Positions 1 through 64,000 of a DNA stretch of 64,000 nucleotides are shown in pieces. Under the pieces are notes generated by a model, which was not told the origin of the DNA, searched no databases, and saw only the letters and a program-made list of their open reading frames with translations. Location of the stretch: positions 1,426,001 through 1,490,000 of the forward strand of contig NZ_CP151792.1 in the NCBI RefSeq assembly GCF_038446525.1, written 5' to 3'. Origin of the DNA: Methanolobus sp. ZRKC5. Its GTDB lineage: Archaea; Halobacteriota; Methanosarcinia; Methanosarcinales; Methanosarcinaceae. Numbering within the stretch: position 1 is the first letter of the stretch; each line of letters starts with the position of its first letter. The position numbers and the translations under genes are program-made.

Positions 1-360
1 ATAATCCCTGTAACACCCTACATCAGGTATATCAAATATCGCCATTCCCCCGGCATTCCAGAAAACATTTGAAATAATGTTTTTCCGTCCCATTTCATCG
101 ATCACCTGCTTGAGTGTTAAAAGATCATCGACTATTTGTCTCCAGTCACCAGCATGTGTTTCTGAGGAAGCTACCCCTTCGGCAAGTTCAAATTGCTGCA
201 AGGTAAATGTGTACACCTGGAACAAGTGAATGTCATCCGTTGTTAACTTGATCAATCCACTTTTTGAATCCTGGCGCAATACTTTCAGGACGAGTGGAAC
301 GTCAGGTGACCGAAACGCACCCTTATCCATCTTTTCAGTATATATATTGATTTCCTGCAT
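1..360 (-). CDS. Hypothetical protein, N-terminal part (runs off the window edge)
   Basis: An open frame starts at an ATG (358-360) and continues uninterrupted to base 1, giving at least 120 residues. It begins MQEINIYTEKMDKG and reaches a stretch with WNAGGMAIFDIPD near the edge. A GGGTGTGA motif lies 5-10 bases upstream of the ATG as a possible ribosome site. Composition is soluble and mixed acidic/hydrophobic, with no signal peptide. I do not recognise the family and the C-terminus is missing, so no function is assigned. Confidence 0.6.
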   Translation of the reverse strand, partial: MQEINIYTEKMDKGAFRSPDVPLVLKVLRQDSKSGLIKLTTDDIHLFQVYTFTLQQFELAEGVASSETHAGDWRQIVDDLLTLKQVIDEMGRKNIISNVFWNAGGMAIFDIPDVGCYRDY

Positions 361-524
361 ATTTTCACACCCGGGACATTAACCTCTAATTTAAGATGCT
401 CGTTTATGCAAATAAATATTGCTGAAAGATCGGATAAAAACTAAAGAAAATAAAAAAAATAAGATAGCCAACGCTTCAAGTGCAATCAGGAACTTGAAAT
501 ATACAGCAGGTCCCTGTTTACAGC

Positions 525-680
525 TTAGTATGAGACAAGTGTCTGGATACAGGCACTTTTAACGAAATTGATCATATTGCACCTGAGTTCAAATTCCTGT
601 TCGGAAAGATCATCTGTGTCAAGATATCGGCAGAACATTTCCCTGAACTCATCAAATTTTTGCTCGTCTTGTTCCTTCAT
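525..680 (-). CDS. Small acidic protein, 51 aa, unknown function
   Basis: A short frame of 51 residues begins MKEQDEQKFDEFREMFCRYL and ends with a TAA at 525-527. It is preceded by a strong Shine-Dalgarno, GAGGGG, 4-5 bases from the ATG. Further upstream are a TATA box (TTTATATAA, about 732-740) and a perfect 14-bp palindrome, so this looks like a real, separately regulated gene. The peptide is predicted helical, charged at the N-terminus, with three cysteines. No family is recognised. Confidence 0.6.
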   Translation of the reverse strand: MKEQDEQKFDEFREMFCRYLDTDDLSEQEFELRCNMINFVKSACIQTLVSY

Positions 681-714
681 AATTCCCCTCGGAGTTACAA
701 ACGATTATGTAATC

Positions 715-728
715 AACATATATATGTT
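715..728. promoter_or_regulatory. Perfect palindrome AACATATATATGTT in the promoter of the 51-aa gene
   Basis: The 14-bp perfect inverted repeat lies immediately downstream (minus-strand sense) of the TATA-like TTTATATAA and about 35 bases upstream of the start codon at 680. That is a typical position for an archaeal repressor operator overlapping the transcription start. AT-rich palindromes can arise by chance, so the assignment is tentative. Confidence 0.35.
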
Positions 729-871
729 TTGTTATATAAAAATGTTCTGTTCAGGGTTTACATGTCAAAACATGAACTATAGAGTAAAAGATAGGCTTAA
801 ATCAAAAAAGGAAATTATGTGAAAAATGTCCATTGTGTATAATGTCAAATAAAAAAGGAGATAGGAGTTCC

Positions 872-2197
872 TTACTCAGTATCACCTACCGTAATACTGT
901 ACTCGAAATTATCAGTGTTCCCGGATAGAATACTTAGTTCCCAATCTCCGATGGCCCCGGTTGCCTCATAGACCTCAGTGTAAGTTGTCGAATATTGCTG
1001 GTATGCGGATGATTCAGATGAATACGTCATAACATCAGCACTTCCAAAGTTCACAGAGCCTTTGTTCACGACCCTTACAAGCTCGAGTTCAGCTTCTTCA
1101 TTGCCATTTTTGAGCACAAGATCAAAGGAAGGATTTTGTGCTGCAGACCCACCTGAATAACTTGAATATTCGTACTGGTTTGTTGACACTTCAATTCTGA
1201 TAGGTGCATCAGAAAAGGTGGCAAATTCTGTTACGAAAGGTTCTGATGGTTGTTCCCATATATTGAGATATAACTGGACCTGGCTCTCCCATTCATTCAA
1301 TGCAGGATCCCCTACCCCGAGATCAATTGAAGTGCTGTAACTACCCTGTATGCCCTGAGGAACTTTCAGATGTATCTTTACAATTACTGTTTCACCGGCT
1401 TTGACCTTTGAAGGTGCATCTATGGTAATCGAATCTTCGCCGAATGTCTCATCAAATGATGGTTGCTCCGGGTCGTAGTAGGATCTCTCAGGATATATCT
1501 TGTTTGTGATAATTTCCGGACTTATGGAAATATCCTTATCTCCTATGTTTACAAGTTTTACCTCATAATCGTATTCTTTACCTGCCTCAACCCTGTCATT
1601 AATATAGTTACTTGAAATCTCAATGCTTGGTGGTATCCAGACCTCAACAGAAAGGTCAAGAGAATTACCGTAGTAGACAGAGGATATTTTGTAATCTTCT
1701 TCGATGTCAACAGTATCCGCACTGATAGATGATCTGTCAAAGACTATATTTGCGTTGTAGTAGCCCAGGTCTGCATCATCGGGTACTGTTACCTCTACTA
1801 TGAATTTCCTTTTCTCATCAGACTTCATCATTACATTTGAAGGTGTTACGGTGACCCATTCTTCTTCAAGATAGTTCTCTGTGTATGGTTGTAACACCAT
1901 TATCGGATCAATGGTTACGGTTTCATCATTCCTGTTGATGACAGTTATAGAAACTGAGCTCGTTTCACCGGGCTGCAATTGCAGATGCGAATATGATGGT
2001 TTCACCTGAAGCTTACCATATCCCATGTCAGGAATATTTATGGTTTCCACATCTTCTGCATACGATACACCTACAAAGGACCTCTCCGAAACAAGTGGTT
2101 CCATCATAGGAGCAACATCATCTGCTATTGCCCCTGTGGCAAAGATGGCACTGACAAACAACAGCCCCATTGCAATATATAGCGGAGTTTTATTCAT
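872..2197 (-). CDS. Exported protein with Ig-like/NEW3-type beta domains
   Basis: 441 residues. The N-terminus has a signal peptide (hydrophobic residues about 6-25, then ADD). The rest is beta-rich, with stretches such as LQLQPGETSSVSITVINR and KAGETVIVKIHLKVP. These resemble the NEW3/CARDB-like extracellular beta-sandwich domains common in archaeal surface proteins. There is no C-terminal membrane anchor or PGF motif, so it is probably secreted or held non-covalently. An AGAGGAAG ribosome site lies about 10 bases before the ATG. The gene stands alone and its precise role is unknown. Confidence 0.7.
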   Translation of the reverse strand: MNKTPLYIAMGLLFVSAIFATGAIADDVAPMMEPLVSERSFVGVSYAEDVETINIPDMGYGKLQVKPSYSHLQLQPGETSSVSITVINRNDETVTIDPIMVLQPYTENYLEEEWVTVTPSNVMMKSDEKRKFIVEVTVPDDADLGYYNANIVFDRSSISADTVDIEEDYKISSVYYGNSLDLSVEVWIPPSIEISSNYINDRVEAGKEYDYEVKLVNIGDKDISISPEIITNKIYPERSYYDPEQPSFDETFGEDSITIDAPSKVKAGETVIVKIHLKVPQGIQGSYSTSIDLGVGDPALNEWESQVQLYLNIWEQPSEPFVTEFATFSDAPIRIEVSTNQYEYSSYSGGSAAQNPSFDLVLKNGNEEAELELVRVVNKGSVNFGSADVMTYSSESSAYQQYSTTYTEVYEATGAIGDWELSILSGNTDNFEYSITVGDTE

Positions 2198-2482
2198 TAT
2201 AGCATACTTCCTCTTTAGTTCTCAGATCATAGAAGTACCCGCACATATTAAAGAATTAACTAAACTTCAGATTGACTTGAAGTTATGTATGGCAAAGCAT
2301 CTTGAAAATAACTTTTACAGTATACTAATCCTGGAAAGCACTTTAAGTCACATAGGAATGAATAAGTTTTAACTCATTTCCTTTTTCTTCTTTTTTACAG
2401 TACAGTTTTCCTTTAGCATTGCCATCATGATTTGTTACAAAAAAGTTCTACGCAGCCGAATATTTATATATTCCAACAATAG

Positions 2483-2779
2483 ATGCATATTATGCAGGAA
2501 AAAAGATATCAAAAGGGCTACTTCATGGCTATAGGCATTGCTATTGGCCTCCCCCTCGGGATTCCTATAGGCCTTATGTTAGGCATGATCGCTATGGGAC
2601 CGGCAATTGGTGTAGCTCTTGGAGCAGGAATTGGAACATATCTTGAAAAGAAGTATAACCCGAATCCTTTACCAATGACACCTGAGCAGGAAGCTCAAAG
2701 AAAAAAAGTTGTTCTGGCACTTGGGGCAATCCTCCTGCTGGGAATTCTAATGTTTGTTGCTTTGTTGATGATAAGTTGA
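2483..2779 (+). CDS. Small glycine-rich membrane protein
   Basis: 98 residues. Residues about 15-50 form a Gly-rich hydrophobic segment with repeated G-xxx-G spacing (GIAIGLPLGIPIGLMLGM, then GVALGAGIG), like a glycine zipper. A second membrane helix occupies residues 75-97. The first ATG (2483) follows a TATA-like TTTATATATT by only about 20 bases, suggesting a nearly leaderless transcript. A start at 2492 (MQEKRYQ) is equally possible. Function unknown. Confidence 0.6.
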   Translation: MHIMQEKRYQKGYFMAIGIAIGLPLGIPIGLMLGMIAMGPAIGVALGAGIGTYLEKKYNPNPLPMTPEQEAQRKKVVLALGAILLLGILMFVALLMIS

Positions 2780-2836
2780 GATGAATAATATGCAGGGATC
2801 TAAAGTGATTACCTTCGGCTCAAATATCAGGAAATT

Positions 2837-3184
2837 GTGGAATACTATAATCTAACCTCTGTGAAAAAACTAGTTTTTTTTTCAATCCTGACATTTTATA
2901 TTTGCGATGATTACTGGTTTTACAAAAAATGGAAATTCTTCAAAGCAAAAGACGAACTGAAAATAAGACCTTTTTGGAGATTGTTCCTTTCAATTTTCTA
3001 TGTCGTGTACCTGTTCTCAAAGATAGAGGAGTTTACCTAAAATGTTATGAACTTCTATTGGGACAAAAACCAACCCATGGTTCCTGTCAAAACATTCAAA
3101 ATATGACATATTGTTGCAATTATTCCTTTTGTTGCGCTCTTGATAGGTACTGTTGAAGGACTCGTTATTAATTTTCTGTATTGA
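2837..3184 (+). pseudogene. Frameshifted remnant of a small membrane protein gene
   Basis: The first frame (2837-3040) reads YWFYKKWKFFKAKDELKIRP then FWRLFLSIFYVVYLFSKIEE and stops. Downstream in another frame a membrane-like segment, IIPFVALLIGTVEGLVINFL, runs to a stop at 3182-3184. Together they look like one multi-helix membrane protein with a Y-WFYKNWK-type motif, as seen in DUF4234-like families, broken by frameshifts. No intact frame covers both halves. Family assignment is by resemblance only. Confidence 0.5.
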
Positions 3185-3301
3185 TTCAAGCCTGTATCTC
3201 TTTAAAAATACTAATCGATCCATCAGAAAATAATTCGATACTGACAGGAAATCAGGAATAAAAAAGATAGTTGGTGTGATCCATTACACACCAATCTGAT
3301 T

Positions 3302-4843
3302 TTATTTGCGTTTGCCAAACATCACAGCAGCAAAGAGACCGAACAATCCCACTACCAGTTCAAATCCGGGACTGGATTCAGATGCCTGAGACCCGGCTTC
3401 TTCTGAAACTGCGTCCATTGATTCGATTTTTTTGAGCTCTTCATCACTTATCATCCTCTCACCAACGATCATAGGATCCCCGTCATACCCAAGAGCAGCG
3501 AAGTCCATGGCATCATCGTCAAGATGGCAATCTTTACATTGAAGAGCACCCTCTTTTGGTGCAACTTCATGATTTATACTTTCATACAGTGATGTTTCCA
3601 CGAATTCATACTGACCACTGTAGGGCATATCTACATAATCCATACCTGCCTTGGATGCCCGGTCCCAGTCATATGCGACCCAGTAGGCGTCCTCGCCTCC
3701 AAAAAGGTCAGGGATTATGAGGTAGTTGTACTGTGCATCACTGATCTGTTTTGCAAGATGGATCTTGAATGGATATATCTTGGAATCCACATCATACCTG
3801 TCACCCAGTGGAGCAGTGAGAACAGTAACTCCTTCAGGATCTACTTCATCCCCAAGGTAATACTTATCAAAGCTACCATTGAACCAAGCATATGTTGGAG
3901 TTACATTCATTTCCCAGATAAACTCACCCTTCATCATGTTGTAAGTGGCTTTACCGTATTCATCCACAGGTACCGTATCAAGATCCTGTCCTGCTTTAGA
4001 CCAGTCCCAGTACATCTTTGTTGGCACTTCCCGGGCAAATGCGGGTACGTGACAGGTCTGACAGGCAATGGAATCTGAGTGAGCGTCAAGGCGTTCTTTG
4101 AAAACTCCCTGATGCGGCGTGTCTCCATGACAATCAGAACACAAAACCCTGCATTCAGACCCCGGAACACCAGCAAAGCGACCTGCGACATTGTGTGCAG
4201 TCGTCTTGTGACAGTTCTGACAGTCAAAATCCATACCACCCATGTGAACATCAAGCTCTCTTGAAGGCTCAAGTAGCGCAGATGACATATCACCGTGCTT
4301 TACGTTGTCACCACCACCACCGAAGAAGTGGCAACTTCCTCCACATGTCTCACGTGACGGACTTCCTATACTCTGAGCTACGGCTACAAGATCAACAGAA
4401 GAATCAACAGCTCCTGCACCTGTGGGTATTTTCTTGTATGTACCTGTTGTCTCGTGACAGACCACGCAATCTATGTTCGATGCATTGGTGAAGTCAAAGG
4501 TCTTGTCCGCCCAGCCATACCCTGTGTGACAGGAAGTGCATCGTGGTTCATTTGAACCTATGGCTACACAGAAATTATTTATCACTGTGCGTTTACCCAA
4601 TCCTTCGTGCGATTGTTCCTCACATCCACACTCTGAACATGTTGTCCAGAGCCAGTGAGTCGAATTCAGCATGTCTGTTGCCTGCTGGGAGTGACATGAA
4701 ATACAATCTGCAGTCACATCCGGTCCTTCCTCGTATGGGCCGGTAAGGAACGAATGGTTCAGATACGCGGCAGAAGAGGAAAAGGACAAAGCTATCAAGC
4801 AAGCAAGCAAACAGGAAAACCCAACGTAAAAATTGTGTTTCAT
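3302..4843 (-). CDS. Surface-anchored octaheme-type cytochrome c (tetrathionate reductase/MmcA-like)
   Basis: 513 residues with a signal peptide (about residues 1-26). Haem-binding CxxCH motifs lie near residues 47, 102, 126, 208, 235, 261 and 436, and there is one CxxxCH (CGGSCH, residue 167), so eight sites are likely. An extra cysteine cluster, CSECGC followed by EEQSH (69-79), may be an atypical haem site. The C-terminus, SPGFELVVGLFGLFAAVMFG plus basic residues, is a PGF-CTERM anchor processed by archaeosortase, placing the protein on the outer face of the membrane/S-layer. The haem spacing resembles octaheme tetrathionate reductases and the Methanosarcina multihaem cytochrome MmcA, which acts in extracellular electron transfer. 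No rnf genes are adjacent. Confidence 0.85.
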   Translation of the reverse strand: MKHNFYVGFSCLLACLIALSFSSSAAYLNHSFLTGPYEEGPDVTADCISCHSQQATDMLNSTHWLWTTCSECGCEEQSHEGLGKRTVINNFCVAIGSNEPRCTSCHTGYGWADKTFDFTNASNIDCVVCHETTGTYKKIPTGAGAVDSSVDLVAVAQSIGSPSRETCGGSCHFFGGGGDNVKHGDMSSALLEPSRELDVHMGGMDFDCQNCHKTTAHNVAGRFAGVPGSECRVLCSDCHGDTPHQGVFKERLDAHSDSIACQTCHVPAFAREVPTKMYWDWSKAGQDLDTVPVDEYGKATYNMMKGEFIWEMNVTPTYAWFNGSFDKYYLGDEVDPEGVTVLTAPLGDRYDVDSKIYPFKIHLAKQISDAQYNYLIIPDLFGGEDAYWVAYDWDRASKAGMDYVDMPYSGQYEFVETSLYESINHEVAPKEGALQCKDCHLDDDAMDFAALGYDGDPMIVGERMISDEELKKIESMDAVSEEAGSQASESSPGFELVVGLFGLFAAVMFGKRK

Positions 4844-5191
4844 GTTTCAACCCCGGTATAAATTAAATAAAGTTAAGTCTACCTAACATAAGTACTATAT
4901 AAACGTGAAATTTGCACCTATTTAAGTATTGTGTAATACTGTCAAAAGATAGTGAGTTAACAGTGTTAATAAAGTATCTTTTCGATACTTAATTAAAAGA
5001 GATAATATTGAAAAGCGAAAATGGAGCTAAAAAGAGAAGAACAGGAAAGTCAGAAGGAAAAGATCCGCCTTTTCAGATAGTACCTAGCACCCACTTAATG
5101 ACCTTATCTTTCTCTTAGACCGAGTGTTCTTTTTTTTGAATATCAGGCAAACCTGCACAGGATATAAACTGATGCATATGATCCTTGTTCT
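4844..5191. other. Intergenic region, cytochrome promoter
   Basis: Apart from the cytochrome TATA box and operator candidate (4873-4903), this 348-base AT-rich region holds no convincing gene. The longest possible product, from the ATG at about 5021 on the plus strand, is 19 residues and lacks a good ribosome site. Confidence 0.5.
4873..4886. promoter_or_regulatory. DtxR/IdeR-like operator candidate upstream of the cytochrome gene
   Basis: On the minus strand the sequence TTAGGTAGACTTAA is a near-palindrome lying between the TATA box (TTTATATA, 4896-4903) and the cytochrome ATG at 4843, about where transcription should start. It resembles the left half and centre of the DtxR/IdeR iron-box consensus (TTAGGTTAG...). 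Iron control of a haem protein would make sense, but the match is partial. Confidence 0.3.
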
Positions 5192-5488
5192 TTAAGCATG
5201 AATAACTGCCAGTGTGTTGCTGAGAGTTGCAAGAAGACCAATAAATGATACAGAATACCTTGTGATGTTCCAGTAATACCTGTTTGCGTTCCTGTATACA
5301 TGATATAAGAGGAACATGAACCCTATTTTGAGAGGAATCAGGGAAATGTAACCATAGGTCATGAATATTTCATAAAGAATAGGGTTACCTTCATAAAAAT
5401 AACCTGTTTGCAGTGCATAAACTGTTGTTATAGTATCTCCTAAAACATAAAGGAGCAATACCGGTATAATATCTTTTAGAAAAGTCAT
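5192..5488 (-). CDS. DUF5658-like small membrane protein
   Basis: 98 residues with three predicted membrane helices (about 5-22, 42-62, 72-95). The motif VLLLYVLGDTITTVYALQTG near the N-terminus (L-GD-xTT-xxAL) is the signature of DUF5658-like archaeal/bacterial membrane proteins. A paralogue with the same motif (LFYVLGDFLTTVQALN) is encoded at 53740-54129. Function unknown. The gene stands alone with a weak ribosome site. Confidence 0.65.
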   Translation of the reverse strand: MTFLKDIIPVLLLYVLGDTITTVYALQTGYFYEGNPILYEIFMTYGYISLIPLKIGFMFLLYHVYRNANRYYWNITRYSVSFIGLLATLSNTLAVIHA

Positions 5489-5772
5489 ATCAAGCCTACT
5501 TCATGCATGGATGATCGAATAAACAAAAGCATCAAGTAATGCCTCTGGATGGCTATAGTATAATCAGTTATCATATTTGGGTACCACCAAATTGTATTAT
5601 TAGCTACGATGTAGTGTATCTTACAGATAACGTTTAAGTCTTCCCGCATAATTTTATAATGTACTAAAGATAAAATATTAGAAATAAATGACAGCTTCAG
5701 CTTTCCAGAACTGTTTATTTAGATAACGCACGAAAAAAAGATATAGAGGACAGAAATAATCTATTACTAAAT

Positions 5773-6576
5773 TCAACAAAAACCCAGAACAACCATTTCC
5801 CTTGTTTGGTCGATCAGTTCCCTTATATTATCTTCCAGAAACTCATCATCAAGATCGCCACATTTAGCGCTTAAAGCCGCAAGATGTTCTATTGCTCCCA
5901 GCATCCCCACATCAAACTTGTAAGCATTTTCGGACTCATGAATTTTTTGAATCATTGTTAGCATCGTGTCCTCAGGCGTCAATTCAACCTCATTCACGTC
6001 ACACAACATTTTCAGGTAGCTTTCAAGAGCTTTTCCAGCAATGATACCAGCATGAGGAAAGGACCCTTGTTCATACAGACTTTCTGCTTCTTCAAGTTCA
6101 GAATTTACCAGATTTGCTGTAACACTTCTCTGGCGATCGTTCCTTGCTAAAACGATACGATGTCCTACTGAGTGGATTATACTGACCTGAGCATCAAAAC
6201 AGGCGATGAACACTTTTCTTAGATGTTTTTTCTCATTGGAGTTGCCAACAGGGTCTTTCAGACCGATGAGGGTCACTATCTTTTGGTGCAGCTCTGCAAG
6301 GTCTTCATGTTTTGATGTCCTGCCCGAACCTGCATATTCCTGAACAAGCTCCCGGCAGCTTTCATACCAATCTTCGTACCTCTGCAAAAGAGCACTTTGC
6401 AGAATCTCGTTCTTTGAATTTATCTCGCATATCCTGTATTCTACATTCGGCAATCCCGTAGAACCATCTTCAATAGGCTTCATCCTTTTTTGAGTGGTAC
6501 CTCCCAGCAGATTCATATACATCTTTTCAATAAGATCGGCTTCTTTGATGTATGTGGCAATGTCTGGATTGGTCAT
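5773..6576 (-). CDS. Hypothetical protein with C-terminal HEPN-like helical domain
   Basis: 267 residues, all predicted helical and soluble. The C-terminal half (residues about 155-200, ELEEAESLYEQGSFPHAG then KALESYLKMLC) has the pattern of HEPN/DUF4145-type helical domains, where a helix-turn-helix pair carries A-x-x-x-A-G-x-A-LE. No RxxxxH ribonuclease motif is visible, so it is unlikely to be a HEPN toxin. A TATA-like TTATTTATATAC (6597-6608) lies just upstream. The gene is isolated and its function unknown. Confidence 0.6.
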   Translation of the reverse strand: MTNPDIATYIKEADLIEKMYMNLLGGTTQKRMKPIEDGSTGLPNVEYRICEINSKNEILQSALLQRYEDWYESCRELVQEYAGSGRTSKHEDLAELHQKIVTLIGLKDPVGNSNEKKHLRKVFIACFDAQVSIIHSVGHRIVLARNDRQRSVTANLVNSELEEAESLYEQGSFPHAGIIAGKALESYLKMLCDVNEVELTPEDTMLTMIQKIHESENAYKFDVGMLGAIEHLAALSAKCGDLDDEFLEDNIRELIDQTREMVVLGFC

Positions 6577-7147
6577 AATAGTAGAATGGAAAAAATTGTA
6601 TATAAATAAGGCGAATCAAACATGGCTTTTTTGGATAGCAAAATATTCTGCAAAAATTAAGATTATAGCCCAACCCCATGCATCTTCCTAAATTTTGAGT
6701 ACATATACCATCAAAGACTATCACATCCATGTTTCTCGTAAAATTCCAGTGAAAGCTAAAAAGAACACTGGGGATTGACCATATTGCACGAAGAACATAA
6801 GTTATACAAAATTAACAGCTCGAATAGGTATATTAGTGGATTTTGCTTGGGTTTCCATTTACCCATAATGAAGGAAGTGATGAGGTAGTATGTGAGACTG
6901 TATAAAATTCCTTCAAAAAAAGATGGACAATGACTTATACCTCATTTCAGATATCAATATATAATCCAAATATGAAAAGAAAATGGCCACTTGCTAAAAT
7001 AAATTGGTGGGTTGGTGGAACCCCATAATAAAGAAACTCTACTTTCAAAGGTTGGAGATGTACCAGATAGAAAGAGAAAGAAAAAAAGCATTGATTATGA
7101 TGAAACATATTTAAGCTTCACCGTAGCTATGCTTGCGGTTTGAATAA
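6577..7147. other. Intergenic region with possible short gene remnant
   Basis: 571 bases. The right part contains a 44-codon open frame (7012-7143, plus strand, TTG/GTG start) that is rich in Lys/Arg and ends SFTVAMLAV. It overlaps an 18-residue frame beginning at 6972. Neither has a ribosome site or a recognisable family, and they may be the debris of a lost gene. The left part holds the promoter of the 267-residue gene. Confidence 0.35.
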
Positions 7148-7843
7148 TTAGAACTGGTTCAAAGGGCATACTTTGATGCAGAGTCCACATCGAAGTCCAC
7201 CAAGATCATTGAACATATACTCAGCACACTTTTCCCTGTGAATAATTCCTTCTTCTGTAAGGGCATCAACCGGACATATCTCGATGCACTTCATGCACTT
7301 ACTGCATGCATCATTGACAAGTGGAAGTTCTATCTTTTCTTCAGAATCAAATGGTGCATCTGTCAGTATAGAAGTCATGCGTACTTTTGGTCCAAAATCT
7401 TTTGTAATCAGAAGATGGTTCATGCCAAAGTTTCCAATCCCTGCCTGATAAGCAGCATATTTGAAAGAAAGAACACCCTTTAGCGTCTCACGATCGGCAT
7501 ACCAGTAACCGTATTCGCTTCCCTCGCTCGGAGCAATTGTTGCCATATAACTTTCTTTTTCAATATGCTTAGCCAGCTGGAATGCAATGATTCTTAATGT
7601 GGCTGTAGCTGCCATAAGTGTATTTGTATATTCACCCCTGCCCTTGGGCAACGTTTCAAAAGCCCCCCGTGGTACAGAAACTCCCAGAACTATTACTGAC
7701 TTCAACCCCTTCATTACATCCTGAGGTTTGTTTCCTGTATAATCTAAATTTTCAAAGCATGATTTGTCAGTGATACCAATAAAATCAGCACCCAGTTCAA
7801 AAGCCATATCCTTTATAATTTTTGTAAGATTGGTCTCTGTCAT
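7148..7843 (-). CDS. Epoxyqueuosine-reductase-like (QueG/COG1600-type) iron-sulfur protein
   Basis: 231 residues. The N-terminal two thirds match the QueG-like fold (ELGADFIGITD at the start; YKAAYQAGIG-like YAAYQAGIGNFGMNHLLIT near residue 130). The C-terminus carries a ferredoxin domain with CSKCMKCIEICP (about residue 183) and CGLCIKVCP (about 220), enough for two [4Fe-4S] clusters. It is much shorter than bacterial QueG (about 350 residues) and lacks the HEAT-repeat tail, so it is probably a methanogen electron-transfer or reductase relative rather than a true queuosine enzyme. A strong AAGGAGAT ribosome site precedes the ATG. Confidence 0.8.
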   Translation of the reverse strand: MTETNLTKIIKDMAFELGADFIGITDKSCFENLDYTGNKPQDVMKGLKSVIVLGVSVPRGAFETLPKGRGEYTNTLMAATATLRIIAFQLAKHIEKESYMATIAPSEGSEYGYWYADRETLKGVLSFKYAAYQAGIGNFGMNHLLITKDFGPKVRMTSILTDAPFDSEEKIELPLVNDACSKCMKCIEICPVDALTEEGIIHREKCAEYMFNDLGGLRCGLCIKVCPLNQF

Positions 7844-7934
7844 TTTTAATCTCCTTTTGAAAAGAAGTCGCTATATTTATAGGATAATGGTTGTAGATAC
7901 AACTAACTTGCTGCATATAAATTTTACTATTTCC

Positions 7935-8066
7935 GGCTCTGTAGAAAACCTACCAAAATCAGTATTTGTGGACTTAATTTAACAAATTATATCAATATCA
8001 TCGAGTACATTTTGAATAATTGCATACGGTTATTTGTCCCATAATTTAGAGGATTTCTACAGAGCC
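7935..8066. mobile_element. 132-bp MITE with IS6-like ends
   Basis: The segment is bounded by 16-bp inverted repeats (GGCTCTGTAGAAAACC left; GGCTCTGTAGAAATCC read inward from the right; one mismatch). It is flanked by a perfect 8-bp direct repeat, CTATTTCC (7927-7934 and 8067-8074). It has no coding capacity. The GGCTCTGT-xxAAA end and the 8-bp duplication match the habits of IS6-family elements, so it is probably a non-autonomous derivative of one. The parent is not in the window. Confidence 0.75.
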
Positions 8067-8303
8067 CTATTTCCCATTCCGCCAATTAAAGGAAAACTTC
8101 AAACATCATTTCAAAAAACCCATTTTTGCGTATAAATAATCTCGGATTTACAGCAGTCATGCAAACCCAAAGGAAAATAATTTCCTATTAGTTTGTATAA
8201 TCGGAAAAATAAGTGTTATAAATTGACTAATTCCGCTTGAAACCTAGATTATATTCTAATCAGAACCATTGACAAACTTTATGAATTAATATACAACATA
8301 ATA

Positions 8304-9045
8304 GGGCATTGTTAATTAAACATAGCTAGTTCTTTATTCCTATATTTCATCAAGAGCAAAACGGAGATTTTTAGCATTTCAAGACTTTTAGTATAACACT
8401 TTGACTTTCTCCTTAGTCTTGCCAGGAAATGCCTAAATATGCTGTTGTATCCTTCAACAGTATATGTTTCTGCTTTTGATCGAGTATGGATGTTTCTGGG
8501 GACTAACTTGGCATATGCCCTCCAATAATCCGTCATTACTTCCCCAACCTCTTTTGTCTTTAACTTTTTCCAGAGTTTTTGTCCTGTTTTTGTTCCTCTG
8601 CTGCCAAAAGAGCAATCGATGAATTTCTTCCCATATCTATCAACAGCAATCCATATCCAGCAGTAGTTTTTTTATTCCCAATATAAGTATGCATCTCGTC
8701 CAATTCCACAACAGAAATCTCATTTTCACTTTTTAGATCCTCTAATTCACTACCAAATTTTCGAATCCATTTTTGAACAGAAACATGACTAACGCCCAAA
8801 AAACGTCCAATTGAACGAAATCCCAACCCCTCCAGATAGAGTTGTAAAGCCTGTCGCTTAACAGATACGGGGCTAGCGGTGGATTTTATATCTACTGAAT
8901 AGTTGTATCCACAATCATGGCATTTGTAGCGTTGTCGACCATCAATCCTACCGTTCTTCTTATGACTGGAACTCTTACACTTTGGACAATTCATATATAA
9001 AAAGAGGCCATCATATTATATAACGATGTTTAATTACCAAAGCCC
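8304..9045 (-). mobile_element. Complete IS1-family insertion sequence (742 bp)
   Basis: Terminal inverted repeats of 20 bp (8304-8323, 9026-9045; 18 of 20 identical; end sequence GGGCWTTGKTAATTAAACAT) enclose one transposase gene. A direct repeat ATAATA on each side (8298-8303, 9046-9051) is the target duplication or part of it. The size is close to that of canonical IS1. The element looks intact and potentially active. Confidence 0.85.
8312..8994 (-). CDS. IS1-family transposase, InsA-InsB' by -1 frameshift
   Basis: The first frame (8560-8994) holds the zinc-finger/HTH part: CPKCKSSSHKKNG, then CHDCGYNYS, and an HTH near residue 65. It leads into VVELDEMHTYIGNKK. At a run of seven A followed by C (T run at 8667-8673) a -1 shift gives the continuation NYCWIWIAVDRYGKKFIDC and joins the second frame (8312-8536), which supplies TDYWRAY and the C-terminal catalytic region. 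The fused product is 227 residues, close to the InsAB' size. IS1 elements are known to use an A-run slippery site, so this is read as programmed frameshifting rather than decay. The stop codon lies inside the left terminal repeat. Confidence 0.8.
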
Positions 9046-9069
9046 ATAATAGTTAATGGGGAGATTCAA

Positions 9070-9342
9070 ATGTATACAGTCTACATTACGACACTGAATG
9101 GTTCATTCATAAATGTTGATAAAATAATTCAACTATATGTTACTGAATATGAGGGTGAAGAATACATAATGGCTATGTCTTCTGATGAAACATCGGACCC
9201 TATTTTAGAATATACAAGCAGTAAGGATGAATTAATTTCAAGCGTCATTTCTATAATAGCCAGTGCAAAAATTCAGTCTGAAACTCTTGGAAATGCTGTT
9301 ATAATAGATGTAGCAGAACAACTGGAACAGAACTATGTTTAA
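9070..9342 (+). CDS. Hypothetical small acidic protein
   Basis: 90 residues, beta then alpha in prediction (MYTVYITTLNGSFINVDKI at the start, a helix-forming middle, ending QLEQNYV). A GGGGAGA ribosome site lies about 8 bases before the ATG. The gene starts only 25 bases after the right end of the IS1 element, so the insertion may have replaced its original promoter. No family recognised. Confidence 0.5.
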   Translation: MYTVYITTLNGSFINVDKIIQLYVTEYEGEEYIMAMSSDETSDPILEYTSSKDELISSVISIIASAKIQSETLGNAVIIDVAEQLEQNYV

Positions 9343-9732
9343 AAAAGCTCCAATTATATGTTATCCACACACAATGTCTTAAATATCTTTCATGGACGAT
9401 CCCATCGATAGTACCGACAGGGAAGATCAATTACCGCTCAAGTAAAACTTCAGTTTATTCATGTCCTTAATTCAAGATGATATGGAACATTGCTACACAT
9501 CATACCGTTACACCTGTATTTCTAAAGCGAGGCAGCAACCCTACAACAACCAACCTCCTGCCAGTATCAAAACTCTGCTAATTGAATTTTGAGAAAAAAT
9601 GCCATAGCAGGTATAATAATACATTCTTCCAGACACTCAAAGAGATTATGTTCATTTACCAATCCACTGGAAGAAAATTCAGGCTATCTCTTTTTGAGGA
9701 AAGTAGTCAGCCTGCAGTTTGTACATTTACGA
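9343..9732. other. Intergenic region, nothing recognised
   Basis: 390 bases between two convergent genes. I found no open frame with a ribosome site, no tRNA, no repeat shared with the rest of the window and no clear terminator hairpin. Confidence 0.4.
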
Positions 9733-10590
9733 TTATTTCTTAGAAGTTGCCAAAATAAGTAGAGGAATGAAAATCCCAAAAAAGTAACCTGTATAGTGAC
9801 CAACAGAATTGACAATAGCACCGTCCCGCATTATCTCTTGAGGAACCAGAACAGGCAGGATCAATATGTAATCTAAGGTTCCAATGAATAATCCCATAAT
9901 GTACAATTGTTTGAAATTAGGAAAACATCTCAACCAATTCCTGACATCTAAATTCTTCTTGATAACTTCTGCAATGACATCCTTTTGCAGGTAGACCAAT
10001 ATCAATGCAAATGTAACTATGAATATGTACTGGAATAGTTGAGAGGGAATATTCCCAAGGACCAGTAAGAGATTCATAATAACTATCAGGAAAAGGAATG
10101 TGAGATCAATGCTCTTGAAGCAGTATTCTTTCAGAAATCTATAGACCACATATGTCAGATAGCCGAACAACGAGCTGACAGGTCCTGAAAAACCCTGATA
10201 TGTTGTGTTAGGGCCAATCATGTTCATAGATACAATTGATATTATCCAGGGTAAAACCAGAAACATGAGTATCGAGTACACATAGAAGTTACGTTTATTT
10301 GTTTCAAGATTGAAAATTAAAAAACAAAGTGTTAGATAAGAAACTAAATTACCCAATAAATGTGTCAGGTCATTATGCACATAATTTGAGAGAAAAAGCG
10401 AATACAGTGTTATCTTTGAAGGGTACAGGATGAAATATGTTTCTTTCAGGCTGACAGGAAGATAAAATATGAAGACCAGAACTGCCGGAACCAGTAAAAA
10501 ATAAAATAGCCAGTCACTCTTTTTCCAGTTTGCAGAAAACAAAGATGTTAAATAAAAACTTTCAATATGGCACTTTATAGACCCTGACAT
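9733..10590 (-). CDS. Rhomboid-like membrane protein
   Basis: 285 residues with about seven hydrophobic helices. The segment HNDLTHLLGN (residues about 72-81) fits the rhomboid H-xxx-HL-xN element. YQGFSGPVSS (about 131) provides a G-x-S-G serine-containing motif, and NSVGHYTGYFFG (about 262) supplies the histidine helix with G-x-x-x-G. These are the Ser-His dyad elements of intramembrane rhomboid proteases, so activity is plausible. The topology with the motifs in helices 2, 4 and 6 is consistent. The substrate is unknown. Confidence 0.65.
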   Translation of the reverse strand: MSGSIKCHIESFYLTSLFSANWKKSDWLFYFLLVPAVLVFIFYLPVSLKETYFILYPSKITLYSLFLSNYVHNDLTHLLGNLVSYLTLCFLIFNLETNKRNFYVYSILMFLVLPWIISIVSMNMIGPNTTYQGFSGPVSSLFGYLTYVVYRFLKEYCFKSIDLTFLFLIVIMNLLLVLGNIPSQLFQYIFIVTFALILVYLQKDVIAEVIKKNLDVRNWLRCFPNFKQLYIMGLFIGTLDYILILPVLVPQEIMRDGAIVNSVGHYTGYFFGIFIPLLILATSKK

Positions 10591-10709
10591 TTAAAATGTA
10601 TTTTAATTTGACTGTAAATATGCTTTTGGGTTGATTCGTTACCAAATAAACTTTCACCAATAGCGATATAATTCAATATATCCAATAATAATATTGGGTG
10701 GGAGTTGGC

Positions 10710-10757
10710 ATGTTTTATAAAATGGTATCAACTTCGTGGTTTAATAGCAGCATCTAG
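10710..10757 (+). CDS. Possible 15-aa leader peptide upstream of the exported protein gene
   Basis: A 15-codon frame (MFYKMVSTSWFNSSI) starts six bases after an unusually good ribosome site (GGTGGGAG) and ends 65 bases before the next gene. So strong a Shine-Dalgarno in front of a tiny frame suggests a translated leader or an upstream regulatory ORF. It could equally be a coincidental G-rich stretch. Confidence 0.3.
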   Translation: MFYKMVSTSWFNSSI

Positions 10758-10822
10758 CTGAGCTTTAACACATTTTGCTGATTTTGCCCATGATATTAAA
10801 ATCAACTGGGAGAGGGTTAAAT

Positions 10823-11755
10823 ATGAAAGCTAAAAGCCCGCAATTGGTCATATTGCTTGCTGCAATAATATTGGTAAGCATTACTTTTGTACTAATTGTG
10901 GACGCTACTCCAGAAAAATCTATGGAGAAATGGACTAAAGACCATATTGTAAAGAATGTTAAATTAACGCAGATATACAAGTATGAAGAAGGATACCTGG
11001 AAATAAATGAGATATATTCCGGTAATGAACTGAAGAAAAAGACAGGGATCGACAAATTTAACAAAGAGAAGAAGATCCCCCTAGAAACCGGAACTGTCAT
11101 GATGAACAATGATGGGGATAAACTGACCGTTAAAGAGAATGAACTGATCCTGAAGACCAAAAAAGACGGGACTTTCAAGTTGGAAAAAGGAGAAGAAAAG
11201 GTTCACACGACAAAAACATCGCTGGTCATGACACTTGAGAGTGAACCATACCAATGGTGGGATGACTATAATGGTCCTCAGTGGACCTGGTCAAAGATAC
11301 TCTGGTGGTATGTAAGGGAAGATCCGATAAATCTGATGTGGGGAGAGACTACTATATCCACAGTTGAAGGTGTGCTAGTGAATGAAGGTGACTGGGTTAG
11401 CAACCCATCGGAGTACACACATTATGTCTATGACCGGTCAGAACGGCGCTGGATAGCTGACGATGGTGTGGCTGAAAGCAGATATCGGATATTCGGTGGA
11501 AATCATACACGTTTGTGGGAAATATCTACAAATACAGATGTTGTTGTTATTGCAAATGCTCATTGTGATGATGGTGTTTTTGAATGGCCACTCGGCCACC
11601 AGGCCATTGACTACGAAGGTGTAGAAGAAGAGGTTGCCAGTTTTTACGATGTAGGCTGGACTGTTAGTCATGATGAGTGTTTCCTTGACAATGAATACAC
11701 AAACAAGTACCGTGCATACAACGATGGGAATGCTACTGTGATAACTGCATCATGA
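10823..11755 (+). CDS. Exported or N-terminally anchored hypothetical protein
   Basis: 310 residues from the ATG at 10823, chosen because GGGAGAGG precedes it. An earlier in-frame ATG at 10775 lacks such a site. An N-terminal hydrophobic stretch (residues about 7-27, LVILLAAIILVSITFVLIVD) is a signal peptide or anchor. The middle is charged. The C-terminal half is rich in Trp/Tyr (PYQWWDDYNGPQWTWSKILW) and contains His/Cys/Asp residues such as NAHCDDGVFEWPLGHQ. The pattern suggests an extracellular beta-rich domain. No family is recognised. Confidence 0.6.
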   Translation: MKAKSPQLVILLAAIILVSITFVLIVDATPEKSMEKWTKDHIVKNVKLTQIYKYEEGYLEINEIYSGNELKKKTGIDKFNKEKKIPLETGTVMMNNDGDKLTVKENELILKTKKDGTFKLEKGEEKVHTTKTSLVMTLESEPYQWWDDYNGPQWTWSKILWWYVREDPINLMWGETTISTVEGVLVNEGDWVSNPSEYTHYVYDRSERRWIADDGVAESRYRIFGGNHTRLWEISTNTDVVVIANAHCDDGVFEWPLGHQAIDYEGVEEEVASFYDVGWTVSHDECFLDNEYTNKYRAYNDGNATVITAS

Positions 11756-11792
11756 GGTGGCCCATCCACCTTTTTTATTTTAGGGGAGTTTT

Positions 11793-12248
11793 ATGGACAA
11801 AAACAGATCCATAGTATCAGCAGCAATTATAATCTTACATCCATTATTGCCTGCGTTGATGGACGTGGGATATAAGCTGTATTCTCCAATCATGGAAGAT
11901 ATAATATTGCATATCCTGATGACCACCATTATCTTCGGTGTCCCGGCAGCACTCATTATCTATTATGGGTACACTACAGGGGATGAGATGACTTCTACAC
12001 TGTCAGGTGTCTTTTTGATCCCTCTCTACAACCTTTATTCAGATATCCTTCTGGAACTGTTAGACCCGCATTTCATAATGACAGGTACAGGTTACTGGTT
12101 GCAGATCACGACTTTCATTGATCTTGCAATCCCTGCTCTTATCTGTGGAGCAATGGGCTATTTTGCTTCAAAGAGGACAAGAGCATTTCTTTGGGTTTCG
12201 GTTTTTTTTGGAATGCTGCTTATTCTTATGTTCGTTCTCATCGATTGA
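11793..12248 (+). CDS. Four-helix membrane protein, unknown
   Basis: 151 residues with four predicted membrane helices (about 8-25, 37-58, 68-85, 100-125) and a fifth hydrophobic C-terminal segment. It lies 37 bases after the exported protein gene and shares its strand, with GGGGAG as ribosome site, so the two are probably co-transcribed. No motif recognised. Confidence 0.55.
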   Translation: MDKNRSIVSAAIIILHPLLPALMDVGYKLYSPIMEDIILHILMTTIIFGVPAALIIYYGYTTGDEMTSTLSGVFLIPLYNLYSDILLELLDPHFIMTGTGYWLQITTFIDLAIPALICGAMGYFASKRTRAFLWVSVFFGMLLILMFVLID

Positions 12249-12357
12249 GTAATTAGAATATCACCTAAGGCTAATCATTATTCTGCAAAACTTTATTTCA
12301 AAATCATAACCAACTAACTCTTCAAAAGGAAAAGGCTACTAAATCAAAAAAAAAGTA

Positions 12358-12429
12358 CGTCCCGACCGAGAATCGAACTCGGGTCTAAGGCTCCGCAAGC
12401 CCCAAGGATATCCTCTACCCTACCGAGAC
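12358..12429 (-). tRNA. tRNA-Arg (anticodon GCG)
   Basis: The minus strand folds as a cloverleaf: acceptor GTCTCGG paired with TCGGGAC, T-arm CCGAG-TTCGATT-CTCGG, anticodon stem GGGGC/GCCTT around the loop TTGCGGA, giving anticodon GCG. The D-stem is short with one G-U pair. CCA is not encoded. Confidence 0.85.
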
Positions 12430-12561
12430 GCTATGTGTCCTCTCCAACGTATTAATCCAATATAAAGATTATCAATGGAATGGAGGATTTGAGCTTGGAA
12501 AGGGAGTTATTCAGGGCTTGCAATCAATAACAGTTAAATCCTTCAAAAGTGATTACTAATC

Positions 12562-13746
12562 ATGTCGATGACAATAGGACTTGCAGGGAAACCCAATGCA
12601 GGGAAATCCACATTCTTCAAGGCTGCAACACTGGCAGACGTGGAGATAGCAAATTATCCATTTACAACCATTCATGCAAACAAAGGAGTAACATACGTAA
12701 GGGCGGAGTGCCCCTGCGTAAGCCGCGACAAGCGTTGTGGCAACTGTTCTGATGGAATACGTTACGTTCCTATCGAGCTCATAGACGTGGCAGGTCTTGT
12801 ACCTGATGCACATCAGGGGCGCGGGCTTGGTAACACCTTCCTTGATGATCTTCGTCAGGCACAGGCAATCATCCATGTGATCGATGCCTCAGGTGGCACT
12901 GACATAGAAGGTAATCCGGTTGATATCGGCGACCACGACCCACTTGGCGACATTGATTTTCTCAACCATGAACTCACCATGTGGATCTATAGCATCGTCA
13001 AGAGAAACTGGACCAAACTCTCACGCAAGATACAGGCGGAAGGACTCTCAATAGAGCACATACTCGCAGACCAGCTTGCCGGGGCAGGAGTGGATGAGCC
13101 ACAGGTCAATGCCGCCCTTAACAAATGCAAACTGGACAGGAACCATCTTACTAAATGGTCCGATGAAGACATAATCAGTTTCTGTGACGCAGTCCGCATT
13201 CTGAGCAAACCAATGATAATCGCCGCCAACAAAACAGATGTTGCGCCACCGGAGAATGTAACTAACCTACAGGCACTTGACCAGATGGTAGTAGCCACAA
13301 GTGCGGCCGCGGAGCTTGCCCTGAGATCAGCAGCCAAGAGCCAAGCCATAAAATATGAACCAGGAGACAATGACTTCAGCATCCAGTCTGAAGAACTCAA
13401 CGCCGCCCAGAAAAAGGGACTTGAGAACGTACGCACCCTTGTACAGAAAATGGACGGTACAGGCATACAAAAATGTATCAACAACGCTGTTTTCGAAATT
13501 CTCGACCTCATAATCGTCTATCCTGTAGAAGATGAAGGAAAATGGACCGATAAGAATGGAAGAGTACTACCTGATGCATTCCTCATGAAAAAAGGTTCAA
13601 ATGCCCATGACTTCGCCTACAAGATCCATTCAGATATCGGAGAAGGATTCCTCTATGCAGTAGATGGGAAAACAAAAATGCGACTTGGAGAAAAGCACGA
13701 ACTCAATGACGGGGATGTTGTTAAGATAGTTTCCACTGCAAAATAA
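12562..13746 (+). CDS. OBG/YchF-type GTP-binding protein with TGS domain
   Basis: 394 residues. GTPase motifs are clear: G1 GKPNAGKST (residues about 9-17), G3 DVAGLV (about 74), G4 ANKTD (about 221). The segment between G1 and G3 has a four-cysteine zinc-knuckle-like insertion ([13 protein letters not shown]) typical of archaeal members. The C-terminal 75 residues are a TGS domain ([20 protein letters not shown]). The family binds ATP/GTP and associates with ribosomes. ATG 12562 is used, and 12568 is an alternative. Confidence 0.85.
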
Positions 13747-13773
13747 AAACAAAATAAAGTGTCAGGATAATAC

Positions 13774-14433
13774 ATGAGCTTTGTAACTTCCATCTATGAG
13801 AAGCATTTACTACAGCAGGTCACGAAGTATCCCAGCCCTGAGCATGTTTCTCTGGCACTTTCTGAAACCGACCTGCTGGAAAAAGGCGGTTTCAGGAAAA
13901 TAAAAGATTATATCCTCTGGTGCAAGCAACTTGGAATAAAGAGGACCAGTATCTACGTCGATGTACTGGACACCGAGGAAAAGCTCAAATCTGAAATGAT
14001 AGAAAAGTTAACCGTGAAACTCAACGAGATCCTTTTAAAAATACCTAATGATATAGGATACGAGATATACGAAGAAAGCGGAAAAAGCTGCTCAAAAAAA
14101 GAAGGAAAAGGATTTCAAGTCTATGTTTCTGTTGGTTTTGGAGGACGCAGGGAAGTTACAAATGCAGTCATTTCCGTACTGAAAGATGTAAAAGAAGGGA
14201 AGATCAAAGCCTCAGAAATAAGCGAAAAAGATATCGAATCCCATCTGGTGATGAAACACGAACCTGACATATTCATTCGTTCAGGAGGAAAGCACCTATC
14301 TGATTTTTTGATATGGCAAACGGTCTATTCCGAATTTTACTTCACTGATGTCAACTGGTACAACGTAAGGAAACTGGATATAATCAGGATAATAAGGGAT
14401 TTTCAAAAGCGTCAGAGAAGATTTGGTAAATAG
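13774..14433 (+). CDS. cis-Prenyltransferase homologue lacking the catalytic Asp (probable non-catalytic subunit)
   Basis: 219 residues. The C-terminal half clearly belongs to the undecaprenyl/polyprenyl diphosphate synthase family (IFIRSGGKHLSDFLIWQ, YSEFYFTDVNW, ending QRRFGK). The N-terminal region that should contain the catalytic MDGN motif instead reads EHVSLALSETDLLEKGG. The usual E-x-R of the GGEKRLS motif is altered to GGKHLS. A C-terminal R-x-G (RFG) is retained. This combination is that of Nus1/NgBR-like subunits, which pair with a catalytic partner. A heteromeric cis-prenyltransferase has been described in Methanosarcina. It lies 27 bases after the GTPase gene. Confidence 0.75.
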   Translation: MSFVTSIYEKHLLQQVTKYPSPEHVSLALSETDLLEKGGFRKIKDYILWCKQLGIKRTSIYVDVLDTEEKLKSEMIEKLTVKLNEILLKIPNDIGYEIYEESGKSCSKKEGKGFQVYVSVGFGGRREVTNAVISVLKDVKEGKIKASEISEKDIESHLVMKHEPDIFIRSGGKHLSDFLIWQTVYSEFYFTDVNWYNVRKLDIIRIIRDFQKRQRRFGK

Positions 14434-14434
14434 A

Positions 14435-14857
14435 TCAGATTTCCCTGCCCATTACAATGGCATTTTCATCAAGATAGTAGCCATCTATTTTTCCCTCAAC
14501 CAGAAAACCATTATTTGAATAGAAAAGTTGAGCAGTTACATTAGACTCTCTCACTTCAAGCATCATTTTATTGAAGCCATAAAGCTTCACAAGGTCAATG
14601 CACCATTCAAGCAGTTTGCTGGCAATTCCCTGCCGCAGGCATTCCTTATGAACTGCAATGCTCTGTAAATGAGCTTTTCTTTTATCTTCTGATGACCCAA
14701 CTATTGCATAACCAAGTACCCTGTCTCCCTCATAAACAAGAAAACCCGGATTACTAAGATGGGCCTTGAAAAGAAAATCCGGCCAGGGAACTTCAAAGGA
14801 ACAATCCTCTATCTCAACAATTTCAGGAATGTCAGAAACCAATGCTCTTCGTATCAT
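14435..14857 (-). CDS. rimI: Ribosomal-protein-S18-alanine N-acetyltransferase type (RimI-like) GNAT
   Basis: 140 residues, one GNAT domain. MIRRALVSDIPEIVEIE at the N-terminus, the acetyl-CoA loop as IAVHKECLRQGIASKLLEW (R-x-x-G-I/A), and EVRESNVTAQLFYSNNGF in the C-terminal part are the standard RimI/ArdI pattern of archaea. It acetylates protein N-termini. The gene converges on the prenyltransferase gene with a one-base gap. Confidence 0.8.
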   Translation of the reverse strand: MIRRALVSDIPEIVEIEDCSFEVPWPDFLFKAHLSNPGFLVYEGDRVLGYAIVGSSEDKRKAHLQSIAVHKECLRQGIASKLLEWCIDLVKLYGFNKMMLEVRESNVTAQLFYSNNGFLVEGKIDGYYLDENAIVMGREI

Positions 14858-14934
14858 TGTATCATTGAATTTACTTTTTGGTCCTCTTCTCTGTGAGGCT
14901 TACTATTTATAGGATACATACTAAAAAGCTGCCG

Positions 14935-15438
14935 ATGGTATACGGGGTCATTATATGTACAAAATGCAGGAAGAATGCACAGATCATTGAACTTGAAAGT
15001 TCAAAGACCACTCGTTGCCAGAGGTGCAGCGCAACACTAATGGTCAGAAAGTTGCGTATCTTCTTTTCATCAGAAGACCTTAACGAAGCAAGATCCTTCA
15101 GGACACAGGTACAGGCCAGTATAATAGAGAACGAAACATACACCATACAGGCTGAAAATGAGAGTGTTTCCAGAACCGAGCATCAGATATTTGGTGAGGA
15201 GATTGATGAAAAGGCTGCATGTTTTATTGACAAGCGAAAATGTCAGAAAATGAAAAATGCAGATGATTTAATACTTGAAGTACTCCAATCCAATAATAAA
15301 CAGATGTTTTATGGTGATCTAAAAAAAATGGTCATAGCCAGGGACATTGATGAAGACAGATTTGATGACGTTATCAAAAAGATGATGCAGGCAGGAGAGA
15401 TATACTCACCTTCAAAAGATGTTATCCGGCTTGTATAA
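14935..15438 (+). CDS. Zinc-ribbon plus winged-helix protein (DUF5817-like)
   Basis: 167 residues from the ATG at 14935. An upstream TTG at 14878 would extend it without adding conserved sequence. The N-terminus is a zinc ribbon (CTKCRKNAQ... CQRCSATL), followed by a linker, and the last 65 residues resemble a winged helix like that at the C-terminus of MCM (ADDLILEVLQSN ... EIYSPSKDVIRLV). It is probably a DNA-binding protein conserved in euryarchaea. The divergent rimI gene starts about 80 bases away. Confidence 0.7.
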   Translation: MVYGVIICTKCRKNAQIIELESSKTTRCQRCSATLMVRKLRIFFSSEDLNEARSFRTQVQASIIENETYTIQAENESVSRTEHQIFGEEIDEKAACFIDKRKCQKMKNADDLILEVLQSNNKQMFYGDLKKMVIARDIDEDRFDDVIKKMMQAGEIYSPSKDVIRLV

Positions 15439-15595
15439 GCTGGTCTGTTCTTCAAAAATAGATCAGATACATGGCGAGCATAATAATATTTAAAGAATAT
15501 ATTTAGTAGGAGTATACAAAAAATATATCTAAAAAGATGTATAATATGTAATGTCTGAATAGTTAACTTCCAATTAATAAATAATTTAATCAGGT

Positions 15596-16873
15596 ATGAA
15601 TATGTCCGATATAACCCTCGATATTGTGGAACTGCTACTTACAGCACAAATATATAGCAAATATCCCGAAATGGATGTGAGTGATCTGCCCAAGGATATA
15701 CGTAAATATTACTGGAGCAGGGATCACAAAACAGTTCCAAAGCCTATAAGGGTTAGTGTTATTGATCTTGAAAAGATATTTGGTGTTGAGAACATAGATA
15801 ACAGATCAGTATCAGTTCCTTTTGTCAAAATCGATGACATGGAATTTTCCGCAAAGATAACCGCTCTTGAAGTTGGAGCAGAATGGTTCCAGAAAAAAGA
15901 TGAGAACCGGGAAAGAATATCACACAATCCGGTTCTTGCTTTTTATTACGAGAAAAATAAAACCGATGGTGCAGACTACACCAGTGCAAAATCAAAGGTC
16001 AGGCCAAAAGAAGTTGACAGAGAATGGATAGAGTCTCTGATAGCAGATATTGAAAAGGAGGAAGGCGGACCTGATATGCTAAAACTGGTACAGATCAGCG
16101 CGCCGGAGGATATACGCCAGACAATGAAAGACTTTATTCTTACACATGAACAGGAAGAAGAAACAAAGAAGATAGTCAAGGCAATACAATACAGGGACTA
16201 CCTCAAGCATATTGGTCTTTATGACGTAGGTAAGATACTAATGGTCGGCCCTCCCGGAACAGGTAAGACATCACTTGCAAAAGCAATGTCAGAGCACCTT
16301 TCAAGTCCTTTTGTGGAGGTCAGGCTCTCAATGATAACAGATCAGTATCTGGGAGAGACTGCGAAGAATATAGACAGGGTTTTTTCACTCGCCAAAAAAC
16401 TAAGTCCGTGTATACTTTTTATTGACGAATTTGATTTTGTCGCAAAGACGCGTTCGTCTGATGAACATGCAGCCCTTAAAAGAGCCGTGAACACCTTACT
16501 CAAGGCCATTGATGACATCAGCCTTACAACAGACGGTGTGCTTCTTCTGGCTGCGACAAACCACCCCAAGATGCTTGATTCTGCTGCATGGAGACGTTTT
16601 GATGAAATTATGAAATTCCCGTTGCCTGATGTGGACATGCGCAAGAAGATACTTGACATTGTTACAAAAGAGATCAAAGGAGACTTTGATACAGCGGAAA
16701 TGGCAGCTCTGACACATGGTTATAGTGGTTCGGACCTGCGCATGGTCATCCGAGAAGGAGTGCTTACTGCACTTGTAACAGAGAGAACCGAGCTTACACA
16801 AAAAGACATGCTCAATGCAATCGCAGCATTCGATGAGAGAACGGTCATCAAAACCAATGAATATGAAGATTGA
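15596..16873 (+). CDS. AAA-family ATPase, proteasome-ATPase/spastin-like
   Basis: 425 residues. An N-terminal domain of about 190 residues is specific to this archaeal group. The AAA module has Walker A GPPGTGKTS (about 218), Walker B CILFIDEFDFV (about 277), a sensor LLLAATNHP (about 320) and arginine fingers in WRRFDEIMKFPLPD. The C-terminal lid has HGYSGSDLRMVIREG. There is no coiled coil, so it is not a PAN ATPase. It may remodel proteins or membranes. The upstream region 15480-15595 is very AT-rich with several TATA-like boxes. It ends 18 bases before the next gene, probably one operon. Confidence 0.8.
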   Translation: MNMSDITLDIVELLLTAQIYSKYPEMDVSDLPKDIRKYYWSRDHKTVPKPIRVSVIDLEKIFGVENIDNRSVSVPFVKIDDMEFSAKITALEVGAEWFQKKDENRERISHNPVLAFYYEKNKTDGADYTSAKSKVRPKEVDREWIESLIADIEKEEGGPDMLKLVQISAPEDIRQTMKDFILTHEQEEETKKIVKAIQYRDYLKHIGLYDVGKILMVGPPGTGKTSLAKAMSEHLSSPFVEVRLSMITDQYLGETAKNIDRVFSLAKKLSPCILFIDEFDFVAKTRSSDEHAALKRAVNTLLKAIDDISLTTDGVLLLAATNHPKMLDSAAWRRFDEIMKFPLPDVDMRKKILDIVTKEIKGDFDTAEMAALTHGYSGSDLRMVIREGVLTALVTERTELTQKDMLNAIAAFDERTVIKTNEYED

Positions 16874-16891
16874 GCAAATGCAGGACAATTC

Positions 16892-17635
16892 ATGAAGATA
16901 ACACTTCTTGGAACAGGAGATGCCACCGGCACCCCTGTTATTGGTTGCAATTGTCCTACATGCCAGGATGCACATAACGGCGGTAAAAGCCAGAGAACCA
17001 GATTTGCAATCCTTGTAGAATCATCGGAGGGAACGGTACTGATAGACACCGGTCCAGATCTTCGATACCAGCTGCTTAAAACCGGGACAAAACACATTGA
17101 CGGAGTAATCTGGACACATGGTCATTATGACCATTTTGCAGGTTTTGCCGAATTTCACAGGGTTCAGTACAATGTGGATGTTTACGGACTAACTGAAACA
17201 CTGGAATATATTCTTGATTATCTGCAGTTCCTCCGGCCTAAAAAGCATGAAAGGAACATGTATGAACCTTTTGAGCTCATTGGCCTGGAATTCACTCTTT
17301 TTGAGGTAATACACCCACCCGTTAAGAGATCTATCGGTGTTATGATACGAGATGGCAATACAAAAGTGGTTATCACAGGAGATACACAAAGGGATATTCC
17401 TAAAAAGAGTATTGATACTATCATGGAACCTGATCTGTTAATTGCTGATGCTATTGTTCCGCCTACTGTAGAGGTCAAAAAGCACATGAATACGGCAGAA
17501 GCTATGGACCTTGCTCAGGAAATTAAAGCCAAAAAAGTCGTATTCACACACCTTAGCCATTTCTTTAAGCCCCATGACGAGGCAGTCAAAGAATATCCAC
17601 TTGGATATGATGGCATGGTTTTTGAATACCTTTGA
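16892..17635 (+). CDS. MBL-fold metallo-hydrolase, PhnP-like
   Basis: 247 residues. It opens MKITLLGTGDATGTPVIGCN with a CNCPTC cysteine pair that binds a structural zinc in PhnP. The metal-binding motif THGHYDHFAG (about 72) gives H-x-H-x-DH, and later ligands are TGDTQRD and THLSHFF. PhnP-like enzymes are cyclic phosphate or related phosphodiesterases, and the substrate here cannot be read from sequence. CAGGA precedes the ATG. It probably follows the AAA ATPase in one transcript. Confidence 0.8.
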   Translation: MKITLLGTGDATGTPVIGCNCPTCQDAHNGGKSQRTRFAILVESSEGTVLIDTGPDLRYQLLKTGTKHIDGVIWTHGHYDHFAGFAEFHRVQYNVDVYGLTETLEYILDYLQFLRPKKHERNMYEPFELIGLEFTLFEVIHPPVKRSIGVMIRDGNTKVVITGDTQRDIPKKSIDTIMEPDLLIADAIVPPTVEVKKHMNTAEAMDLAQEIKAKKVVFTHLSHFFKPHDEAVKEYPLGYDGMVFEYL

Positions 17636-17636
17636 T

Positions 17637-18551
17637 TCAATCTTTTCCTTTATTTTTGGGAACGACTACCTGTTTCTCGATATCACTTCGAATTTTTTCC
17701 AGTGTTCTCTTTTGAAGCCTATACCTGAAAAAGACAAAAAATGCAATCATACCAAGAATAGCCGCAGCAACGCTGAGACCTGTTGGTGCTGATGTTGTGT
17801 AGAATTTAGCTGTGATGAGTTTTGGAACCGGCTCTATTTCTGCCTGTTCTTCCGCAGAATATCTGCCAAGCATGCTCAGGAAACCATTTGTTTCCAGTTC
17901 ATTGTGCCACACAAGGTTTTCACGATTAGATGCATCAAGATATAAAGCATCTGGAGAGGGCTTGGGCTTGCCTATAAGAGGATTACCAGTGGTATACCCC
18001 TCTGGCAAAACAAAACGAACTACAGACGGAGGTGTTGTGATGTATATGAAATCCTGGCCCAGTGGTGTTGACATTGTATAAGCCACAAATCCGGTTATTG
18101 GTGCTTCAAATGTAATGAACACATGCTTTTGTCCACGAATAACATCTTCTGAAATTGTATAATTAATCTCAGAAGCTCCTTCCATCAGTGAAAAATCAGT
18201 AAACTTTTCCGGTGTTGCATTGGTTTTGTTGGAAAGGTCCCCTAGTACAACAATATTACTTACAACTTCATCGTCTGAAGTGCTCAAATCTTCCAGAGGG
18301 ATTATATCAATAACAGATTCGTTCTCAACTATTGAAACTACCTTTGCAGACCCGTTCTTTGAAAGATAGAATGTGTGAGTCGGAGTTAAATTTCCTTCAT
18401 CATAACTATCATTCAGGAAAACCTCAAACTCGTATGCAGATAACTCCGGCTGAGTACCTTCATCTTTTACCGGTACAAGATCATCAATGCAGCCACTTGC
18501 AAAGATCACAAGACCGAAAAGGCACAATACCAGGATCAAGTATTTTTTCAT
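17637..18551 (-). CDS. DUF5803-like lipoprotein with C-terminal membrane helix
   Basis: 304 residues. The signal segment ends with the lipobox FASGC (residues about 17-21). The long external part is beta-rich. A C-terminal helix (about 258-278, LSVAAAILGMIAFFVFF) is followed by a basic tail of about 25 residues. This two-ended anchoring is characteristic of DUF5803 proteins of methanogens and haloarchaea. It lies upstream of, but separated by 120 bases from, the ABC exporter genes on the same strand. Function unknown. Confidence 0.7.
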   Translation of the reverse strand: MKKYLILVLCLFGLVIFASGCIDDLVPVKDEGTQPELSAYEFEVFLNDSYDEGNLTPTHTFYLSKNGSAKVVSIVENESVIDIIPLEDLSTSDDEVVSNIVVLGDLSNKTNATPEKFTDFSLMEGASEINYTISEDVIRGQKHVFITFEAPITGFVAYTMSTPLGQDFIYITTPPSVVRFVLPEGYTTGNPLIGKPKPSPDALYLDASNRENLVWHNELETNGFLSMLGRYSAEEQAEIEPVPKLITAKFYTTSAPTGLSVAAAILGMIAFFVFFRYRLQKRTLEKIRSDIEKQVVVPKNKGKD

Positions 18552-18671
18552 TGTTACACCAATTGATGATTTATTTTATGAACCTATCGCTACACATTCT
18601 GTTACCATTGAATAAATACATTCATGGCGCTCTGTGATTTGACATATGTCGCGTTTTAACTTAACAGTTAT

Positions 18672-19463
18672 TCAGACTATCAGTTTCTTCTTCATGAGAT
18701 TTATCGAAAGTATCAGCAGAATTACACTTGCAAACAGGATCCACACAATATCAAACAATAAGGATGAACTCAATATCCCGAATGACAGGGATCTTATGAC
18801 ATTTACCATGTGAGTTAGTGGTAAAAAGGCAACTGCAAAATATTGCACCGGTGCCGGAAGAGCACTTAGAGGGAAGAAAGTTCCACTGAAAAGGAACATT
18901 GGGGTTATGAACAAAAGTATCGGATAGCTAAGAGACATTATATTGGGAGTTATCGCAGTAAAACACATGCCAATAGCTGCAAATAGAAGTCCGCAAAGAA
19001 ATGCGAACGGAATTATGAGAAGTGAGTATTTCAGATCGATAAGACCAAAAAGAGCTATCACAGGTATCATTACAGTTGCGTTTATCGTGCTTCTGGTGGC
19101 TCCCCAGAGAAGCTCACCTGCTATCACATCCTCAATCGTCAGGGGTGTTGCAATGATAGCATCGAATGTTTTCTGGTAGTACATCCTGACATATGAACTG
19201 TAACTGCACTCGAAAAATGCTGCATACATAACTGAAACAGCTATGAGTGCAGGAGCGATGAATTTGGCATACGGGACACCATCAATACTCTCAATGAATT
19301 TACCGAGGCCAAAACCCAGTGCTATCAGATACATTATAGGTTCAAGGAAAGGAGGAAGGAAATTCAGTTTTAAATCTTTCATGAAGACATCTTTGTTCCG
19401 CTGCCAGACCTTATATGATCTGGAACTTATACTTGGAATTGCGAAATAATCGGCCATCTTCAT
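18672..19463 (-). CDS. ABC-2 type transporter permease
   Basis: 263 residues with six membrane helices. MYYQKTFDAIIATPLTIEDV (about 93-112), just before the third helix, is the cytoplasmic loop typical of drug/polysaccharide ABC-2 permeases (NodJ/DrrB type), and PILLFITPMFLFSGTFFPLS matches the conserved late helix. It overlaps the ATPase gene by 4 bases, so they form one exporter. The substrate is unknown. Confidence 0.85.
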   Translation of the reverse strand: MKMADYFAIPSISSRSYKVWQRNKDVFMKDLKLNFLPPFLEPIMYLIALGFGLGKFIESIDGVPYAKFIAPALIAVSVMYAAFFECSYSSYVRMYYQKTFDAIIATPLTIEDVIAGELLWGATRSTINATVMIPVIALFGLIDLKYSLLIIPFAFLCGLLFAAIGMCFTAITPNIMSLSYPILLFITPMFLFSGTFFPLSALPAPVQYFAVAFLPLTHMVNVIRSLSFGILSSSLLFDIVWILFASVILLILSINLMKKKLIV

Positions 19464-20368
19464 TCCCGAAGCCTCCTGCCTGTAAGTTTAAGGAAGACAT
19501 CTTCAAGTGTCGCCGGCCTTGCGCTTATCTTGGAGAGGGAACATTCCATAAGGAGAAATTCAGATAGCTCCATGGCATTGTCAGGATAAATGTGAACAAT
19601 ATCACCGATAACTTCGTAGCTTGCTTCCTTTTTCTCAAGACATTCCAGAAGTTGAGGGTTGTGTTCTGCCTCAATTATGTCCGAACCTATAAACTCCTCA
19701 ATTACTCCACGAGGGCTGCCTTCTACCAGTATTTTACCATTGTCCATTACTACCAGCCTGTCGCAAAGTTTTTCCACCTCATCGAGGTAGTGTGATGTGA
19801 GAACAATAGTAACTCCCTGTTTTTTGAGCCCGCGGAGCTTGTCCCATATGAGATGCCGAGCCTGTGGATCGAGTCCAACGGTTGGTTCATCAAGTATCAA
19901 AAGTCTGGGTTGATTTATTAGTGCTCTTGCCAGGACAAGCCTGCGTTTCATACCGCCTGACAGGCTTTCTGTCATAACATCCCTCTTTTCCTGGAGATGC
20001 ACAAAATCCAGTAACTCCTCAACCCTTTTTTCTGCTTCTTCACGTGGAATATCAAAGTATCTTGAATAAACCAGCAGGTTCTCATAGACTGTAAAATCCC
20101 CGTCGAGATTATTCTCCTGAGGAACGACTCCCATAAATGATTTTATTTCCCTCTGGTGAGTTGCAACATTCATCCCAAGAACCTCGAGCTTACCTGCGGT
20201 TACCGGAGAAACACATTGAATCATGCGCATGGTAGTGGTCTTGCCCGCTCCGTTCGGCCCGAGAAAGCCGAACATCTCACCTTCATCAATATTAAAACTT
20301 ATACTGTTTACAGCTGCAAGGTCTTTGAATGATTTTTGCAGGTCTTTTGCTACAATTATCGGAGCTAT
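19460..20368 (-). CDS. ABC-2 transporter ATPase, apparently with a non-canonical ATA start
   Basis: About 302 residues. Walker A GPNGAGKTTTM, signature LSGGMKRRLVLARAL, Walker B LLILDEPTVGLDP and the H-loop TSHYLDE are all present, and the C-terminal domain fits the DrrA type. The first in-frame ATG (20275) would delete about 31 residues containing the conserved first strand and A-loop (VAKDLQKSFKDLAAVNSISF). The frame stays open upstream to 20368, where AAAGGTGGT is followed after 5 bases by ATA-GCT-CCG. No ATG, GTG or TTG occurs there. I therefore place the start at ATA (20366-20368), with 20275 as the conservative alternative. Confidence 0.75.
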   Translation of the reverse strand: MAPIIVAKDLQKSFKDLAAVNSISFNIDEGEMFGFLGPNGAGKTTTMRMIQCVSPVTAGKLEVLGMNVATHQREIKSFMGVVPQENNLDGDFTVYENLLVYSRYFDIPREEAEKRVEELLDFVHLQEKRDVMTESLSGGMKRRLVLARALINQPRLLILDEPTVGLDPQARHLIWDKLRGLKKQGVTIVLTSHYLDEVEKLCDRLVVMDNGKILVEGSPRGVIEEFIGSDIIEAEHNPQLLECLEKKEASYEVIGDIVHIYPDNAMELSEFLLMECSLSKISARPATLEDVFLKLTGRRLRE

Positions 20369-20505
20369 TTGTTACCACCTTTAAAAGAGTTGTAATGACT
20401 CTGTATTAATTATTTCGATTGGAACCTTTTTGTAAGGTCATATATGTATTCAAACCATTTTTTAACAATAAAGGACATAGGTTTGATAGAATAAGAGGAT
20501 TGAAA

Positions 20506-20913
20506 ATGACTGAAATGAAGAACCTGATAGCAACAGCAAAAGAGAAGGGATCTTTTTCGACCCTCCTGAAAGCCGCAGAGAAACTCAAGCTCACAAATAA
20601 GTACAGCAACGAAGGACCATTCACCATTTTTGCACCGGTGGAAACAGCTTTCGGACCAATACCAGATGAAGTCGTAGATGAATCATTTGATGACCATGGC
20701 TACCTGCTTGGCATTATCAACTATCACATCGTGGAAGGAAAATATACTACAGAAGACCTTGCAGGACTTACAGAACTTGAAACCGTAAGTGGAAACAAAC
20801 TGAAGATCACTGCCACGGATAGCATAAAAGTCGATACTGCGAATATAATCGAGGCTAATATTGAATGCAGTAATGGGATGATCCACGCAATTGACGAAAT
20901 TCTGGTTCCATAA
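20506..20913 (+). CDS. Fasciclin (FAS1) domain protein
   Basis: 135 residues from the ATG at 20506. A single FAS1 domain with the H1 motif GPFTIFAPVETAFG (about 42) and the end motif ECSNGMIHAIDEILVP. No signal peptide is visible, so unlike most FAS1 proteins it appears cytoplasmic, as in several methanogens. Similar solo domains mediate adhesion when exported. GAGGATTG precedes the ATG. It is divergent from the ABC exporter. Confidence 0.8.
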   Translation: MTEMKNLIATAKEKGSFSTLLKAAEKLKLTNKYSNEGPFTIFAPVETAFGPIPDEVVDESFDDHGYLLGIINYHIVEGKYTTEDLAGLTELETVSGNKLKITATDSIKVDTANIIEANIECSNGMIHAIDEILVP

Positions 20914-20946
20914 AACTTTCAGAACCAGCCTTTTTTAAAAAAATAA

Positions 20947-20966
20947 TTCGTAGGACTGTGGAGATT
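20947..20966. repeat. Partial copy of the tRNA-Pro 3' end
   Basis: The 14 bases GGACTGTGGAGATT (20953-20966) are identical to bases 21051-21064 of the tRNA-Pro gene, in the same orientation. With two mismatches the similarity extends to 20 bases including the CCA region. Such fragments are left when elements integrate into tRNA 3' ends, but only about 80 bases separate the two copies and no integrase is near. Confidence 0.4.
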
Positions 20967-21045
20967 AAAAACCCAGATGACGCTTCTGGAGCGCGAGAAA
21001 AGGCATGACACTACGTGTAATACCTCATAAATCAACAGTAGAAAT

Positions 21046-21123
21046 TGGTGGGACTGTGGAGATTTGAACTCCAGTCGCTAGACCCCCAGCCTAACAGGAT
21101 GGACCAGGCTACCCTACAGTCCC
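21046..21123 (-). tRNA. tRNA-Pro (anticodon GGG), CCA encoded
   Basis: Cloverleaf on the minus strand: acceptor GGGACTG with CAGTCCC, anticodon loop CTGGGGG (anticodon GGG) in stem TTAGG/TCTAG, T-arm CTGGAG-TTCAAAT-CTCCAC. The 3' end is followed by an encoded CCA, unlike the tRNA-Arg and tRNA-Asp genes of this window. Confidence 0.85.
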
Positions 21124-21203
21124 GCAGGATTGTTGTTAAATATACATTACAGTATTTTAGTGTTTCCGAAAATAGAAGGTTCGAAAGAATAACGAAAAGG
21201 GAG

Positions 21204-21941
21204 TTACTGAGAACTCAGCCAGATATCATAGGCTTCGACTACTTCCTCACCGTCAACGAACACAAGGTTATGGTCAACACCGTATTTTTCTGCGTCCGGC
21301 CTCTCAAGAGCCCTGCCGGTATTGTCATCCAGCATTTCACAGACAACCATTGCAGGAGTTATACCAGCCATTTTTGCAAGTGCAATGGAAAGTTCTGTCT
21401 GACCCATGCGTTCATGAACAAGTCCTTTTGCAGCACGCAGGGTTGCAACATGTCCGGGAGTCCTGAACTCGCTGCCAAAGTGAACATCTTCTCCGCTGAG
21501 TGTCCTGTCGACTATCTCGCCCAGTTTGTTGATGGTAAGTGCACGATCGTTGTCAGGAATTCCGGTACGGGTGTCTCTGTGATTTACCCAGATAGAGAAT
21601 GAGGAACGTGAATCATATTTGAGGTCGCCACCTTTTTCCACAATCTTTTCAAGGGAAGTGTTGCACTGGGTTGCATCCCTCATGATATCAGCAATGAAAG
21701 GAAGACCTAGCTTTTCAGATACTTCGGAATCCAGGGCCACACACATAAGACCGCCTGCGTCTTTACGCATCCATCTGACAGCCTCGGGAGTTACAGCATT
21801 TGCAGGAATTGTGAAATCAGTCTCAGCTTCACGTCCTTCAAGATCGAAAAGGAGGATCATTTCACCGTTCTGAAGAGCTTTGATGGCTCTCTGTATATTC
21901 TCACTGTATTCTTTTGCACCTGAATCCATGTTATCACTCAC
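21204..21941 (-). CDS. ribB: 3,4-dihydroxy-2-butanone 4-phosphate synthase
   Basis: 245 residues, the archaeal stand-alone form. It converts ribulose 5-phosphate to the four-carbon precursor of riboflavin. LFDLEGREAETDF (about 31) holds the acidic catalytic loop. RDTRTGIPDNDRALTI (about 121) and FRTPGHVATLRA (about 159) are the other signatures. It lies 19 bases after rbkR on the same strand, so the two form a riboflavin operon. Confidence 0.9.
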   Translation of the reverse strand: MSDNMDSGAKEYSENIQRAIKALQNGEMILLFDLEGREAETDFTIPANAVTPEAVRWMRKDAGGLMCVALDSEVSEKLGLPFIADIMRDATQCNTSLEKIVEKGGDLKYDSRSSFSIWVNHRDTRTGIPDNDRALTINKLGEIVDRTLSGEDVHFGSEFRTPGHVATLRAAKGLVHERMGQTELSIALAKMAGITPAMVVCEMLDDNTGRALERPDAEKYGVDHNLVFVDGEEVVEAYDIWLSSQ

Positions 21942-21960
21942 ATTTATCGCTTCTCGATCA

Positions 21961-22632
21961 TCAATTACATTTTTGAGGGTTCTTCACTACTATCTTAACT
22001 TCATCATCATCGCTTATCCCGAGCATCTCACGCAGCTTTACAGGTGCGATTATTTCCAGAAGGTCTGCCGGATAATGTGACCTGTCAGGTATGATGACAG
22101 CAGCTTTTATTCCTTCGATTTCTACCGGATAGCACTTCCCTCCGCCAAAACTACGCTCACCATCACTGAAACCGTGGATAGTGAGAGGCTGGAGGAAATC
22201 CATGTTATCGCGCATCTGGGCACTCTGGTCTGTGAGTCTCACATTGAGCGTTCCGGGGAATGGTTTGAAGTCAAGTTTGTCCCTGAACTGGGACATGTAG
22301 CCGTCCTTTGCAATGTAGTACTGCCCTTCTCCAAGACCTGTTATTACTTGTCCGTAAAGTTCCAGGTCATCGTGGCCTTTGCAGAATATCTGCTGGTAAT
22401 CGACATACTCTTTTTTGAGAAGCTCGACACCGGCATTGGTAAGCTGGATCATTTGTCCCCCTGCAACAAGCTGTCTGGAAATATAACCATCCTCTTCAAG
22501 CTGTTTAAGCACCCTTGCAGCGGTTTGGGAGCTGGTAGATATGTGATGCATGAACTCACTGGAAGATATTTTCACAGGGTTATCGATCGCACCAAGCAGT
22601 GCCAGTCTTTTCAGGGATGTTGTTCCGTACAT
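21961..22632 (-). CDS. rbkR: RbkR: winged-helix regulator fused to CTP-dependent riboflavin kinase
   Basis: 223 residues. The N-terminal 90 residues are a winged helix (MHHISTSSQTAARVLKQLEE). The C-terminal domain is the archaeal CTP-using riboflavin kinase (DUF120), with LGEGQYYIAKDGYMSQF, FPGTLNVRL and GGGKCYPVEIEGIKAAVIIP. Proteins with this architecture are known as RbkR, which both makes FMN and regulates riboflavin genes. Its own promoter carries a doubled palindrome (22649-22680), consistent with autoregulation. Confidence 0.9.
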   Translation of the reverse strand: MYGTTSLKRLALLGAIDNPVKISSSEFMHHISTSSQTAARVLKQLEEDGYISRQLVAGGQMIQLTNAGVELLKKEYVDYQQIFCKGHDDLELYGQVITGLGEGQYYIAKDGYMSQFRDKLDFKPFPGTLNVRLTDQSAQMRDNMDFLQPLTIHGFSDGERSFGGGKCYPVEIEGIKAAVIIPDRSHYPADLLEIIAPVKLREMLGISDDDEVKIVVKNPQKCN

Positions 22633-22648
22633 TGCCTTGTCACCTGAA

Positions 22649-22680
22649 TCTCATATTTGAGTAGTATCTCATTTATGAGA
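22649..22680. promoter_or_regulatory. Tandem palindromes, likely RbkR operator
   Basis: Two similar inverted repeats, TCTCATATTTGAGT (22649-22662) and TCTCATTTATGAGA (22667-22680), are spaced 18 bp start to start. They begin 17 bases upstream of the rbkR ATG. The arms TCTCAT/ATGAGA are near-identical in both. The placement over the promoter and the regulator nature of the adjacent gene make them probable RbkR sites. Confidence 0.6.
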
Positions 22681-22771
22681 AGGCATAGATAAAGGTTTTG
22701 ATTTGAGAAACTTGTACTTTTTGGAAAGAACTCCTACATGAAACTTAATAAGAATGATAACTAATAGAGTT

Positions 22772-23083
22772 ATGAATATGAGTTTTGACAAAATAACAGA
22801 GAATCAAATCAACAAGTACAAACAGACAATTGTTCCAATACTTATCAAGAATGACGTTGATAAAGCTGGCATCTTCGGTTCATTTGCCAGGAACGAGGCA
22901 AGAGAAGATAGTGATATCGATATTCTTGTTCGTTTTAAAGACAGAAAAAGCCTTTTTGATCTCGCAAGGTTAGAACTGGAACTTGAAAAGAAATCAAACA
23001 GGAAAATCGAAGTTGTCACCTATGATTCCATAAGCCCGCTTATCAAAGAACGAATCCTCAAAGAAGAAGTGAAGATACTATGA
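22772..23083 (+). CDS. mntA: MntA-type nucleotidyltransferase antitoxin
   Basis: 103 residues from the ATG at 22772. Two further ATGs are possible at 22754 and 22778. The minimal nucleotidyltransferase motif IFGSFARNEAREDSDIDIL (GS-x10-D-x-D) is intact. In characterised pairs this enzyme inactivates its HEPN partner by AMPylating a tyrosine. The stop overlaps the start of hepT by 4 bases, the usual arrangement. Confidence 0.85.
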   Translation: MNMSFDKITENQINKYKQTIVPILIKNDVDKAGIFGSFARNEAREDSDIDILVRFKDRKSLFDLARLELELEKKSNRKIEVVTYDSISPLIKERILKEEVKIL

Positions 23084-23418
23084 AAGACCCTGAAGTCTTT
23101 TTGATGCACATAGTGGATTCTATCGACAAGATAGAGGACTTCACTAATAGCAGAACTAAAGAAGATTTTCTGGAAGATATTCAACTTCAGGATGCAACTA
23201 TCAGAAGAATAGAGATTATAGGCGAAGCATCAAAAAACATCCCTGAAGACTTTAAAGTACAGTATCCTGATGTACCGTGGAGTGAAATGGCAAGAACCAG
23301 AGACAAGCTTATCCACGGATATTTTGGTGTTGATCTCCAACTCACGTGGGACATAGTCCAGCATGATCTGCCTGAGCTAAAAGAAAAAATGCATCAAATC
23401 CTTGAAGAACTTAAATGA
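23080..23418 (+). CDS. hepT: HepT-like HEPN ribonuclease toxin (DUF86)
   Basis: 112 residues, all helical. The active motif RDKLIHGYF (about 83-91) gives R-x4-H-x-Y, containing both the ribonuclease Arg/His and the tyrosine that MntA modifies. IRRIEIIGEASKNIPEDF is the conserved DUF86 helix. It is translationally coupled to mntA. Both genes look intact, so the pair is probably functional in RNA-targeting toxin-antitoxin activity. Confidence 0.85.
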   Translation: MKDPEVFLMHIVDSIDKIEDFTNSRTKEDFLEDIQLQDATIRRIEIIGEASKNIPEDFKVQYPDVPWSEMARTRDKLIHGYFGVDLQLTWDIVQHDLPELKEKMHQILEELK

Positions 23419-23493
23419 AGCAGTTTTTCAATAGGGCACTGTCAAAAAGATTACTTCGATACTGTTTTATTTATTGAAACTGTTTATTTTTAT

Positions 23494-24210
23494 GTGGGCA
23501 TGCTACCTAATAAACTGAAAGAGAAATGTAATGAATTAGCAGATTTCTTTGACCGACCTGCATGGATAAACAGGACACTGTTCTATCTTTCGATATTCGC
23601 TAGCATAGCCTTAGTATTCACATTCATTTTCGGCATATTCGAGTTCATTTTTCCTGATTTCACCTTTCCAAACAACAACATCAACTACGACAACGAACGC
23701 TATCTACTCAGCGCCCTCGTCCAGAGTCTCGCAGCCACCATCGCCTTGGTAATCACACTCAGCCTTGTAGCCGTACAGCTCGCAGCCCAGTCCTATTCCG
23801 CAAGGGTAATTGATGTCTACAAACGGAACCCCGACATGTGGATACTTCTCTACATCTACATTATCACTATCTTCTACGGACTTGGATTGATCAAAGTTGT
23901 AGAGCTTGGCGTTTATGGAATTAATATGGAGGGCGCTATTTTTGTGGCTTATTTCATGGGGTTCTTTGCTTTTGTTTGTCTTGTGCCGTATATGTTGAAG
24001 ACTCTGGATTTGCTGAAGCCTTCTACTGTGATTAAATTGTTGGCGGCGGATATTACAAAGAATAAAATTCTCAAATCTTTGGAAGAGGATGGGAAAATTG
24101 AAGAGAATGATCCAATTCAGCCTATTGTTGACATTATAAACTCCTCTTTAGAAAAAAAGGATAACGAAACCGTAAGAAATGGGCTAAAATCAATAAAAGA
24201 AAATACGTAA
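23494..24210 (+). pseudogene. DUF2254-like membrane protein, 3' end cut off by a MITE
   Basis: 238 residues remain. There are four membrane helices (about 27-48, 70-95, 115-140, 150-172), and LAATIALVITLSLVAVQLAA followed by QSYSARVIDVY is the DUF2254 hallmark. DUF2254 proteins usually run to about 400 residues. Here the frame ends four bases inside the MITE that starts at 24207, which supplies the TAA stop. The start is GTG 23494 or ATG 23500. The missing C-terminal part is not found elsewhere in the window. Confidence 0.7.
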
Positions 24211-24400
24211 CTATTCAGCCTGATAAAAACACTATCAATAGCAATCTTGACAAAAAGTTGAGACCTACATTTTATTAGGATCATTAATTTTGATTGTTGC
24301 CATTGATTGCTTTTTTGATTCTTAGGTTGTTAGTGAGCAAACATCTCCGTTTTGATTAAATCAGTATCAATAGGCTAATTGTGGTAGGCTGAATAGTTAC
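24207..24400. mobile_element. 194-bp MITE, copy A
   Basis: Begins GTAACTATTCAGCCT and ends with the same 15 bases inverted. It is almost identical to copies B and D. Unlike the other three copies its flanks do not match (GAAAATAC left, CCATTTTC right). It also joins two truncated genes, DUF2254 on the left and IS630 on the right. This is what recombination between two MITE copies in different sites would leave. Confidence 0.85.
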
Positions 24401-25380
24401 CCATTTTCTTGCGAAACTAATCTTTGATGAACAACTAATAAACGTCTCAGCAATCAGATTTTTCATATGGTCAAGATCTTTCACAAAATTACAAGAAATT
24501 ATTCTTTTGACGCTCTTCCAGATGAATTCTATTGGATTCAAGTCTGGCGAATATGGAGGTAAATAGACCAATTCGATGTCATTTGCCTGTGCAAAATCCA
24601 ATGTATCTTTTGCTCGATGTGATCTAAAATTGTCGAGAATGATTACAATTCTTTTTCCTATGTTACTGTTTTTTACAGTTGACAGAAATGAACATACATC
24701 TTCTTTGGTTGAATGTTCCTTAAAATTTATAACTGAATTACCATTCAATGCATAAAACCCGAAGGAGTTTGCTTTTAGCCTGGTTGTGTTTTTGAAGATA
24801 ACAGGTTTATTGAAAGACCATAAACGAACTGTATTTGATGTTGTTTGTGGAGATGATTCATCAAGAAAGCCGATAACGCAACCATCATCGATTAATGGTA
24901 AGTTTTTTTTAAACGGTCTTCTGCGTCTTCTGGTCTTCGATGATCATGTGTATAGGGTTTGCCATGATGCATGCCAAACTTTTTCAAGATGACTAATATT
25001 TGCTTAATGGTGTATTGAACTTTAAACTCATTATATATGAGTTCCTGAACTGCTTTTGTTGACCAGTCATCACGCTCATGTAACATGGTCTTTAGTTTTT
25101 CTTTTTGGTCATTAGTGAGTTTTGAAGGGCAACCTCCTGAAAACCTGGGTTTCAAACCTTTATATCCGTCTTGATTCCACCGTTCTTGCCATTGATATGC
25201 AACGGGTTTTGATATCCCTACAAGTTTAGCCGCTTCATTAACTGAAGCACCTTCATAACGGTGTTTAACAAAATACAAACGTTGTAGAACTCTTGTATCT
25301 TTCTCTAACGACTTAATATGTTTAAGCAATTCCTCTAATGAAAGATGATGCTCTATCAGAATTTGTTCTGGTTTAGCCAT
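24401..25380 (-). pseudogene. IS630 transposase, C-terminally truncated
   Basis: OrfA part (24892-25380) carries the HTH (EAAKLVGISKPVAYQWQERW). A run of eight A (T run 24903-24910) allows a -1 shift into the DDE part, with GFLDESS, IILDNFRSHRA and LNPIEFIWKSVK. The last residues after FARKW are replaced by MITE-encoded sequence, so the C-terminal tail seen in the 54-kb copy (IDKFLKNKL) is lost. The three catalytic acids remain. Confidence 0.75.
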
Positions 25381-25427
25381 GAAAAATAGTTGTATCTCTT
25401 AAGTAATAAATGTTTAGTTAATAACTA
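24401..25427 (-). mobile_element. IS630-family element, left end missing
   Basis: Nearly identical to the complete copy at 54156-55230 but lacking the first 48 bp, which corresponds to the transposase C-terminus and left terminal repeat. The break is exactly at MITE copy A. The right end (GTTAATAACTA followed by target TA at 25428-25429) is intact. Confidence 0.85.
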
Positions 25428-25473
25428 TAATCTACTAAATGCAACTATTATAGTATTAGACACTTTAGAAACG

Positions 25474-25656
25474 ATGGGAGAAAAAGCTATTAACAAAAAG
25501 CAAAAAATCATATCGGAAATAATAATACATGCAGTTAATGAAATTCAAAAAGAAGCAAAAATATTAAAAATAGAAGATATAATAAAGAAATCATATCTAA
25601 CTCACACAAATTTAAAAACTAAATATAGTGAAATATTTAGTGAAGAAGAGAACTAA
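25474..25656 (+). CDS. Hypothetical protein or 3' gene fragment
   Basis: 60 residues from ATG 25474 (MGEKAINKKQKIISEI), helical and lysine-rich, ending YSEIFSEEEN. The frame is open upstream into the IS630 end at 25427, so this may be the 3' fragment of a gene interrupted by that element. It has no ribosome site apart from a weak one and no recognised family. Confidence 0.35.
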   Translation: MGEKAINKKQKIISEIIIHAVNEIQKEAKILKIEDIIKKSYLTHTNLKTKYSEIFSEEEN

Positions 25657-25659
25657 ACC

Positions 25660-25810
25660 TCAATCTTCATCCACAAAAATCCGTGCCACCAAACCTAAAT
25701 GATCCTCGTGGAATGGGTCAAGCTCTTTTCTTTGCAGTACCTGGAATTCAATATCAAAGTCGCTTTCAAGTTTTCAAAACTCTTCCTTGAACATCTTTTT
25801 TGAAATGGCA
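25660..25810 (-). pseudogene. Displaced copy of the flpA (fibrillarin) 3' end
   Basis: About 150 bases align with the last 50 codons of flpA (27497-27650), starting exactly at the stop codon: KELDPFHEDHLGLVAR is preserved, while an in-frame TGA interrupts EEF-stop-KLESDF. Roughly nine in ten bases agree. It lies on the far side of the ATPase pseudogene in the same orientation as flpA, like the gene-end duplication left by an integrated element. Confidence 0.8.
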
Positions 25811-25827
25811 ACTATGCCCACATCATA

Positions 25828-25889
25828 TTTGGTTTACTAATTGTAATAAACATGTGTTTATTTGGTTTACCAAACCAAATGTATATAAA
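25828..25889. promoter_or_regulatory. Promoter with TTTGGTTT operator of the DUF4143 ATPase gene
   Basis: A perfect inverted repeat, TTTGGTTT-ACC-AAACCAAA (25861-25879), directly abuts a TATA box (TGTATATAAAC, 25879-25889). A further half-site, TTTGGTTT, lies at 25828-25835. The ATG follows 23 bases after the TATA box, so the palindrome would sit over the TFB/TATA region, suiting repression. Confidence 0.5.
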
Positions 25890-25911
25890 CAACCACCTCC
25901 AAACAAAAAGT

Positions 25912-27370
25912 ATGGACAAAGATAAACTAAAAATTCTGTTGAAAGAACAGAACGATCAGATCAAAGATGTGAAAGAACTGGTTAAAAGAGAGTTGTTGGA
26001 TGAGGTTAAAGGTAAGAAGTCAGATCTTATCGTTATAGTGGCAGGACTTCGTAAAGTTAGGAAATCAACGCTTATGGAAGAGGTTAGGAAGGAGAATCTT
26101 CATGAGAGTTATTTTGTGAACTTTGACGATGAGAGGTTATTTGATTTTACAATTGAAGATTTCCAGATGATGCAGGAGATTCTTCTCGAGCTTTATGGTG
26201 AAAGAAATACTTACTTTTTTGGTAACTATTCAGCCTGATAAAAACACTATCAATAGCAATCTTGACAAAAAGTTGAGACCTACATTTTATTAGGATCATT
26301 AATTTTGATTGTTGCCATTGATTGCTTTTTTGATTCTTAGGTTGTTAGTGAGCAAACATCTCCGTTTTGATTAAATCAGTATCAATAGGCTAATTGTGGT
26401 AGGCTGAATAGTTACCTTTTTTGATGAGATACAGAATATACCGGGTTGGGAGAGATTTGTCAGACGGCTGCATGACGGTGGAAAAAAGATATATGTCACA
26501 GGTTCAAATGCAAGTATGCTGAGTCGGGAAATGGGAACTCATCTGACTGGCAGGCATCTTAGCTATTCATTGTATCCTTATTCGTTCAAGGAATTTCTCG
26601 ATTTCAAAAAATATGAGCTGCCTTCGTCAAACGTACTTACAACCGTTGAAAAGAGTACGATCAAGAAACACTTCAATGAGTATATTGAAACTGGAGGAAT
26701 ACCGGAATTTGTGAAAAACCGGGATGAGCTCTATATCAAGACACTGTATGAGAACATAATCTACAGAGATATAGTTGCAAGATACAATCTCAAAGATGAA
26801 AAGGCATTGAAAACAACAGCTTACTTTGCAGCATCTAATATCGCAAAGGAGATCAGTTACAACAATATCAAAAAGCTCACTGGACTTTCCAGTGCAACAA
26901 CAGTAAAGGAATACTTCGAGTACCTCGAGAACAGCTATCTCGCTTTTCTTGTACCAAAATTCTCTGCTTCCCTTAAAAAACAGGTTTACTCCAGCAAAAA
27001 AGTCTACTTCGTGGATACTGCCATAGCAAAGATACTGGGATTCAGGACATCCGAAGACTACGGAAGAATCCTTGAGAACATTGTGTTCATGGAACTCAAA
27101 AGAAGAAACGAAGAAGTCTACTATCACAGAGATAAAAAAGAATGTGATTTTGTCATAAGGGACGGCTACAACATAAGAGAAGCAATCCAGGTCACGCAGA
27201 GCCTTGAAAATCCAGATACCAGAAAAAGAGAGATTGAAGGACTGTTGGAAGCCTTAAAAGCCTACAAATTAAAAGAAGGCCTCATCCTCACCGATGACAG
27301 CGAAGATGAGATTAAAATGAATGGCAGAAAAATAATTGTGACGCCCATCTGGAAATGGATGCTGGAATGA
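25912..27370 (+). pseudogene. DUF4143-type AAA ATPase gene split by a MITE
   Basis: Removing the MITE at 26222-26415 with one copy of its target repeat restores one frame: NTYFF joins DEIQNIPGWERF. The N-terminus has a degenerate Walker A, VAGLRKVRKST (normally G-LR-x-VGKST; the Gly before Lys is Arg here), and NFDDERL. The C-terminal part contains TGSNASMLSREMGTHLTGRH, YSLYPYSFKEF and a DUF4143 domain with a PD-(D/E)xK-like CDFVIRDG. The second half alone could start at 26516. The restored length would be about 420 residues, normal for the family. The Walker defect may predate the insertion. Confidence 0.85.
26222..26415. mobile_element. 194-bp MITE, copy B, inside the ATPase gene
   Basis: Same sequence and orientation as copy A. 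Flanked by a perfect 8-bp direct repeat CTTTTTTG (26214-26221 and 26416-26423). The insertion is therefore simple and recent, and it proves the 8-bp target duplication of this family. Confidence 0.9.
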
Positions 27371-27496
27371 AACATATTTAAAATTGCCGTTATTGCTTAT
27401 GTGTTACAGATTATTGCTGATAATGGAATGTGCCGCCTGCGGCGTATGGCTGCACAGGCACTAAATCCAAAAAACCTTATTTACATACAGCTTACT

Positions 27497-28189
27497 TCAA
27501 TCTTCATCCACAAACATCCGTGCCACCAAACCTAAATGGTCCTCGTGGAACGGGTCAAGCTCTTTTCTTTGCAGTACCTCAGATTCAATGCCAAAGTCGC
27601 TTTCAAGTTTTCGGACCTCTTCCTTGAATATCTTTTTTGGGCTGGCTGCGGTGTCGATGCTCCTTGACTTGATGGAGAGCATCAGGTGGCCGTGTTCCTC
27701 TAGGAAGTACTTTGAGTTGATGGCTGCAATCTCAGCCTGATTGGGCTGGGCTACGTCCTGGAAGATGACATCCGCTTTTTCCACAATGTGTGCGTAGGAC
27801 TGGGGTTTGTTGGCATCAGCCAGTATCGGGATGATGTTAGGACGCTGGTCGCAGAGCTGAATAAGGTCACGCATGGTGCGTGGGGAGAACTCGACTGCGT
27901 AGACCAGGCCGTCTGTTAGTATGTCTGAGACGTGGCTCACCGTTGTTCCTGAGGCAGCACCTAGATAGAGTACTGCGGAATCCGGTTCTATTGGGATCTC
28001 GAAATTCTTGAGCACCATGGCTCCTAGTTTACTTCTGCTGGGGTCCCACTGGCGATATTCAATTCCATCGTCAACAATGAGACGCTCACCGTATACGCTC
28101 AGACCGGGCATGATATTTCTGGTTGCAAGCACCTTCCTGTCACCAATATCCAATTCATAGATACCGCGATATAACTCTTTAACTGACAT
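27497..28189 (-). CDS. flpA: Fibrillarin-like rRNA/tRNA 2'-O-methyltransferase
   Basis: 230 residues. S-adenosylmethionine-binding motif VLYLGAASGTTVSHVSDI (about 75), VYAVEFSPRTMRDL, and VIFQDVAQPNQ carry the catalytic Asp. It is the methylase subunit of archaeal box C/D RNPs, with Nop5 and L7Ae. It overlaps the nop5 stop by one base, forming an operon. Its 3' end is duplicated at 25660-25810. Confidence 0.95.
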   Translation of the reverse strand: MSVKELYRGIYELDIGDRKVLATRNIMPGLSVYGERLIVDDGIEYRQWDPSRSKLGAMVLKNFEIPIEPDSAVLYLGAASGTTVSHVSDILTDGLVYAVEFSPRTMRDLIQLCDQRPNIIPILADANKPQSYAHIVEKADVIFQDVAQPNQAEIAAINSKYFLEEHGHLMLSIKSRSIDTAASPKKIFKEEVRKLESDFGIESEVLQRKELDPFHEDHLGLVARMFVDED

Positions 28190-29229
28190 CAGCGCTTACC
28201 GCCTTTCCTCTTGCATCTATGTGTTTTTTTACCGCCCTTGCCCTTTGACTGGGGCTTTGGTTCCCTCTTTGGCGGATTTGGATTAGTATTCCTGATATGT
28301 TCCAGTTTCTTTTCAAGGGCATCCTTTATGGATGGCTCCAGTTCACCGGAATAGAAATCAGTCCTTGCAGCCAGGCTGATCTTGGAAGCAAGTGCCCTTG
28401 CAAGCTTTCCTCTCTGCCACCAGGGCGCATTCTTGATAATCGGATTGTTGAAGATAATTCCATGTTTAGGGGATGGTGCTCGGGAGCGCAGGTGCTTGAA
28501 AAGCGCCCTGTTCGCACCAATCACCTGGACTGTGCTGGATGGGAAAGCAGCAAGTTTCTGCAGGCTTCCTGCCATACTCATAAGGCGGGCACCAATAGAT
28601 GCTCCTGTAATGTTGCAAAGGTTCGGTGCAACCGAGCCCATACTAGTATTAATGTAATTTTCGATATACCTGCGGGTATCATACAGACTGCAAATGTTAT
28701 TGGCAAGAGCCCTCAAAAGTTCCTCATCTGCAAATGATATCTCAGCACCCATAGATTGTGATGACTTTTCGAACAACTCATGGTCCTCAGGCACATTTGC
28801 CCTTGAGCCATAGGCAGAAACAAATTTTGCAAGCTTCTCGCCTGTCATATCCAGTTCCGGGAAATACCTTCCATACCACTCAAAGAGGCGCTCACTGAGT
28901 TCATTCACATTCTTATCGATATCATCCAGCGCCTCAACTGCCTGGATTACCCTTGAATCATCAGTATCGGTTTGTGATATCTGGCTCTTTGCAGCCCTGA
29001 TACACACATCCCTCAGGAGTATATCATAATCCTCATCAAGCTCGACAAAGCCAGACTCCAGAGCAGCCTTACGGAGATCAGGACGCTTAAGCGGAACATC
29101 CTGCACATTCTCCTGTGACTCGAAGACAAGTTCAGCCAGCTTTTCCGGATCCTTATCAAACAGCTTACAATCCTCTACCTCACCCTCAGTATCCAGCTGA
29201 AGTTTTCCAAACCATGTAGTGAATTCCAT
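28189..29229 (-). CDS. nop5: Nop5/Nop56-58 C/D RNP scaffold protein
   Basis: 346 residues. N-terminal fibrillarin-binding domain, a coiled-coil middle, and the NOP domain with MGSVAPNLCNITGASIGARL (about 215) and GANRALFKHLRS. The tail (from about 315) is a basic KGKGGKKTHRCKRKGGKR type extension that binds RNA. It bridges fibrillarin to the guide RNA. Confidence 0.95.
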   Translation of the reverse strand: MEFTTWFGKLQLDTEGEVEDCKLFDKDPEKLAELVFESQENVQDVPLKRPDLRKAALESGFVELDEDYDILLRDVCIRAAKSQISQTDTDDSRVIQAVEALDDIDKNVNELSERLFEWYGRYFPELDMTGEKLAKFVSAYGSRANVPEDHELFEKSSQSMGAEISFADEELLRALANNICSLYDTRRYIENYINTSMGSVAPNLCNITGASIGARLMSMAGSLQKLAAFPSSTVQVIGANRALFKHLRSRAPSPKHGIIFNNPIIKNAPWWQRGKLARALASKISLAARTDFYSGELEPSIKDALEKKLEHIRNTNPNPPKREPKPQSKGKGGKKTHRCKRKGGKR

Positions 29230-29230
29230 A

Positions 29231-30190
29231 TCACACCCTCCTTATTTCCGCACCGGTATTATTTGCCTTTGTGACAATCACCCTGCCACCTATTGTATTA
29301 TCAAGAAGTTCCTGCACATCCTCCTGCAGATAGGCAGCATCCTCATTGTTGTCAACTATACCGTAAACTGCAGGCCCGAATGAACTCATACCTGCACCAT
29401 ATGCACCATTGTCCTGCATCAGCGTCATAACATCCCTCACAGCCTGGTGCTGAAGCTGTACCTCACGTTTCTTAAAACCGATATTCTGTATGTGATTAAT
29501 GCAATAACCAAAAGCCTCGATGTCCTTCTCCATTATGGCAGGCATCATTTTCATAAGGATGATATGTGACAGCTCCTGCACTTCATTAATAGGAATTGGA
29601 CATTCCTTCTGGAATATATTGACTTCTTTTGCATCATGTGCCCCCAAGGTCTCGGGAAGTGCAAGAACTATGTCCCAGTCAGGGAAATCATGCCTGAACA
29701 ACACCGGAGCAGGGTCTGCCCTACTTGCAGACGATGGGGAGAATGAACCCTTGTCACTGAACCTGTGGCCTCCGTCAACAATGAAACCACCCATCTCAAA
29801 TGACGCTACACCAATTCCTGAAGTGCCTCCACGTCCCACTGCAATGGCAAGCTCTCTTACACTCATGCCCAGATCATACAACTCATTAGCAGCCGCAGCC
29901 GCAGATAACGCTGCCTGTGTACCAGAACCAAAACCGACATGTGCCAGCATATCTTCTTCAATCTTAAGATTAATACCCTCACCTTCAGGAAGGACTTGCC
30001 TCACAGCATTCTCCATCCTTTCCCCGAGGAACGAATCACCCACCACTTCAATCGTATCGGACTTCTCTGCACTGATCACAACATGGGGTGATGCCAGAGA
30101 AATACCTGTGCCACCATCCACTCTGCCAAGACTGGCATTCATATCAATAAGAGTGAGATGGAGCCTTGATGGGGACTTAATAGTAATCAT
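29231..30190 (-). CDS. mptG: Beta-ribofuranosylaminobenzene 5'-phosphate (beta-RFAP) synthase
   Basis: 319 residues from ATG 30190 (MITIKSPSRLHLTLIDM). A GTG at 30211 would add seven residues. It belongs to the GHMP-like family: AHVGFGSGTQAALSAA (about 90) is the glycine-rich loop, and GRGGTSGIGVASFEMGGF is diagnostic of RFAP synthase. It couples PRPP with 4-hydroxybenzoate/aminobenzoate in methanopterin synthesis, as expected for a methanogen. One base separates it from nop5. Confidence 0.9.
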   Translation of the reverse strand: MITIKSPSRLHLTLIDMNASLGRVDGGTGISLASPHVVISAEKSDTIEVVGDSFLGERMENAVRQVLPEGEGINLKIEEDMLAHVGFGSGTQAALSAAAAANELYDLGMSVRELAIAVGRGGTSGIGVASFEMGGFIVDGGHRFSDKGSFSPSSASRADPAPVLFRHDFPDWDIVLALPETLGAHDAKEVNIFQKECPIPINEVQELSHIILMKMMPAIMEKDIEAFGYCINHIQNIGFKKREVQLQHQAVRDVMTLMQDNGAYGAGMSSFGPAVYGIVDNNEDAAYLQEDVQELLDNTIGGRVIVTKANNTGAEIRRV

Positions 30191-30217
30191 GTCATGAAGT
30201 ATCAGTGACACATACTA

Positions 30218-30958
30218 TTAAAGATTAACACTTGACTTTTTAGAATACCTGTTAATAAAAAACTGCCATGAAAAACGCAGCACATTCCTATCCAGAACAA
30301 AGAACAGGATCACAAGAATAAAACGATACAACCGAATCCTCACAGATCCTTTCATGTCAAAGTCCAGCCTGCTGTCAATAAAATCCGGCTCCAGTTGCAT
30401 TTTCAGATTATCAGAGTGACAGGCAAAATAACCCTTCAACGCATGGACATAACCACATGCAATTCCTGTATATGCAGGATCAGGAAAACCAAACACCATA
30501 TTGACCCTTGCATATGGTATCCTGATGGCATGGATTGTTCCCTGCAACAACCTGATTGCAGGTGACCTCAGTTGCCTGAAAGCCTGTAATATCTCTGAAA
30601 AAGATATGTCCTTTGATTTTTTGGACTTAGAAGGTTCTTTTTTGCCACCCTTAACTTCCCTCTTGACTGTTTTCTTATCCAACCCTTTACCCTCAGGAAC
30701 ATCAACCCCAGAAATTGAAGAATATTGATCACCTTTTGAACCAAATTCGTTTTCTTTGTCGTCTGTCGGACTGATGCAATAGGAAAACAGTAGCCAGTGC
30801 ACGGAGACCCTGTGTTCTATATCACTGCCGGAGCCCTGTGCTTCAAAAACAATATCAATAGCAGTAAAGAGAATAAGTAAAAATACAAGTACAACAAGCA
30901 CGATAAGAAGCAGTATCACCATTAAGACAGATAACATGGCTGCTCCCCGCCAGGACAA
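30218..30958 (-). CDS. DUF2953 membrane protein
   Basis: 246 residues. An N-terminal helix (about 8-32) and a C-terminal hydrophobic segment (about 212-232) flank a charged middle region. VNMVFGFPDPAYTGIACGYV (about 153) is the DUF2953 signature (G-x-x-DP-xx-TG). In Firmicutes DUF2953 proteins (YtfI) neighbour the GerW/YtfJ gene, and the same pairing is seen here. Confidence 0.8.
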   Translation of the reverse strand: MSWRGAAMLSVLMVILLLIVLVVLVFLLILFTAIDIVFEAQGSGSDIEHRVSVHWLLFSYCISPTDDKENEFGSKGDQYSSISGVDVPEGKGLDKKTVKREVKGGKKEPSKSKKSKDISFSEILQAFRQLRSPAIRLLQGTIHAIRIPYARVNMVFGFPDPAYTGIACGYVHALKGYFACHSDNLKMQLEPDFIDSRLDFDMKGSVRIRLYRFILVILFFVLDRNVLRFSWQFFINRYSKKSSVNL

Positions 30959-30976
30959 TAAATAAAAATAGAAAGA

Positions 30977-31393
30977 TCAGTCTTCAGAAGACTCATCTGT
31001 CCCTTCGCAGGGTTCTGAATCATCCTGACAGCTCTCATCTTTCTTTGATTTTTTCTTCATAGACCTGACCTTCTCGATCAGTCCCGGAACAGACTCAAGT
31101 ATCTTGCCAAAATCGGTATGACCGGATAAAGACAGCAGGCGTGTGCCCTCTGGTGAAACTACAATGAATGCCACAGGCTCTATCTTTGCACCTGCGCCGC
31201 CACCGCCACCAAAGCCTTCTTCCTCACCTTTCTTCTTACCCTCGCCGCCGCCACTTCCAAATCCAAATGAAACCTTGGTAACTGGAATAATGGTGGTATC
31301 TCCAACAACCATTGTTTCCCCGACAACGGTCTTGGTGCTCACAAGTCTTTCAAGTTCTGCGGATACTTCTTTCATCAGATCTTCAAGTGCCAT
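30977..31393 (-). CDS. GerW/YtfJ-family protein
   Basis: 138 residues. The conserved core reads VVGETMVVGDTTIIPVTKVS, then FGFGSGGGEG, a Gly-rich loop, and AFIVVSPEGTRLLSL. The C-terminus is Lys-rich then acidic. The family is best known in spore formers, but solo copies occur widely, including in methanogens. It lies 18 bases from the DUF2953 gene, probably co-transcribed. Biochemical role unknown. Confidence 0.85.
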   Translation of the reverse strand: MALEDLMKEVSAELERLVSTKTVVGETMVVGDTTIIPVTKVSFGFGSGGGEGKKKGEEEGFGGGGGAGAKIEPVAFIVVSPEGTRLLSLSGHTDFGKILESVPGLIEKVRSMKKKSKKDESCQDDSEPCEGTDESSED

Positions 31394-31523
31394 GTTAAAA
31401 CCCCTTTAATAATAATGGACTTTCATTAGTAATATCACTTACCAGTTAAAAAAGAATATTCAAAACATAAAGAAGCATGCTCTATAAAATATCGGAACTA
31501 TGTAAAAACCATAGCCATAGAAA

Positions 31524-33710
31524 TCATTGGGATTCTGTGTTATCCTGGAAGAAATTCATAAGAGAGTATTTCACCTTCTGGGGTTCCACATCAATGAATT
31601 CCTCCCTTTCCTCTGGAGGGAATATTTCAAACACTGAGAATTTTCCAAATTTTTTAGGAGCAGATGTAGTAAAACGTCCGTCAACAAGTATCCTCACACC
31701 ATAGTCAACTGGAGAGCGTACGACCCTGCCCATTGCCTGACGTATCTTACGGATGGTTGGTACCTGTACGGCATACTCCCATCCTGCACCATATCCGAAT
31801 GTATGATCATAAGCCGACTCGACAGCATTCATACGATCATTTAAGGCTGGATAGCCGACACCTACTATTATTACCGTCCTGCCTCTGCCGTCACGATAAT
31901 CAATGCCTTCGCTCAATGTGCCCCAGAGATACGAAACAAGTACAGCCTTATTACCGGATTCTCCCATTTTGAAGAAATCTTCCCTTATCTCCTGAGATGA
32001 AACACCGACCTCATCAAGGAAAACAGGTGCATCCACCCGGGATTCCAGTTTCTTATAGTACCTTCTGGCCTCAAATGAGCTCTGGAAAAAGATGATAACA
32101 TTGCCTTCACTGTGCTCTATTGCATCGAATATGACCTCTTCAAGGGCCTGTAAGGTCTGAGGGTCATCTCTGGTCTTTGCAAACAAAGGCGGAACTGAAA
32201 CTGATAGTGTCAGACGTTTGTCTTCGGGGAATGATGTTGCATAAGCAATCTCGCAAGTAGGTCTTCCGATTCCCAAAGTAGATTTAATCATATCGAAAGG
32301 ACGCAGGGTAGCTGACATAAGAACTGCCGAGAAAAGCGAATCAAATAGAGGTTCGGTCACATTCTTAGGAATACATGTAAAAAGTTCGATACGACCATAT
32401 ATTTCATCACTAAGATCACGCCTGACATTTAGGACCGGATAGTAGTTCAGATTATTAGAAAGCACAAGATACGATGACAGGAAATCTGCAGCATAGCGTA
32501 TGTTTGAGCGCTTAAGGACTCCGCTCAAGCCTTTCTTATACTGTTCACGATAATTCTCATCAAGCATTTCACCGAATGCACTTGCTTCTGAGAGAATTTT
32601 CTGTATAGAGGTCTCGTCTTTGAAACCTGCGTCCTTTGCAAGCTTAAAGAACTTACCCCCGACCATATCATTACGCTCGTAGGGGTCACTTATACGCATA
32701 TCGTACCAGTGTTTTCCAACCCTCTCCCGCTCACCGAACTTGAAGCGGGAGTTATATATCTCCACCATAACATTGCGAAGTATTTTTAATAAATTATGAG
32801 CACCGCTATCCGGCATCTGATCGACATTTGCCTCGACCTCTGCAATCGCTTTCTCCAACGTATGCTCTGTGATAGTGATAGATGAATGTGATCTTGCAGC
32901 AGATTCAATGTTATGTGCTTCGTCAAATATAATAATGACATCTTGTGGCTCCTTTTCAAGCCAGTTGAGCACTCTCATGAATATATCCGCATTCAATACG
33001 TGATGGAAATTGCAGATAACAAGTTCTGCATGCTTAAGTTCACGTTTCAGTAGTTCATAGCCGCACATCCCTTTCTGTAAAGCATATTCATTTACTTCCT
33101 CAGGGGTACGCACATCATCGAACAACCATTGCCTGAAAGTTTCACCGTCGTAACGCAGCACCTCATAAAGTTCATCACATGAACGTTTACGAAGTTCTGT
33201 TGCTTTTTCCTCGGCAACATCCAGCTCCTTTGAAAGAGCATCGCGAAGTGCCACAAGTGCAGGGTCTTTTGACCGTTTGTAATTCTCAAACGCAGACTTC
33301 ATTTCCTGTTTCTTAAGAGCGATCTCCCTTTCGGTTTCCAGAAGTTCAAAAGTGTTCTCGCGTTTGAGCCTGCATTCTTCATAATCAGTCTCATTAGGGC
33401 ACATCGCGGACTTGCCTTTTACCACTGCAACCTTCAGATCGTTAGTTTGCCTGATATCACGTGCCTCGTTGATGAACTGGACCATCTGCTGATGAACATT
33501 AGTAGCTATGATCACCGTTTTTTGGAGTTGTTTCCCCACATTCAGAGAAGGTGCCAGGGCACTGAGAGTCTTACCTGTACCACATGCTCCTTCAAAAAGT
33601 ATGATCTCTTTGTTTATGAGGGAAGAATGAATCTTGTCCATTGCCTCCTGCTGATTTGGATAACAGGTTTCTTTTGGAAAATATCTCATGTATCCACTTT
33701 TACCGCTCAT
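31524..33710 (-). CDS. XPD/DinG-type Fe-S DNA helicase
   Basis: 728 residues, superfamily 2. Walker A FEGACGTGKTLSA (about 38), a 4Fe-4S domain with Cys in SAMCPNETDYEEC, SCDEL and GMCGYELL, the DEAH box IIFDEAHNIES (about 261), and motif VI QAMGRVVRSPVDYG (about 680). It unwinds DNA 5' to 3' in repair or replication. The gene stands alone. Confidence 0.9.
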   Translation of the reverse strand: MSGKSGYMRYFPKETCYPNQQEAMDKIHSSLINKEIILFEGACGTGKTLSALAPSLNVGKQLQKTVIIATNVHQQMVQFINEARDIRQTNDLKVAVVKGKSAMCPNETDYEECRLKRENTFELLETEREIALKKQEMKSAFENYKRSKDPALVALRDALSKELDVAEEKATELRKRSCDELYEVLRYDGETFRQWLFDDVRTPEEVNEYALQKGMCGYELLKRELKHAELVICNFHHVLNADIFMRVLNWLEKEPQDVIIIFDEAHNIESAARSHSSITITEHTLEKAIAEVEANVDQMPDSGAHNLLKILRNVMVEIYNSRFKFGERERVGKHWYDMRISDPYERNDMVGGKFFKLAKDAGFKDETSIQKILSEASAFGEMLDENYREQYKKGLSGVLKRSNIRYAADFLSSYLVLSNNLNYYPVLNVRRDLSDEIYGRIELFTCIPKNVTEPLFDSLFSAVLMSATLRPFDMIKSTLGIGRPTCEIAYATSFPEDKRLTLSVSVPPLFAKTRDDPQTLQALEEVIFDAIEHSEGNVIIFFQSSFEARRYYKKLESRVDAPVFLDEVGVSSQEIREDFFKMGESGNKAVLVSYLWGTLSEGIDYRDGRGRTVIIVGVGYPALNDRMNAVESAYDHTFGYGAGWEYAVQVPTIRKIRQAMGRVVRSPVDYGVRILVDGRFTTSAPKKFGKFSVFEIFPPEEREEFIDVEPQKVKYSLMNFFQDNTESQ

Positions 33711-33762
33711 CGACTACCCCTATGACCTCACATTACTTAAACGGTTTTGATACTATGGAGCA

Positions 33763-34410
33763 TCAATCTACCGGAGTGACCACACATTCAAATTCCGAGA
33801 TAATACACTGGGACTCCTTGTCGAATATCTTGATAGTGACCATGCTGTCCTCCTTCAACCCATAATGATTTGCAGTATTTGGCACCCCATTTATGTCCAC
33901 TGATACTGTAGAAAATATGCTACCGTTGATAGCATCATCACCATTCAGAATCAATTTCTCACCTGCAGACCAAGCACCATCTGAAATATCCGGATTCCTT
34001 GAAGCATATACGGATTTCTTTCCTTCAAACAGAAGAGAAGCATAATTTATGGAAACTTCACCATAATGCCGTGTCCCATGTGGGACAACACCCTCATAAC
34101 TACTCCCCTCACCGGATATTATGATCTTAGTGGAACCAATCTGCAAAGGATCACCAACCATATGTTCCAGATATAGGAAGTTCTCTTTGTATTGTACATA
34201 AGTAGGATAATTTCGAACACCACCTTCCACATATTCCACCTCAATTAAAGCCATAGGAGCTTTGCTTAAGGACAATGCAGCATCCCCGCCATACACTGAA
34301 GAGACTGTGATGCCTGCCAATAGTATTGTCAGAAAAAGCATCAGTATAACTCCTATCACAGGCGACACACCTTCCGTATGCCATCTGAAAATCAAAATTT
34401 GTTTTTCCAT
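33763..34410 (-). CDS. Archaeal type IV pilin-like protein
   Basis: 215 residues from ATG 34410 (MEKQILIFRW). The class III signal EGVSPVIGVILMLFLTILLA (about 14-33), where processing would occur just ahead of the helix, is the hallmark of archaeal DUF1628/type IV pilins. The external domain is beta-rich. A TATA box (TTTATATA) lies about 25 bases upstream, suggesting a leaderless transcript. An upstream extension of the frame to 34515 adds an unlikely hydrophobic leader. Confidence 0.8.
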   Translation of the reverse strand: MEKQILIFRWHTEGVSPVIGVILMLFLTILLAGITVSSVYGGDAALSLSKAPMALIEVEYVEGGVRNYPTYVQYKENFLYLEHMVGDPLQIGSTKIIISGEGSSYEGVVPHGTRHYGEVSINYASLLFEGKKSVYASRNPDISDGAWSAGEKLILNGDDAINGSIFSTVSVDINGVPNTANHYGLKEDSMVTIKIFDKESQCIISEFECVVTPVD

Positions 34411-34689
34411 GGGCGTAATTTTGATACTGACTATATAAATTAATCTTAATTGCCCTAATATATTCATCACCAGTATAATACAACACAAATTAAAAATACC
34501 AGCGTCCATAGGCATATTAAAGAACCAATGAATGAAGTAATAAGAGCACGAGCTCCTCGATTTAAGGTTGATAACGATAGCTTTTTATCCCACTTGTGTT
34601 ATGATAGGGTGTAGAAGCCTACTATTATATAGTATGTATCTATAAAAACGAATACGCATTGTTATGCAATGCAAAGGAGCGTAAAACAA

Positions 34690-34866
34690 ATGGTAGCAAT
34701 TATTACTGTCGATGAATGTGTCGGTTGTGGAACATGTATAGATGAGTGCCCTGCAGAGGCAATTACACTTAACGGTGAAAACATTGCAATAGTTGAAGCA
34801 AGCGAATGTCTGGACTGCGGTGCATGTGTTGACGTGTGCCCAACAGACGCAATATCAATGGAATAA
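34690..34866 (+). CDS. 2[4Fe-4S] ferredoxin
   Basis: 58 residues, bacterial-type ferredoxin: [12 protein letters not shown] (about 10) and [12 protein letters not shown] (about 40) bind two clusters. It carries electrons for methanogenesis or reductive biosynthesis. The start at 34690 is preceded by AAGGAG eight bases away, and a TATA box lies near 34625. Confidence 0.9.
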
Positions 34867-34928
34867 AAATAATATTTTATTCCATATTCTTTACTTTTTT
34901 ATTCTTTTTTTATTCCAGAGGGAGACTC

Positions 34929-35960
34929 ATGCCAGAAGTAATCAAAGCAGGTATTTTGGGGGCAACAGGTGCTGTCGGTCAGAGATTCATCCAGGCACTT
35001 GAAAACCACCCTTGGTTCGAAATAACAGCACTTGCAGCATCAGAAAGAAGCGCAGGCAAGACATACGAAAAAGCAGCAAACTGGAGACTTGAAAGCAAAC
35101 TTCCGGACTCTGTCAAGGACATGAAAGTTGTGCCGGTAGACGCAAAGAAAGTTGATGCTGATGTTGTATTCTCAGCACTGCCATCCGACTACGCAGAAAC
35201 AGTTGAGGCTGAGTTTGCAAAGGAAGGATTCGCTGTTGCAAGTAATGCATCTGCATACAGGATGGAAAAAGATGTTCCTCTTGTGATTCCGGAAGTCAAT
35301 GCAGACCACCTTGGACTCATTGATGTACAGCAGGATAAACGCGGATGGGATGGTTACATTGTAACAAACCCAAACTGTTCTACAATTGTCATGGTCCCAA
35401 CACTCAAACCACTTATGCAGTTCGGGCTTGAATCCGTCACAGTTGCCACCATGCAGGCAATATCCGGTGCAGGGTATGATGGAATCGCTTCAATGGCAAT
35501 ACTTGATAACGTTGTTCCATACATTGGCGGTGAAGAAGAGAAAGTGGAAACCGAACCACTTAAACTCCTCGGAGAATTTGACGGTGCAGAAATAATAGAT
35601 GCGGACATCAAGGTAAGTGCCTCCTGTAACAGAGTACCTGTAATGGATGGACACACCGAGAACATATGGGCAAAGATGACACAGAACCCAACTCCAGAGC
35701 AGGTAAAGGAAGCATTCACCAATTTCAATCCCGGACTTGGAGACCTTCCAACTGAACCTAATCCAGTCATTACCGTAAGAGATGAACCGGACAGGCCACA
35801 GCCACGCCTTGACAGAAATATGGGCAATGGAATGGGAATCTCAGTAGGCCGCATAAGAGAAGGCATACGCTACACCGTTATGGGACATAACACCATTCGT
35901 GGAGCAGCCGGAGCCAGCGTGCTCAATGCCGAATTACTTCACAAATTGGGAAAACTGTAA
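34929..35960 (+). CDS. asd: Aspartate-semialdehyde dehydrogenase
   Basis: 343 residues from ATG 34929, preceded by GAGGGAGA. NADP-binding [17 protein letters not shown] (about 8), catalytic Cys in [15 protein letters not shown] (about 150), [14 protein letters not shown] (about 234) with the catalytic His later. It reduces aspartyl phosphate for lysine, threonine and methionine synthesis. It follows the ferredoxin gene after 62 bases. Confidence 0.95.
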
Positions 35961-35972
35961 ACAGGCGATATA

Positions 35973-36707
35973 ATGCTAACTGGCAGTACGATAAGAACGA
36001 TATTCATGGCAATACTGTTACTCAGTTGTACTGTCACAAGCACATATGCATCAATGTTCGAACTGGAAATTGTGCCCCTTACCATAATAAAGGAAGACCC
36101 CACAGCCTATGATAGTACGATGGCTTATCGCAAGATAAGCGTCATAGGAAATATTTCAGAATTGACTAAGCAATCTGCAACCCTTACTGATGAATCGGAT
36201 TCATTGAGGATCGACATATCGAAAATTGAACTTTTTGATGGGTTCAATGTGAGTGATCAAACCATGGTCACCGGGGAATTCAGATATGAACCGATAAGAG
36301 AAAGCACTTTAATACCCACATATGTACTCCATTATCCAATTGAGGATATGGGACTTGTTAATATTAGTAGCATTTCCATTGAACCAGCTGCCCATAATGG
36401 ACGATACATGACCGTTGTTGGGAATGTATCAAGTCGTGAAATGAGTATGGGGAGATATATCGTCAACATTGTGGACAAAGAAGATAACGCCTTAAAAATT
36501 TATTATTATGGATCTACTGACCTCGGAATAGGAGACGACATTAAAGTCTTCGGACTTTACAACGGCAATGCGCTTCATAGTGAAAGTATGACCCTGAACA
36601 AGTCACCATTGTCAATATCAACACTTGTCCCCGGCTTTTCTTCAATTATGGGAGCTATTGCAATCTTATCCATAGCGTTACTTTTAAAATCAAAACAGAA
36701 CGACTAG
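35973..36707 (+). CDS. Exported OB-fold-like protein with PGF-CTERM-like anchor
   Basis: 244 residues. Signal peptide (about 8-26), two similar beta repeats (YRKISVIGNISEL at about 50; GRYMTVVGNVSSREM at about 141), and a C-terminal VPGFSSIMGAIAILSIALLL plus KSKQ, which fits a PGF-type sorting signal. It lies between asd and pyrH with short gaps and may ride on the same transcript. The repeats resemble CcmE-like OB folds only loosely. Function unknown. Confidence 0.65.
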   Translation: MLTGSTIRTIFMAILLLSCTVTSTYASMFELEIVPLTIIKEDPTAYDSTMAYRKISVIGNISELTKQSATLTDESDSLRIDISKIELFDGFNVSDQTMVTGEFRYEPIRESTLIPTYVLHYPIEDMGLVNISSISIEPAAHNGRYMTVVGNVSSREMSMGRYIVNIVDKEDNALKIYYYGSTDLGIGDDIKVFGLYNGNALHSESMTLNKSPLSISTLVPGFSSIMGAIAILSIALLLKSKQND

Positions 36708-36717
36708 AGAGATTATC

Positions 36718-37422
36718 ATGTTAATTATATTATCAGTCGGTGGATCGATACTGGCAAAAGAACTTAGTCCGGATAGCTTTCTGGGATATGCTAATGCGCT
36801 TAAAGAGCTTGCAAAAGAGCATGATATAGTGGTAATAACCGGAGGTGGCGCAGCTGCAAGAGATTACATCAATGTGGCTCGCAGTACAGGTGCAAATGAG
36901 GTTGAATGTGACTACATAGGCATAGACATAACCCGCTTGAACGCAAAACTTTTGATATCTGCACTTGGAGATGCCGCCTATCCCGAGCCCCCTAAGGACT
37001 ACAAACAGGCTCAGGAAGTGCTTTCTTCTGGAAAGATAATTGTCATGGGAGGAGTTATCCCCGGACAAACAACCGATGCAGTAGCTGCAATACTCACTGA
37101 ATATCTCAGAGCGGACATGTTGGTCATATCCACAGCCGTTGACGGGGTCTATTCTGCAGACCCACGTAAGGATCCGCAGGCAATCAAATATGACACAATG
37201 ACAGCAAAGCAACTCGTAAACACGGTGATGACAACTGAAATGAAAGCAGGATCAAAATCACCTGTTGACCCACTGGCTGCAAAAATAATAGAGCGCTGCA
37301 AAATTGAAACCATAGTAATGGAAGGCAGCGACCCACAGAATGTCCTGAAAGTCATTATGCAGGAAAGCGAGAATAACGAAGATAAAAAAGAAGTTTATCT
37401 TGGAACCAGAATAATTGGTTAA
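36718..37422 (+). CDS. pyrH: Uridylate kinase (archaeal type)
   Basis: 234 residues, amino acid kinase fold. It opens MLIILSVGGSILAKEL, has ITGGGAAARDYINVAR (about 40), DYIGIDITRLNAKLL (about 64) and STAVDGVYSADPRKDPQA (about 139). It phosphorylates UMP to UDP. It lies 11 bases after the exported protein gene. Confidence 0.9.
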   Translation: MLIILSVGGSILAKELSPDSFLGYANALKELAKEHDIVVITGGGAAARDYINVARSTGANEVECDYIGIDITRLNAKLLISALGDAAYPEPPKDYKQAQEVLSSGKIIVMGGVIPGQTTDAVAAILTEYLRADMLVISTAVDGVYSADPRKDPQAIKYDTMTAKQLVNTVMTTEMKAGSKSPVDPLAAKIIERCKIETIVMEGSDPQNVLKVIMQESENNEDKKEVYLGTRIIG

Positions 37423-37451
37423 ATTTTATTGAAAATACAATTTGTGGCTTT

Positions 37452-37760
37452 TTACATATAAGCCACAAGATATTCTGACGATTCTTTGGGTGTTTCCTGA
37501 CAGGAAGCAACCTCTTTTAGTTTCTGATTGGACGTTTTGAGAGATTCAAGGGTCTGCTCGAACTTTTGCATTTGCTCTTTTGCTTTTTGAACCTTCGCAT
37601 TTTCAACTGCAAGTTTTTCCATCAGGGCATTACGCTGATCATCAGGAATTTCAGCGTTATTAATCTGTGTTTGATAATTTAAAGAGATTTTTATATATTT
37701 ACGAAACATCTCGTTCATGACATCAAGGTCATTTTCCAGTTCTGCAATTGTTTTTGCCAT
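37452..37760 (-). CDS. Coiled-coil protein, unknown
   Basis: 102 residues, almost entirely helical. Residues about 1-35 and 60-90 form heptad-rich coils (ELENDLDVMNEMFRKYIK; VENAKVQKAKEQMQKFEQ). No recognised domain. An AGGAGTGTGACC ribosome-site region lies before the ATG. It converges with pyrH. It may be a prefoldin-like or structural small protein, but that is speculative. Confidence 0.5.
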   Translation of the reverse strand: MAKTIAELENDLDVMNEMFRKYIKISLNYQTQINNAEIPDDQRNALMEKLAVENAKVQKAKEQMQKFEQTLESLKTSNQKLKEVASCQETPKESSEYLVAYM

Positions 37761-37939
37761 ACGAGGTCACACTCCTTTAGTGAAAGGTCAATTATTAAAG
37801 CATTTTAGAATACAGGCCCATTTAAGCCATAACTTCATACTTAAGGGTGAGATTTCAAATATATAAGAATATCTATTCCAAACAATATAATCACCATCAT
37901 TATGATGATATACACGCAAAAAAGAATAAAAAAGAAATT

Positions 37940-38133
37940 GTAACTATTCAGCCTGGCACGATTTGCCTATTGGTACTGATTTCATCGAAATAGAGATGTC
38001 TGCTCACTAACAATCTAACAATCAAAAAAGCAATCAATAGCAACAATCAAAATAAATGATCCTAATGAAATTTACGTTTCAACTTTTTGTCAAGATTGTT
38101 ATTGATAGCGTTTTTATCAGGCTGAATAGTTAC
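37940..38133. mobile_element. 194-bp MITE, copy C (reverse orientation, diverged)
   Basis: Same length and ends as copies A, B and D but inverted and about a tenth diverged, so an older insertion. Its two 16-bp ends (GTAACTATTCAGCCTG) are identical. It is flanked by a perfect 8-bp repeat AAGAAATT (37932-37939, 38134-38141). It abuts the stop codon of the corrinoid protein gene. Confidence 0.9.
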
Positions 38134-38139
38134 AAGAAA

Positions 38140-38676
38140 TTAACAAATAGTATTGTTTCTCATATCACACAGCTGAAAAGTCGTTACTTTAGGATTGGCT
38201 GCAAGTGTTGCCATGAGTTCTTCTTTGCATGAACTGGGAATGTCAACAAATCCCCTGTCCTGTTCAATAAAATCGACTATTGGAACATTATCCGGAATCT
38301 CTACGACATCATAGCCGTTTATCCTGAACATTGTTTCGAGAACATCTATCTTTTCATCCCTGTGGCCTTCATTGATAAGTTCTATTACCGTACTATCATT
38401 TGCTTTTTTGCAGTGCTCACAGTCCTCAAGAACGGACAGACCTGCTTTCATAGCACTGGATGCTGCAAAAATATGAAGGAGACATGCATTTCCCTCTTCA
38501 ACCATGTCCCCGATCGCTTTCATGCCTTCTATAAATCCCTTCTCAATAAACTCATTGATATCCACACCCATTTCCAGAGCATCCCTGGAGACATCCTCTG
38601 CGCCCTTCTCATCAAAATCCAGAACCGAATTCCTTGCTTTCTCTATGAGTTGCTTTATAGTTTTTTCCTGAGACAC
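38140..38676 (-). CDS. Orphan corrinoid-binding-like protein with degenerate cobalamin motif
   Basis: 178 residues from GTG 38676, chosen for the GAGGG ribosome site 8 bases before it. An ATG at 38712 lacks one. The N-terminal helical cap (ARNSVLDFDEKGAEDVSRDA, MKAIGDMVEEGNACLLHIFA) matches MtmC/MtbC/MttC-type corrinoid proteins. In the Rossmann domain the usual D-x-H-x-x-G motif reads EGHRDEK: the His is kept, the Asp and Gly are lost. No methyltransferase gene is adjacent. It may be a sensor or a decaying paralogue. The stop lies 6 bases from MITE C. Confidence 0.7.
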   Translation of the reverse strand: MSQEKTIKQLIEKARNSVLDFDEKGAEDVSRDALEMGVDINEFIEKGFIEGMKAIGDMVEEGNACLLHIFAASSAMKAGLSVLEDCEHCKKANDSTVIELINEGHRDEKIDVLETMFRINGYDVVEIPDNVPIVDFIEQDRGFVDIPSSCKEELMATLAANPKVTTFQLCDMRNNTIC

Positions 38677-38982
38677 TTGATCATCCCTCTGATTTGGATA
38701 AAATAATATCAAATTGCAGCAGTTACGTGCAATTGAGTAGTATTTGTGACAATTTTACCATTGTTCATAAAGTCATCGACAGCACGGGAGAGAACATTCA
38801 TTTATCCATATGATTAAATAATAATGTACCAAATAAATTGAAAAATAATAATTAGAGGAATAAAATGAGAGAATCCCCTAAAATATTTGTACAATATATT
38901 CAAAATGAAACTAATATCATATATAAATGCAAAATCAAGAAAAATATAAGAAAATGCATCCTAAATGGATGCACAAGAAGAA

Positions 38983-40110
38983 TTACTTTCCAAGAACTAT
39001 TCTTGCGATGTCGTCACCAACATCTGAAGTACCTGCAGAACCGCCCATATCATAAGTGCGGACCTTTGCTTCGAGTATGTTTGTCTCGATGGCTGAAACG
39101 ATAGAATCAGCAGCTTCCTTCTCACCGAGCTGCTCAATCATCATAGCGCCTGCCCAGATAGTAGCGATAGGATTGACCTTGTTCATTCCCTTGTACTTTG
39201 GTGCAGACCCATGGATTGGCTCGAACATACTGGTACCTTCTGGATTGATGTTTCCACCAGGTGCAAGTCCAAGCCCTCCCTGAACCATTGCTCCAAGATC
39301 AGTGATGATATCACCGAACATGTTTGGTGTTACAACAACATCGAACCACTCAGGATTCTTCACGAACCACATGGTCATTGCATCAACATAGTTGAAGTCT
39401 GTGGTAACGTCCGGGTGCTCGGATGCAACATTCGTAAATTCCTCTCTCCAGAAACCGTAGATATCGGAAAGCACATTTGCTTTGTCAACGGATGATACGT
39501 GCTTCTTGCTCTTCTCAGCAAGATCGAATGCATATCTGATGACCCTCTGTGTACCTTCCTTTGAAATCATACCGATCTGATAGCCAATCTCCTCACTGTC
39601 AGTCTCGATGTCAAGACCGAACTTTGCAGAATAAAGAGATCTTGAGACTTCAAGAAGGTCCTTGCTTTCGCCCTTCTTTACGCGTCCGCCAATACCGATG
39701 TAGAAGTCCTCGGTGTTCTCCCTGACAACTGTAAAGTCAATATCAGCAGGAGTCTTGTCCTTTATAGGTGTCCATACACCTTCAAGCAACTTGATAGGAC
39801 GAAGGTTCACATACTGGTCAAAGTAGAACCTGGCAGCAAGCAATACACCTTTCTCAAGGATACCTGGTGCCACCCTTGGGTCACCTATTGAACCAAGGTA
39901 AATAGCAGAATAGTTAGAAAGCTCTTTGAGGGAGTCTTCTGAAATAAGTTCCCCGGTTTCAAGATAGTGGTCAGCACCGTGTGGGAACTCTGTCCATTCA
40001 ACATCAAATCCAAATTTTTCACCTGCAGCATCGATTACCTTACGGCCCTCGGCAATGATCTCAGGTCCTATACCGTCTCCTGGAATTACAGGTACTTTAT
40101 ACTGTGTCAT
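38983..40110 (-). CDS. leuB: 3-isopropylmalate (or homoisocitrate) dehydrogenase
   Basis: 375 residues. It opens [35 protein letters not shown] (about 126) and the metal/substrate region [21 protein letters not shown] (about 260) are those of the beta-decarboxylating dehydrogenases. The arrangement 57 bases after leuD points to leucine synthesis. The related enzyme of coenzyme B synthesis (AksF) cannot be excluded by eye. Confidence 0.85.
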
Positions 40111-40167
40111 GATTACTCCTAAGATAAGATTTTCTTGATAATAACAAAGATAATGATCAGACTATGA

Positions 40168-40647
40168 TCAAATTATTTGTCTTGTGTATTCGATCAGACC
40201 GCCGGCATCCATAATGCCCCTTACGAATTCTGGCAGAGGTGTTGCATTATACTGCTCGTTCTTTGTGACGTTTTTGATTGTACCGGAAGCAAAATCAACA
40301 TCCAGTTCATCGCCATCGTCTATTTTGTCAGTGTCAGGGCACTCAAGAAGTGCCACGCCGATATTAATTGAGTTCCTGAAAAAGATACGTGCGAATGATT
40401 TAGCGATCACACAGCTGATCTTTGTTCCCTTCAGTGCAATTGGAGCGTGTTCTCTTGAAGAACCGCATCCAAAATTGTTACCGGCAACAATGATGTCACC
40501 TTCTTTGACCTCTTTTGGGAATTCAGGTCTTACGCCTTCAAAAGCATGTGCTGCAAGCTCCTCAGGGGTATTCATGATAAGATATCTTCCCGGGATTACA
40601 GCATCCGTATCAACGTCGTCTCCAAATTTCCAGACTTTTCCGTTCAT
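40168..40647 (-). CDS. leuD: 3-isopropylmalate dehydratase small subunit
   Basis: 159 residues. VWKFGDDVDTDAVIPGRYLI (about 4), GNNFGCGSSREHAPIALKG (about 54), FARIFFRNSINIGV. The substrate-specificity loop reads YLIM, as in isopropylmalate isomerases. Homoaconitases of methanogens carry YLRT at this place. The large subunit is not in the window. Confidence 0.85.
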   Translation of the reverse strand: MNGKVWKFGDDVDTDAVIPGRYLIMNTPEELAAHAFEGVRPEFPKEVKEGDIIVAGNNFGCGSSREHAPIALKGTKISCVIAKSFARIFFRNSINIGVALLECPDTDKIDDGDELDVDFASGTIKNVTKNEQYNATPLPEFVRGIMDAGGLIEYTRQII

Positions 40648-40838
40648 ATTTCCACCTGATTAAGATTATTAATGATTATCAATACTAAAGTTGAAACTAT
40701 ACATTAGATATCATTATAGTAAATAATACTACTGGCAAATAGAGAGTTGCATACATATTACTAAAAGTTAACAATAAATGGTGCAAGAGCATTCCATAAC
40801 GAAAAATCATTAGTAGTAACAAACCCAAGTTTAAGCAG

Positions 40839-41282
40839 ATGGTCAGCAAAAAGGATCAAGTCATACTTTCCATGCTGCAAAATGGAGCCAGGACGCCAAT
40901 ATCAGAGATAGCTAAAGAAGTTGATCTCAGCGAGAACGGAGTAAGATACAGACTTGAGAAGCTGGAAGATGAAGGATACATCAAAAATTATACAGTATTA
41001 TTGAATCCTAAAAAGTTTGGAAAACACACTTTTGTAATATTCAATCTGGAAATGGAGCCTAAAAAAACAAAGGAAAGCATAAAGAAACTTATGCAAATTG
41101 ATGAATTCATCAAAATATACCAGACAACCGGCCAATACTCCATCAAAGCATTCGGTCTTTTCAATAATGAAGAAGAATTAACCAACTTCATAAACAATCA
41201 TCTTCTCTACGAGATACCAGTACAGAATTACAGTGTAGAGATTATAACCAAAAGTATCAAAGACAGTATCTATTACGTCTGA
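40839..41282 (+). CDS. Lrp/AsnC-family transcriptional regulator
   Basis: 147 residues. N-terminal HTH (ILSMLQNGARTPISEIAKEV then SENGVRYRLEKLEDEGYI) and a C-terminal RAM ligand domain. It is divergent from leuD, so it may control the leuD-leuB operon in response to an amino acid, and it converges with ablB (1-base gap). A TATA-like region lies around 40720-40780. Confidence 0.85.
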   Translation: MVSKKDQVILSMLQNGARTPISEIAKEVDLSENGVRYRLEKLEDEGYIKNYTVLLNPKKFGKHTFVIFNLEMEPKKTKESIKKLMQIDEFIKIYQTTGQYSIKAFGLFNNEEELTNFINNHLLYEIPVQNYSVEIITKSIKDSIYYV

Positions 41283-42116
41283 TCAAAGCTTTTTGTACCA
41301 TATATTCATACTTTCTATACCCCCGGAAATATTGGTGTTGTTTACAAGAGTTCCGGCATAGATATAGGAATGACGTGAAAAAACCGCATTCATACCATAT
41401 GACCTGGCCCTTGCAATGGTATATGCAGTTTTGATTCCGGTATCACGCATATTCGTTTCCATTTCAGCCAACAGATAATAGGAATAGCCTTTTCCCCGTG
41501 ATTCAGGAACTGTGGCAAAATCGGTCATCTCAACATTGCTGTTGGCAATATCCATCTCACATGACGACACCGCAACAAGTTTGCCGTGTTTCCTTATTCC
41601 GAAATAAACAAAATCTTCAGACATTGTCTTAAGCAAATAAGTGGCATCACTTATGGGAAAAGGATAACTTGGGAAGACCTGTCTGTACAAATCGGCCATC
41701 TCCGTCGTGTCCGTTTCACTGCAAACAATGAATTGTTCATCATCTGAAAGTTTCACATCTTTGGAAACATTGAACTTTGAGATAGCAGCCTTCAGAACGG
41801 AAGTATTCTCCTGAGTATTCAGTTCCTCCATACGCGCCTGAGAAAGATACTTTGCCATAAAACTTGCATCTTCATCTCCATTGAAGAAACCAGGTATATG
41901 GGCTTCTTCGACGTGACCTCTGCTCAGGAAGTATTCCTTTGCAGATACAGGTATCTTTGAAAATATCTTAGAATAATTATTTTCCTGCGCAATTTCTTCA
42001 ATGACGGATGGCAAATGCTCAAAGTCATCTGTCACAAGCTTCATTAGATACACACGGTCATTGAATGAACCATGTTGTATCAGGGAACCTGCGAGCTTTA
42101 CGACCTGATCACTCAA
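41283..42116 (-). CDS. ablB: Beta-lysine N6-acetyltransferase
   Basis: 277 residues, GNAT domain in the C-terminal half ([20 protein letters not shown], with the R-x-x-G-x acetyl-CoA loop). Its start overlaps the end of ablA by 8 bases. It acetylates beta-lysine to N-epsilon-acetyl-beta-lysine, the zwitterionic osmolyte that methanogens accumulate at high salt. Confidence 0.95.
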
Positions 42117-43422
42117 CGTTCCTTCTCTCCATTCGCGCGGTATCTTCAGGCACCAGACTCAATGCATCGTCATAATCGGATAGCAGACTTGCAATTCCCA
42201 CTGATTGTGATTCCTTTGCATCATCAAGTTTTAACTGTAATTTGCAGTCATCGCATTTCCGGTCACAATATACAGCTTCATATGAATCCGGTTCCGCATA
42301 TGAAGTGATCACACCCTCATAGTTTCTCAGGATAACTTTGTTAGTGGACCAGGAAATAAGATAATTTGGCATGACTGGGATCTTTCCACCGCCACCGGGA
42401 GCATCTATCACATAGGATGGAACTGCAAAACCACTGGTGTGACCAATCAGATTTTCCATTATTTCCATACCTTTACCCACAGAGGTCCTGAAATGTGAAA
42501 GGCCTTCTGAAAGGTCACACTGGTACAGATAATATGGTCTGACCCTGTTCTCTACCAGCTTGTGGAAGAGCTTCTTCAGTATCCTGTAACAATCGTTCAC
42601 ACCTGCAAGCAGAACTGTCTGGTTACCCAGCGGAATTCCTGCGTCCGCAAGTTTTTGCAGGGCTGCTCTTGAAGAAGCCGTGACTTCACGAGGATGATTG
42701 AAATGGGTGTTTACCCACACAGGATGGTGTTTTTTCAACACATTCACAAGATTATCAGTTACACGGTATGGAAGAACAACAGGCATCCTGCTGCCAATTC
42801 TTATGACTTCCACATGTGGAATAGCCTTAATTTCTGTGAGGATCCAGTCCAGATACTCGTCTGAAAGCATGAATGGGTCACCGCCTGAGAGCAGAACATC
42901 CCTTATTTCCGGATTGCTGGCTATATATTCAATTCCCTGAAGAACTTCATCTTTTACAGGGATGGAATCTACATCACCCACCTTTCTTTTTCTTGTGCAG
43001 TGCCTGCAATACATAGAACATACGTTACTTATATGGAAAAGTACCCTGTCAGGATACCTATGTGTCATTCCAGGTACAGGGCTGTCGTGATCTTCACTTA
43101 ACGGATCTTTCATGTCATCGCAGGAAAGGATTAATTCCTTAGGTGAAGGAAAGGATTGCATGAAGATAGGATCATTCCTGAAATCTTCTACTTCAATAAG
43201 CGAAAGGTAGTAAGGAGTTATGGATAACGGGAATGTATCCAGCGTCTTCTCAAGCGCTTCTCTTTCATCTGCTTCAAATTTGATGTTGAGAAGCGTTTCA
43301 AATGTATCAATATCAGTGACTGAATGTCTCAATTGCCATTTCCAGTCATTCCATTTTGTCAAAGGTTCTTCAGAATCAATTCTATCTACAATATTTTGTT
43401 GCCTGCGTTGGTATGATTTCAT
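42109..43422 (-). CDS. ablA: Lysine 2,3-aminomutase (radical SAM)
   Basis: 437 residues from ATG 43422 ([16 protein letters not shown]); an extension to 43482 adds a non-conserved hydrophobic leader. [15 protein letters not shown] (about 138) gives the CxxxCxxC radical-SAM cluster, [17 protein letters not shown] follows, and [14 protein letters not shown] (about 348) belongs to the PLP domain. It converts lysine to beta-lysine and is coupled to ablB. An upstream tandem element (43551-43608) may carry the salt-responsive promoter. Confidence 0.95.
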
Positions 43423-43550
43423 CGAATCACTTATCAGTATAAGATTTAAGTTTACAGAAGATAATGAAAAACAGAATACCACAGAATAAATAATTCCGGT
43501 TTTTGGAACAATTACTGTTCACCACAAACAATTTCCTGCGGTCGATCTTC

Positions 43551-43608
43551 TATATTAACATATAACTGCTTAGTTCTGCATAAAGAACCTTTTATATTAA
43601 TATATAAC
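43551..43608. promoter_or_regulatory. Tandem TATATTAAYATATAAC repeats in the ablA/HerA intergenic region
   Basis: Two 16-bp copies, TATATTAACATATAAC (43551-43566) and TATATTAATATATAAC (43593-43608), differ at one base and are 42 bp apart start to start, in the region upstream of ablA and downstream of the HerA-like gene. Each contains TATA-like sequence. They could be two promoters or paired regulator sites for the osmolyte operon. Confidence 0.35.
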
Positions 43609-43666
43609 TTCTCTGACTATTCCACTAATATACAGGCATATTTATGCAGAAACGGAAAAGATAGAA

Positions 43667-44923
43667 TCAGGAAATAATTGCCGGATCATCCCCGCCATGC
43701 CAGCTAAGACGTGGTCTCATCCTGATTATGTGAGCTGCTTCTGTGTTATCATCCACAACAAATGCTGCTCCTTTCTCAGAGCCCATTTTCATAATAGAAT
43801 CACCAAAGTTTTCCTTCATGTAGGTTGGCCTGACAGACTCAAGAACACTGATATCATCCTGAGATGTAAGACGATGACATATAACAATATCTGACTGTGA
43901 AAGCACATCAGGATGGATGGAAGAAGGTCGCTGGGTTGCGAGCACCAATGACAGACCGGGTTGACGTCCCTGCTTCAGCCACTCATTCAACAGGACGTCT
44001 GAAGCAAGAGTACTCCCCTGGGATGGTAAGAACTGCTGGGCCTCATCAATGAACAACCATACCATGGGAATGCCTTTTTCAACATTTTTATCCCCCATCA
44101 TCATTCGCTCATAGGAACGCCTGGCTTCAAGCCTGAGATGATAGATATTCCGGGCGATGGAACTGACCAGCGCAGACCTTACAACCTCACTTCTTATCGT
44201 ACTTACATCAATAACAGACGTAGAGCCACCCCTGACCATTTCCTCAATTCCCTCACCCTTTTCAGCGAATATACCCCATGATATAGCAGTTCTGAAATGG
44301 TTTTCCACAGCACCTTTAGTCACTATATCAGAACGTTCATCCTCCATTACCAGATCGATGATATCATCAAAGGAAAATGTCAGATTCTTTTTTAGATCAT
44401 CAATAATTCTGATGGTCAGAACACCAGGTGCAGAAACAGTCTCTATGCCAAACAATTTACACCACTCGTGACCGTCCATTTGTGATATTGGCAAGGACAG
44501 CGGTTTAACTACAATATACCGTTCTTCATAGCTTCTCAAACTTTCTGCAGGTACGAAAATATCAATGTCAAAACCCTTTGTTTCCAGATCCCACTCATGA
44601 ACGGTGGATTTTTGTATCTCATTGCTCTTTCTAAGTGTCCAGAAAATTCCCATTGCATCAATGACAACAGAAGAAACATTACTTTTGATCCCATCAGGAA
44701 GCATCATCAGTTCTTCCATAAGAACTGCCATGGTGTACGATTTACCATACCCCCTTTTCCCTGCAATGAATACAGCATGAGGGTGGTTTACATCCATGGA
44801 AACATGGGAACCTGAAGACCTGTCACGTGCAAGATACCTCCCAAGATAAAGGAGAACATCTTCACCATTTCCACCAAGGATGTATTGCTGTTTTGAAACA
44901 CCTGCATTTAAAGAGTTTTTCAT
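43667..44923 (-). CDS. HerA-like ATPase (DUF87)
   Basis: 418 residues from ATG 44923. Walker A AGKRGYGKSYTMAVLMEEL (about 54), Walker B WLFIDEAQQFLPSQG (about 285), and VLATQRPSSIHPDVLSQSDI (about 330) with the sensor/Arg finger are those of HerA/FtsK-like pumps. It lacks the long N-terminal HAS barrel, so it is a short form. NurA is not adjacent. The TATA box ACTATATA lies about 35 bases upstream. Confidence 0.8.
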   Translation of the reverse strand: MKNSLNAGVSKQQYILGGNGEDVLLYLGRYLARDRSSGSHVSMDVNHPHAVFIAGKRGYGKSYTMAVLMEELMMLPDGIKSNVSSVVIDAMGIFWTLRKSNEIQKSTVHEWDLETKGFDIDIFVPAESLRSYEERYIVVKPLSLPISQMDGHEWCKLFGIETVSAPGVLTIRIIDDLKKNLTFSFDDIIDLVMEDERSDIVTKGAVENHFRTAISWGIFAEKGEGIEEMVRGGSTSVIDVSTIRSEVVRSALVSSIARNIYHLRLEARRSYERMMMGDKNVEKGIPMVWLFIDEAQQFLPSQGSTLASDVLLNEWLKQGRQPGLSLVLATQRPSSIHPDVLSQSDIVICHRLTSQDDISVLESVRPTYMKENFGDSIMKMGSEKGAAFVVDDNTEAAHIIRMRPRLSWHGGDDPAIIS

Positions 44924-45089
44924 GTAAAAGAAAGAAATATACCCACAGTATATAGTATTTTTTATTTGCATCCAAATTGTAAAATGTACTATTTTAAAAG
45001 ATTAAAATGAACTGCAGCAGACACTTAAAAATAAAAAGATGGAACAAAACAAATTAACAAAATATATATAGGTCTATACATATGTAGGT

Positions 45090-45200
45090 GAACGAGGAAT
45101 CTCCGTCATCACATCATTCCCCTCTGATGCATTAATTCTTAAATGTATCATTCCCCAAACTTCACCCAAACCATCATTATGTGAGATTCCTCTTTTCTTT
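45090..45200 (+). ncRNA. Candidate small non-coding RNA
   Basis: A TATA box (AAATATATATAG, about 45058-45070) is followed 25 bases later by GAGGAATCTC (45094-45103). Its perfect inverted complement, GAGATTCCTC (45183-45192), lies 80 bases on and runs straight into TTTTCTTTT. The enclosed 79 bases are C-rich and contain no open frame. Promoter, closing stem and T-run together suggest an RNA of about 110 nt. No known family is recognised. Confidence 0.35.
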
Positions 45201-45293
45201 TGATACAATAACTAAGTAGCAAAAAGCTTTTTTAATTGGCAGAAACCAGTTGATCAGACTAAAAAGTAACGAATTCAAATATTTAAAAATAAG

Positions 45294-45487
45294 GTAACTA
45301 TTCAGCCTGATAAAAACACTATCAATAGCAATCTTGACAAAAAGTTGAGACCTACATTTTATTAGGATCATTAATTTTGATTGTTGCCATTGATTGCTTT
45401 TTTGATTCTTAGGTTGTTAGTGAGCAAACATCTCCGTTTTGATTAAATCAGTATCAATAGGCTAATTGTGGTAGGCTGAATAGTTAC
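45294..45487. mobile_element. 194-bp MITE, copy D
   Basis: Almost identical to copies A and B and in the same orientation. Perfect 8-bp target repeat AAAATAAG (45286-45293, 45488-45495). It lies in the intergenic region downstream of purP and disrupts no visible gene. Confidence 0.9.
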
Positions 45488-45561
45488 AAAATAAGAAAGC
45501 AAAAAAGATCGAGTAATCCATGAAAACTGCATTTACTGCATATTCATGGACTTATCTTGTA

Positions 45562-46629
45562 TTATGATAGGATCTTATCAAGCTGTTTGGAATCTATGGC
45601 AGCCCTGATCTCCTGTGCAATACGCTTTCCTGTGGAAAGTCCCGGCTCCACAAAATCGGAATATGGAGAACCATTTGGGTAGATATTAGTTCCTGCAACA
45701 ATTCTTGCAGATATTTCGAATACCTTGATCTCAAGCTGGTCTGTGAATACGGTCTCAAGACAAAATGGACCAATCATTCCACCGAAAAGTTTGATAGACT
45801 CTTCAACGACTCTGTCACCAAGTTCGAAGATCAATGGCAAAAGAGATTCTCTTGCAACAAGCGGAACATTTCCTGTTACCACATATGTTGGATGGATATC
45901 TGCATTTTCCAACTCTTTTGGTGAACCAAGTCTGAAAATCTCGTCAGCATTTGATTCTACCCTGCGATCCATGCTGAGCATCTGAAGTATACCCTCGCTT
46001 AGCTGGTAACCTTCCTCCTGAAGAGGAGAATAGAAGTAGTGAAGATAATATCGTGTACCGACTATGAATTCCTGAATAGTGTATTTCTCATTGGGATCTA
46101 CGTGTTCCTCGAACTCATCCTGATTCTTCGCGATAAAGAAACCACGTCCGCCCTTAGCACCATGATATTTTACCATTACAGGACCATCGATATCTTCCGG
46201 TTTGATCTGCTTTGGCATATGAATTCCAGCGCCTTCAAGCCACTCTCTTTCCATTTCCCGGTCTGATTCCCATTCGAGAACTGCCCTGTTTCCAAATGTA
46301 GGAACCGCAAGTTCAGCAAATTTATTGATTCCCAGGTATTCTACAAATGAACCATGAGGAATCACAATGGCATTCTTAGCCACGAGTTCATCGACTATAT
46401 TAGGAATATCCTGATAACTGTCGACCACAATAAATTCATCTGGCTTTGCCAGTGGAAAAGCATCATAGAATCTTGGTGGCTGTTTCACGCAAATTCCTAT
46501 AGTCTTGAAGCCTTCTTTCCTTGCCCCATCAAAGATCTGAAGACTGGAATGAGAACATACGGTTGCAATACTAATATTGTCAAGATCATAGTTCCCTACA
46601 ATTTCCATGATGTTTTCTTTTGTAATCAT
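45562..46629 (-). CDS. purP: FAICAR synthetase (5-formaminoimidazole-4-carboxamide ribotide synthetase)
   Basis: 355 residues, ATP-grasp fold. VCSHSSLQIFDGARKEGF (about 24), VIPHGSFVEYLG (about 89), VMVKYHGAKGGRGFFIAK (about 151) and EISARIVAGTNIYPNGSPYS near the C-terminus identify archaeal PurP. It formylates AICAR with formate and ATP in purine synthesis, replacing bacterial PurH. It is monocistronic. Confidence 0.95.
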   Translation of the reverse strand: MITKENIMEIVGNYDLDNISIATVCSHSSLQIFDGARKEGFKTIGICVKQPPRFYDAFPLAKPDEFIVVDSYQDIPNIVDELVAKNAIVIPHGSFVEYLGINKFAELAVPTFGNRAVLEWESDREMEREWLEGAGIHMPKQIKPEDIDGPVMVKYHGAKGGRGFFIAKNQDEFEEHVDPNEKYTIQEFIVGTRYYLHYFYSPLQEEGYQLSEGILQMLSMDRRVESNADEIFRLGSPKELENADIHPTYVVTGNVPLVARESLLPLIFELGDRVVEESIKLFGGMIGPFCLETVFTDQLEIKVFEISARIVAGTNIYPNGSPYSDFVEPGLSTGKRIAQEIRAAIDSKQLDKILS

Positions 46630-46765
46630 AATAAGCCCCTAGAATTTATCTCATATTGTTCTAGCTATTCTTTAACTTTTCGAGTTGCTCCTGAAATAGT
46701 GAAGACTTCAAACAGAATTGAAGTTAAAGGAAAAAATATAAGCCTATGTTTATATACTGCACTAT

Positions 46766-47776
46766 ATGGGAGAGAGCGAAGAAAACACAAATTCTGAAAA
46801 AGTGCTCATTGTACCCCTTGGAGAAGGATCTAAAAAGATCACCCAGGTACTTTCCAATGAGAAAGCAATGAAAATGCTTGATATACTTGCAGATAAACCC
46901 ATGTCTGCAAGCGACGTGGCCGAAACATTAGAACTTCCGCTTACAACTGTCAAGTACAACCTTGACGGACTCATAGAAGCAGACCTCATAAAGGTCAAAG
47001 AAACAAAGTGGAGCCGCAAGGGAAGAGAAGTAAAGATATACGAACCGGTACAAAAATTGATAGTCGTCGCCCCAGGTAATATGAAAAGCGACAGATCATC
47101 CATTTTAAGCATGCTGAAAAAATACCTGGGACTTGTTGCAGGTGCTGTTTTTGCAGCCACCGGACTTGAGGCCATAACAAGAAACTTAAGTATGGGTGCC
47201 GGACCCTCAATGTCGCAGGAAGCTGCTACTGCCCGAATGTTTGATGAAGAACCAATGGCAGGTATGAGCAAGGATATTGCTACTGAAGAAGCCATGGTGG
47301 ATACTTTTGCAGAAAGTGGAAAAGCAATGGAGCAGGACATACCAGAAATGGAAGCTGGAGGTTTCACCGAAGCCGAACTACCTGCAGATGATGTTGCCAT
47401 GGATGTTGATTTTGACGAGCAGATGGTTTCATCAGATGTCCCTGATTACGATGTGCCCACCGAATCATTAAGTTCAGATAGTTTGCCTATTGATGGTGCG
47501 AGCCCCGAGATGCTTGCATCATCTGCACCAAATGGAACCGATGCAGGAACTGATCTTTTGAGAGAAGGCGTGAACACAGCTGCTGGGAACCAGACACCTG
47601 CACTCCCTACTTCAACTGGGATCACTGATAACATGACAGCACTTGCCGAACCTGCATCCGGAATATTTCAGCATGAATTCCTGTCGCATGTCAGCATTTG
47701 GTTCCTATTTGGATGTATTTTTATTATCACTTTGTTGTTCGTAAGAGAAATGTATTATAGAAAAAAGAACATATGA
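46766..47776 (+). CDS. Winged-helix membrane protein (ArsR/MarR-type HTH)
   Basis: 336 residues. The N-terminal 90 residues are a winged helix (MLDILADKPMSASDVAETLE, LPLTTVKYNLDGLIEADLI). A hydrophobic segment follows (about 118-132, YLGLVAGAVFAATGLEAI), then a Met/Asp/Glu-rich region of about 150 residues, and a C-terminal helix (about 308-328) with a basic end. It is probably a membrane-bound regulator or signal receiver. It follows a TATA box by about 25 bases. Confidence 0.75.
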   Translation: MGESEENTNSEKVLIVPLGEGSKKITQVLSNEKAMKMLDILADKPMSASDVAETLELPLTTVKYNLDGLIEADLIKVKETKWSRKGREVKIYEPVQKLIVVAPGNMKSDRSSILSMLKKYLGLVAGAVFAATGLEAITRNLSMGAGPSMSQEAATARMFDEEPMAGMSKDIATEEAMVDTFAESGKAMEQDIPEMEAGGFTEAELPADDVAMDVDFDEQMVSSDVPDYDVPTESLSSDSLPIDGASPEMLASSAPNGTDAGTDLLREGVNTAAGNQTPALPTSTGITDNMTALAEPASGIFQHEFLSHVSIWFLFGCIFIITLLFVREMYYRKKNI

Positions 47777-47792
47777 GGCCTGAGTGAACGGT

Positions 47793-48602
47793 ATGAGAGT
47801 TGCTCTGAAAATAGCATACGTAGGCACCGGATATAATGGATCACAGGTTCAGCCGGATGCTGCAACGATAGAAGGTGAGCTGTTCAGTGCACTCACTGAA
47901 CTGGAGATCATTAAAGACCCGAAATCAGCACGATTTTCAAGTTCCGGGAGGACAGATACAGGAGTTCATGCCAGGGAACAGGTAGTTGCATTTGACACAG
48001 ATAAGCCAAACCTTGCCATACCAAGGGTAATCAATTCCAACCTCCCAAACTCAATATGGGTATGGGCATATGCAGAAGTCCCCGATGAATTTGATCCCAG
48101 AAGATGGGCTGTCAGCCGTAAGTACCGATACGTCATGAGCGGGGAACAATACGACATTTCCAAAATCAGATCTGCGTCTAAGATACTTGTAGGGAAGCAC
48201 GATTATGCAAATTTCTGTACCAAACAAAGAGACAGGAGCACAATCCGTAATGTCGAAAAAATAGATGTACGTGTCAGCGGAACCCTGACAAAAATCGACA
48301 TACAGGCAAACAGTTTTCTTAGGAATATGGTCAGAAAGATGGTTACTGCCCTTACAATGGTGGGAAGCGGAGTAAGAGACGAACAGTGGCTTAATCAAAT
48401 GCTTGACCCTGAATCTTACGAAGAAGGACTGGAACCTGCATCTGCATATGGATTGACCCTTATGAAAGTAGAATACATGCAACCTATAGACTGGTGTGAG
48501 GATGGTTACGCCATAAGAAGGGCAAGTGAGAACGTACACGATTATATGGTACGCCACCGCGTCATGGCAGAAGTGATGGATAATCTGATTCCCATGGAAT
48601 AA
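47793..48602 (+). CDS. truA: tRNA pseudouridine(38-40) synthase TruA
   Basis: 269 residues from ATG 47793 (GTG at 47784 is an alternative). ALKIAYVGTGYNGSQVQP at the N-terminus and RFSSSGRTDTGVHAREQVVA with the catalytic Asp (about 54) are diagnostic. ANSFLRNMVRKMVTALTMVG is the conserved late motif. It modifies the anticodon arm of tRNAs. It lies 16 bases after the regulator gene. Confidence 0.9.
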   Translation: MRVALKIAYVGTGYNGSQVQPDAATIEGELFSALTELEIIKDPKSARFSSSGRTDTGVHAREQVVAFDTDKPNLAIPRVINSNLPNSIWVWAYAEVPDEFDPRRWAVSRKYRYVMSGEQYDISKIRSASKILVGKHDYANFCTKQRDRSTIRNVEKIDVRVSGTLTKIDIQANSFLRNMVRKMVTALTMVGSGVRDEQWLNQMLDPESYEEGLEPASAYGLTLMKVEYMQPIDWCEDGYAIRRASENVHDYMVRHRVMAEVMDNLIPME

Positions 48603-48630
48603 ACTTTTCTTTACTTTTTTATCATAACTA

Positions 48631-49206
48631 ATGCATTTTACGACAAATATCAAGGACATGGTCATAGACTATGAGCTCATACACAGAGATGTAAAAAATC
48701 CAAGACTTGAGTTCAGGGACCACCATTTGTACCTGATAGTACCGCATGCCCACAAGAATCACGAGATGATCATCCACAGGCACCGGAGATGGATATATAA
48801 CAAGTATTCCCGGATGGAGAAACTAAGAGATGTATGCTCGAATGTGGAGTTAGTTAAAGGCAGGTCTGTCGAGGAACTGAAAGAACTTGTGAACTCCTTT
48901 GTCATCAAGATCGAAGTGGAGCTTGGAGTAAAACCACAAAGGATAAGATTCAGAAAAATGAGAACAAAGTGGGGAAGTTGCAGCTCAAAAGGAAACCTGA
49001 ACTTTAACAGTCATATGAGACACCTGCCAGACAGAATCGTTGAGTATATAGTATTCCACGAAATGGTACATCTCATCGAACTCAACCACAGTCCTCGTTT
49101 CTGGAATTATATTAAAGAACGTTTTTCAGATCATAAGGAATACGAGACAATGCTTGCAGCATACTGGTCACTTATACAGAAACAATGCATTGATCAGTCC
49201 TTATAG
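48631..49206 (+). CDS. YgjP-like zinc metallopeptidase (DUF45)
   Basis: 191 residues. HEMVHLIELNHSPRFW (about 150) gives the HExxH zinc motif and third ligand region. RIRFRKMRTKWGSCSSKGNL is the diagnostic upstream motif. The family contains YgjP-type proteases of unknown natural substrate, often near restriction genes, but here beside RNA-modification genes. The start could also be ATG 48658. Confidence 0.85.
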   Translation: MHFTTNIKDMVIDYELIHRDVKNPRLEFRDHHLYLIVPHAHKNHEMIIHRHRRWIYNKYSRMEKLRDVCSNVELVKGRSVEELKELVNSFVIKIEVELGVKPQRIRFRKMRTKWGSCSSKGNLNFNSHMRHLPDRIVEYIVFHEMVHLIELNHSPRFWNYIKERFSDHKEYETMLAAYWSLIQKQCIDQSL

Positions 49207-50225
49207 AGAACAGTGAAGGTCCTTGTCAGGCTCTTGTGAACTTTCTGCGTGAATACATCAAGAACTGCAAAACCTGCATTCTCTGCAAATTCTACTACTT
49301 TTATCTCAGACACCACTACTGCGAGTTTCCCATGCCTGAGTACCCTGTACATTTCAGCGAAGGAGTCCGAATACAGGTGATACAGGGACTCAGCCCTTAT
49401 GGCAGCAGAGCGACCATATGGAGGATCGGTCACAATTGCATCGACACATGAGTCTTTGAGTGGAACCCGACAGGCATCGCCCACCAGCAGAGAATAATCG
49501 GTTTCATACTCATCAAGGTTCAGCCTGGCACCGTGGGATATCTTATGACGGACTTCGATACCGATGACATGGGCACCCACCAGCCCGGCTTCCACAAGAA
49601 TACCGGCTGTACCGCTGAAAGGATCAAAAAGAGATTCATCAGACCTTACCTGTGAAATGTTCACTAACGCCCTTGCAATCCTGGGCATAAGCACACCTGG
49701 ATAGAAGAATGGTTTCTTATGTGGCGCACGGTGTTCATACGCACCCCGGTCAACAGAAACCATAATCGTACCAAGGACTGCGCGGTCAGTCATTACAATA
49801 CGAAATGTTACATCAGGGTTTTTGAGATTTGCCCTGAATCCTTTGCGGAAAATACTGCCCCCAAGCATGCCTTCAATATGTTCTCTGTTGACATCACCAT
49901 GGTGCTTGATTCTTTTTGCGCGAACAACGTATGTCTGACCTTCGGACAAAAACCCGGCAAGATCGGAGTCCTCACACATTGCTATAATTGAATCATCGTC
50001 CAAATCGCAGATTCCCACCACTTTCAGTATGTGATGGGACATAGCAAGCCGGTCTGCGATAAAGAGAAGTTTCTCATCGACAGACTCACCTTCAATATCA
50101 AGAACAAGGCACTGGTCAAAAGAAGCATGTTCACTGTACTCAAGACCTACCATTGAAAGACATGCAAATACTTCTTTACATGGCAGGACAGCGTGCTCCC
50201 CGGATAACTCAAAAGCATACAGCAT
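49194..50225 (-). CDS. tRNA (guanine(10)-N2)-dimethyltransferase
   Basis: 343 residues. An N-terminal THUMP region of about 160 residues, then the methylase with LFDPFSGTAGILVEAGLVGA (about 200) and the catalytic VTDPPYGRSAAIRAESLYHL (about 266). This is the archaeal Trm-G10 type. Its stop overlaps the peptidase gene by 13 bases. Confidence 0.9.
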   Translation of the reverse strand: MLYAFELSGEHAVLPCKEVFACLSMVGLEYSEHASFDQCLVLDIEGESVDEKLLFIADRLAMSHHILKVVGICDLDDDSIIAMCEDSDLAGFLSEGQTYVVRAKRIKHHGDVNREHIEGMLGGSIFRKGFRANLKNPDVTFRIVMTDRAVLGTIMVSVDRGAYEHRAPHKKPFFYPGVLMPRIARALVNISQVRSDESLFDPFSGTAGILVEAGLVGAHVIGIEVRHKISHGARLNLDEYETDYSLLVGDACRVPLKDSCVDAIVTDPPYGRSAAIRAESLYHLYSDSFAEMYRVLRHGKLAVVVSEIKVVEFAENAGFAVLDVFTQKVHKSLTRTFTVLYKD

Positions 50226-50322
50226 AATAACTGCAATAGAGAATAGAAGTACTATTTAAAGCGTTTCAATGGACGATTAGAACAAAGCATTAAAAATAAA
50301 GAAAAAAAAACCGCGTAGACCA

Positions 50323-50610
50323 TCAGAACATCAATTCCAATGCTTCTTTCCCTGTCATCCCTACTTTGATACCAAGATTGATGGCTTTCTGGGTAGCACC
50401 AACAACTGGTGCCTGAAGCACATCATCAAAAGTGCTGACACCTTTTACCTTAACTGCAACATCACCAAGGGTTCCTGCTGTATCCATATCAAGATAACCG
50501 CACATAACAAAACCCCTGTCCGCCCTAATCACAAGCAATGAAGCATTCTGCATCTGGAAATTAAGACCCAGAGCCGAGCCGTTATCAAGTTCTATATTTT
50601 CGACCAGCAT
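50323..50610 (-). CDS. DUF1805 protein
   Basis: 95 residues, single alpha/beta domain: IELDNGSALGLNFQMQNASL, then IRADRGFVMCGYLDMDTAG and GVSTFDDVLQAPVVGAT. This is the DUF1805/YunC family, whose function is unknown. A T/A-rich stretch follows the stop. Confidence 0.8.
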   Translation of the reverse strand: MLVENIELDNGSALGLNFQMQNASLLVIRADRGFVMCGYLDMDTAGTLGDVAVKVKGVSTFDDVLQAPVVGATQKAINLGIKVGMTGKEALELMF

Positions 50611-50636
50611 AACTAATCACTAATTTCGTAGTGAGT

Positions 50637-51404
50637 TTAAGAGATATTAAATTTGTCGGACTTTAGTTTTTTGAACAGGTTATCTGTAAGCCCCGGGAAT
50701 ATCTTATCAAGCAACGATGGTGAATCAGTACCGGAAACATTAGCAGGATTTATTTTTGTCACATTTTCCTTTTTTTCCTGAACAGGCGGTTCTTCAATTA
50801 AGAACTCAATAACAAGTTCCCCGGTAAATCCAAACTGACCGGAAATAGTGGTGCCTTGTGAACTTTCTTCCACGGATTTATTGTCAATACCTTCCACGGA
50901 AACTAATTTTATTTCAGAAGGAAGATGTACAGTTACATCCGTTTCAGGCTGACCCTGGAACCACATACTTGTATCAGATTCTGTAAGTGGTGTTTTGAAA
51001 TCATAAAAAACCTGATACTTGTTCATTATGTCTTTTTCATCGCCTACCAGTCCGATAAGCTCAGCAGACATATCAGCTTCCACATCCAAAAGAGTTACAT
51101 TCTTTGAAGAATTATCTATTTTCACATCCATATTATTTTCTATGGTCTTGAGAAATGATTTGCTGGTCTTTACATCGGTTTTCAGTAATTCCCATGAACT
51201 AACGAATCCATCATTATCCCCGAATTCCATATCAATGAAGGTCTTGAATACTACAGACCTGTCACCGGAATATGTTTCAGTGTACCCCCAAACCATACCA
51301 TCTGTCCCTATATCGATGGTGTTATCCCATTCATAGGCAGCACTTGCTGGAAGGGATAACATTGAGAATAAGACAATGAGCAATAACAGGTTCCTAATCC
51401 TCAA
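50637..51404 (-). CDS. Exported hypothetical protein
   Basis: 255 residues from TTG 51404, chosen because GGGTGGGAT lies 8 bases upstream. An ATG at 51443 would add 13 hydrophilic residues and overlap map. A signal peptide (RIRNLLLLIVLFSMLSLPAS) is followed by a beta-rich domain with DMEFGDNDGFVSSWELL and a Pro/Lys-rich tail. It is similar to halo/methanogen surface proteins of unknown function. Confidence 0.65.
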   Translation of the reverse strand: MRIRNLLLLIVLFSMLSLPASAAYEWDNTIDIGTDGMVWGYTETYSGDRSVVFKTFIDMEFGDNDGFVSSWELLKTDVKTSKSFLKTIENNMDVKIDNSSKNVTLLDVEADMSAELIGLVGDEKDIMNKYQVFYDFKTPLTESDTSMWFQGQPETDVTVHLPSEIKLVSVEGIDNKSVEESSQGTTISGQFGFTGELVIEFLIEEPPVQEKKENVTKINPANVSGTDSPSLLDKIFPGLTDNLFKKLKSDKFNIS

Positions 51405-51421
51405 TCTTATCCCACCCTTTT

Positions 51422-52318
51422 TTATTTGGTTGTAACTTCGCATCCGTCATCTGTGACTATGAGAGTGTGCTCTGTCTGTGCAACCATCCCTCCAGCCACT
51501 TCCTTGAGTACCGGATATGAATGGACGATTCCTGCCTTTTCAAGCTGCATCAGGGCAAAGTCCAGTTGCGGGGTTTTGAGCCATCTTTTTGCGAACGGAA
51601 GCGTCTTGTATGGTTCAAGTTCCTTAAGAAGAGCCCTTGCTGCTGGCAAACGCACAGGTTTTTTGTGTACTACCTGATATATCTCAGTAAGTGAACCATC
51701 AACGACCTTTCCGGCACCATCGGTGGCAAATGGCTCTATGGCGATGAAGTCACCTGTGTGAAGTTTAACACCTTTGCTTACCCTCCTATTAGGCATGCTG
51801 GGAGATGCGTGGGGAATATATTGTGCAAGCCCATGCCCCGTAAGATTTCCCACTGGCTTGAAGTCGTGGGCAAGAATAGCATCCTCTATGGCAGCAGCAA
51901 TATTTGCTGTATCAGCACCATTTTTGACAATATCAATGGCAGCTTTAAGACCGTCTTCAGAAGCTTTTACAAGGTCGCCATATTTGCCTGAAAGATCGAT
52001 GGTAATGGCAGAATCTGCGATATAACCATCCACATGAACCCCAATATCGAGTTTAATCACATCTTCGCCAAAGACGGTTTCGTCCCCTGCAAGGGGAGTT
52101 GCATGTGCTGCCTCATCATTGCGGGAAATGTTACAGGGAAATGCTGAGCCATCTGCTCCGAGCTCTATTGGCCTGCTCTCCACGAAATCAGCTATTTCCA
52201 ACAGGCTGACACCCACCTTTATGCGGTCTTTTGCCTCACTTCTTACCTGTGACAGTATCTTTCCTGCTTTGACGTATTTGCCGATTATCTCTTCGATATC
52301 CTTAACTTTGTCAGCCAT
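51422..52318 (-). CDS. map: Methionine aminopeptidase, type II
   Basis: 298 residues. Metal ligands in IKLDIGVHVDGYIADSAITI (two Asp), VGNLTGHGLAQYIPHAS (His), IAIEPFATDG (Glu) and AQTEHTLIV (Glu) are all present. The insertion typical of type II (archaeal/eukaryotic) is present at about 200-250. It removes the initiator Met. It lies 31 bases after the pepQ-like gene on the same strand. Confidence 0.95.
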   Translation of the reverse strand: MADKVKDIEEIIGKYVKAGKILSQVRSEAKDRIKVGVSLLEIADFVESRPIELGADGSAFPCNISRNDEAAHATPLAGDETVFGEDVIKLDIGVHVDGYIADSAITIDLSGKYGDLVKASEDGLKAAIDIVKNGADTANIAAAIEDAILAHDFKPVGNLTGHGLAQYIPHASPSMPNRRVSKGVKLHTGDFIAIEPFATDGAGKVVDGSLTEIYQVVHKKPVRLPAARALLKELEPYKTLPFAKRWLKTPQLDFALMQLEKAGIVHSYPVLKEVAGGMVAQTEHTLIVTDDGCEVTTK

Positions 52319-52349
52319 TTAAATTCTCCTTTATAATTTGCTTCCTGGA

Positions 52350-53525
52350 TTAATATACAAATTTCTTTTCCATTTCTGTGAGGTTCTCAAAACCATCTGC
52401 TGTTACCAGGATCAGATCCTCCAGGCGTATGCCACCAACATCAGGATAGTACAGTCCCGGTTCTATTGTGATGATGTTACCTTCCTCGAGCTCAACATCG
52501 CTGTTCCCTACAAATGGGAATTCATGTATCTCAAGTCCTACGCCATGCCCGGTTGAATGGATGAAACCAACATTTGAGCCTTCCCTGATGGTGTCGTAGC
52601 CCTTCTCTTTGAATACATCGCAAACTTTGTTATGGATATCACTGCATTTGACACCTGGCTTGACCATTTCTATCCCGGCAGTCTGTGCTTCGCGGACAGC
52701 TTCATACATGTCCGCCAGCTTTTCTGAAGGCTCCCCTTTAAGCACTGTCCGGGTCATGTCAGCATAGTATCTTTCCTTTTTGCTGTGCGGGAAGATATCC
52801 ATGACAATAGGTTCATTAGCCTTTAGAGGACCTGCACCTTCCCAATGAGGATTTGCAGAACCAGTACCACCGGCAACTATGGTGCTCTCTGCCTCACATC
52901 CATGTTCAAGAAGTGTTAAATCTATTTCTTTGCGTAACATTTCAGATGTCAGGGCAAAGCCACGGTAATTGAGTACACCTTCAACGTCTTCTGATTTTTT
53001 GACCATCTCAGCTGCCGCTTTCATTGCTTTATTGCATGCATCCTGAACTTTTTTTACCATCTCGATCTCTGAAGGGTCTTTTCGTGAGCGCAACTCGGCA
53101 AATGGACTTTTGATAGCTTCTATGGAAAAACCCTCTTCCTTGAGGGTCTGAGCAATATGGTATGGAAAATCTCTTGGAACTGCTACTCGTCTTGCGCCCT
53201 CTTTTTGCAGAATATCTGCAAGGCAGTCACAATAAGCAAGAGATGGATCTTTTCTTTCCTTTACCTTTGACCTGTAATCACAACCCTGCAGTGTACGAAT
53301 ATCAGACACTCTTGACTCGATCTCTGCTCTACCTTTTTCCATATCAGAAATAAGAATTGTTTCAGCGCCTTCTTTTGTGTGGAAATAAGCAAACTCGTCT
53401 GAAGCAAAGAAGCGGGTTGCATAATAGATGTCTGCATTGTTCGAATTCCCCACCATCAGATATACATCCGACTTGTGGCTTTCCAGTGATGTGGAAATAT
53501 CAATGAGAACTTGTGTTAAGGCCAT
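52350..53525 (-). CDS. Xaa-Pro aminopeptidase/dipeptidase, M24 family
   Basis: 391 residues. N-terminal creatinase-like domain, then the pita-bread domain with IVMDIFPHSKKERYYADMTR (about 224, two Asp), STGHGVGLEIHEFP (about 323, His), EEGNIITIEPGLYYP (about 349, Glu) and GIRLEDLILVT (Glu). It hydrolyses Xaa-Pro peptides and is transcribed with map. Confidence 0.9.
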   Translation of the reverse strand: MALTQVLIDISTSLESHKSDVYLMVGNSNNADIYYATRFFASDEFAYFHTKEGAETILISDMEKGRAEIESRVSDIRTLQGCDYRSKVKERKDPSLAYCDCLADILQKEGARRVAVPRDFPYHIAQTLKEEGFSIEAIKSPFAELRSRKDPSEIEMVKKVQDACNKAMKAAAEMVKKSEDVEGVLNYRGFALTSEMLRKEIDLTLLEHGCEAESTIVAGGTGSANPHWEGAGPLKANEPIVMDIFPHSKKERYYADMTRTVLKGEPSEKLADMYEAVREAQTAGIEMVKPGVKCSDIHNKVCDVFKEKGYDTIREGSNVGFIHSTGHGVGLEIHEFPFVGNSDVELEEGNIITIEPGLYYPDVGGIRLEDLILVTADGFENLTEMEKKFVY

Positions 53526-53739
53526 GATATTATCTAGTAGTTACTAGTACAAAATTGTTATCAAATGTAGAGCCTGAAAAAGGCAACCGGAAATCCATGA
53601 TAATCAAAATGAACAACATTCAGAATATTTTCATGAACACATGGTACAGATAATTACTACACAGAACAAACTTTTGTGCACATAAACATGCGATACTTTC
53701 ACATCCACATTATATATAGCCCCATAAGTAGCAAGTATT

Positions 53740-54129
53740 ATGGATAGCGTAAACCAGTACGGTTCACAATTCACAAATATATCTGACTTCCTAAAGGATG
53801 TCAAATATATAATATTGTTCTACGTACTTGGTGATTTCCTGACAACTGTCCAGGCCCTTAACTATGGATTTGAAGAAAATAATTTTCTGGCAGCAGTATT
53901 CCAGAGCTATGGAGTAGAATCCCTTCTTGTTCTGAAGGTCTTTTTCCTTGCAATAGTCTACTGGAACTACAGAATTCTGAAAGAGTCAGATTCCAGGTGG
54001 ACCGACCTGCTGTGGGTATTGTCCAGAAAAAGTATCTCAATTGTTGGCTTGTTCCTGGTGATGAACAACCTAATGGTCATTTTCATGGAATGCAGCGTGC
54101 TGCAGGTTATCCATACAATGACTTTTTAA
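53740..54129 (+). CDS. DUF5658-like small membrane protein, second copy
   Basis: 129 residues with three membrane helices. The motif YIILFYVLGDFLTTVQALNY (about 27) aligns with the paralogue at 5192-5488, and VLKVFFLAIVYWNYRIL with its second helix. A TATA box (TTATATATAG, about 53710-53718) lies 22-30 bases before the ATG, so the transcript is almost leaderless. The IS630 element begins 26 bases after the stop. Confidence 0.65.
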   Translation: MDSVNQYGSQFTNISDFLKDVKYIILFYVLGDFLTTVQALNYGFEENNFLAAVFQSYGVESLLVLKVFFLAIVYWNYRILKESDSRWTDLLWVLSRKSISIVGLFLVMNNLMVIFMECSVLQVIHTMTF

Positions 54130-54155
54130 CTCCCTCAAAAACGAAAAAACAATTA

Positions 54156-55230
54156 TAGTTGTTCACTTAATATTCATAACTTATTTTTCAGAAACTTATC
54201 AATCCATTTTCTTGCGAAACTAATCTTTGATGAACAACTAATAAACGTCTCAGCAATCAGATTTTTCATATGGTCAAGATCTTTCACAAAATTACAAGAA
54301 ATTATTCTTTTGACGCTCTTCCAGATGAATTCTATTGGATTCAAGTCTGGCGAATATGGAGGTAAATAGACCAATTCGATGTCATTTGCCTGTGCAAAAT
54401 CCAATGTATCTTTTGCTCGATGTGATCTAAAATTGTCGAGAATGATTACAATTCTTTTTCCTATGTTACTGTTTTTTACAGTTGACAGAAATGAACATAC
54501 ATCTTCTTTGGTTGAATGTTCCTTAAAATTTATAACTGAATTACCATTCAATGCATAAAACCCGAAGGAGTTTGCTTTTAGCCTGGTTGTGTTTTTGAAG
54601 ATAACAGGTTTATTGAAAGACCATAAACGAACTGTATTTGATGTTGTTTGTGGAGATGATTCATCAAGAAAGCCGATAACGCAACCATCATCGATTAATG
54701 GTAAGTTTTTTTTAAACGGTCTTCTGCGTCTTCTGGTCTTCGATGATCATGTGTATAGGGTTTGCCATGATGCATGCCAAACTTTTTCAAGATGACTAAT
54801 ATTTGCTTAATGGTGTATTGAACTTTAAACTCATTATATATGAGTTCCTGAACTGCTTTTGTTGACCAGTCATCACGCTCATGTAACATGGTCTTTAGTT
54901 TTTCTTTTTGGTCATTAGTGAGTTTTGAAGGGCAACCTCCTGAAAACCTGGGTTTCAAACCTTTATATCCGTCTTGATTCCACCGTTCTTGCCATTGATA
55001 TGCAACGGGTTTTGATATCCCTACAAGTTTAGCCGCTTCATTAACTGAAGCACCTTCATAACGGTGTTTAACAAAATACAAACGTTGTAGAACTCTTGTA
55101 TCTTTCTCTAACGACTTAATATGTTTAAGCAATTCCTCTAATGAAAGATGATGCTCTATCAGAATTTGTTCTGGTTTAGCCATGAAAAATAGTTGTATCT
55201 CTTAAGTAATAAATGTTTAGTTAATAACTA
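54156..55230 (-). mobile_element. Complete IS630-family element (1075 bp)
   Basis: Inverted ends TAGTTGTTCACTTAATATTC (left) and the similar TAGTTATTAACTAAACATTT read inward (right), bordered by the TA dinucleotide on both sides (54154-54155, 55231-55232), as IS630/Tc1-type elements require. It carries one transposase in two frames. It is nearly identical to the truncated copy at 24401-25427, so transposition is recent. Confidence 0.85.
54174..55183 (-). CDS. IS630 transposase (OrfA-OrfB, -1 frameshift)
   Basis: OrfA (54695-55183, 162 residues) has paired HTH domains (EAAKLVGISKPVAYQWQERW). Translation can shift -1 at eight consecutive A (T run 54706-54713), where DRLKK continues as NLPLIDDGCVIGFLDESS, giving a 336-residue product. 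The DDE residues are in FLDESS, IILDNFRSHRA and LNPIEFIWKS. The C-terminus is complete (WIDKFLKNKL). Confidence 0.85.
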
Positions 55231-55334
55231 TAATTCCACCATTTTTTTTCAACTAGACTGTTTTGGAAAAACTTGCAGTTAAAAATATCATTCTTGCAAG
55301 CAGTACAACTAAAGTAATCATCCCCCTGAAGAAA

Positions 55335-55442
55335 TCACCTGACGATAGCCGATAATAGAAAAACACTCGCCATCAGTGTTAGATATACGGATACCAGAAG
55401 TATTATCCTCAGCATCATAGAATCACCTTGCTTACTGAACAT
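55335..55442 (-). CDS. One-helix membrane peptide, family member 1 (35 aa)
   Basis: 35 residues: a polar N-terminus (MFSKQGDSMMLR) and one hydrophobic helix containing ILLVSVYLTLMASVFLL. A TATA-like TTTATAATA lies about 25 bases upstream. It aligns over its whole length with the members at 55567, 56186, 59336 and 59523, sharing the G-N/D-S, a basic residue before the helix and an invariant Tyr-Leu at mid-helix. Below the usual gene-calling length. No known family is recognised. Confidence 0.6.
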   Translation of the reverse strand: MFSKQGDSMMLRIILLVSVYLTLMASVFLLSAIVR

Positions 55443-55566
55443 GACACTCTTCAACAGAGACAATGTATTATAAATAATTGTTTAATTAATTCTGAATGTA
55501 TCAAAGTATACTAAAACAAAGGTCGTTTAACCTCACAAATTCTGATTTTGAAGAAAGGAAAAAGTG

Positions 55567-55674
55567 TCAATAACTTATTAGTTCCACCAATAATAAAAAG
55601 AAGGCCATCATTAAAAGATATGCGAGAGCAACAAATACTAAATTTATTGTACTGCATCTGCAATACTCATTCAT
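55567..55674 (-). CDS. One-helix membrane peptide, family member 2 (35 aa)
   Basis: 35 residues: MNEYCRCSTIN followed by a helix with LVFVALAYLLMMAFFLLLVE. Length is identical to members 1, 3 and 5. The bases around its start (GTACATATGAAT) are the same as in member 5, so the similarity extends into the leader and supports the chosen ATG. Function unknown. Confidence 0.6.
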   Translation of the reverse strand: MNEYCRCSTINLVFVALAYLLMMAFFLLLVELISY

Positions 55675-55793
55675 ATGTACTTATTAAAAAGATAACAAGC
55701 ATCGTTACATATCAATAAAAAAAACATTTTTCCTAATTAATAGTACCCAAGTGTTAAATAGAAATATGGAAATGAAGAGGAGGCATTAGAAAC

Positions 55794-56024
55794 ATGCAAC
55801 AAAAATCAGGAGATAAAAATATGATATGGGCCTTTTCAGCACTCAAAGAGGAAGAAGTAAAATCCATCAAAGAACTGGAAGATAAAATGAATGTGACTTT
55901 ACTGTCATTTTCAGGAATTGATATTAGTAATGCAGAACTTAGTAAGAGTGACCTGGAAGAAATCCAAACGCTTGAAGAGAAGCTGGGTCGTTCTTTGGTA
56001 GCAGTTAAAGTAAAGTCAGAATGA
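55794..56024 (+). CDS. Small acidic protein, 76 aa, unknown
   Basis: Begins MQQKSGDKNMIWAFSALKEE. The later part is two charged helices (SIKELEDKMNVTLLSFSG; LSKSDLEEIQTLEEKLGRSL) of similar pattern, possibly an internal duplication. A strong ribosome site GAGGAGG precedes the ATG by 10 bases. It is the only plus-strand gene among the one-helix peptides. No family recognised. Confidence 0.6.
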   Translation: MQQKSGDKNMIWAFSALKEEEVKSIKELEDKMNVTLLSFSGIDISNAELSKSDLEEIQTLEEKLGRSLVAVKVKSE

Positions 56025-56185
56025 CTTTTTATTTTTCCTTTTATTTTTTACGGCTGATCTGTAAAAACAGCTTTTAAGCATACATATAGTGTTACTCCTA
56101 AGATCCAACAGGTATTTCCTTGCAATATCGAATAAGAGTCACCAAAAAATAAACAAATAGCAGCAGCTAGAAAAAGTAATTAGTC

Positions 56186-56293
56186 TCAAACACTGGAAAA
56201 AACCGAAAATAGAGCCACAATCGAAAGCAGCATGAGGTAGACAAGTGCAACTATCATCACTTTAAAAAGATTAGAGTTAGCCGAATCATCTAT
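56186..56293 (-). CDS. One-helix membrane peptide, family member 3 (35 aa if started at ATA)
   Basis: The helix VMIVALVYLMLLSIVALFSV follows DDSANSNLFK. Started at ATA (56291-56293) it is 35 residues, exactly the length of members 1, 2 and 5, and its ANSN aligns with their GNSN. No ATG/GTG/TTG occurs there. The only canonical starts, GTG/ATG within the helix, leave 23-24 residues. Either the gene uses ATA or its start has mutated. Confidence 0.5.
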   Translation of the reverse strand: MDDSANSNLFKVMIVALVYLMLLSIVALFSVFSSV

Positions 56294-56377
56294 ATTGTAT
56301 CAATTAAAGTACATATTATCTTTGCATAAAAACTAATCAAGTTTCATTATTTATTCATAGAGTTGAATAGAAGATTA

Positions 56378-56488
56378 CTAATAAAAACCAAAAATGCAAA
56401 TTACTTGTTTATAAATAAAAAAAGAAATTAACCTTAATTTACACAATAAAATTATCGCAAAAGCAATGAACAATTCCTGGTTATTCAT
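56378..56488 (-). CDS. Possible hydrophobic peptide, 36 aa
   Basis: MNNQELFIAFAIILLCKLR and a second hydrophobic/aromatic half. It lies between member 3 and the zinc-ribbon gene on the same strand and starts with MNN like member 5, but lacks the Tyr-Leu. It may be a decayed relative or chance. Confidence 0.25.
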   Translation of the reverse strand: MNNQELFIAFAIILLCKLRLISFFIYKQVICIFGFY

Positions 56489-56523
56489 ACATATACGAAC
56501 TTCTGCCTCATGTTGCACGATTC

Positions 56524-56688
56524 TTATTTTGCTACTTCTTTTTCTTCAACCGTATCAAGCTCCAAGATGGATTTAAGGTCTGTTACACAATTAAGACATA
56601 CCAGATTTCTACCAATTCTGTGAAGATGTCCAGTTTCTATCGCATCACGCCCGATAGAATTACCACAGAAAAAACAGTCATAGAACAT
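56524..56688 (-). CDS. Small zinc-ribbon protein, 54 aa
   Basis: MFYDCFFCGNSIGRDAIETG, then HLHRIGRNLVCLNCVTDLK and an acidic helical tail. Two CxxC pairs (residues 5/8 and 31/34) form a likely zinc ribbon. Such proteins bind nucleic acid or act as adaptor subunits. It sits between two clusters of one-helix peptides on the same strand. No clear ribosome site. Conserved Cys spacing is the main evidence. Confidence 0.6.
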   Translation of the reverse strand: MFYDCFFCGNSIGRDAIETGHLHRIGRNLVCLNCVTDLKSILELDTVEEKEVAK

Positions 56689-56807
56689 GATGTCAAATCA
56701 ATGTCTAAATATATAAAAGTTACTTAGTAAATAATAATGTTACACTTTTGAAATGATGCCCATTGCTCACTCCGCAAAAAGCAAGTACAAGCATCAGAAC
56801 ATACAAC

Positions 56808-56963
56808 ATGATTAAAGTAGCCAGGAAATACGACAAGGTATCAAAAATCGATGAATACAGCCTGAACCCAGTCCTTAAATGTGATATCGTCTACATGAAC
56901 AAAATTAACTCCAGACGCAATGAACACAAGATCCAGATAAAGATCTACCAGAAAACCTTCTGA
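56808..56963 (+). CDS. Hypothetical protein or fragment
   Basis: 51 residues from ATG 56808 (MIKVARKYDKVSKIDEYSLN). The frame is open upstream to 56763. Basic, alpha/beta, ending KIQIKIYQKTF. It is followed closely by another small frame and the integrase remnant, so it is probably debris of an integrated element. No family recognised. Confidence 0.4.
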   Translation: MIKVARKYDKVSKIDEYSLNPVLKCDIVYMNKINSRRNEHKIQIKIYQKTF

Positions 56964-56997
56964 CTCTGCAGGATAGAATTCACCATATCCTCAAACG

Positions 56998-57291
56998 ATG
57001 CAAAAGGTTATCTTCAACTTCAAACACACCGACCACGACATAGCAACGAACCTAATACTATTCTGCCACCACGGCCTGAAAGAAAACGGACTCCAAATAG
57101 ACCGCTACGACAGATTCCTGGACGACGTTATAAAGTTCGTTTCAAAAGCCTTCAAAGAATCCGAGGACCTGATCTACTCCCTCCGCCAATGCGACATCTT
57201 CGAAGCCGGCCAGGCTAACAAATCTGTAAGGCAAAGACTGGTATTAGAAGGAGAGAACTCACAACCCTTGATATCAACGATGTGTCAATGA
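56998..57291 (+). CDS. Hypothetical protein, 3' end fused to integrase sequence out of frame
   Basis: 97 residues. Residues 1-74 (MQKVIFNFKHTDHDIATNLI ... FEAGQANK) look like a genuine helical protein. The rest translates the integrase region in the wrong frame (EGENSQPLI), so the original C-terminus was lost at a junction near 57220. Function unknown. Confidence 0.4.
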   Translation: MQKVIFNFKHTDHDIATNLILFCHHGLKENGLQIDRYDRFLDDVIKFVSKAFKESEDLIYSLRQCDIFEAGQANKSVRQRLVLEGENSQPLISTMCQ

Positions 57292-57559
57292 TAAATAACT
57301 CAGTCCTGCTTAAACCAACCGGAAAGAGATCCAACCGCCTAATCTATTTTGATGATGAATGCAAAGCCTTCCTGGAAGAATACCTGAAAACCCGGACAGA
57401 TGACAACCCGGCTCTTTTCCTCTCATCTGCAGGCTCAAGAATAACACGAAGCACAGTCTATAGGATAGTAACAAATTATGCTGGTAAGTTTGGCATACAC
57501 GATCCTAAAGGTCATGTTCACGAAAAATTCACGCCTCATTGCTGCCGTTTATGGTACAC

Positions 57560-59162
57560 CCCAAGTTTGACAGTTTCCACTCTTTCCTGAAGAGAATGTC
57601 TTCTCTTTCAACCCAAATGTTTCCATTTTTAGTCAGGAAAACCTATTTGACAGTCCAAACAATTTCAGGCAAACTACTACGATTTCACCCATTTTTTCCT
57701 TAGAATCAGTGAATTTATGCCATCAAAGTTGGCGTAAATGTACTTTTTTGACCTATTTCCCTTGAAATCCACAGTCACTGTCAAATTCAATAAGCTATTT
57801 TTTATGAATTTTGTGGACTTATGCTTGAGTTCATTGAACTCATATCGCATCAGCGATATGAAAAGTTGTGCAATGAATCCAATAATCACCGCACCATAAA
57901 TGCTAGCATCTGTCCATACTCGTAATGGTTTAATCTCAATCTCATTCTTCAGCGAATGAATAATTTTTTCGATGCTGTCCTTTTTTCGATATTTTTGAAG
58001 AGCTTGATTTAGTGTCAAATTCTCACTCGACCTTAAGCAGAAAAATCCTTCTCTACCTGTAACTAGCTTTTCTTCCAGCAGTTCGATAGCACCCTGTTCA
58101 TTAATTTGCATCAATTTTGTCTGTAGGGAATAACTAACATCAACAAGGGCATTGTTAATTCTGAACCTTTTAGGAAGTTTCTTGTTCTTATCAATGGATT
58201 CTTGTATGGCCTTTGCTTCCTGCAACTGCCTCATAACCTTTCTAGCTTTAGAATCAAGTTGCTCCTTTTGGAGCTTCTTAGAAAAATACATGTAATTGAA
58301 ACTGTTTGGTTTAATGTTCTTCAAGCCATATATTCCGGCTTCCTCATCAACTGCCTCAATAGATGAATCCCAGAATGCAGCTATCTTCTTATCGTCGCTT
58401 GTATTGAGTTTCCTTGCAGTCAGGTAATGCATCTCATCTGCCCTTATCATAGTAGTGTTCCCTATGCTATGAGCTCCTTTATCGAAAATAACAAGAGATT
58501 CCTGCTTCAATCTTCCATGGACCTGTTGATACGTTTTCCTGAAGTGTTTCTGATCATTCAAATTACCCTGTTCCACTGTTATGCCAATTGGTATATTGAT
58601 CGGGTCTGCAAGTTCACTAATTCCCAATGTGATCTGTTTCTTATCAGGTCTATGGTCACGACTGTAACCATATTTACCTAATGGCGATTTATCGCCATGC
58701 AGGACAATACTGGTCCAGTCCATGTTGATATTGGTATGTTCGAAATCATACCTAGCAAATAGTCTGTCCTGAATATCGGAAATAATCGTTTCACGATTAT
58801 TTCCCAAGGTTTCAAGAAGCCTGTACAGTGTTCTCTCACTGAATTCAGGCAGGTTAAAAATGTCAAGCACTTCATCACGATTTATCCAATCATGAGCTTT
58901 GCTTATGCTGAAATTATCTGTAAGCTTGTAGCTTACAAGAGCTTTCAGCAAATTATTGAGGTTGATACCATGCTTTTTATGTTTGCTGAAAACAGTAGGA
59001 AGGTCAAGGATATCGTAGAGTTGGTTTACAGCTAGGATTGTTCCTATGGGAAAGTATATATTCTTGTTAGGAATAATGTCGTATGTTCTTAGTTGTGATT
59101 GCATTTTTTGTCGAATACAACATTACTAAGAACACTTTATTACTTTTGACTGTCAAACTTGG
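57560..59162 (-). mobile_element. IS1634-like (IS4 superfamily) insertion sequence, 1603 bp
   Basis: Inverted ends CCCAAGTTTGACAGT / ACTGTCAAACTTGGG are perfect over 15 bp. It is flanked by a 6-bp direct repeat GTACAC (57554-57559, 59163-59168), within the range of this family. It encodes one long transposase. Confidence 0.9.
57677..59104 (-). CDS. IS1634-family DDE transposase
   Basis: 475 residues, apparently intact. NINMDWTSIVLHGDKSPLGK (about 127, first Asp), RLKQESLVIFDKGAHS (about 206, second Asp) and YRKKDSIEKIIHSLKNEIEI (about 388) with the Y-x(2)-R-x(3)-E-x(6)-K-like C1 region identify IS4-type transposases, although the final acidic residue should be confirmed by alignment. Confidence 0.85.
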   Translation of the reverse strand: MQSQLRTYDIIPNKNIYFPIGTILAVNQLYDILDLPTVFSKHKKHGINLNNLLKALVSYKLTDNFSISKAHDWINRDEVLDIFNLPEFSERTLYRLLETLGNNRETIISDIQDRLFARYDFEHTNINMDWTSIVLHGDKSPLGKYGYSRDHRPDKKQITLGISELADPINIPIGITVEQGNLNDQKHFRKTYQQVHGRLKQESLVIFDKGAHSIGNTTMIRADEMHYLTARKLNTSDDKKIAAFWDSSIEAVDEEAGIYGLKNIKPNSFNYMYFSKKLQKEQLDSKARKVMRQLQEAKAIQESIDKNKKLPKRFRINNALVDVSYSLQTKLMQINEQGAIELLEEKLVTGREGFFCLRSSENLTLNQALQKYRKKDSIEKIIHSLKNEIEIKPLRVWTDASIYGAVIIGFIAQLFISLMRYEFNELKHKSTKFIKNSLLNLTVTVDFKGNRSKKYIYANFDGINSLILRKKWVKS

Positions 59163-59335
59163 GGTACACCATTCACCTAAGAAGATCAAGAATGTCAAAA
59201 GATTTTATCAAGGAACTTCGAGGAGACACCAGAGACAAAGCAATAGACATCTACGACCAGATAAGAGCAGATGAACTAAAAGTTGCCTACATGAAGCATA
59301 TACCATAATTGAGAGTTAATCCAAAGAATATTAAT

Positions 59336-59464
59336 TCACTGAATACCTGGAAAAAACCAATCGAGTAAAACGAATGCAAGCATAGTAAAAAGATAAACAG
59401 ATACAAATAAGACGATTTGTTGTATCTTCAAGTTGCCTTTTGTTATAAGGAGTTCCACAAACAT
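59336..59464 (-). CDS. One-helix membrane peptide, family member 4 (42 aa)
   Basis: MFVELLITKGNLKIQQ then a helix with IVLFVSVYLFTMLAFVLLDW, ending FFPGIQ. It aligns with the other members through GN-x-x-I, IVL and VSVYL. The N-terminus is longer by 5 residues; a GTG start at 59458 would shorten it. A TATA-like TTTTATACATG lies upstream. Confidence 0.6.
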   Translation of the reverse strand: MFVELLITKGNLKIQQIVLFVSVYLFTMLAFVLLDWFFPGIQ

Positions 59465-59522
59465 AGTGTATCAAATACATGTATAAAACATTATGGAAAT
59501 TTTTCTTCTTGAATACTGCTAT

Positions 59523-59630
59523 TCATACACCCATTAATCCTGCAGCTAATACAATTGCAAGTATCATTACAAGGTAAACAGACAACATTAAAACTATTTT
59601 AGTTATGTTTGAGTTGCCGCAATTATTCAT
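59523..59630 (-). CDS. One-helix membrane peptide, family member 5 (35 aa)
   Basis: MNNCGNSNITKIVLMLSVYL, then VMILAIVLAAGLMGV. Exactly 35 residues. GTGGT lies upstream of the ATG and a TATA box (CTTATTTATACAG) further up. It is the best-conserved member, sharing LSVYL with members 1 and 4 and the leader GTACATATGAAT with member 2. Confidence 0.65.
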   Translation of the reverse strand: MNNCGNSNITKIVLMLSVYLVMILAIVLAAGLMGV

Positions 59631-59772
59631 ATGTACCACATGTAAAAGTAACAACACACTGTATAAATAAGTATTCCAAATACAATATTTATTAAAACTG
59701 TTAAATTTAAAGCCGTGTATATAAATAGATGAAAGAAAAAACTTTTGGATTAGTTTAAAAAATGAAAAGAAA

Positions 59773-59787
59773 CCCGGACAAGCCGGG
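59773..59787 (-). terminator. Hairpin terminator after tRNA-Asp
   Basis: CCCGG and CCGGG form a stem around a short loop. On the minus strand the hairpin is followed by TTTCTTTTC, 14 bases after the tRNA-Asp 3' end. Confidence 0.5.
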
Positions 59788-59800
59788 ATTTAGCTGATTA

Positions 59801-59873
59801 CGCCCGAACCGGGATTCGAACCCGGGTCGGAGCCTCGACAGGGCTCCATGATAGGCCTCTACACTATTCGGAC
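59801..59873 (-). tRNA. tRNA-Asp (anticodon GTC)
   Basis: Minus-strand cloverleaf: acceptor GTCCGAA/TTCGGGC, anticodon loop CTGTCGA in stem GAGCC/GGCTC, T-arm CCGGG-TTCGAAT-CCCGG. CCA is not encoded. It is 75 bases downstream of tRNA-Tyr and probably in the same transcript. Confidence 0.9.
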
Positions 59874-59947
59874 ATTTTGCAAGTTTTCGCTTGTGAGCAC
59901 CCCTAAAAGGTGGCTCTTATATTTAAGGCTTTTGTTGATTTTGTAAG

Positions 59948-60055
59948 TCCCGCCTCCCAGACTCGAACCGGGGACATCGCGGTGCCTGCGCGTAATGTGA
60001 TCATGTCACATGAATCAAACTACAGCCGCGCACTCTACCACTGAGTTAAGGCGGG
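59948..60055 (-). tRNA. tRNA-Tyr (anticodon GTA) with 36-nt intron
   Basis: Acceptor CCCGCCT/AGGCGGG, D-stem ACTC/GAGT, anticodon stem CGCGG/CCGCG and T-arm CCCGG-TTCGAGT-CTGGG are all paired. The anticodon loop CTGTAG is interrupted after position 37 by about 36 bases, then resumes with A38. This is the canonical archaeal intron position. CCA is not encoded. Confidence 0.85.
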
Positions 60056-60249
60056 TCTAACAAATCATGCTCCGGCACGACGTTGCCGTGCGATGCAACC
60101 CTCCAATACGCACAATCATACTTATCTCTTTCGCCGAAAAATACACATGACACAGATAAACATATAAATCAAAGGGAAAAAAGACGTATTCAGTAGAAAA
60201 AAAGAAAAAAATTTCATCCTAAATTCAGGATGAACTTCTACTATGAAAA

Positions 60250-61446
60250 TCAAAAAGTATCCAGTTCGCCGTTGATAACCATCTTGGTTATCTTGGTGAC
60301 ATCCGCAAGCCACTCATCCATAACAACCTCTGTTTCCGCTCTTATGGAAGCAAAGTTTGCACCATCTTCAGGGATTATCTGTGCACTTGCCACAAGTGGT
60401 TGGTCTATTGGTTGACCGATCTGTGAAAGAAGCTTAATATAGACATCCTGGACATCAGGGACAGCCTTCACAATATCCTTTGCCATCTGGGTGGAAAGAA
60501 GGTTGTAGATCTTACCAATATGGTTGATAGGGTTCTTACCACTGGTCGCCTCCATACTCATTGGCCTATTTGGAGTAATGAGTCCGTTACAACGGTTACC
60601 ACGACCCACTGAACCATCATCACCCATTTCAGCAGAAGTACCGGTCACAGTCAGGAACACTGACTTACATTCCACATTATCCGCTGCATTGATGAAGGTC
60701 TTAACCTTACGATCCGTACGTTTGAGTGCCAGATCAGTAACATAGTCAGCCATCTCTTCTTTGATATTGATGTAATGATCCATGTCATCAACATATCTTC
60801 CAACCATACCACAGCATATTGTCAGGTTTATATCGTCATTTTCCCTCAGACCCATGACCTTAATGTCTGTTCCAATGCCAGGAATTTTATTTTTCAGGTC
60901 AGTGACCAGCTTTCTTTCAGACTCATATACGATCTGTTCAAGTTCTGAAAATGGAGCATGTCCAACACCAAAAGAAGTATCGTTTGCCACAGGAACCCTA
61001 TCCCTCTGGAAAACATCCCTGAGATCTGATGAACCTGTACCGAGTTTACAGTCAACAATAATGTCCCTCTCAAGGTCAATATCAACAATTGTGTTTCTGA
61101 TATAGTTTCTCGCAGCAGCTAGTGCCACAGACTCAGCAGGAATTTCCACGCCTTCAAATTCCTTTGTTGCCCTTCCCACAAGCAAAGTGTATATAGGCTG
61201 AGTGACCTCTCCGCCACCGAAATGAGGGTTTGACCTTCCTGCCACGATCTGAGTTTCATCAGTATTATGGTGGAGAACTACACCACATTTATCGATATAT
61301 TCCTTGCACAATGCACGGCTTACGGCCTCGGCAAGACCGTCTGAGATACTATCAGGGTGACCCACACCCTTTCTCTCCACAAGTTCGATCTGCTGTTTTT
61401 CCACCGGCGTTTCTATCAGGTGTTCAACTTTGATATTTCGCATCAT
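60250..61446 (-). CDS. metK: S-adenosylmethionine synthetase, archaeal type
   Basis: 398 residues. [20 protein letters not shown], then [20 protein letters not shown] (about 26), [20 protein letters not shown] (about 71), [18 protein letters not shown] and [20 protein letters not shown] are those of the divergent archaeal MAT family. It makes SAM from methionine and ATP. No riboswitch is apparent in the upstream region. A TATA box (TTATATAG) lies at about 61546. Confidence 0.95.
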
Positions 61447-61703
61447 ATTAATCCTCTAGAATATCAATTAATAAACAAGTAAAAGATAAGAATAGATAAT
61501 TAAAGTTAACTATGTATCCTTCGCTATACCTAGCACCCATGCACTATATAATAATACCCATTCAAGATTATAACCTCCAGTAATTACGATGCTTTTATTA
61601 AATTCACAAAAGGAATATTTAATCAGCGTGAAGTCTATATGCTATAAATGTCTTTCAAATAACGTTCAATTGATACTGATTATAATTATACAGAAGGATC
61701 CCT

Positions 61704-62558
61704 ATGATACGTATTGCAATACCCAATAAAGGGCGCTTACATGACCCCACCGTAAGTCTCCTCAAAGAGGCAGGATTGCCTGTACTTGAAGGTGGGACAA
61801 GGAAACTTTTTGCCAAAACAACCGATCCTGAGATCACTTACCTGTTTGCAAGAGCGGCAGATATTCCCGAATATGTACAGGATGGCGCAGCCGACGTAGG
61901 CATCACTGGCCTGGACCTTATACATGAAACAGAATCAGATGTGGAGATACTTCTTGACCTTAAATTTGGAGGTGCAAATCTCGTTCTGGCCGTACCTGAA
62001 GACTCCCCCATTTCTTCTGCAAAAGAACTCGAAGGAATGCGCGTTGCAACTGAGTTCCCCAATATCACTGCCAAGTACTTCGAGAACCTTGGAGTAAACA
62101 TTGAAGTAGTAAAGGTTAGTGGTGCATGCGAGATGACACCTCATGTAGGGATTGCCGACGCTATCGTGGATATATCCAGCTCAGGCACAACTCTGGTCAC
62201 AAATCATCTGAAAATGATAGAAAAGGCATTCACATCATCAGTATACCTTATTGCAAATAAGAAGACGCAGGAAGACAACGGTAAGATCGGGCAGATACAG
62301 ACCGCCGTTGAGAGTGTTCTAAGAGCAAAAGGAAAGCGTTACCTTATGATGAATGTACCTACGGCGTCACTGGAAACTGTCAAGAAAGTCCTTCCCGGAA
62401 TGGCTGGTCCAACGATAATGAAAGTCGAGTCAGATGACTCAGTACTTGCAGTGCATGCAGTTGTTGATGCCGCCACCATCTTTGCTACAGTGGATGAACT
62501 CAAGAAAGCAGGTGCCAAAGACATACTGGTAGTGCCAATTGAGAGAATGATGCCTTGA
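61704..62558 (+). CDS. hisG: ATP phosphoribosyltransferase, long form
   Basis: 284 residues. IRIAIPNKGRLHDPTVSLLK, then VGITGLDLIHETESDVEILL, and the PRPP-binding loop AIVDISSSGTTLVTNHLKMI (about 152). The C-terminal 75 residues are the ACT-like regulatory domain, so it is feedback-inhibited by histidine and needs no HisZ. It is the first gene of a his operon; 6 bases separate it from hisA. Confidence 0.95.
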   Translation: MIRIAIPNKGRLHDPTVSLLKEAGLPVLEGGTRKLFAKTTDPEITYLFARAADIPEYVQDGAADVGITGLDLIHETESDVEILLDLKFGGANLVLAVPEDSPISSAKELEGMRVATEFPNITAKYFENLGVNIEVVKVSGACEMTPHVGIADAIVDISSSGTTLVTNHLKMIEKAFTSSVYLIANKKTQEDNGKIGQIQTAVESVLRAKGKRYLMMNVPTASLETVKKVLPGMAGPTIMKVESDDSVLAVHAVVDAATIFATVDELKKAGAKDILVVPIERMMP

Positions 62559-62564
62559 GGTAGC

Positions 62565-63305
62565 ATGACCTTTGAAATTATCCCTGCCGTTGACATGAGA
62601 AACGGCAAATGTGTGCAGCTGGTTCAGGGAATTCCTGGCAGTGAAATGGTCTCAATAGATGACCCGGTGGCAGTAGCCAAAGATTGGGTATCCCAGGGTG
62701 CAAAAACACTACACCTAATAGACCTTGATGGTGCCATTGATGGTGAACGCAAGAATGCTACAATCATCGAAAAAATAGTAAAGGAATGCAAACCGCTTGG
62801 AATGGAGATCCAGGTTGGCGGAGGAATACGCTCTTTTGAAAATGCAGCCGACCTGCTAAAACTCGGAGTTGACAGAGTTATACTTAGCACTGCAGCCATA
62901 AATAATCCACAACTTATCAAAGAGCTTGCAGATGCGTTTGGAAGTGAACACATCAACGTTGCCCTTGATTCCAAAAATGGCAAAGTGTCCATTGAAGGAT
63001 GGAAAAAACAATCCGAATTCACAGCCGTTGAAATGGGAATAAGGTTTCAGGAACTTGGTGCTGGAAGTATCCTTTTTACAAATATAGATTCCGAAGGATT
63101 ACTGCAAGGTGTCAATACAACGCCTACCGAAGAACTGGTAAAGTCAGTCAGTATTCCTGTAATCGGATCAGGTGGCGTTACAAGCCTTGATGACCTCATT
63201 GCTTTGAAAAAGACCGGTGCAAATGCAGTCGTTGTCGGAAGTGCATTATACACAGGGAAGTTCACACTTCCAGAAGCAATAAATATTATTAGTGAAGATT
63301 TATAA
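62565..63305 (+). CDS. hisA: Phosphoribosylformimino-AICAR phosphate isomerase
   Basis: 246 residues, TIM barrel: FEIIPAVDMRNGKCVQLVQG with catalytic Asp, then MEIQVGGGIRSFENAADLLK and IPVIGSGGVTSLDDLIALKK as the two phosphate-binding repeats. HisA has a narrower role than the dual PriA. Confidence 0.95.
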   Translation: MTFEIIPAVDMRNGKCVQLVQGIPGSEMVSIDDPVAVAKDWVSQGAKTLHLIDLDGAIDGERKNATIIEKIVKECKPLGMEIQVGGGIRSFENAADLLKLGVDRVILSTAAINNPQLIKELADAFGSEHINVALDSKNGKVSIEGWKKQSEFTAVEMGIRFQELGAGSILFTNIDSEGLLQGVNTTPTEELVKSVSIPVIGSGGVTSLDDLIALKKTGANAVVVGSALYTGKFTLPEAINIISEDL

Positions 63306-63330
63306 AATACCAGAATAATCAGGTGCACCC

Positions 63331-63906
63331 ATGAGAAAAGCAAATATATCACGCAAAACCAGTGAAACAGACATCAATATCGAGCTGGAACTTGACGGAA
63401 AAGGCCTTGCAGACATCAGCACTGGTATTGGATTCTTCGATCATATGCTCACTGCATTCACAAAGCATGGGAACTTCAACCTCACTGTAAAAGCTACTGG
63501 CGACCTCATTGTTGATGACCATCACCTGATAGAGGATACCGGAATAGTCTTGGGCCAGGCAATAGCAGAGGCACTTGCTGACAAAGCCGGCATTGCAAGA
63601 TTCGGAGAAGCACGTATACCAATGGATGAAGCACTGGCAAGTGTGGCTCTTGACCTTGGAGGGCGCAGTTATCTGGTAATGGATGCAGAGTTCAAAGCCC
63701 AAAAAGTAGGAGAATTCAGCACTCAAATGGTAGTTCATTTCTTTGAAGCCATTGCCCAGAACTCAAAGACAAATATGCATGCCCACGTTTACGGGGATAA
63801 TGACCACCACAAGATAGAAGCACTTTTCAAGGCATTCGCCTACGCCCTTAGAAGAGCCATGGTCATCGAAGGAGAAGGAATAAAAAGCACTAAAGGCGTG
63901 CTTTAA
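63331..63906 (+). CDS. hisB: Imidazoleglycerol-phosphate dehydratase
   Basis: 191 residues. [20 protein letters not shown] (about 31), [20 protein letters not shown] (about 58) and [19 protein letters not shown] (about 156) are the metal-binding signatures. It follows hisA by 25 bases. The operon order hisG-hisA-hisB is complete within the window. Confidence 0.95.
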
Positions 63907-63918
63907 TCTAAACAGTAT

Positions 63919-63937
63919 AGTTTCAGCTACTGAAACT
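63919..63937. terminator. Bidirectional hairpin after hisB
   Basis: AGTTTCAG-CTA-CTGAAACT is a perfect inverted repeat with a 3-base loop, 13 bases after the hisB stop. It overlaps the end of the convergent partial gene. Confidence 0.5.
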
Positions 63938-64000
63938 TACTCCTTAATTTATCATAGAAAGCCTGTTCTTTTCCACCTGTCTTTTTTGAAAGCCTCTCTA
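63927..64000 (-). CDS. C-terminal end of a convergent gene (runs off the window)
   Basis: An open frame from the window edge reads ERLSKKTGGKEQAFYDKLRS KFQ-stop, with the TAG at 63927-63929. The composition is typical of coding sequence, but only 24 codons are seen and no family can be named. Confidence 0.45.
   Translation of the reverse strand, partial: ERLSKKTGGKEQAFYDKLRSKFQ

Follow-up and report, generated by a model that had tools for sequence, protein, structure and literature searches.

The closest described relatives of the protein analysed here belong to the octaheme tetrathionate reductase (OTR) family, whose characterised members reduce tetrathionate, nitrite and hydroxylamine (PMC4484225, PMC6449678), with tetrathionate reduction of up to 93 umol/min/mg reported in PMC6449678 for a recombinant Beggiatoaceae enzyme. 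The second haem of OTR is described as Lys-ligated in section 11 of PMC11024163. According to the same paper, the methanogen cytochrome MmcA reduces Fe(III) and AQDS, and mass spectrometry showed that its CxxxCH motif carries haem (PMC11024163, section 6). OTR genes of Methanosarcinaceae, distant from mmcA/rnf and present at a thermosome/biotin-transporter locus, have also been reported there (section 11). As this is the locus that we describe below, the presence of an OTR gene in it is not new and is already in print; the new part is a variant of the enzyme with four additional Cys residues. Our searches of the literature found no biochemistry of methanogen OTRs.

The otr gene and its product

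The stretch of DNA analysed in this work (hereafter the window) comprises 64,000 nucleotides of the complete, 3.05-Mb genome of Methanolobus sp. ZRKC5. The gene of interest, hereafter called otr, starts with ATG, ends with TAA and is flanked by two small genes that mark the edges of its slot. The mapped features are as follows, with their basis in brackets.

2483..2779, forward strand: 98-residue membrane protein, flanking the otr slot on one side (kept beside OTR and in OTR-less genomes)
3302..4843, reverse strand: otr, OTR family c-type cytochrome of 513 residues (TIGR04315, phmmer match to 1SP3, fold match)
3305..3370, reverse strand: PGF-CTERM-like sorting tail, residues 492-513 (PF18204)
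3524..3538, reverse strand: haem 8 motif CKDCH, residues 436-440 (motif and 1SP3 alignment)
4049..4063, reverse strand: haem 7 motif CQTCH, residues 261-265 (motif and 1SP3 alignment)
4127..4141, reverse strand: haem 6 motif CSDCH, residues 235-239 (motif and 1SP3 alignment)
4151..4153, reverse strand: fourth extra Cys, C231, in SECRV (clade comparison)
4208..4222, reverse strand: haem 5 motif CQNCH, residues 208-212 (motif and 1SP3 alignment)
4298..4300, reverse strand: K182, predicted catalytic-haem ligand, aligned with 1SP3 chain position 153 (invariance and 1SP3 alignment)
4328..4345, reverse strand: haem 4 motif CGGSCH, residues 167-172, with one residue more than the CxxCH of bacteria (clade-specific)
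4454..4468, reverse strand: haem 3 motif CVVCH, residues 126-130 (motif and 1SP3 alignment)
4526..4540, reverse strand: haem 2 (catalytic haem) motif CTSCH, residues 102-106 (1SP3 alignment; role as given in section 11 of PMC11024163)
4568..4570, reverse strand: putative active-site Cys, C92, aligned with 1SP3 chain position 64 (invariance and 1SP3 alignment)
4622..4639, reverse strand: clade-specific cysteine loop CSECGC, with C69, C72 and C74 (clade comparison, codons)
4691..4705, reverse strand: haem 1 motif CISCH, residues 47-51 (motif and 1SP3 alignment)
4766..4843, reverse strand: Sec-type signal peptide, from residue 1 to about residue 26 (by eye, without twin Arg)
5192..5488, reverse strand: DUF5658 protein, flanking the otr slot on the other side (PF18902, 33.1 bits)

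The initial annotation, made from the DNA alone, had counted seven CxxCH motifs and one CxxxCH, and had pointed to a CSECGC sequence between haems 1 and 2. We recovered the same set, with CxxCH at residues 47, 102, 126, 208, 235, 261 and 436, CGGSCH at 167, and CSECGC at residues 69-74. Eight haem motifs were reached in none of 2,000 shuffles of the protein sequence, the shuffle maximum being two.

The TIGR04315 profile matched the otr product with 548.9 bits (cut-off 375), covering positions 6-440 of the 440-position model, and a phmmer comparison with PDB 1SP3 gave an E value of 1.2e-144. All eight haem motifs of the two proteins pair one to one in the alignment. An AlphaFold model of the otr product (mean pLDDT 80.5) has 1SP3 as its top Foldseek match (E value 1.8e-48), and its superposition on 1SP3 yielded a Z score of 40.1 and an rmsd of 2.5 over 416 residues. 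VIA-align comparisons of the model with hydroxylamine oxidoreductases gave Z scores of 2.5-2.6, too weak for use. As judged from sequence and predicted structure, the otr product is a clear member of the OTR family (TIGR04315), a kind of enzyme known from bacteria. The link to tetrathionate reductases, first drawn as an analogy with their atypical active haem, is stronger than had been supposed, since the TIGR04315 and 1SP3 matches make the protein itself a family member.

The tail of the protein matched the Pfam PGF-CTERM profile PF18204 with 22.5 bits, above the cut-off of 18.8, and the NCBIfam profile TIGR04126, also for PGF-CTERM, with 18.4 bits, below the cut-off of 24.5; the latter is passed by the OTRs L043 and L045 of the sister archaeal group (see below). 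The genome also codes for an archaeosortase of the ArtA family (TIGR04125, 268 bits, cut-off 75) and for CcmE. Placement at the outer cell surface by a C-terminal sorting signal, as initially proposed, thus agrees with PF18204 and the presence of ArtA, TIGR04126 remaining below its cut-off. The otr product would be exported by the Sec pathway, anchored through its PGF-CTERM tail and exposed as a c-type cytochrome at the outer face of the membrane. Export by a signal in which we saw no twin Arg argues against a pre-assembled Fe-S cluster.

Distribution and genetic context

TIGR04315 hits above the cut-off were found in 17 of the 111 genomes of the family, distributed between the genus of the window (g1, 8 of 27 genomes), Methanohalophilus (g10, 5 of 8), g3 (1) and g14 (3). 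The gene is below the cut-off or absent in the other 94, which indicates that it is dispensable. Among 392 genomes drawn from the phylum, nine passed the cut-off, all belonging to g1 or g10, and three genomes of family f8 harbour hits below the cut-off with E values <1e-40. A scan of viral contigs revealed no viral relatives of the otr product.

Shortly beyond the start of the window there are thermosome and BioY-like genes (named by eye). In OTR-less Methanolobus stretches, thermosome and BioY genes persist in 11/11 cases and that of the OBG-type GTPase in 10/11, and in three of these stretches (L183, L184 and L188) the genes for the 98-residue and DUF5658 proteins are tens of bases apart at the otr slot. 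The OTR-bearing locus L045 of genus g14 also has thermosome and BioY genes downstream. A fixed slot fits an old, vertically inherited gene with many clean losses; an early gain followed by later exchange through the flanks is an alternative to this history. We identified no conserved operon partners of otr, as its thermosome, BioY, OBG-type GTPase and prenyl-synthase-like neighbours (by eye) are found whether or not an OTR gene is there.

The active site and a probable selenocysteine in bacterial relatives

K182 and C92 are invariant in all 83 aligned OTRs, the wider relatives being the best 80 of 156. K182 aligns with position 153 of the 1SP3 chain, taken here as that of the haem-ligating Lys, and by homology it would be the ligand of catalytic haem 2. 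We regard C92 as the putative active-site Cys, given that it is invariant and stands shortly ahead of haem 2.

Among the best 80 of 156 relatives, five loci whose OTR seemed truncated have an in-frame TGA exactly at the C92 position (L055:7277, L059:500, L066:557, L078:7256 and L081:7232, all on the forward strand), and all five belong to the Desulfobacterales/Desulfobacteraceae. Past the TGA, the reading frame resumes with all eight haem motifs in place. A bSECIS-like hairpin with a four-base loop starts approximately 18 bases after the TGA, and the 24-base hairpin stretch has predicted energies of -9.5 to -10.2 kcal/mol in four of the loci and -5.5 kcal/mol in L078. The same stretch gave 0 to -5.6 kcal/mol in eight Cys-bearing controls, so that L078 taken by itself is unremarkable. 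SelB exceeded the cut-off in three of the five TGA genomes; a fourth has a fragment of 201 residues where a contig begins, and the fifth has none. Two of three control genomes with Cys-type OTRs likewise have SelB above the cut-off, and its presence is hence only consistent with selenocysteine. A 2026 review lists TIGR04315 among GenBank-annotated selenoprotein families, in an entry that gives no motif (PMC13188914). From these sequence features, selenocysteine is probable at the catalytic Cys position of the Desulfobacterales OTRs, which supports a chemical role of C92 across the family.

The TGA-containing OTRs also harbour an additional Cys two residues before haem 2 (CSCTKCH or CRCTKCH), with a normal CxxCH motif behind it. 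This Cys is encoded within the hairpin and may therefore be a by-product of the RNA element.

Four additional cysteines define an archaeal clade

C69, C72, C74 and C231 are present in all 14 distinct OTRs of Methanolobus, Methanohalophilus and g3, the window protein included, and none of the 69 other OTR rows has a Cys at any of these four columns (wider relatives being the best 80 of 156). In the aligned core, non-haem Cys residues number exactly five in 14/14 clade members and exactly one in the 4/4 sister archaeal OTRs; among the remaining 65 OTRs from the best 80 of 156 relatives, 49 have one, 12 have two, three have three and one has four. The single non-haem Cys usual for OTRs is C92. 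The CxxxCH motif at haem 4 is likewise found in 14/14 clade members, and none of the 54 bacterial OTR rows from the best 80 of 156 relatives has a non-standard haem motif. These Cys counts exclude L023, L116, L117, L118 and the five TGA-containing loci; loci found twice on the same contigs were counted once, and for L010 and L012 an internal Met served as the start, with the haem 1 part missing.

The loop Cys residues are constant while their neighbours vary (CSECGCEEQSHEG, CSECCGDEAYEG, CGDCECGEIEAYK, CAACGCEEEHLYD), and the spacing between the second and third of them differs by one residue among clade members. Variation of residues and spacing around fixed Cys residues suggests that the Cys themselves are under selection. 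A tree computed with the trait columns masked, on 53 of the 86 rows of the larger tree, supports the four-Cys clade (100/99) and the group of Methanosarcinaceae-type OTRs that unites it with the sister archaeal OTRs (100/97). A single origin of the four-Cys set is thus the simplest reading. Since a single branch gave rise to both the four Cys and the CxxxCH, their link represents one evolutionary observation. A comparison of the lengths of the two Cys-containing loops gave one or two independent pairs at most, too few to speak for or against a coupling of the loops. Full-text searches of the openly accessible literature on OTRs and methanogens found no mention of the four-Cys set.

Along the sequence, the Cys loop leads into the C92 segment, the CxxxCH lies ten residues before K182, and C231 is four residues before haem 6. 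The segments of the model that hold the extra Cys residues (68-86 and 210-231) have pLDDT values <50. From the sequence we infer that the four Cys form one local site, which would pin the loops near the active site. As to its nature, we give even chances to a structural Cys4 metal site; two disulfides are possible, and a redox or sulfur relay is unlikely. It is conceivable, and proposed here tentatively, that the four Cys create a new metal or sulfur-relay centre at the catalytic haem, a ninth cofactor that would alter the substrate of the enzyme or its gating at the surface of these methylotrophic methanogens. To our knowledge, OTRs have so far been described with eight haems only.

The main competitor of such a centre is that the protein is an OTR whose extra Cys residues are structural disulfides or simply neutral, leaving catalysis unaffected. 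We give this explanation some credence, somewhat short of an even chance: the protein is exported and four Cys make two pairs, but in the otherwise variable loop ahead of C92 conservation is highest at the Cys, and the habitat of these methanogens is reducing, both of which we count against it.

Proposed function

Altogether, the otr product is likely to be a surface-anchored methanogen OTR, namely a lysine-haem S/N-oxyanion reductase, with a clade-specific local Cys4 site. In this enzyme, seven haems would pass electrons to the Lys-ligated catalytic haem 2, close to the invariant C92, and a small oxidised S or N species would be reduced there, characterised relatives acting on tetrathionate, nitrite and hydroxylamine. 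The enzyme of Methanolobus and Methanohalophilus would have gained the four Cys residues, three in the loop to C92 and one before haem 6, together with the CxxxCH at haem 4. By analogy with those relatives, we infer an S/N oxyanion as the putative substrate, and a role with sulfur compounds is plausible on the same grounds. In the neighbourhood of otr, we saw no gene of an S- or N-oxide pathway beside it. The electrons may come from the methanophenazine pool, from MmcA or from another cytochrome.

Alternatively, the protein might do no more than conduct electrons to acceptors outside the cell (Fe(III), humics or partner organisms), performing no small-molecule catalysis and retaining the OTR active site as a relic. 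The surface anchor, the reduction of Fe(III) and AQDS by the related MmcA (PMC11024163) and the presence of a second multihaem cytochrome in the genome are in keeping with such a role. However, the catalytic Lys and C92 would be unneeded in a relic and are kept in 14/14 clade members and 83/83 OTRs, which makes a simple conduit improbable.

The initial annotation had also suggested that CSECGC and a nearby His replace or modify a haem site. A CxxC pair close to a His, as seen in the window sequence alone, invites this reading, and yet all eight haem sites are present besides CSECGC, each with its counterpart in 1SP3, and the Lys of haem 2, K182, is invariant (83/83). Furthermore, H79, which follows the cluster, varies in the clade (SHEG, RLEG, AYEG, KFSG, AYKD), the second and third Cys are not always equally far apart, and the Cys residues belong to a set of four with C231. 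A ninth or replaced haem was thus rejected on account of the eight intact sites and the unconserved H79, and we regard it as highly improbable.

Methanogens are usually seen as living by methanogenesis alone. If our reading is true, a reductase of S/N oxyanions at their surface represents an added respiration or detoxification. The four-Cys set, present clade-wide, offers a precise handle on whether OTRs can hold a further cofactor, and the two groups of archaeal OTRs, one with this set and one lacking it, lend themselves naturally to comparison. The probable selenocysteine of the Desulfobacterales would mark the residue at the C92 place as chemically active in the OTR family.

MmcA and other cytochromes of the genome

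The mmcA gene proper is at another locus of the same genome (G000:C1:2191287-2192837, TIGR04314, 679.5 bits), and the genes right after it are rnf-like, read by eye as rnfC, D, G, E, A and B. This confirms that otr is not beside rnf, as initially noted. The otr product scored 43.1 bits against TIGR04314, whose cut-off is 250. The proposed phylogeny against MmcA and OTRs (86 rows) placed MmcA in a separate group, on a long branch with full support, and the outcome that the initial annotation had named as contradicting its proposal, an MmcA orthologue whose gene has moved, was not obtained. That the otr product is an MmcA orthologue displaced from rnf, carrying methanophenazine electrons to the outside, is suggested by 24% identity to the MmcA of the same genome and by the CxxxCH at haem 4 common to both (CGSNCH in MmcA), and was ruled out, leaving it the slightest of chances, by the low TIGR04314 score, the true mmcA elsewhere, the tree, and haem 2 and its Lys, which are kept in the otr product and missing in MmcA according to PMC11024163.

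A cytochrome with nine CxxCH motifs and a PGF tail is encoded elsewhere in the genome (L128:8170-9539, forward strand, corresponding to G000:C1 near 960169-961538). Its gene has an in-frame TAG after the second haem motif. Three further Methanolobus genomes have TAG at this position as well (L132, L137 and L141, the frame of the last ending early), and another four have ATG there (L138, L139, L140 and L143). PylS is present in the genome of the window, and on these sequence features pyrrolysine is possible in the nine-haem cytochrome of Methanolobus. Two near-identical, two-frame transposase-like gene pairs (by eye) were observed, one a few kb beyond the window start (L129:147-1189) and the other right after the nine-haem cytochrome gene (L128:9678-10699). 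A CxxCH pattern search of the whole genome gave at least 100 places, a number that is not a census of cytochromes.

Comparison with known systems

The Methanosarcinaceae OTRs described in PMC11024163 (section 11 and the legend of Fig. 6) belong to the same gene group and locus as otr. Neither the four-Cys set nor a CxxxCH in OTR comes up in the text of these parts, and archaeal OTRs are not divided there into two groups.

MmcA (TIGR04314), a membrane cytochrome of methanogens, is a distant homologue that shares the CxxxCH at haem 4 with the otr product. It differs in having seven haems, without the catalytic haem 2 or its Lys, and in being encoded by the first gene of the rnf operon (PMC11024163).

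The sister archaeal OTRs (L043-L046; Methanosarcinaceae genus g14 and Methanosarcinales CSMAG_1931) have neither the extra Cys residues nor the CxxxCH. L043, L044 and L045 carry a PGF-CTERM tail like the otr product, and L046 is cut. Unlike the otr product, L043 has a CxxxxCH at haem 6 (CMDADCH).

Non-standard haem motifs recur at two archaeal sites, with CxxxCH at haem 4 in MmcA and the four-Cys OTRs, and CxxxxCH at haem 6 in MmcA, L043 and L023. The last of these is a divergent OTR-like cytochrome of genus g14 (genome G105; 239.7 bits, under the TIGR04315 cut-off), which has no Cys at the C92 place (NDFGI) and several non-standard motifs.

The OTR of Shewanella oneidensis (SO4144, PDB 1SP3) resembles the otr product in its fold, its eight haem sites and the Lys of haem 2, and both have the invariant Cys before haem 2. 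The Shewanella enzyme is soluble and periplasmic (PMC6449678), whereas the otr product carries a PGF-CTERM tail. Between the two, the CxxxCH at haem 4 and the four extra Cys residues are found only in the otr product.

Follow-up and report, generated by a model that had tools for sequence, protein, structure and literature searches.

Five short frames between tRNA-Asp and c0

The window analyzed here is a stretch of 64,000 nucleotides from Methanolobus sp. ZRKC5 (GCF_038446525.1, NZ_CP151792.1:1426001-1490000), in which five minus-strand frames are present at positions 55335-55442, 55567-55674, 56186-56293, 59336-59464, and 59523-59630. Translation confirmed the coordinates and lengths assigned to them in an earlier, sequence-only reading, namely, 35, 35, 35 (with ATA as the first codon), 42, and 35 residues. 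The frames, here termed P1 to P5 in order of coordinates, are flanked on their upstream side by a tRNA-Asp gene (GTC; minus strand, 59800..59874). The other, conserved flank is c0 (plus strand, 53740..54129), which encodes a 129-amino-acid membrane protein related to DUF5658 and is convergent with the peptide genes. The peptide genes are interspersed with IS elements (54151-55235 and 57551-59172), the second of which splits a tyrosine integrase. An integration island at tRNA-Asp was considered and rejected: no second copy of the tRNA-Asp 3' end was found elsewhere in the window, and most relatives carry the peptides at this place without integrase or IS genes, so that the mobile genes in the window look like later guests.

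In an alignment of the five peptides, a Tyr-Leu pair and one later Leu were invariant. The individual copies differ in condition. P1 (minus strand, 55335..55442; 35 amino acids, MFSKQGDSMMLRIILLVSVYLTLMASVFLLSAIVR), which belongs to orthologue group A, is matched by orthologues at the corresponding locus of 13 other Methanolobus genomes, the nearest being L040 in genome G003 (pN, 0.20; pS, 0.43), and a TATA box, TATTTATA, lies at 55469..55476 on the minus strand, about 27 to 34 nucleotides (nt) 5' of the ATG. P5 (minus strand, 59523..59639) can be read as 35 amino acids from the ATG at 59630 (MNNCGNSNITKIVLMLSVYLVMILAIVLAAGLMGV) or as 38 amino acids from an in-frame GTG at 59639; with a TATA box of the same sequence (TATTTATA; minus strand, 59662..59669) about 22 to 30 nt 5' of the GTG, the latter is the probable true start, which would be leaderless. 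P1 and P5 thus look intact, with good promoters and good starts.

The frame of P2 (minus strand, 55567..55674; 35 amino acids, MNEYCRCSTINLVFVALAYLLMMAFFLLLVELISY) is intact and has an orthologue in G003 (L040:9905-10018; pN, 0.15; pS, 0.46), although a TAA stands three codons ahead of its ATG, where relatives carry the start, and no clear TATA box was seen upstream of this copy. P3 (minus strand, 56186..56293; IDDSANSNLFKVMIVALVYLMLLSIVALFSVFSSV) carries ATA in place of the ATG of its relatives, intact forms of which are found in L045 and L046, and the start further upstream is in another frame; P3 is therefore probably a decaying copy without a usable start. P4 (minus strand, 59336..59464; 42 amino acids, MFVELLITKGNLKIQQIVLFVSVYLFTMLAFVLLDWFFPGIQ) is divergent and has the weakest membership of the five, giving only a partial match (E value, 0.0155) against a profile built without it and forming the longest branch of the family tree. 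A TATA-like box, TTTTATAC, lies at 59481..59488 on the minus strand.

Extent of the family

A profile built from the five peptides only recovered homologous short open reading frames (ORFs) in most Methanolobus genomes (best E value, 1.5e-13) and, in the genome of the window, recovered the five and a sixth place. In all, this genome has two members besides the five (G000:C1:97677 and G000:C1:201557); the description of the peptides as dispersed in one island thus holds for the five but not for the genome as a whole. Refined profiles (A2, with 37 members, and A4, with 32 diverse members) were run at the levels of genus, family, and class. The class search (238 genomes; E value, 0.005) yielded 95 matches and placed members in 20 of 27 Methanolobus and all 6 Methanomethylovorans genomes, with two to eight copies per genome in Methanolobus genomes with matches and one or two in Methanomethylovorans. 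Nothing convincing was found outside these two genera among the 238 genomes; two matches elsewhere fell within longer open frames (459 and 497 residues) and appear to be chance hits.

As a control, a reversed profile made from the same 37 sequences, in which composition and hydrophobicity are kept, gave two partial matches in 27 genomes (E values, 0.011 and 0.037), whereas the forward profile gave well over 70 matches in genomes of the same genus, in agreement with the earlier view that the repeated occurrence of the peptides exceeds chance. No members were detected by profile in 7 of the 27 Methanolobus genomes, where divergent members may exist; their absence would mean that the function is dispensable.

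No family member scored above the cutoff in Pfam or NCBIfam, including the KdpF and FixQ/CcoQ models, and no solved structure in the PDB was matched by the family. The search of PHROGs gave no convincing match (best E value, 0.0059, to an unnamed family), and none was found in phage and plasmid sequences for the members tried (one member was queried against phages), which leaves the proposed analogy to phage holins without a counterpart. On the region of the window, Rfam returned the tRNA only. By the criteria of profile searches and substitution patterns, the peptide genes are a genuine, coding family of single-span membrane microproteins, found in Methanolobus and Methanomethylovorans only.

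Peptide anatomy

Members are 35 to 40 residues long and have a single predicted membrane-spanning helix, with a median Kyte-Doolittle hydropathy peak of 2.78. An AlphaFold2 model of P0005, computed with 13 relatives, likewise contained one helix, spanning residues 6 to 32 (mean pLDDT, 86). The Tyr in the middle of the helix is kept in 85 of 87 members, and the residue that follows it is Leu in only 46 of 87. The Tyr-Leu pair that had been called invariant is therefore a property of the five window peptides, and for the family as a whole only its Tyr comes close; similarly, the I-V-L-x-x-S-V motif is present in some members but is not family-wide. A Lys or Arg precedes the helix in 79 of 87 members; in the same set of 87, two positions close to the C-terminal end are occupied mainly by A/S and G/A. 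The N-terminal 12 residues contain 159 basic against 59 acidic residues, an excess that, by the positive-inside rule, suggests an N-in/C-out topology. A helix-periodicity test for a single conserved face was not significant (P = 0.17).

Tandem sets of similar short peptides with a Met start and no signal peptide would also be expected of exported leaderless bacteriocin-like (archaeocin) or signaling peptides. We consider this very improbable, as the members have a strongly hydrophobic single-span helix and are not cationic amphipathic peptides, and no exporter or immunity gene recurs alongside them.

Selection on the predicted frame

We assessed substitution patterns in six orthologue groups (A to F) defined by sequence motif. 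In the predicted frame, pN/pS was 0.44 in group A, 0.30 in B, 0.17 in C, 0.27 in D, 0.48 in E, and 0.22 in F, and third codon positions accounted for over half of the differences within groups B, C, D, and F. In the other frames, pN/pS was near or above one, mostly with stop codons, the exception being the mirror frame, which shares third positions. In all six groups, the peptides are under purifying selection in the predicted frame. The proposal of tiny, truly coding one-helix membrane peptides was thus borne out, orthologues with a preserved frame and with coding constraint having both been found.

These patterns bear on whether the conserved element is a regulatory RNA in which the frame is incidental. 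Short intergenic transcripts of Methanolobus psychrophilus have been filed as small RNAs (sRNAs) (PMC5378194), as would be expected of such an element. However, the excess of third-position substitutions and the low pN/pS are confined to the predicted frame and its mirror, and the length of the peptide is fixed and its Tyr conserved across paralogues despite little similarity at the DNA level. This reading, to which we give hardly any credence, is already largely refuted by the substitution pattern. The specific idea that the members correspond to the nine sRNAs induced by cold in M. psychrophilus (PMC5378194) was rejected, since only three clear members (G026:C1:504204, 1510344, and 1914627) were found in G026, presumed to be strain R15. 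Earlier transcript studies may nevertheless have filed some such genes as noncoding RNAs.

Promoters and starts

A TATA-like box was present at positions -48 to -24 in 41 of 85 members; 200 shuffles gave 12 on average and 21 at most. The start region (A/G)TG-GTA-CAT/CGT-ATG-AA is common to groups B, C, and D and to several singletons. The leader noted earlier as shared by two window copies, GTACATATGAAT, is indeed present in both, but it is no peculiarity of theirs, being part of the genus-wide start region (A/G)TG-GTA-CAT-ATG-AA. In M. psychrophilus, the TATA box lies ~19 to 22 nt from the transcriptional start site (PMC5378194); with this spacing, the likely start of transcription is at or beside the first start codon, which would make the transcripts leaderless. 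Many members probably start at the upstream ATG or GTG of this region, an assignment supported by the group B gene L049, in which the second ATG is changed to ATA while the first start codon is intact. The leader of group A is a few bases long (GACTGTT-ATG), and a GAGGT motif resembling a ribosome-binding site is present in group F. Each gene appears to be transcribed on its own, from its own TATA box, with a start that is leaderless or preceded by a short leader. A block upstream of the TATA box is strongly conserved in group C (92 to 95% identity at -65 to -36), as is a block around and upstream of the box in group F, which suggests regulated transcription of these two groups.

Within groups, DNA conservation was high across promoter and ORF and dropped at the stop codon, except in group B, where an extra conserved patch lies about 70 to 130 nt past the stop, near the end of the neighboring gene. 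Antisense TATA boxes within 150 nt downstream were found for 22 of 84 members versus 31 in shuffles; an antisense RNA encoded in trans or within the ORF would lie outside this stretch.

These features weigh on the analogy, drawn from sequence at the outset, to type I toxin-antitoxin modules, in which membrane-damaging peptides would be silenced by antisense RNA. Size, single helix, and tandem multicopy layout do resemble Ldr, Ibs, and Fst, and one window copy (P3) has decayed. Yet the promoters are near leaderless, lying 30 to 40 nt before the start (TATA boxes, 24 to 48 nt), and thus leave no long structured 5' leader; downstream, antisense TATA boxes show no enrichment; the conserved stretch does not extend past the stop codon; the paralogues are of old origin, with groups C and F highly conserved (pN/pS, 0.17 and 0.22) and orthologous across species; and phage and plasmid matches are absent for the members tried. 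With leader, antisense signal, and mobility all missing, the toxin model becomes less likely, and we regard it as improbable.

Chromosomal places of the paralogue groups

Most Methanolobus genomes carry one to three members between the tRNA-Asp/metK side and c0. A member is found next to c0 in Methanomethylovorans genomes G092 and G093 as well, with a different gene on the other side. c0 as an obligate partner was rejected, as c0 and the neighboring M24 peptidase gene occur without the peptides in several genomes. Neighboring genes differ between paralogue groups: group D adjoins CbbQ/NorQ-like and VWA genes, joined in some genomes by a fused cbb3-type oxidase (CcoN/CcoO) or P-type ATPase gene; group E lies near genes for a mechanosensitive channel and a potassium-type channel; and group F lies near rubrerythrin and mechanosensitive-channel-like genes. 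A role of group D as a constant companion of cbb3 oxidase was also rejected, an oxidase gene being in reach at only part of the group D loci. In a tree of 85 members, which is poorly resolved at depth with its 35 columns, groups A, C, D, and F each join across species with good support, which indicates that the paralogues predate the species and did not spread through recent transposition. The old paralogue groups are each retained at a chromosomal place of their own.

The peptides might be constitutive structural subunits of a membrane complex (for example, methanophenazine-linked or oxidase-like), with the paralogues as isoform-specific versions, a reading with which the near-invariant intramembrane Tyr and the fused CcoN/CcoO genes beside group D in some genomes agree. 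Tiny single-span subunits such as KdpF, CydX, and CcoM are common in such complexes. Their genes, however, stand alone with their own promoters outside operons, group D has no oxidase gene in reach in G024 and other genomes, the FixQ/CcoQ and KdpF models are unmatched, and presence is patchy within the genus. We hold this reading to be unlikely, though less so than the toxin model.

Proposed role

Among the options raised in the sequence-only reading, that of a membrane-complex accessory peptide stays the best. We propose, with about even confidence, that the peptides are condition-specific single-span microproteins of N-in/C-out topology that bind and modulate membrane complexes. The product starts with a short polar N terminus that ends in a basic residue; in the predicted helix that follows, the Tyr would sit in the middle of the membrane and the small residues (A/S and G/A) near the outer end. 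The peptide would insert with its N terminus inside, and its helix may pack, via the Tyr and the small-residue region, either on itself or on one of the helices of a larger membrane protein. Paralogues made under different conditions could in this way tune an energy-conserving or transport complex, with a mode of action like that of the Mtr regulators of Methanosarcina mazei or of single-span subunits found in bacterial oxidases and P-type ATPases. A precedent for such regulation exists in M. mazei, where two small proteins, MtrI and MtrR, bind the Mtr complex (PMC12774963, PMC13370731).

In favor of this proposal we counted the purifying selection, the near-invariant Tyr and the conserved K/R, A/S, and G/A positions, the single hydrophobic helix with its basic N-terminal excess, the genes' own TATA boxes, the upstream blocks of groups C and F, the old and fixed paralogues, and the position of group D beside cbb3-type oxidase, CbbQ/NorQ-like, VWA, and P-type ATPase genes in several genomes. 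Against it we counted the variation of neighbors by paralogue group, the helix-face test (P = 0.17), and the seven Methanolobus genomes without detectable members. A bolder version, which we put forward only tentatively and think rather unlikely, is that the up to eight paralogues per genome, each with its own promoter, are interchangeable regulators of one membrane complex of methylotrophic methanogenesis, which would be recognized via the mid-membrane Tyr.

About 95 short genes in 26 genomes thus form one coherent family that is absent from the protein-family libraries searched, which suggests that conserved archaeal genes this small are easily missed. In Methanosarcina, small proteins are known regulators of a key methanogenic enzyme (PMC12774963, PMC13370731), and a multiparalogue set with individual promoters in Methanolobus and Methanomethylovorans would make the idea of a switchable kit of microproteins directly testable.

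Comparison with known systems

MtrI and MtrR of M. mazei resemble the present family in being small proteins from the same archaeal family, with stand-alone genes, a link to a membrane energy complex, and a narrow taxonomic range. Compared by description only, they differ in size (68 and 49 amino acids, respectively) and are not described as multicopy families; MtrR is stated to have no transmembrane domain, and MtrI bridges MtrA and MtrCDE via a Cys ligand (PMC12774963, PMC13370731). The M. mazei microprotein sORF_05 (PMC11456600) is likewise a hydrophobic, helical, membrane-associated methanogen microprotein, but it is encoded in a dimethylamine operon beside a permease gene and, compared again by description only, is not described as a multicopy family. 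Ldr, Ibs, and Fst share with the present peptides a length of about 20 to 40 amino acids, one hydrophobic helix, and frequent tandem copies. Their regulation, however, depends on antisense RNAs and leaders, while in the present genes the promoter directly adjoins the start and antisense signals were not seen. KdpF, CydX, and FixQ/CcoQ, with one transmembrane helix and about 30 to 50 amino acids, are similar in build, and genes for an oxidase and a P-type ATPase occur in the vicinity of group D; in contrast to these subunits, the members have no profile match to them, lie outside the operons of those complexes, and occur as many paralogues per genome.

Mobile elements and small genes in the window

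The element at window 54151-55235 is bounded by 33-bp imperfect inverted ends. It contains two ORFs on the minus strand, one at 54695-55183 that encodes transposase-type HTH domains and another at 54174-54551; together they resemble a transposase of the IS630 type split over two frames. A tyrosine integrase gene on the plus strand, with a Pfam Phage_integrase match, lies in two pieces (57282-57590 and 59180-59308). The interrupting IS element has inverted ends of 24 bp (57551-57574 and 59149-59172) and contains a 475-aa ORF (57677-59104). Between the peptide genes are encoded a 54-aa zinc-ribbon-like protein with two CxxC pairs (56524-56688, minus strand) and a 76-aa charged protein (55794-56024, plus strand), neither of which reached the Pfam cut-off. 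Adjoining tRNA-Asp, a minus-strand sequence at about 59949-60055 resembles, by eye, an intron-containing tRNA, possibly tRNA-Tyr; neither ARAGORN nor Rfam called it.

Neighborhoods of related peptides

Members of orthologue group F (loci L108, L110-L118, and L127) are surrounded by genes for rubrerythrin, mechanosensitive-channel-like proteins, and small membrane proteins, which hints at a stress-related neighborhood. In several Methanolobus genomes, a group D peptide adjoins a fused cbb3-type oxidase (loci L063:5636-8509, L069, and L071) comprising COX1, FixO, and cytochrome c domains, with CbbQ/NorQ and VWA genes nearby. Such an oxidase is unexpected in strict anaerobes.
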